Assembly: GCA_022826345.1 (NCBI GenBank)
Contig: JAJDVB010000028.1
Location: 1 to 12,787 of the forward strand
Direction of reading: 5' to 3'
Source of the DNA: Alphaproteobacteria bacterium
GTDB lineage: Bacteria > Pseudomonadota > Alphaproteobacteria > UBA828
DNA: 12,787 bases
In this document: in pieces, positions 1 to 12,787 of the stretch
Layout of the letters: the number at the start of each line of letters is the position of its first letter
Numbering within the stretch: the stretch's first letter is position 1
Translations under genes and position numbers: made by a program
The notes under the pieces: model-generated
What the model was told of the DNA's origin: nothing
What the model saw: the letters and a program-made list of their open reading frames with translations, nothing else
Databases searched by the model: none

Positions 1-137
1 CAGGACGCCGGCCACAAGCGGGCGCGCCATCTGAGGCAGCCAATCTGTGACTGGTTTGCTTGAGCTGTGTGAAGGGAAACTTTCATGCACAGTTCTGAGG
101 GGAGGGGGCTGCCAGCAATGGCACCTCCTTACCCGAC
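1..137 (+). mobile_element. Group II intron, 3' end (domains V-VI; 5' part outside window)
   Basis: This is the 3' terminus of a self-splicing, retromobile group II intron on the plus strand. Domain V is a 34-nt hairpin at 62-95. An 8-bp lower stem (62-69 with 88-95) carries the catalytic AGC triad at 63-65, and a small bulge leads to an upper stem capped by a GAAA loop at 76-79. Domain VI follows at about 99-137, with a TGCCA/TGGCA stem around GCAA and an unpaired A at 131, seven bases from the end, in the place of the branch-point adenosine. The intron ends in the expected AY dinucleotide (136-137). The reverse transcriptase/maturase gene must lie upstream, outside the window. No coding sequence is recognised in 1-60. 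The match to the domain V consensus is strong; the class of the intron cannot be settled from this piece. Confidence 0.87.
62..95 (+). ncRNA. Group II intron domain V catalytic hairpin
   Basis: This is the catalytic core of the intron RNA and is 34 nt long, the canonical size. Bases 62-69 pair with 88-95, including one G-U pair opposite the third base. Bases 73-75 pair with 81-83 and 74-80 form the GAAA-capped tip. The AGC triad needed for metal binding is intact, so this domain looks functional rather than decayed. Confidence 0.85.
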
Positions 138-480
138 TAAATAATCCAGATATTTCTGTTTGCGAGAAAATGGGCTGAGGAGGTGTTTTTCGGACGATCG
201 CGTTGTCTCGCTCCTTACGTATCGGCTCGGTGAAAGAACAATCGGGAACCGATACACGGATGATCAGCAATGATGCGGCTAACATGAAGACCAGCGTGTG
301 CGTTGCGCGCAGCACGTCTGGCGACAACTGCGGAGGTAGCAGGATGAGCTTTATGGACACGGTACGGGTTGCACTGCGCGGAACAGGAGTGACGGTCGTG
401 AAGGTGCCGGGGATGAACGGCAAGGCGAACGAAATACCTTCGTACGAGGGCTTGACATCCTCGCCTGACCCGGGTGGTAA
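138..480. other. 343-bp stretch without a recognised gene
   Basis: This region lies between the intron 3' end and the octamer repeat, so 138 onward is the intron's 3' exon. No product is recognised. Two frames are open over its length. One is on the plus strand from a TTG at 203 through the repeat to 589. The other is on the minus strand with codons in register with 481-483, open from the repeat down through 138 and on to the window edge. The minus frame has fairly GC-rich third positions and could be a gene remnant, but no family motif is visible. A GAGGAGG ribosome-binding-like sequence at 177-183 is not followed by a useful start. The last 30 bases hold the promoter-like sequence listed separately. 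Confidence 0.45.
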
Positions 481-483
481 AAT
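452..483 (+). promoter_or_regulatory. Candidate promoter upstream of the octamer repeat and adhesin
   Basis: A perfect -35 hexamer TTGACA lies at 452-457. TAAAAT at 478-483 is preceded by TGG, giving an extended -10 (TGn) element. The spacer is 20 bases, longer than the usual 17, although an extended -10 can tolerate a poor spacer. Transcription would start near 490, inside the repeat, so repeat number would set the length of the 5' leader of the adhesin mRNA. This is an inference from consensus matches only. Confidence 0.4.
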
Positions 484-589
484 GGCCGCCGAGCCGCCGA
501 GCCGCCGAGCCGCCGAGCCGCCGAGCCGCCGAGCCGCCGAGCCGCCGAGCCGCCGAGCCGCTCCATCTGCGTTCGGGCTTCGGCCATGA
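482..589 (+). CDS. Possible leader peptide reading through the octamer repeat
   Basis: This 35-residue frame starts at ATG 482, immediately after the -10-like sequence, with a GGGTGG stretch a few bases upstream. It encodes a repeat of Ala, Glu, Pro, Ser and Arg, because three 8-bp units make one 8-residue peptide period. It ends at TGA 587-589, and that stop overlaps the ATG (586-588) of the autotransporter as ATGA, the usual geometry for translational coupling. The same frame is open further upstream to a TTG at 203. If transcription begins near 490, as the promoter call suggests, this ORF would not be fully transcribed and an upstream promoter would be needed. Its value is mainly as a possible repeat-length reader; expression is unproven. 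Confidence 0.25.
   Translation: MAAEPPSRRAAEPPSRRAAEPPSRRAAPSAFGLRP
485..561 (+). repeat. Perfect 8-bp tandem repeat, unit GCCGCCGA, about 9.6 copies
   Basis: Nine complete head-to-tail copies of GCCGCCGA run from 485 to 556, followed by a partial unit to 561, with no mismatch. The array ends 24 bases before the autotransporter start codon. The unit length is not divisible by three, so each unit gained or lost by slipped-strand mispairing shifts the frame. With the present number, the frame from ATG 482 stops at 589. Loss of one unit or gain of two would join it in frame to the adhesin. Such arrays at the 5' end of surface-protein genes are the hallmark of contingency loci in other bacteria; its role here is inferred. 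Confidence 0.95.
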
Positions 590-3500
590 GCGCGCCTGCA
601 TGGGACCGCTCCCGCCCGCCGGTCTTTCCGTCTGATTGTTCCGCTTCCGCCCGCCGGAGCCCAGCATCCGGTCAGTCCCCTTCTTCCTCCGACAGGCTCG
701 ACTGTTCCGCGCCCCGCACCGCCGCGGGCGTTCGTCATGCCGCCCGCCGCCTGCGACGTGGCCTGCTGTCGGTCCTGCTCTGCCTCCCGCTACTGACGGT
801 CTTCGCTGCCTCGGCCGCCGCGCAAGGCACCGTGACATTCACCGGCCTCGCCCAATCGGTGTCTTCGGGGTTTTACCCCGGGTCGGACGACGGGAGCGGG
901 ACCTACTCCGTGAGCGAGAGCGTCGGCTCCGTATGGGTGGAGGTCGAGTTGAGCGATGCCCCGGAGGGGGGCGATCCTCTCTCCGTCCTTGTCCGGGTGA
1001 AGAAGTCCGGCACGACAGCCACATCCGGGCAAGACTACATCAATGGCAATGGAGCGCTTGGCTGGTCTGCGCAATTCAGCGGCACCAGACGCAAGGCGCG
1101 TTTCCAGGTCCCGATCGTCGACGACGGGATCGCCGACGACAAGGAGACGCTGACGCTCGAGATCTACAATGTCAGCGCCTGTTGCGACAGCAGGTTCAGC
1201 CCGGTTGTCGGCACGGACTCCAATGGCCAGCCCTCGCACGGCTTCGGCGCCAACACCGGCGCGCTCGGGGAATACACGATCACCATCCGCGACTACACGA
1301 GCACCACCGCCGGCGACCATGTCGCGGTGTGGCTGTCGAAGGGCACCTACGAAGTGACCGAGGGCGAGGCGCTTGAGGCGACCGTCCACTTGGAGCATCC
1401 GCGGGATGCGGATACCACGATCAGCCTGACCGAGAGGTCCGGCACGGCCACGTCCGGGACCGACTACACCGCCGGCCCGTACTCCGTCACGATCCCGGCG
1501 GGCAGGACGAGCGCCGCGTTCACGTTTCAGACCACGCAGGATACGGAAGAAGAAACAGCTCCGGAGACGTTTCACCTGCGGATCGACGATAGCAGCCTGC
1601 CGGCAGGGTTCGTGACGCCGGACGGGACCGGCACGCCGGAGGAGGCCGCCGTCAACATCGTCGACGACGAATACACCTTCTGTTTCGACAAAGATAGCTA
1701 TTTGGTTTACGAGGGCGAGGAAGTGGTTGCGAGGGTCGATTTCTCGCGGCCGTTACCGCAGGATGGCCTCTTCCGGTTCCGCTACGTCAATCGGAACGCC
1801 AGCGACAGCGACTACACGCGAGTGCTCGACTACCCGAACTTTGTCCAACTCCCCGCGGGGACGGAGAGTTATACGCTCAGGCTCCCGGTCGCCGAGGACA
1901 CCCTGTACGAGATCAACGAGCTTCTCAATATCGCGGCCCTTCCGCCAGTTTTTCCGGATGGAACACCCGAATGCACAGCGGACATCATCATCAAGGATAA
2001 GAGCCGCGACGTGGATTTCCAGGCCGCCGCCTACACGGCCCATGAGGGCCGGGAGGCGGAGGTGGGGATCCGCGTGGTCGAACGGGAAACCGACGACCTC
2101 ATGGGGCTCCGCAAGCCGGTCACGCTGCACATCGCCGCAAAGGGCACGGGCAGTGCCACCGCGGGCACGGACTACGCGGCGGGCCCGTGGACCCTGACCA
2201 TCCCGGCGGGGGCCTCCAGAGGCATCCTGCGGATTCCGATCCATGCGGACGGGGCCAATGACGACGGGGAGACCATCGATCTGGAGATCAAGCGGGCGAC
2301 AGGGGGCACCGGCGTGCAGTCCTCTCGACAGCTTGGCGACCAGGCCGGCAACGTGCTGTCCGGGAGCCTCCACGTCCGGGTGAGGGACTACGGAACGCCG
2401 GCCTGGGCCGAGGGCGACGCGACGGTGACGATCCAGGGCGCGTCGGGGGCCCCGTCGGGCACGCCGATGGTGTGGATCGAGGCCGGCCCGCAGGTGTCCG
2501 AGGGCAATCCCGCCACCTTCACGCTGAAGGCCAGCCCGGCGCCGCTTGCGCCCCTGGATGTCAGCGTCCATGTCGGGGAATCCGAGGTGTCCCACGACCT
2601 GACCGATCCGTTCAGCACGATCAGGCGGCATCTGGCGAAGGAGCATCAGGGCCTGCGAGTGGCGACCATCGGCACCACCGGGAGCACCGTCTTCGAGGTA
2701 CCGACGCAGACGAACGGATCGGCCAACACCAGCACGGTCCGGGTGATACTGATGGACCCGTCCCTGATATTCAACGGCCGGAAGGCCGACTACCAGCCGG
2801 GCCGGCCGAGCGTGGCGTATGTCGGGGTGGACGCGGCCGTGACCCCGCGCGGGCAGCGGTCGGAGGCGCAGCAGGTGGCGGTGGCGCAGGCGCCGAGCGC
2901 GCCGGTCTCGAACCTCCGGGCGACGGCCGTCGACGCCACGAGCGCGAGTGTATCCTGGGACGCGGTACCCCACGCCACGGCCTACTCGCTGGATTGGGAA
3001 GGGGGCAGCGGGGGCGACTACATCGGCGGGGGCTCGAACGGCATCACCGGCACCTCGAAGACGATCCACCACAATGCCCCGGCGGCGATGACGCTGACGA
3101 TCCGGGTGGTCCCGTGGCATGTGGACGATGACGGCCAGGTGCAGGTCCATGACGCGCTCGCGGCCACGGTGACGCTCGCCGTGGGGCCGGCCGATCCGCT
3201 GACCGCCGCGCGGAACGCCTGCGTGCCGGCGGACGTCCGCTCGGCCGTGGAGGGCTATGCGGGCGAGACGCATTACGGCGCGGCGCATGTGAAACGCTGG
3301 AACAGGGCGCTTGCGGCCTTCGGCGACGACACCGGCGAGACGGCGATGACCGGCGACGAGGCGCAGGACATGATGGACAAATACACGGCGAAGCGCTGGC
3401 GGCCGATCGTCGAGGCCATTGAGTGCATCGAGGAGGCGGAGAAGGCTTCCAAAACAGCGTCCCTCCCCGAAATCGCGGTCTCCGGCGGCAGCGGCGTGAC

Positions 3501-6015
3501 GGAGGGGGCGTCGGCGTCCTTCACCGTCACGGCGACGCCCGCGCCGTCTTCGCCGCTTGCGGTGACGCTGACGGTCGGCCAGAGCGGCGATTTCGCCGCG
3601 TCGGGCGAGACCGGCACGCGGCAGGTGACCGTGCCCACGGGGGGCAGCGTGACCGTCCAGGTCGCCACGGTGGACGATGCGGTGCTGGAGGCCGACGGCT
3701 CGATGAGCGCGACCGTCGCAGCCGGGACCGGCTACCGGGTAGCGGCGCCGCCGGGGGATACGGCCTCGGTGGCGGTCGCCGATGACGACACGCCGGTGGT
3801 GAGCATCGCCGCCGGCGCCGGAGTGACGGAGGGCAGCCCGGCATCCTTCACCGTCACGGCCAGTCCCGCGCCCGCCGCGCCGCTGACAGTGGCGCTGACA
3901 GTGGGCCAGAGCGGGGACTATGCCGCCGCCGGCGAGACCGGCGCCAAGGAGGTGACCGTTCCGACCGGGGGCAGCGCGACCGTGCAGGTGGCGACGGTGA
4001 ACGACAGCGCGGACGAGCCGGACGGTTCGGTGAGCGTGACCGTCGGGGCCGGAACCGGCTACGCGGTGGCGGCGACGCCGAAGGATACGGCTTCGGTGGC
4101 GGTGGCCGACGACGATGCCGCGCCCCCGGTGCCCGAACTCACCATTGGCGATGTGACGGCCAATGAGAGCGACCAGCTGATGTGGTTCACGGTCACGCTG
4201 AGCCCGGCCTCGGACCGTGCGGTATCGGTCGACTACCGGACCCGGGAGTCGACTCCGGTGTCGGCGCGCAAGAACGATGACTTTCTGCAGATCGACTTCG
4301 GGGATGTCACCTTCAGTCCGGGCGAGACGAGCAAGCGGTTCTGGGTCTACATGTTCGACGACAACCACGACGAGGGATCGGAGACTTTCGAGGTCGTGCT
4401 GTCGCGCCCGACGGGCGGCGCGAGGATCGCCGACGGTGTGGGGGTGGGCACCATCGTGAACGACGACCCGATGCCGGCGGCGTTCCTGGCTCGCTTCGGT
4501 CGCACGGTGGCGGAGCAGGCGCTGGGCGGTATCAAGGATCGCATGGCAGCCCCCCGTACACCGGGCCTGCAGGCTACCGTGGCAGGTACTGCGGTCGGTG
4601 GCGGCGACCCGTCAGGCGGTGCTGCTGCGTCCAATCCAACGGTGGATCAGAGCGCCCTGATGCCTGGATTCGGTGGCGAAGGCGCGCAGCCGGGCCAGGC
4701 CCGGCTTGGCATGCCGTCCCTGACGGCGCGCGAGGCGCTTCTGGGCACCTCGTTTTCGCTCACCGACGAACAGGACGGCTTCGCCTTCTGGGGCCGGGCC
4801 TCGCATTCGACCTTCGATGGCCGTGAGGGGGACTTTTCGCTTGACGGCGAGGCGGTGACGGCCCTGCTGGGCACGGACTACGCGCGGGGCAGGTGGCTCA
4901 TGGGCCTGGCGCTTTTGCAAAGTGAGGGAAGCGGCGGCTACCGCGATACGGACGTCTATCCCCGCCTGGCCAGCCAGGACTGCCCGGCGGAGATGCAGGT
5001 CCTGTGCGAGGGCGCGGTGCGCGCGGGCGACGGCGACGTGGAGGCGTCGCTGACCGCGGCGCTTCCCTACGCAGCCCTCCAGGTTTCCGAGCGTCTGCAA
5101 CTTTGGGGCGTTGTCGGCTACGGCATGGGGTCCCTGACCCTGACGCCACAGACGTCGAGGGGTGCCATGACGACGGACCTTGACTGGCAGATGGTGGCGC
5201 CGGGTTTGCGGGGCGACCTGTTTGCGCCGGGCGGTGGCACGGCGTTGGCGGTGGTATCGGACGCCCTGTGGATGCGCACGGGTTCGGACAGGACGCGTGA
5301 CCTGGCGGCCTCGGAATCCGAGGTGACCCGGCTGCGGCTGGGTCTGGAGGGCAGTTGGCGTCTCAGCCTTGGAAGTGGGGCTGTGCTGATACCAAGGCTT
5401 GAGACGGGTGTTCGCCATGACGGTGGCGACGCCGAGACGGGCTTTGGCTGGGAATTGGGCGGCGGTCTGGGCTGGACGCATGTCAGGCTGGGCTTGTCGC
5501 TGCACGTCGAGGGCCGGGTGTTGCTGGCGCACGAGTCGGCGGACTTCCGGGACTGGGGTTTGTCGGGATCGCTTCGTTTCGACCCGGCGCCGGAAACGGA
5601 CCGGGGTCTGTCGGCGTCGCTGACGCCGCATTGGGGTACATCGTCAGGTGGCCTGGCGGCGCTTCTGGGCGACGGTACGGCGCCTGGCCTGTCGGGGTCC
5701 GATCTCTCTACACTGGGGAGTGGCGGTCGTCTTGACGCGGAGGTGGCGTATGGCCTGGCGATCCTGGGCGGCCGTGCCACGGGGACGCCGTACCTGGGCA
5801 TGGCGATGCTGGATGAGGCGCGCGAGGCGCGCTTGGGGTGGCGCATGACTCTGAGCGGTGCTGATCCTTCGATGAACTCAGGATCAGGAGTCGAAGGACG
5901 CAGGCGGCCGCATCAGGGAAGCGTGCAGTTGGGCATCGAGGGGACACGGCGCGAGGGGATGACAGGTGACGCCTCCCTGGAGCACGGCGTGATGCTGCGC
6001 CTGTCCGTACAGTGA
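586..6015 (+). CDS. Autotransporter-type surface protein with Calx-beta and fibronectin-III stalk
   Basis: This is a 1809-residue predicted outer-membrane adhesin. Residues 1-50 are Ser/Pro/Arg-rich. A signal peptide follows (Arg cluster 50-58, hydrophobic core 59-76, likely cleavage Ala79-Gln80). Calx-beta-like domains occupy about 81-238, 245-362, 362-475, 475-600 and 625-760. Next come a fibronectin-III-like domain (770-865), a Cys-containing helical segment (870-955), two near-identical Calx-beta-like units (961-1178) and another Calx-beta (1180-1293). A linker leads to a C-terminal beta-barrel (about 1379-1809). Asp-rich VDD/DDD turns suggest calcium binding. The barrel would anchor the protein in the outer membrane and display the stalk. 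No Shine-Dalgarno precedes ATG 586 and no other ATG, GTG or TTG start exists before the signal peptide, so start by coupling (ATGA) or by fusion to the upstream frame is plausible. The C-terminus ends in Gln, not the usual aromatic residue. The barrel assignment rests on architecture and remembered family motifs. Confidence 0.85.
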   Translation: MSAPAWDRSRPPVFPSDCSASARRSPASGQSPSSSDRLDCSAPRTAAGVRHAARRLRRGLLSVLLCLPLLTVFAASAAAQGTVTFTGLAQSVSSGFYPGSDDGSGTYSVSESVGSVWVEVELSDAPEGGDPLSVLVRVKKSGTTATSGQDYINGNGALGWSAQFSGTRRKARFQVPIVDDGIADDKETLTLEIYNVSACCDSRFSPVVGTDSNGQPSHGFGANTGALGEYTITIRDYTSTTAGDHVAVWLSKGTYEVTEGEALEATVHLEHPRDADTTISLTERSGTATSGTDYTAGPYSVTIPAGRTSAAFTFQTTQDTEEETAPETFHLRIDDSSLPAGFVTPDGTGTPEEAAVNIVDDEYTFCFDKDSYLVYEGEEVVARVDFSRPLPQDGLFRFRYVNRNASDSDYTRVLDYPNFVQLPAGTESYTLRLPVAEDTLYEINELLNIAALPPVFPDGTPECTADIIIKDKSRDVDFQAAAYTAHEGREAEVGIRVVERETDDLMGLRKPVTLHIAAKGTGSATAGTDYAAGPWTLTIPAGASRGILRIPIHADGANDDGETIDLEIKRATGGTGVQSSRQLGDQAGNVLSGSLHVRVRDYGTPAWAEGDATVTIQGASGAPSGTPMVWIEAGPQVSEGNPATFTLKASPAPLAPLDVSVHVGESEVSHDLTDPFSTIRRHLAKEHQGLRVATIGTTGSTVFEVPTQTNGSANTSTVRVILMDPSLIFNGRKADYQPGRPSVAYVGVDAAVTPRGQRSEAQQVAVAQAPSAPVSNLRATAVDATSASVSWDAVPHATAYSLDWEGGSGGDYIGGGSNGITGTSKTIHHNAPAAMTLTIRVVPWHVDDDGQVQVHDALAATVTLAVGPADPLTAARNACVPADVRSAVEGYAGETHYGAAHVKRWNRALAAFGDDTGETAMTGDEAQDMMDKYTAKRWRPIVEAIECIEEAEKASKTASLPEIAVSGGSGVTEGASASFTVTATPAPSSPLAVTLTVGQSGDFAASGETGTRQVTVPTGGSVTVQVATVDDAVLEADGSMSATVAAGTGYRVAAPPGDTASVAVADDDTPVVSIAAGAGVTEGSPASFTVTASPAPAAPLTVALTVGQSGDYAAAGETGAKEVTVPTGGSATVQVATVNDSADEPDGSVSVTVGAGTGYAVAATPKDTASVAVADDDAAPPVPELTIGDVTANESDQLMWFTVTLSPASDRAVSVDYRTRESTPVSARKNDDFLQIDFGDVTFSPGETSKRFWVYMFDDNHDEGSETFEVVLSRPTGGARIADGVGVGTIVNDDPMPAAFLARFGRTVAEQALGGIKDRMAAPRTPGLQATVAGTAVGGGDPSGGAAASNPTVDQSALMPGFGGEGAQPGQARLGMPSLTAREALLGTSFSLTDEQDGFAFWGRASHSTFDGREGDFSLDGEAVTALLGTDYARGRWLMGLALLQSEGSGGYRDTDVYPRLASQDCPAEMQVLCEGAVRAGDGDVEASLTAALPYAALQVSERLQLWGVVGYGMGSLTLTPQTSRGAMTTDLDWQMVAPGLRGDLFAPGGGTALAVVSDALWMRTGSDRTRDLAASESEVTRLRLGLEGSWRLSLGSGAVLIPRLETGVRHDGGDAETGFGWELGGGLGWTHVRLGLSLHVEGRVLLAHESADFRDWGLSGSLRFDPAPETDRGLSASLTPHWGTSSGGLAALLGDGTAPGLSGSDLSTLGSGGRLDAEVAYGLAILGGRATGTPYLGMAMLDEAREARLGWRMTLSGADPSMNSGSGVEGRRRPHQGSVQLGIEGTRREGMTGDASLEHGVMLRLSVQ
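3466..4119 (+). repeat. Two tandem 327-bp Calx-beta-like coding units
   Basis: Two direct repeats of 327 bp (3466-3792 and 3793-4119) each encode 109 residues. Both begin near a Val-Thr-Glu-Gly motif and end in a Ser-Val-Ala-Val-Ala-Asp-Asp-Asp motif. They share long nucleotide identities, such as the stretches for SFTVTA and TVPTGGS. They look like a recent in-frame duplication within the stalk and could recombine to change stalk length. Confidence 0.75.
5861..5898 (+). repeat. Dispersed-type palindromic repeat inside the barrel coding region
   Basis: Two overlapping perfect inverted repeats are present: CTGATCCT (5861-5868) with AGGATCAG (5880-5887), and TCCTTCGA (5865-5872) with TCGAAGGA (5891-5898). 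The sequence resembles the widespread short repeat built on CCTTCGAC..CTCAGGA that many proteobacterial genomes carry between genes. Here it lies in frame in the autotransporter (about residues 1759-1771) without breaking the frame. Only one copy is seen in this window, so its dispersal is inferred from resemblance. Confidence 0.6.
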
Positions 6016-6072
6016 TCTCCAACGTCACCCGCCTTTTCCTCGTCGGGTCTGGAGCATATCCGGCAGCACTGA

Positions 6073-8607
6073 TCAGGGTGTGTTGCCGTCCCAGTCCTCG
6101 ATGGTGGCATCCGCGCCGGCGTCCAGGAGTTGTTGTCTCACGCCTTCGGCTCCCGTAGAAGTTGCGTAATGCAGTGGCGTCTTCCCCTGAACGTTCTGCA
6201 CGTCTGTCTCCGCCCCCGCCTCCAGCAGGATGGCGGTCATACTGGCGTTTGCCGTCAAAGCGGCATAATGCAGCGGCGTTTCGCCCATGGCGTTTCGCGC
6301 TTCGGTGGAAGCGCCCTCTACCAGCAGAAATCTCGCCACGGCCGGCCGATTCGCGAGCACGGCGGTGTGCAAAGGGGTATTGGCGATGAGGTTGCTGCGC
6401 GTCTCCACGGAGGCACCTTGGTCCAGCAGGGCCTCAATCAGAGCGGGGTCATCCGAATCGGCAACGGCCCGGTGGAAGTCGGCATTCCTGTTGAATGCCT
6501 CCAGGCCATTGAGCGCCTTTGCCACGTCTGCATACCCCTCGTCCAGCGCCAGTTGCCGCGGTGTTTTGCCGCTGTTGTTCGGGAAGCTTGATTCTCTGAC
6601 CGGCGGATTCTTCGGGTCGATCTGTGCGGCGCCTCCCCTGTCCAGGACGTCCGGCCAGTAGGCCACCAGCAGTTCGACCATATCCCGGTCACCCGCCTCG
6701 GCGGCGTAATGCAGCGCGGTATCGCCATGGAGGCTCTGGTGGGCCACGAGGGTCGCGTCACCATAATCCTGATAGGCCAGCAGCAATTCGGCCGCTGCCA
6801 GATCACCTCGGACGGTAGCGTAATGCAGCGCGCTCCAGTCGTAGGCGAACCCTTGGTAGACGCCCTTTGTCGCGTCTGCCCCGGCCACCAGCAGAGAATG
6901 GAGGATTTTGAGGTTGACGTTGGTCTGCATGACGGCAAGATGAAGTGCCGGGAGGTTGTCGCCGATTTTCACATTCACGTCTGCGCCCAAGCGAATCTGA
7001 CGCTTGATCTCGGCCAGGTCGCCGGCCTTGATGGCCGCCCAGAGTTTATCCGGCGGATGTGGTACGTAGTCGCCGAGCAGCGGAACGATGTCCCTGTGTC
7101 CCCACTCGAGTGCCAACTGTTGCGCGGTCCAGCCGCCTGTGGTCTTGGCATCCGTATCGGCGCCGGCATCCAGCAGAGCCTTGACAATCTCAATATGGCC
7201 GATCCGGGCAGCGTTGTGCAACGGGGTATGATGCTGCGCGCCTTTGGCATTCACGTCTGCACCGCCACTGAGCAGCAGCGGGACAACGCGAGCTCGGCCA
7301 CTCAATGCGGCCAGGTGCAGCGCGGTTGAGCCTATGGAATTCGTAGCATTCACATTTGCGCCGCCCTTCAGCAGCGCCGAGACAGCCGCTGGGCGATCCG
7401 TGGAGGCGGCCAACATCAGCGGTGTCTGGCCGTCGCCATCTCGCGCATTCACATCCGCGCCATTACGGATCAGGCGTCCGATCAAGGTCGCATCGCTATT
7501 CCTGACGGCATCCCAGAGTCTCTTAGGCAACGCCTGCGCGAAGGCAAGAAGGTGGGCGGCGAGGCTCGCGTGGCCTTCCTGATGCGCGAGTTGTTGTGGG
7601 GTCTTGTTGTCGCTGTCCACGGCATGCACGTTCGCTCCGTTATTTAGTAGGGCCGTGACGATGGCGGTGTGGCCTTTCTCGACAGCCCGATGCAGGGAAG
7701 TCTTGCCATCGTTGTCTGCGGTATGGACATTCGACCCGTTATCCAGCAGGGCCGTGACGATGGCGGCGTGGCCTTTCTCGATAGCCCGATGCAGGGGAGT
7801 CTTGCCGTCGCTGTCCGTGATACTCAAGTCGGCACCACGCCTCAACAGTAAATGGACGGTGTCGAGTTGGTTGTATCCGGCGGCGACATGCAGCGCGGTG
7901 AGTCCCCTTATGAAGTTGCTTCTGGGGCCGGCTTGGATATTTACGTCGACGCCGTTCAGAGTCAGTCGCAAGAGCTTGTTCGTGTCGCCCGAGCCAGCGG
8001 CCGTTAGGAACATGCTGTCCATGAAGTTCAAGAATGCGGACAGGGCAGCGAGGCCCTTGGCGTTGGTTTTGCTTTGTCCGTACTGGAGAGGTGTCTGGCC
8101 GGCGTTGTTTTTCGCATGAATGCTCGACCCGATTTCCAGCAGAACCCTGACCGTGTCGCCGTCAGATACCACGGCCAGATGCAAGGGCGTTCTGCCTTGG
8201 GCATCCTTTACCAGATAAGTGAACACTCCTGAACCGGCCTTGAGGATGGCCGTGGCAATCGCGGCGTGACCTTGCTTGGCAGCCTCATGCAGTGGGGTCG
8301 CACCATCAGCGCTCTTGATTGAGGCCCATGTCCCTGCGCTCAGCAGGAAATTGGTCATGGCGAGGGAACCCTGATAGGCAGCAATGTGCAGTGCCGTGAC
8401 CCCGGTTTTGAAAAACCCTGATGGCGCTTGCGCATTGACGTCCATGCCGTTCGCCACCATGTTCTTGACCGCGTCCAAGTTACCCGCGAAAACGTATCCC
8501 AGGAATTCCGTGACTTTAGCGTTATCCGGTTGCTGCGCGCTTGCTCCCACGACACAACCCAAAAGCACGAAACCAACCGTGATACAGCCCATGATCTTGC
8601 GTCTCAT
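6073..8607 (-). CDS. Exported ankyrin-repeat protein
   Basis: This 844-residue protein is made almost wholly of ankyrin repeats, helix-turn-helix units that mediate protein-protein contacts. I chose ATG 8607 because GAGGAG lies 9-14 bases upstream and a signal peptide follows at once (Arg2-Arg3-Lys4, hydrophobic core, likely cut at Ala-Ser-Ala/Gln25). A TTG at 8664 would add 19 residues before the signal. About twenty repeats with the TPLH..A and G.ADVN signatures follow. They are interrupted by non-canonical linkers, two of which (LWDAVRNSD and LWAAIKAGD) begin similar super-repeats. The mature protein would be periplasmic or secreted; an LLGC sequence in the signal region makes a lipoprotein possible but less likely. 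The C-terminus stops abruptly at Asn-Thr-Pro, where a new repeat would begin. It converges on the autotransporter gene with a 57-bp gap. Its binding partner cannot be read from sequence. Confidence 0.9.
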   Translation of the reverse strand: MRRKIMGCITVGFVLLGCVVGASAQQPDNAKVTEFLGYVFAGNLDAVKNMVANGMDVNAQAPSGFFKTGVTALHIAAYQGSLAMTNFLLSAGTWASIKSADGATPLHEAAKQGHAAIATAILKAGSGVFTYLVKDAQGRTPLHLAVVSDGDTVRVLLEIGSSIHAKNNAGQTPLQYGQSKTNAKGLAALSAFLNFMDSMFLTAAGSGDTNKLLRLTLNGVDVNIQAGPRSNFIRGLTALHVAAGYNQLDTVHLLLRRGADLSITDSDGKTPLHRAIEKGHAAIVTALLDNGSNVHTADNDGKTSLHRAVEKGHTAIVTALLNNGANVHAVDSDNKTPQQLAHQEGHASLAAHLLAFAQALPKRLWDAVRNSDATLIGRLIRNGADVNARDGDGQTPLMLAASTDRPAAVSALLKGGANVNATNSIGSTALHLAALSGRARVVPLLLSGGADVNAKGAQHHTPLHNAARIGHIEIVKALLDAGADTDAKTTGGWTAQQLALEWGHRDIVPLLGDYVPHPPDKLWAAIKAGDLAEIKRQIRLGADVNVKIGDNLPALHLAVMQTNVNLKILHSLLVAGADATKGVYQGFAYDWSALHYATVRGDLAAAELLLAYQDYGDATLVAHQSLHGDTALHYAAEAGDRDMVELLVAYWPDVLDRGGAAQIDPKNPPVRESSFPNNSGKTPRQLALDEGYADVAKALNGLEAFNRNADFHRAVADSDDPALIEALLDQGASVETRSNLIANTPLHTAVLANRPAVARFLLVEGASTEARNAMGETPLHYAALTANASMTAILLEAGAETDVQNVQGKTPLHYATSTGAEGVRQQLLDAGADATIEDWDGNTP
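7603..7800 (-). repeat. Two near-identical 99-bp ankyrin coding units
   Basis: Positions 7603-7701 and 7702-7800 are tandem 99-bp units, each encoding one 33-residue ankyrin repeat (GKT..LHRA.EKGH..IVTALL). The nucleotide identity is clearly higher than between other repeats of this gene, pointing to a recent duplication. The third unit (from 7801) diverges after its first few bases. Confidence 0.75.
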
Positions 8608-8760
8608 GCCCTCGTCTCCTCGTCCAAAAATCACTGCGTTGGCTTTCTTTGGTTGTTTAGTCAACTAATAGATTCCTGAGTTTCCCTGTTCTTTCAGCGG
8701 GGAGTAGGCTTACAATTCTTATCTGTTCATGCGTAAGGGGTTACGCTGTTTTTCGACGAT
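8608..8760. promoter_or_regulatory. Divergent intergenic region (ankyrin gene / sigma-factor gene)
   Basis: This 153-bp spacer must hold the start signals for both flanking genes. On the plus strand a TACAAT (8710-8715) resembles a -10 box, but its -35 partner is weak. On the minus strand no convincing sigma-70 pair is seen. A GGGAAAC (around 8680-8690, minus strand) recalls ECF -35 elements, without a clear -10. The only firm element is the ribosome-binding GAGGAG for the ankyrin gene. Confidence 0.35.
8731..8753 (+). terminator. Terminator-like hairpin in the sigma-factor leader
   Basis: A perfect 6-bp stem, GCGTAA (8731-8736) with TTACGC (8741-8746), closes a GGGG loop. It is followed two bases later by five T residues (8749-8753). 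In the plus direction no gene upstream needs terminating, because the ankyrin gene is on the other strand. The hairpin would therefore sit in the leader of the sigma-factor transcript and might act as an attenuator or mask the ribosome-binding region. The stem is short and the function is inferred. Confidence 0.4.
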
Positions 8761-9435
8761 TTGTGTGACGCTTTCCCGTCCCCAGGGAATTACTTCCAGA
8801 CAGGCTGGTTGCCAGTGAAGAGCGATCTTGATGTGCCAGCCCTGATCCGGGAAGGGCAACGACTTCTGAGAGAAGGTGACGAAGAAGGGGCTCGCGACAG
8901 GTTTCTTGAGGCCGGACAAAGGCTCTATGACCAGCACAGCGGGAAGATGCTGGCGCAGTGTGCCTGGAGATGGGGTGACGCAGCGAGGGACTTGGTACAA
9001 GAGGTCTTTCAGCTGCTGTGGCAGAAGATGCCCGGGCTAGAACACCCCGAAGGCGTGGAAGGCTGGCTGTACGGTGTCCGCGACAACAAGATGCTGCAAA
9101 ATGGCCGTAATGCCGGGAGGAGGAAGCTGATCCTGGAAGAGAAGCGCCGGCCCATTGCAGAAAGCGCGCACTGCGCCCCGACAGAGTCTCCGGAGAAGAT
9201 TGAATTATCGAGGGAAGGAGAATGTGAGCATCGGAATATCATGAATCGACTTCCCCATGCCTTGGAGCATCTTGACCCGGCCGAAGTCACGCTGCTTCGA
9301 ATGCGCTTCTACTTGGGTCTTGGTTTCTCTGATATCGGAATTGCTCTGGGGGTGAGTGAGGCGACGGCTCGCCGGCGTCTGGGAAATGTACTCAAGCGTC
9401 TCAATAACGATCTGCGAAAGCATGGGAGGATATGA
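8761..9435 (+). CDS. ECF-type sigma-70 family RNA polymerase sigma factor
   Basis: The protein would direct RNA polymerase core to a small stress or envelope regulon. It has up to 224 residues. An N-terminal region (25-60) rich in charged residues leads to sigma region 2 (about 62-120), with the core-binding helix DLVQEVFQLLW (77-87). A variable linker follows, then region 4 (163-216) with its helix-turn-helix (FSDIGIALGVSEATARRRL, 189-207). The start is uncertain: 8761 is TTG with no Shine-Dalgarno. In-frame alternatives are TTG 8809, GTG 8815 and GTG 8833, the last with GAAGAG ten bases upstream. The first 18-24 residues look untypical, so a later start is likely. A short acidic ORF follows with a 4-base overlap. 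No standard transmembrane anti-sigma gene lies next to it. A hairpin upstream may control expression. The family call is firm; the subgroup is not determined. Confidence 0.85.
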   Translation: MCDAFPSPGNYFQTGWLPVKSDLDVPALIREGQRLLREGDEEGARDRFLEAGQRLYDQHSGKMLAQCAWRWGDAARDLVQEVFQLLWQKMPGLEHPEGVEGWLYGVRDNKMLQNGRNAGRRKLILEEKRRPIAESAHCAPTESPEKIELSREGECEHRNIMNRLPHALEHLDPAEVTLLRMRFYLGLGFSDIGIALGVSEATARRRLGNVLKRLNNDLRKHGRI

Positions 9436-9680
9436 TGAGGGCGACCCGGATTTCGGAGGGTCTTGAGGCCGAAGAGCGACCGTCTACTGATTTTCAGGAG
9501 GTTGTACCGACTCTCATAACGACAGGGCAGGACGAAGATGACGCCGAGTCGGATGAGTCGGCAAGCGACAGGGAAGAGCAGGAGATACGCGGTTTGATCC
9601 AGGGTTTGGAGGGACTTTGGGGTAAGGGGCCGTTACCCGCTGACTTTCGGGATGTCATCGAGGCCCCGAGGAACGGTTAG
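9432..9680 (+). CDS. Small acidic protein coupled to the ECF sigma factor; function unknown
   Basis: This 82-residue protein has no recognised family. ATG 9432 overlaps the sigma-factor stop (ATGA), and GGGAGG at 9423-9428 lies within both the sigma coding end and the ribosome-binding region, so translation is probably coupled. The middle (34-51) is a dense Asp/Glu/Ser run, and the C-terminal third carries a possible amphipathic helix (EIRGLIQGLEGLW) ending in a LPADFRD motif. There is no signal peptide or membrane segment, so it should be cytoplasmic. Its placement suggests a partner or regulator of the sigma factor, possibly a soluble anti-sigma or a companion protein, but no zinc-binding HxxxCxxC motif is present. 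Positional evidence only. Confidence 0.6.
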   Translation: MMRATRISEGLEAEERPSTDFQEVVPTLITTGQDEDDAESDESASDREEQEIRGLIQGLEGLWGKGPLPADFRDVIEAPRNG

Positions 9681-9779
9681 GCGAAGACACCAGGGGGTCG
9701 GTTGCGGATGGGGGCGGGAAGACACGTTAAGGACTCTGATCGAAATTAAGTTTTCAGCTTCATCGCGGATGCAATTCGT

Positions 9780-9800
9780 AGTTCCAGTCCCCGTGGAACT
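9780..9800. other. Isolated 7-bp-stem hairpin
   Basis: AGTTCCA (9780-9786) pairs perfectly with TGGAACT (9794-9800) around a 7-base loop. There is no T-run directly after it, so it is a poor intrinsic terminator. It lies between the small acidic ORF and the decayed transporter gene. The remaining bases of 9681-9858 show nothing else that I can support. Confidence 0.4.
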
Positions 9801-9858
9801 CGTTTCAATGTAGCGACAGCGCGTCCATTTCTGCTTTCGTTGTAACCACCCCAGTGGG

Positions 9859-10548
9859 CTTTTCGCAGGTTCCTGCGGAGACGGTGACGCGGTCCGTGAA
9901 ACCCTGACGCTCTTGTTCTGGTAGGCGCCTTCCACCGCCAATCCCTACCTCTCCTCGGGCACCAAGGATACCGAGGCTGCCGCTTTGGTGCTTGAGCCAT
10001 TGGGCGACTTACGACGAAAACGGTGAGCTGGTTCCGCGCCTGGCGGCGTCCATTCCAACGGTGGAAAACGGTGAGGTTTCGGCAGGCAGGACCGCGGTTA
10101 CCTGGGAGATTGGCGTGGAAACGGAACTGAAAGACATCGACGCAAGCGAACTGTTCGGCGGGGACCCCGGTCTCGACAGCGTAGGCCGGTTCTACGCTGA
10201 CATCCAGATGTACACGAGCGGACCCGGGATCGACCCGCAGGGATAACTGGGGGGCTGGCGCACGAGCGAAATCGCCCGCGCCGAGAATGACTGGGAGGGC
10301 GGCATATCTCCCGCTGGTATAGTGAGATGTATGACGCTGTCTATGGGGGACTGGAGGACGCGCCTCTTAGGCCGGAGCGTGAAGACCTGATCATCGAGTT
10401 GAACGATCTGCTGGTCCAAAGCCATGTCCTGATCCCTTTGGTCAATCGCGCCACCGTTTCGTCGGCTGTCAGCAACAGCCTCAAAGGCGTTCGCCTGAAC
10501 GCTTGGGACGCTGAGTTGTGGAACATCCACGAGTGGTATCGGGAGTGA
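9859..10548 (+). pseudogene. Decayed peptide-type ABC transporter substrate-binding lipoprotein (family 5)
   Basis: This is the remains of a periplasmic solute-binding protein of the oligopeptide/nickel class. A lipobox-like F-A-G-S-C (Cys at 9874-9876) is followed by the typical TLLFW.AP..NPYLSSGTKD opening. The lesions visible are: TAG at 9922-9924 where Gln is expected; a one-base frameshift at 10001-10004 that separates LVLEPL from ATYDENGELVP; a junction near 10105-10115 joining the N-terminal region directly to a C-terminal region (ETELKDIDASELFGGDP), which removes most of the usual 550-600 residues; TAA at 10244-10246 where Tyr is expected; and a second frameshift at 10308-10312. The last part (ATG 10327 onward) is open and ends in a typical ELWNIHEWYR tail at 10548. 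No start codon or full signal peptide is found upstream. No permease or ATPase genes are nearby. Confidence 0.85.
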
Positions 10549-10688
10549 GGTGCCGCTACTCTGTTCTCTCGCCCCCAGCAGGCCCTGCGCATGCCGGGCC
10601 ACGTCTCAGTCGGCTCATACTTGTTCCGGCATTTGAGCTGCTGGAGCGCGCTCTGCATGGAGGGCCGGATTCAGGAAGGACCGACATC

Positions 10689-11135
10689 ATGAGGGACCAA
10701 GGAATGAGACTTGCCGCCTTGCTGGCGGTATGGGCATGCCTGGGTTGTAGCGACAGCAATCGCGCCGTGCTGGACTACGATCTGACCGGTACCTGGGAGG
10801 TGGTGGATGCGGCGTGCGTGTCGGACGTGCCGCCGGAGGTTTTGGAGATCAATCCCCAGTTCTGGGACCCGGCGACGTGGGAACGCGAGCTCGAAGGCTC
10901 CGTACGTGTCGTTCAGACGGGCGACATGCTGGAGATCTTCGACTTCGAGGAAGCAGAGACATTTGCCGGCACGGTCACGGGCAACAGCCTGGAATACACG
11001 CTTTCTCAAGACGACTTGTTCGTTGAAGGAGAGGGCGTCATCATGACGGCCGACCGCTTGGCGATAGACCATACCTTCACCTTGCCGGCGGTAGGGGCGA
11101 GCGTGTCCTGTCATTTCGAGGCTCTGCGGCTCTGA
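10689..11135 (+). CDS. Small putative lipoprotein, function unknown
   Basis: This 148-residue protein is not assigned to a family. ATG 10689 is chosen because AGGAAGGA lies eight bases upstream; a second ATG at 10704 has GAGGG upstream and would also give an exported product. The N-terminus has a short hydrophobic stretch (LAALLAVWACLG) ending at Cys20, followed by Ser-Asp-Ser. This resembles a lipoprotein signal, although the residue at -3 is Cys, not the usual Leu. The rest is acidic and beta-rich (DLTGTWEVVDAACV near 31-44, GTVTGNSLEYTL near 97-108), recalling small lipocalin-like or META-like outer-membrane lipoproteins. Two internal Cys, at about 43 and in the VSCHFEA segment near the end, could form a disulfide. 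It ends eight bases before the convergent superoxide dismutase gene. Confidence 0.75.
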   Translation: MRDQGMRLAALLAVWACLGCSDSNRAVLDYDLTGTWEVVDAACVSDVPPEVLEINPQFWDPATWERELEGSVRVVQTGDMLEIFDFEEAETFAGTVTGNSLEYTLSQDDLFVEGEGVIMTADRLAIDHTFTLPAVGASVSCHFEALRL

Positions 11136-11143
11136 TACCCCGC

Positions 11144-11677
11144 CTACTCGATCACCCCGCAACCGATGCGCGCACCCGCAGCGCCTGAGGGCTGCGAGGT
11201 GAAGTCGTCTGCGTCGGCATGAACGATAATGGCTTTGCCAACGATGTCCAGGTCGGAGCCGGTGTCCATCTCCCAGAGGTCTGTCGTCAGCTCGATGTAG
11301 CCCGTGCCATCCTGTCCGACCGGAATATTGCCGATGTCTCCAAGATGGAACGTATCGCTTCCCCATCTTCCGTGATCGGTGCCCGTGGGATTCCAGTGAC
11401 CGCCTGCGGAAGTGCCGTCAGGCGCGCTGCAATCGCCCGTTTCATGGATATGAACGCCGTGGAGTCCGGGAGAGGCGTTCTCGATGTCAATGGTCAGCGT
11501 GATGGTGTCCTCGTCCTGCGTGAAAATCGCCATTCCGGTCACGCTGTTTCCACTCGTCGGAGCGATTTCTGCTATCGCCTCCAACTTCGTGTGCTCGTCC
11601 TCGCTGTCACAGCCTGTCAACGGAAGGAGGGCGAGCAGACAGGCTTTCAAGCCGAAGGCAATGAAACGCCTTGCCAT
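11144..11677 (-). CDS. sodC: Cu/Zn superoxide dismutase, lipoprotein form
   Basis: The enzyme dismutates superoxide to oxygen and hydrogen peroxide in the cell envelope. I chose ATG 11677 (177 residues) because GGAGG lies eight bases upstream. ATGs at 11692 and 11698 are in frame but less well placed. The signal ends in the lipobox L20-T21-G22-C23, so the mature protein is probably membrane-anchored. All metal ligands are present: copper His76, His78, His94 and His153; zinc His94, His102, His111 and Asp114. The disulfide pair Cys83/Cys173 and the substrate-guiding Arg170 are also intact. The GHxHxxGDC and GxRxxCGVI blocks match the family. The protein looks complete and active. It stands alone; the small lipoprotein converges on it. 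Such enzymes protect envelope proteins from external superoxide, including host-derived oxidants. Confidence 0.95.
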   Translation of the reverse strand: MARRFIAFGLKACLLALLPLTGCDSEDEHTKLEAIAEIAPTSGNSVTGMAIFTQDEDTITLTIDIENASPGLHGVHIHETGDCSAPDGTSAGGHWNPTGTDHGRWGSDTFHLGDIGNIPVGQDGTGYIELTTDLWEMDTGSDLDIVGKAIIVHADADDFTSQPSGAAGARIGCGVIE

Positions 11678-12127
11678 GATGCGATCCTCCATGAACACAG
11701 TGGGATGGGGCCGCCTTGCTGGTCGTTATTCCCGGCGGCAAGCGGGCAGTTGCCCGGCCCTTGGCGGACGGGGCAGCAAGCCACAACAATACTCTGATTT
11801 CGCTCCGGGATCACTCGGCTGAAAGAATTGAGGTAGGAAACACCAAAGATCGTGGAGCAATCAGGCAGGGAGAGTCAGATGCAATTCGGCAAGAAATTCA
11901 CCGTGACCAAGCGGAGAGGCTTTTCAAGGGTGAGGAATGGATCGGTTCTTTTCTTTCGGCGGGCCTCGTCGGTGGTATACCTTGGCGTATTTTGACTTCA
12001 TCATACCCTGCCAAACGTGCCTAGAACCATCGACCTGTTGATGATGTTGGATAGTGTAGCTAGCGGCTCCAGTGGCACTGACACTCACCGTCATCAAGGG
12101 ATTTGGGTCAACCTCCGTTGACACCGC
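11678..12127. other. 450-bp stretch with no supported gene
   Basis: This lies between sodC and the pRiA4b ORF-3 remnant. It must contain the sodC promoter, but I see no convincing -35/-10 pair on the minus strand. A short inverted repeat CGGGCA/TGCCCG occurs at 11743-11756 with only two loop bases. A 39-codon frame from ATG 11879 with GGGAG upstream is possible but has no recognised features. A longer plus frame (11716-12024) lacks a family signature. The sequence is lower in GC than its neighbours and may be decayed mobile DNA. Confidence 0.4.
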
Positions 12128-12238
12128 CAACTGAAGGTTCGCCTGCTGGGTCTCAGTCCCATGATCTGGCGTCGCGTGCTGGTGCCTGAATCCATGTCGC
12201 TGCTGGCCTCAGCGCAAGGCTGTATCTGTAGCAGGTGA
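12128..12238 (+). pseudogene. Remnant of a pRiA4b ORF-3-like (IS1096-associated) protein
   Basis: The frame reads QLKVRLLGLSPMIWRRVLVP (12128-12187), then ESMSL. This is the conserved N-terminal block of the plasmid pRiA4b ORF-3 family, small proteins often carried with insertion sequences and other mobile DNA. No start codon precedes it in frame; a TGA lies three codons before. The similarity ends after MSL, where the family normally continues with a helix (R-E-L-H-G-V). Here a stop follows at 12236-12238. It is a fragment of about 25 recognisable residues cut at both ends. The family assignment is from memory of its motif. Confidence 0.65.
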
Positions 12239-12357
12239 AGGGGTTTGAGAAGGCGCTTGAATCGAGCGGCCGTCACGACTCGCGCCATCGTATGCGGCGC
12301 AAGCGATAGGGTGCGCCCGAATCCAGTCACCACAAACTCACGAAGGCGCCCACCGCC

Positions 12358-12666
12358 ATGGCCGACATCCATCAACCTCACGACAGGCTCTTCCGGGCCG
12401 TCTTCTCCGACGCCGGCGAGGCCGCCAGCCTGTTGCAGACAGCACTGCCCGACACCATCCGAGGCAGCTTCGACTGGACGACCCTGACGTTGCTCGACGG
12501 CACCTTCGTCGACGAGGACCTGCAAGGCAGCCAGTCCGATCTGCTCTACCAGGTCGAGCACACCGAAACCGGTCAGCCCGTGTCCATGTATCTGCTCTTC
12601 GAGCACCAGTCATCGCCCGATCCTTGGATGCCCTTCCGACTTCTGCGGTATTGTTGCCGCATCTGG
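12358..12666 (+). pseudogene. Rpn/YhgA-like PD-(D/E)XK nuclease gene, 5' part, interrupted by a group II intron
   Basis: The first 103 codons of a recombination-promoting nuclease (putative transposase, PF04754 family, normally about 300 residues) are present. The opening HDRLFRAVFSD (8-18) is typical. The nuclease core is visible as Asp61 in SDLLY and Glu82-x-Gln84 in LFEHQS, with the family helix RLLRYCCRIW at 94-103. Right after Trp103 the sequence becomes intron (12667), and the frame ends six codons later at 12685-12687. A GAAGG sequence lies about 11 bases before ATG 12358. These enzymes cleave DNA and raise recombination frequency. If the intron still splices, the mRNA could be restored and the gene might still function; if not, it is dead. 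The 3' exon is outside the window. Confidence 0.85.
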
Positions 12667-12787
12667 GTGCGACCTGAAGTCGCATAACTTGAGTTATTTC
12701 AATCCATAAGGAGGAAATACAGGCTCGTGTGTAAGCCAGTCGCCGGTCCCACATGCGTCGCTGGTAACGGCGGCGTGTGAAGCTGGG
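12667..12787 (+). mobile_element. Group II intron, 5' end (rest outside window)
   Basis: The sequence starts with GTGCG, the 5' splice-site consensus of bacterial group II introns (GUGYG), at exactly the codon boundary where the Rpn-like protein loses similarity. The following 121 bases are unlike the flanking gene and look like structured domain I RNA, with a short hairpin GTGCGACctgaaGTCGCAt at 12667-12686. No reading frame of note is seen in this part. It has the same orientation as the intron end at 1-137 and could belong to the same intron family. The encoded maturase would lie beyond the window edge. Confidence 0.75.

Follow-up and report, generated by a model that had tools for sequence, protein, structure and literature searches.

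The window (the whole stretch of 12,787 nucleotides that was analyzed) carries on its forward strand, in close succession, a short upstream open reading frame, a tandem octamer array and the gene for a large surface protein. The array spans positions 485-561 and comprises 9.6 copies of GCCGCCGA with a 100% match, confirming the perfect repeat of about 9.6 copies described in the sequence-only reading. Of 200 dinucleotide shuffles, none contains two units in a row, an arrangement seen 8 times in the window; stop codons are absent from all sense frames of the array. A spacer (562-585) leads to the ATG of the surface protein (586-6015, 1809 aa), whose first 80 residues (586-825) form a leader consisting of a Ser/Pro/Arg-rich stretch followed by a signal-peptide-like core, recognized by eye, that ends in AAAQ. 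The leader begins with ATGA, no Shine-Dalgarno sequence was seen before ATG 586, and the leader codon-position counts (69/61/81) were not significant (p = 0.24). The description of this protein as a giant autotransporter draws, apart from its length, on its Calx-beta and LapA-like repeats and on a weak barrel match of the C-terminus to TIGR01414 (E 3e-4, 19.9 bits against a cut-off of 16), obtained only in a separate scan of the C-terminal 520 aa, with no Pfam barrel found in the protein and no PDB sequence match for those 520 aa at E 1. The group II intron at 60-137 was considered as a source of the array and rejected, as no link was found; the plasmid matches listed, 20 of 22 records, cover only the intron end.

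The upstream open reading frame (344-589, 81 aa) encodes a 47-aa segment conserved in homologues, followed by AAEPPSRR repeats encoded by the array, and its stop codon (TGA, 587-589) overlaps ATG 586 as ATGA. The sequence-only reading had started this frame at ATG 482 and had proposed that copy number couples it to the surface protein. The frame running through ATG 482 does stop at 589, overlapping the adhesin ATG, and the arithmetic by which loss of one unit or gain of two restores the frame is correct. ATG 482, however, overlaps a -10-like box, while ATG 344 is preceded at 7 nt by a good Shine-Dalgarno sequence, GGAGG (332-336), so that ATG 482 is probably not the start and was set aside; on sequence grounds, ATG 344 is the likely one. 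An identical CGGAGG precedes the upstream frame in the homologues L204 and L208, where P0124 is the upstream frame of L208 and not an additional locus. Five Burkholderia pseudomallei hypothetical proteins (P0131, P0132, P0134, P0135 and P0137) were not counted; they align over 35-53% of the query, and in P0131 the correspondence is limited to the repeat.

Several comparisons across related loci bear on the translation of this frame. Over the 120 nt before TTGACA the upstream frame is open at 33 of 38 sites versus 13.8 expected, the homologues not being independent, and the other two frames are open across the same stretch at 7 and 20 sites. The ratio pN/pS is below 1 in 8 of 9 pairs drawn from three groups, and pooling one pair per group yields Fisher p values from 8e-4 to 0.22 (median 0.034), with p < 0.05 in 15 of 27 combinations. 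Against this stand a ratio of 1.07 for the L204/L208 pair and a +2 frame control in which ratios below 1 are also found in 6 of 9 pairs. Codon-position counts in the window's upstream frame (37/49/57) were not significant (p = 0.12). ATGs with a Shine-Dalgarno sequence lie in the upstream frame in 16 of 24 cases, but so do 85 of all 150 ATGs, and the ribosome-site signal is therefore weak taken alone. There are, in sum, moderate signs of purifying selection on the upstream frame, and its translation is moderately supported. Counting against a coupled frame, a loose test found no clear promoter in up to 130 nt ahead of it at 29 of 33 sites, and the near-consensus hexamer pair inside it lies too far downstream to transcribe its start.

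The best 80 of 387 relatives, corresponding to 78 distinct loci, were considered. Sixty-three arrays were found, from which five lying elsewhere were removed by hand (6-mers L021, L039 and L040, 7-mer L071 and 10-mer L095); the 58 kept share the window design and lie mostly ahead of long open reading frames with a signal-peptide-like leader, with L054 counted twice (an 8-mer block and a 7-mer block) and L197 (19 nt) falling below the array threshold. The kept arrays consist of 37 8-mers, 10 7-mers and 11 5-mers representing 22 distinct units. As had been observed for the window octamer, the unit length is in no case a multiple of three, an absence with a probability of about 1e-4 if units are independent. 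Frame-type SSR contingency loci are characterized by a perfect tandem repeat of such a unit close to the start of a surface gene, and the window array has this form.

The association between leader and array is frequent and incomplete. When 57 leader places (58 rows, two G027:C40 rows being one place) were scanned for periods 1-15, repeats of period 8, 5, 7 or 1 were found at 43; 39 places have an array, 4 a weak repeat and 14 none. The latter include G001:C61, where the region lies outside the fetched stretch (1.9 units are present in L208, the other copy of this place), and L128, where the array lies further up. The resulting 12 of 57 places without a nearby array, among which one has hardly any DNA upstream, argue against frame switching, as do 14 further genomes in which 1 of 5 leader matches has an array.

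It could be argued that the arrays are neutral, functionless products of slippage, to which GC-rich repeats are prone. Sampling of 400 kb, on contigs chosen for leader sites or matches and not at random, recovered 2 arrays, both at known sites. The triplet (GCCGCCGA)3 occurs at 11 sites, spread over 9 of the 39 carrier genomes, and is absent from the 384 other genomes in a sample of the class (which includes carriers G007 and G032, without GCCGCCGA). These same figures led to the rejection of dispersed repeats of the STRR or HIP type, and neither the IMG/VR scan nor phage records returned a match to the octamer. Together with the avoidance of multiples of three by all 22 distinct units and the fixed place of many arrays relative to TTGACA/TATAAT, this specificity makes a neutral origin very unlikely.

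The promoter-like sequence that had been noticed before the array is present, as a -35-like TTGACA (452-457) and a -10-like TAAAAT (478-483) separated by a 20-nt spacer and ending 1 nt before the array, but it sits within the upstream open reading frame, where TTGACA encodes Leu-Thr, and not ahead of it. Since such a site, with 2 mismatches allowed, is found in 30 of 200 window shuffles, its weight comes from the relatives. TTGAC recurs within 60 nt of the array in 38 of the 44 arrays with upstream DNA, and 28 of the 44 have a -35-like hexamer (TTGAC in 27, TTGCCA in 1) together with TATAAT at no more than 1 mismatch. In 26 of the 44, the -10 falls anywhere from 2 nt inside the array to 5 nt ahead of it, placing a promoter, at the level of sequence, immediately 5' of the repeat. 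The pattern TTGACA-N20-TA[TC]AAT is found at 25 sites in the 39 genomes, versus 0 for the reversed pattern, and an array follows at 16 of the 25; the nine sites without one include L208, with its short array of 1.9 units, and L199, which ends 47 nt past the motif. Because the codons involved are rare in the window gene (Leu TTG 8.9%, Thr ACA 8.9%, Ile ATA 6.5%), the hexamers look selected as DNA.

This geometry keeps alive a different explanation, in which transcription starts in the array, the number of repeats in the 5'UTR grades mRNA and protein levels and frame is irrelevant, since a -35/-10-like pair abutting the repeat recalls hmw1A, whose P2 -10 overlaps the first repeat with the repeats in the 5'UTR (passages of PMC8262952). 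The rarity of the motif and the frequency with which an array follows it, the use of rare codons and the presence of a start codon within 60 nt past the array at 31 sites, window included, out of the 50 that have a long downstream frame, are all in its favor; a Shine-Dalgarno-like sequence accompanies 2 of these 31 starts. The scan took the first in-frame ATG or GTG, which in L030, L054 and L109 is a GTG shortly ahead of a more plausible ATG; for L123, the codon taken is an ATG within the array itself. The remaining 19 of 50 sites, however, have no ATG or GTG within that distance, and grading by repeat number does not account for units that are never multiples of three. Nor does it account for an upstream frame that is kept open, also by the spacers, which measure 20 nt in 17 of 28 pairs and 20, 23 or 26 nt, all preserving the frame, in 22 of 28. 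A 20-nt spacer is, moreover, poor for sigma-70. We consider graded transcription through the repeat unlikely as the main function of the array.

Frame states and copy numbers at related loci bear on frame switching. In the window, the two frames do not match, and the upstream one closes in ATGA. The 41 classified sites comprise 7 at which the upstream frame agrees with that of the downstream protein, 20 that are out of frame by +1 and 14 by +2; downstream frames are uncertain for L118, L128, L140, L143, L144 and L217, and the states of L094 and L119 (duplicate ids L178 and L196) come from a separate classification. All three states exist, but the in-frame share is lower than one third (p = 0.03), against the expectation from switching. 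P0068, homologous to the window, is one continuous upstream-array-leader frame and represents a natural in-frame version. The in-frame and out-of-frame alleles belong to homologous loci from different genomes rather than to a single strain. Copy numbers, taken from MAG consensus sequences with one genome per species, differ between homologues: the distance from -10 to ATG is exactly 64 nt (8 units) shorter in L208 than in the window, and L143 and L144, which share 97.4% identity across the 1436 bp that begin at the array, have 4.4 and 9.5 units. The unit itself may also change, as in L119 and L197, which share 90% identity across the 1038 bp leading to the array and carry an 8-mer (9.8 copies) and a 5-mer (3.8 copies), respectively. 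The upstream peptides of L011 and P0130 are, by eye, letter-identical, and P0130 has more array-encoded residues. The proposed coupling of copy number to the surface protein is strengthened by the 58 arrays of like design, none of them with a unit length divisible by three, the three frame states, the fused homologue and these differences, while its promoter position and, probably, its start site did not stand.

The L143 locus is also a mosaic, whose upstream part resembles L119 (91% identity across 814 bp) and whose downstream part resembles L144, with the switch at the array, and similar leaders are found behind differing upstream frames. Both observations suggest that the array might mainly be a recombination joint at which upstream segments and leader/passenger modules are swapped, copy number being incidental. 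A joint of this kind would leave the unit lengths, the open upstream frame and the copy-number changes at similar loci unexplained; it is compatible with switching and draws on one clear mosaic only, and we regard it as hardly likely to be the main role.

The reading we consider probable is that the window array is a contingency locus in which copy number switches the frame of translation from ATG 344. Ribosomes would start at ATG 344 and continue through the octamer array, and slipped-strand mispairing, the inferred mutational cause, would alter the copy number and hence the frame in which they leave it. In one phase of three, upstream peptide, array peptide and leader, signal peptide and surface protein would form a single open reading frame (on); in the window phase, translation would stop at TGA 587-589 over ATG 586, and protein would be made only by termination-reinitiation, at a low or coupled level; in the third phase, ribosomes would terminate at a stop deeper within the gene (off). 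A second transcript would probably start within the array, driven by the hexamers that abut it. In the fused form, more than 100 residues would precede the signal-peptide core, which is unusual for Sec export and counts against this scheme.

The arrays are carried by MAGs, a large number of which apparently derive from marine sponges. Ca. Synechococcus spongiarum is among them, and we presume a sponge origin for those carriers without this or another indication. The carrier prefixes CAR, COS, IRC, RHO and APA fit sponge species named in parts of PMC8163846; a search on the SB bin names gave no match. No description of the array family was found in the open-access literature searched on phase variation or repeats in sponge or uncultured symbionts. 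The best-documented cases of slippage-driven phase variation come from a few vertebrate pathogens with small genomes. A broader reading, which we put forward tentatively and at somewhat less than even chances, is that a modular phase-variation cassette is common to sponge symbionts filed under several phyla (phyla as MAG-binned), combining an opa-like switch with an hmw-like promoter-abutting repeat and varying the surface proteins presented to the host. It would consist of a Shine-Dalgarno sequence, an upstream frame, an embedded promoter with a 20-nt spacer, a microsatellite of freely changing unit whose length is not a multiple of three, and a leader, and might let each symbiont population show its host changing sets of eukaryote-like surface proteins. 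If true, a switch family ahead of Calx-beta/LRR-type surface proteins in uncultured GC-rich, apparently sponge, symbionts would offer a way for antigenic or adhesive heterogeneity to arise in an ancient animal symbiosis, and the recurring promoter-to-array geometry with its freely changing unit offers a natural experiment on repeat origin and retention.

Known contingency systems share parts of this arrangement. In the lic/hgp-type tetranucleotide genes of Haemophilus influenzae, the repeat lies in the 5' part of the open reading frame and switches its frame; unit length, composition and host group differ here. Neisseria opa carries (CTCTT)n in the region coding for the leader peptide, where copy number makes or breaks the frame of an outer-membrane protein family (passages of PMC3745409). 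The arrays described here likewise combine a repeat unit that is not a multiple of three with a copy number that would set the frame of a surface protein family, but their unit sequence and length vary from locus to locus, in the window some 65 codons separate the end of the array from the signal-peptide core, and a separate upstream frame, itself containing a promoter-like pair, leads into the array. In H. influenzae hmw1A/hmw2A, (ATCTTTC)n lies right behind the promoter, ahead of a large adhesin (passages of PMC8262952), and the unit differs by strain, with 7- and 8-mers before hmw1A/hmw2A and a 9-mer before hmw2C (passages of PMC8262952 and PMC2651432). The position directly behind a promoter-like pair, the large surface protein and the variable unit are common to both systems; the hmw repeats, however, lie in the 5'UTR, where more copies mean less expression, whereas here an upstream open reading frame traverses the repeats and the units are GC-rich and avoid multiples of three.

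At 485-561 the window carries a perfect tandem array of GCCGCCGA, 9.6 copies long, and a pair of successive units occurs eight times in the window versus never in 200 shuffles. The octamer array that the sequence-only reading placed before a giant surface-protein gene is real and more than chance. The surface-protein ORF (586-6015, 1809 aa) lies 3' of the array and yields Calx-beta and LapA matches, together with a weak autotransporter-barrel match obtained when the C-terminal 520 aa were scanned alone. The frame entering the array from the 5' side stops at TGA 587-589, overlapping ATG 586, and likely starts at ATG 344, judging from the GGAGG (332-336) 7 nt upstream. Within this upstream ORF lie a -35-like TTGACA (452-457) and, 20 nt further on, a -10-like TAAAAT (478-483) ending 1 nt 5' of the array. 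On the forward strand at 60-137, about 200 nt before ATG 344, lies a group II intron 3' end (domains V-VI; RF00029, 62 bits), which indicates an intron insertion upstream of the switch. The surface gene contains a 327-bp tandem duplication (3492-4115, 79% matches) and converges with a reverse-strand gene for an 863-aa ankyrin-repeat protein (6073-8664), whose span includes a 99-bp repeat (7610-7815); a paper cited by PMC8163846 links, by its title, sponge-symbiont ankyrin proteins with phagocytosis. A Sigma-70 family-like protein follows on the forward strand (8761-9435), with region 4 above and region 2 below the cut-off.

Among 7988 scored proteins, 696 were homologues of the surface protein with E <= 1e-10, and six of the 120 homologues listed (P0002, P0017, P0033, P0034, P0043 and P0068) read through an octamer array in their own N-terminus. 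A scan of GTDB species genomes returned 387 relatives, the best 80 of which gave 78 loci, every one labeled MAG apart from L062 (Ca. Synechococcus spongiarum SH4). Names, including Ca. Synechococcus spongiarum titles, point to a marine-sponge origin for many carriers. Prefixes among these names fit those in excerpts of PMC8163846; for the rest, a sponge origin is presumed.

An alignment of the leader, the first 80 aa of the surface protein, was searched in 39 and then 14 genomes behind these loci, with matches in 23 and 4 genomes, respectively; sequence was also fetched for matches of the 39-genome search without a locus. After removal of duplicates and five arrays lying elsewhere, 58 arrays were kept (37 octamers, 10 heptamers and 11 pentamers), with 22 distinct unit sequences and no unit length that is a multiple of three. 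The three hexamer arrays found were all away from sites of this kind, one of them within a long open frame. In the 39 genomes, 39 of 57 leader places had an array near by and four a weak repeat (a 5-mer x3.8, an 8-mer x2.2 where a contig ends, and poly-C tracts of 16 and 10), the periods of these 43 repeats being 8, 5, 7 and 1 only. Twelve places had no array near by, one of which (L124) had only 4 nt of upstream DNA, and the leader E-value exceeded 1e-8 at 10 of the 12; of the other two, one was missed as its sequence ended short (its other copy has 1.9 units) and the array of L128 lies further up. In the 14 further genomes, one of five leader matches had an array. Poly-C takes the place of a longer-unit array at leader genes L085 (C16) and L112 (C10); the L120 flank, located in the genome that also carries L085, contains poly-C too. 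Arrays do not occur in a dispersed manner: in 400 kb taken from four genomes there were two, both at already known sites. A search of the class sample for (GCCGCCGA)3 matched genome G001 and none of the 384 others. The array belongs to a family of which no description was found in the open-access literature searched.

Array length and unit differ between genomes or paralogues, the level at which all variation comparisons were made. From the -10 to the ATG, the homologous locus L208 is shorter than the window by exactly 64 nt, or eight units. From the array onward, L143 and L144 match at 97.4% identity over 1436 bp, with 4.4 and 9.5 units respectively. L119 and L197 show 90% identity along the 1038 bp leading up to the array, where the former has an 8-mer x9.8 and the latter a 5-mer x3.8. 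In L054 an 8-mer block gives way to a 7-mer block that differs by one base per unit, and L011 and P0130, compared as peptides only, have a common upstream peptide and arrays of different length. In the mosaic loci L143, L144 and L119 the partner changes at the array, suggesting recombination there. Twelve of the 58 arrays lie at contig edges, an indirect sign that would fit a variable length or a shared repeat.

Several signs lend moderate support to translation of the upstream ORF. The frame reading TTGACA as Leu-Thr is stop-free for 120 nt upstream at 33 of 38 sites (13.8 expected), against 7 and 20 sites for the other two frames. This frame has 16 of the 24 ATGs with a Shine-Dalgarno-like sequence in the searched stretch, but 85 of the total of 150 ATGs also fall in it. 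Among nine pairs drawn from three groups of three loci, pN/pS was 0.24-0.83 in eight and 1.07 in the remaining one; the +1 frame exceeded 1 in all nine and the +2 frame was below 1 in six. Pooled tests with one pair per group gave p from 8e-4 to 0.22 (<0.05 in 15 of 27 combinations), and simple codon-position counts gave no significant signal. Database proteins P0121-P0123, predicted as small stand-alone proteins, have the window's upstream peptide with differing array lengths; P0124 is the upstream peptide of L208, and in P0068 a single ORF joins the window's upstream peptide to its octamer and its leader. P0123 and surface protein P0011 share a 2,831,272-bp contig, which would fit one out-of-frame locus.

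At 41 classified sites (including L094 and L119, and with some downstream frames uncertain), the upstream frame was in phase with the downstream protein at 7, shifted one way at 20 and the other way at 14. No in-frame ATG or GTG occurs within 60 nt after the array at 19 of 50 sites (e.g. L010, L009, L083, L102, L106), where a start 5' of the array seems needed. The other 31 have such a start; in 27 of them the start codon overlaps a TGA, like ATG 586 of the window, and two have a Shine-Dalgarno-like sequence, making translational coupling through [AG]TGA possible at most of them. A fused product would have its signal peptide deep inside, a genuine obstacle to the fused form that lends interest to the ATGA-coupled phase.

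TTGAC lies within 60 nt of 38 of the 44 arrays having upstream sequence, and 28 show a -35-like hexamer (27 TTGAC, one TTGCCA) with a TATAAT bearing no more than one mismatch. Spacers are of 20 nt in 17 of these pairs, 23 in four, 26 in one and of other lengths in six; 0-5 nt separate the pair from the array in 24 cases and 17-22 nt in two, and the remaining two overlap it by 2 nt. In the 39 genomes TTGACA-N20-TATAAT occurred at 13 sites and TTGACA-N20-TACAAT at 12, the reversed patterns at none; an array directly follows at 16 of the 25, L208 adding one with 1.9 units, and this search alone revealed four arrays (7-mer L191; 8-mers L192, L200, L203). At 17 of the 44 array sites, including the window, a near-consensus -35/-10 with a spacer of 20 rather than 17 nt sits inside an apparently translated ORF. 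An hmw1A-like second layer, or a rheostat in place of a frame switch, is suggested by this embedded promoter-like pair and by the finding that 29 of 33 sites show no visible promoter ahead of the upstream ORF. Frame control is favored by the units that are not multiples of three, by the absence of a start codon behind many arrays and by an upstream frame that stays open.

Under frame control, the design would work like a frame-type contingency locus, as in Neisseria opa (excerpts of PMC3745409), while the promoter-abutting repeat layout of hmw1A (excerpts of PMC8262952 and PMC2651432) is also present here at sequence level.
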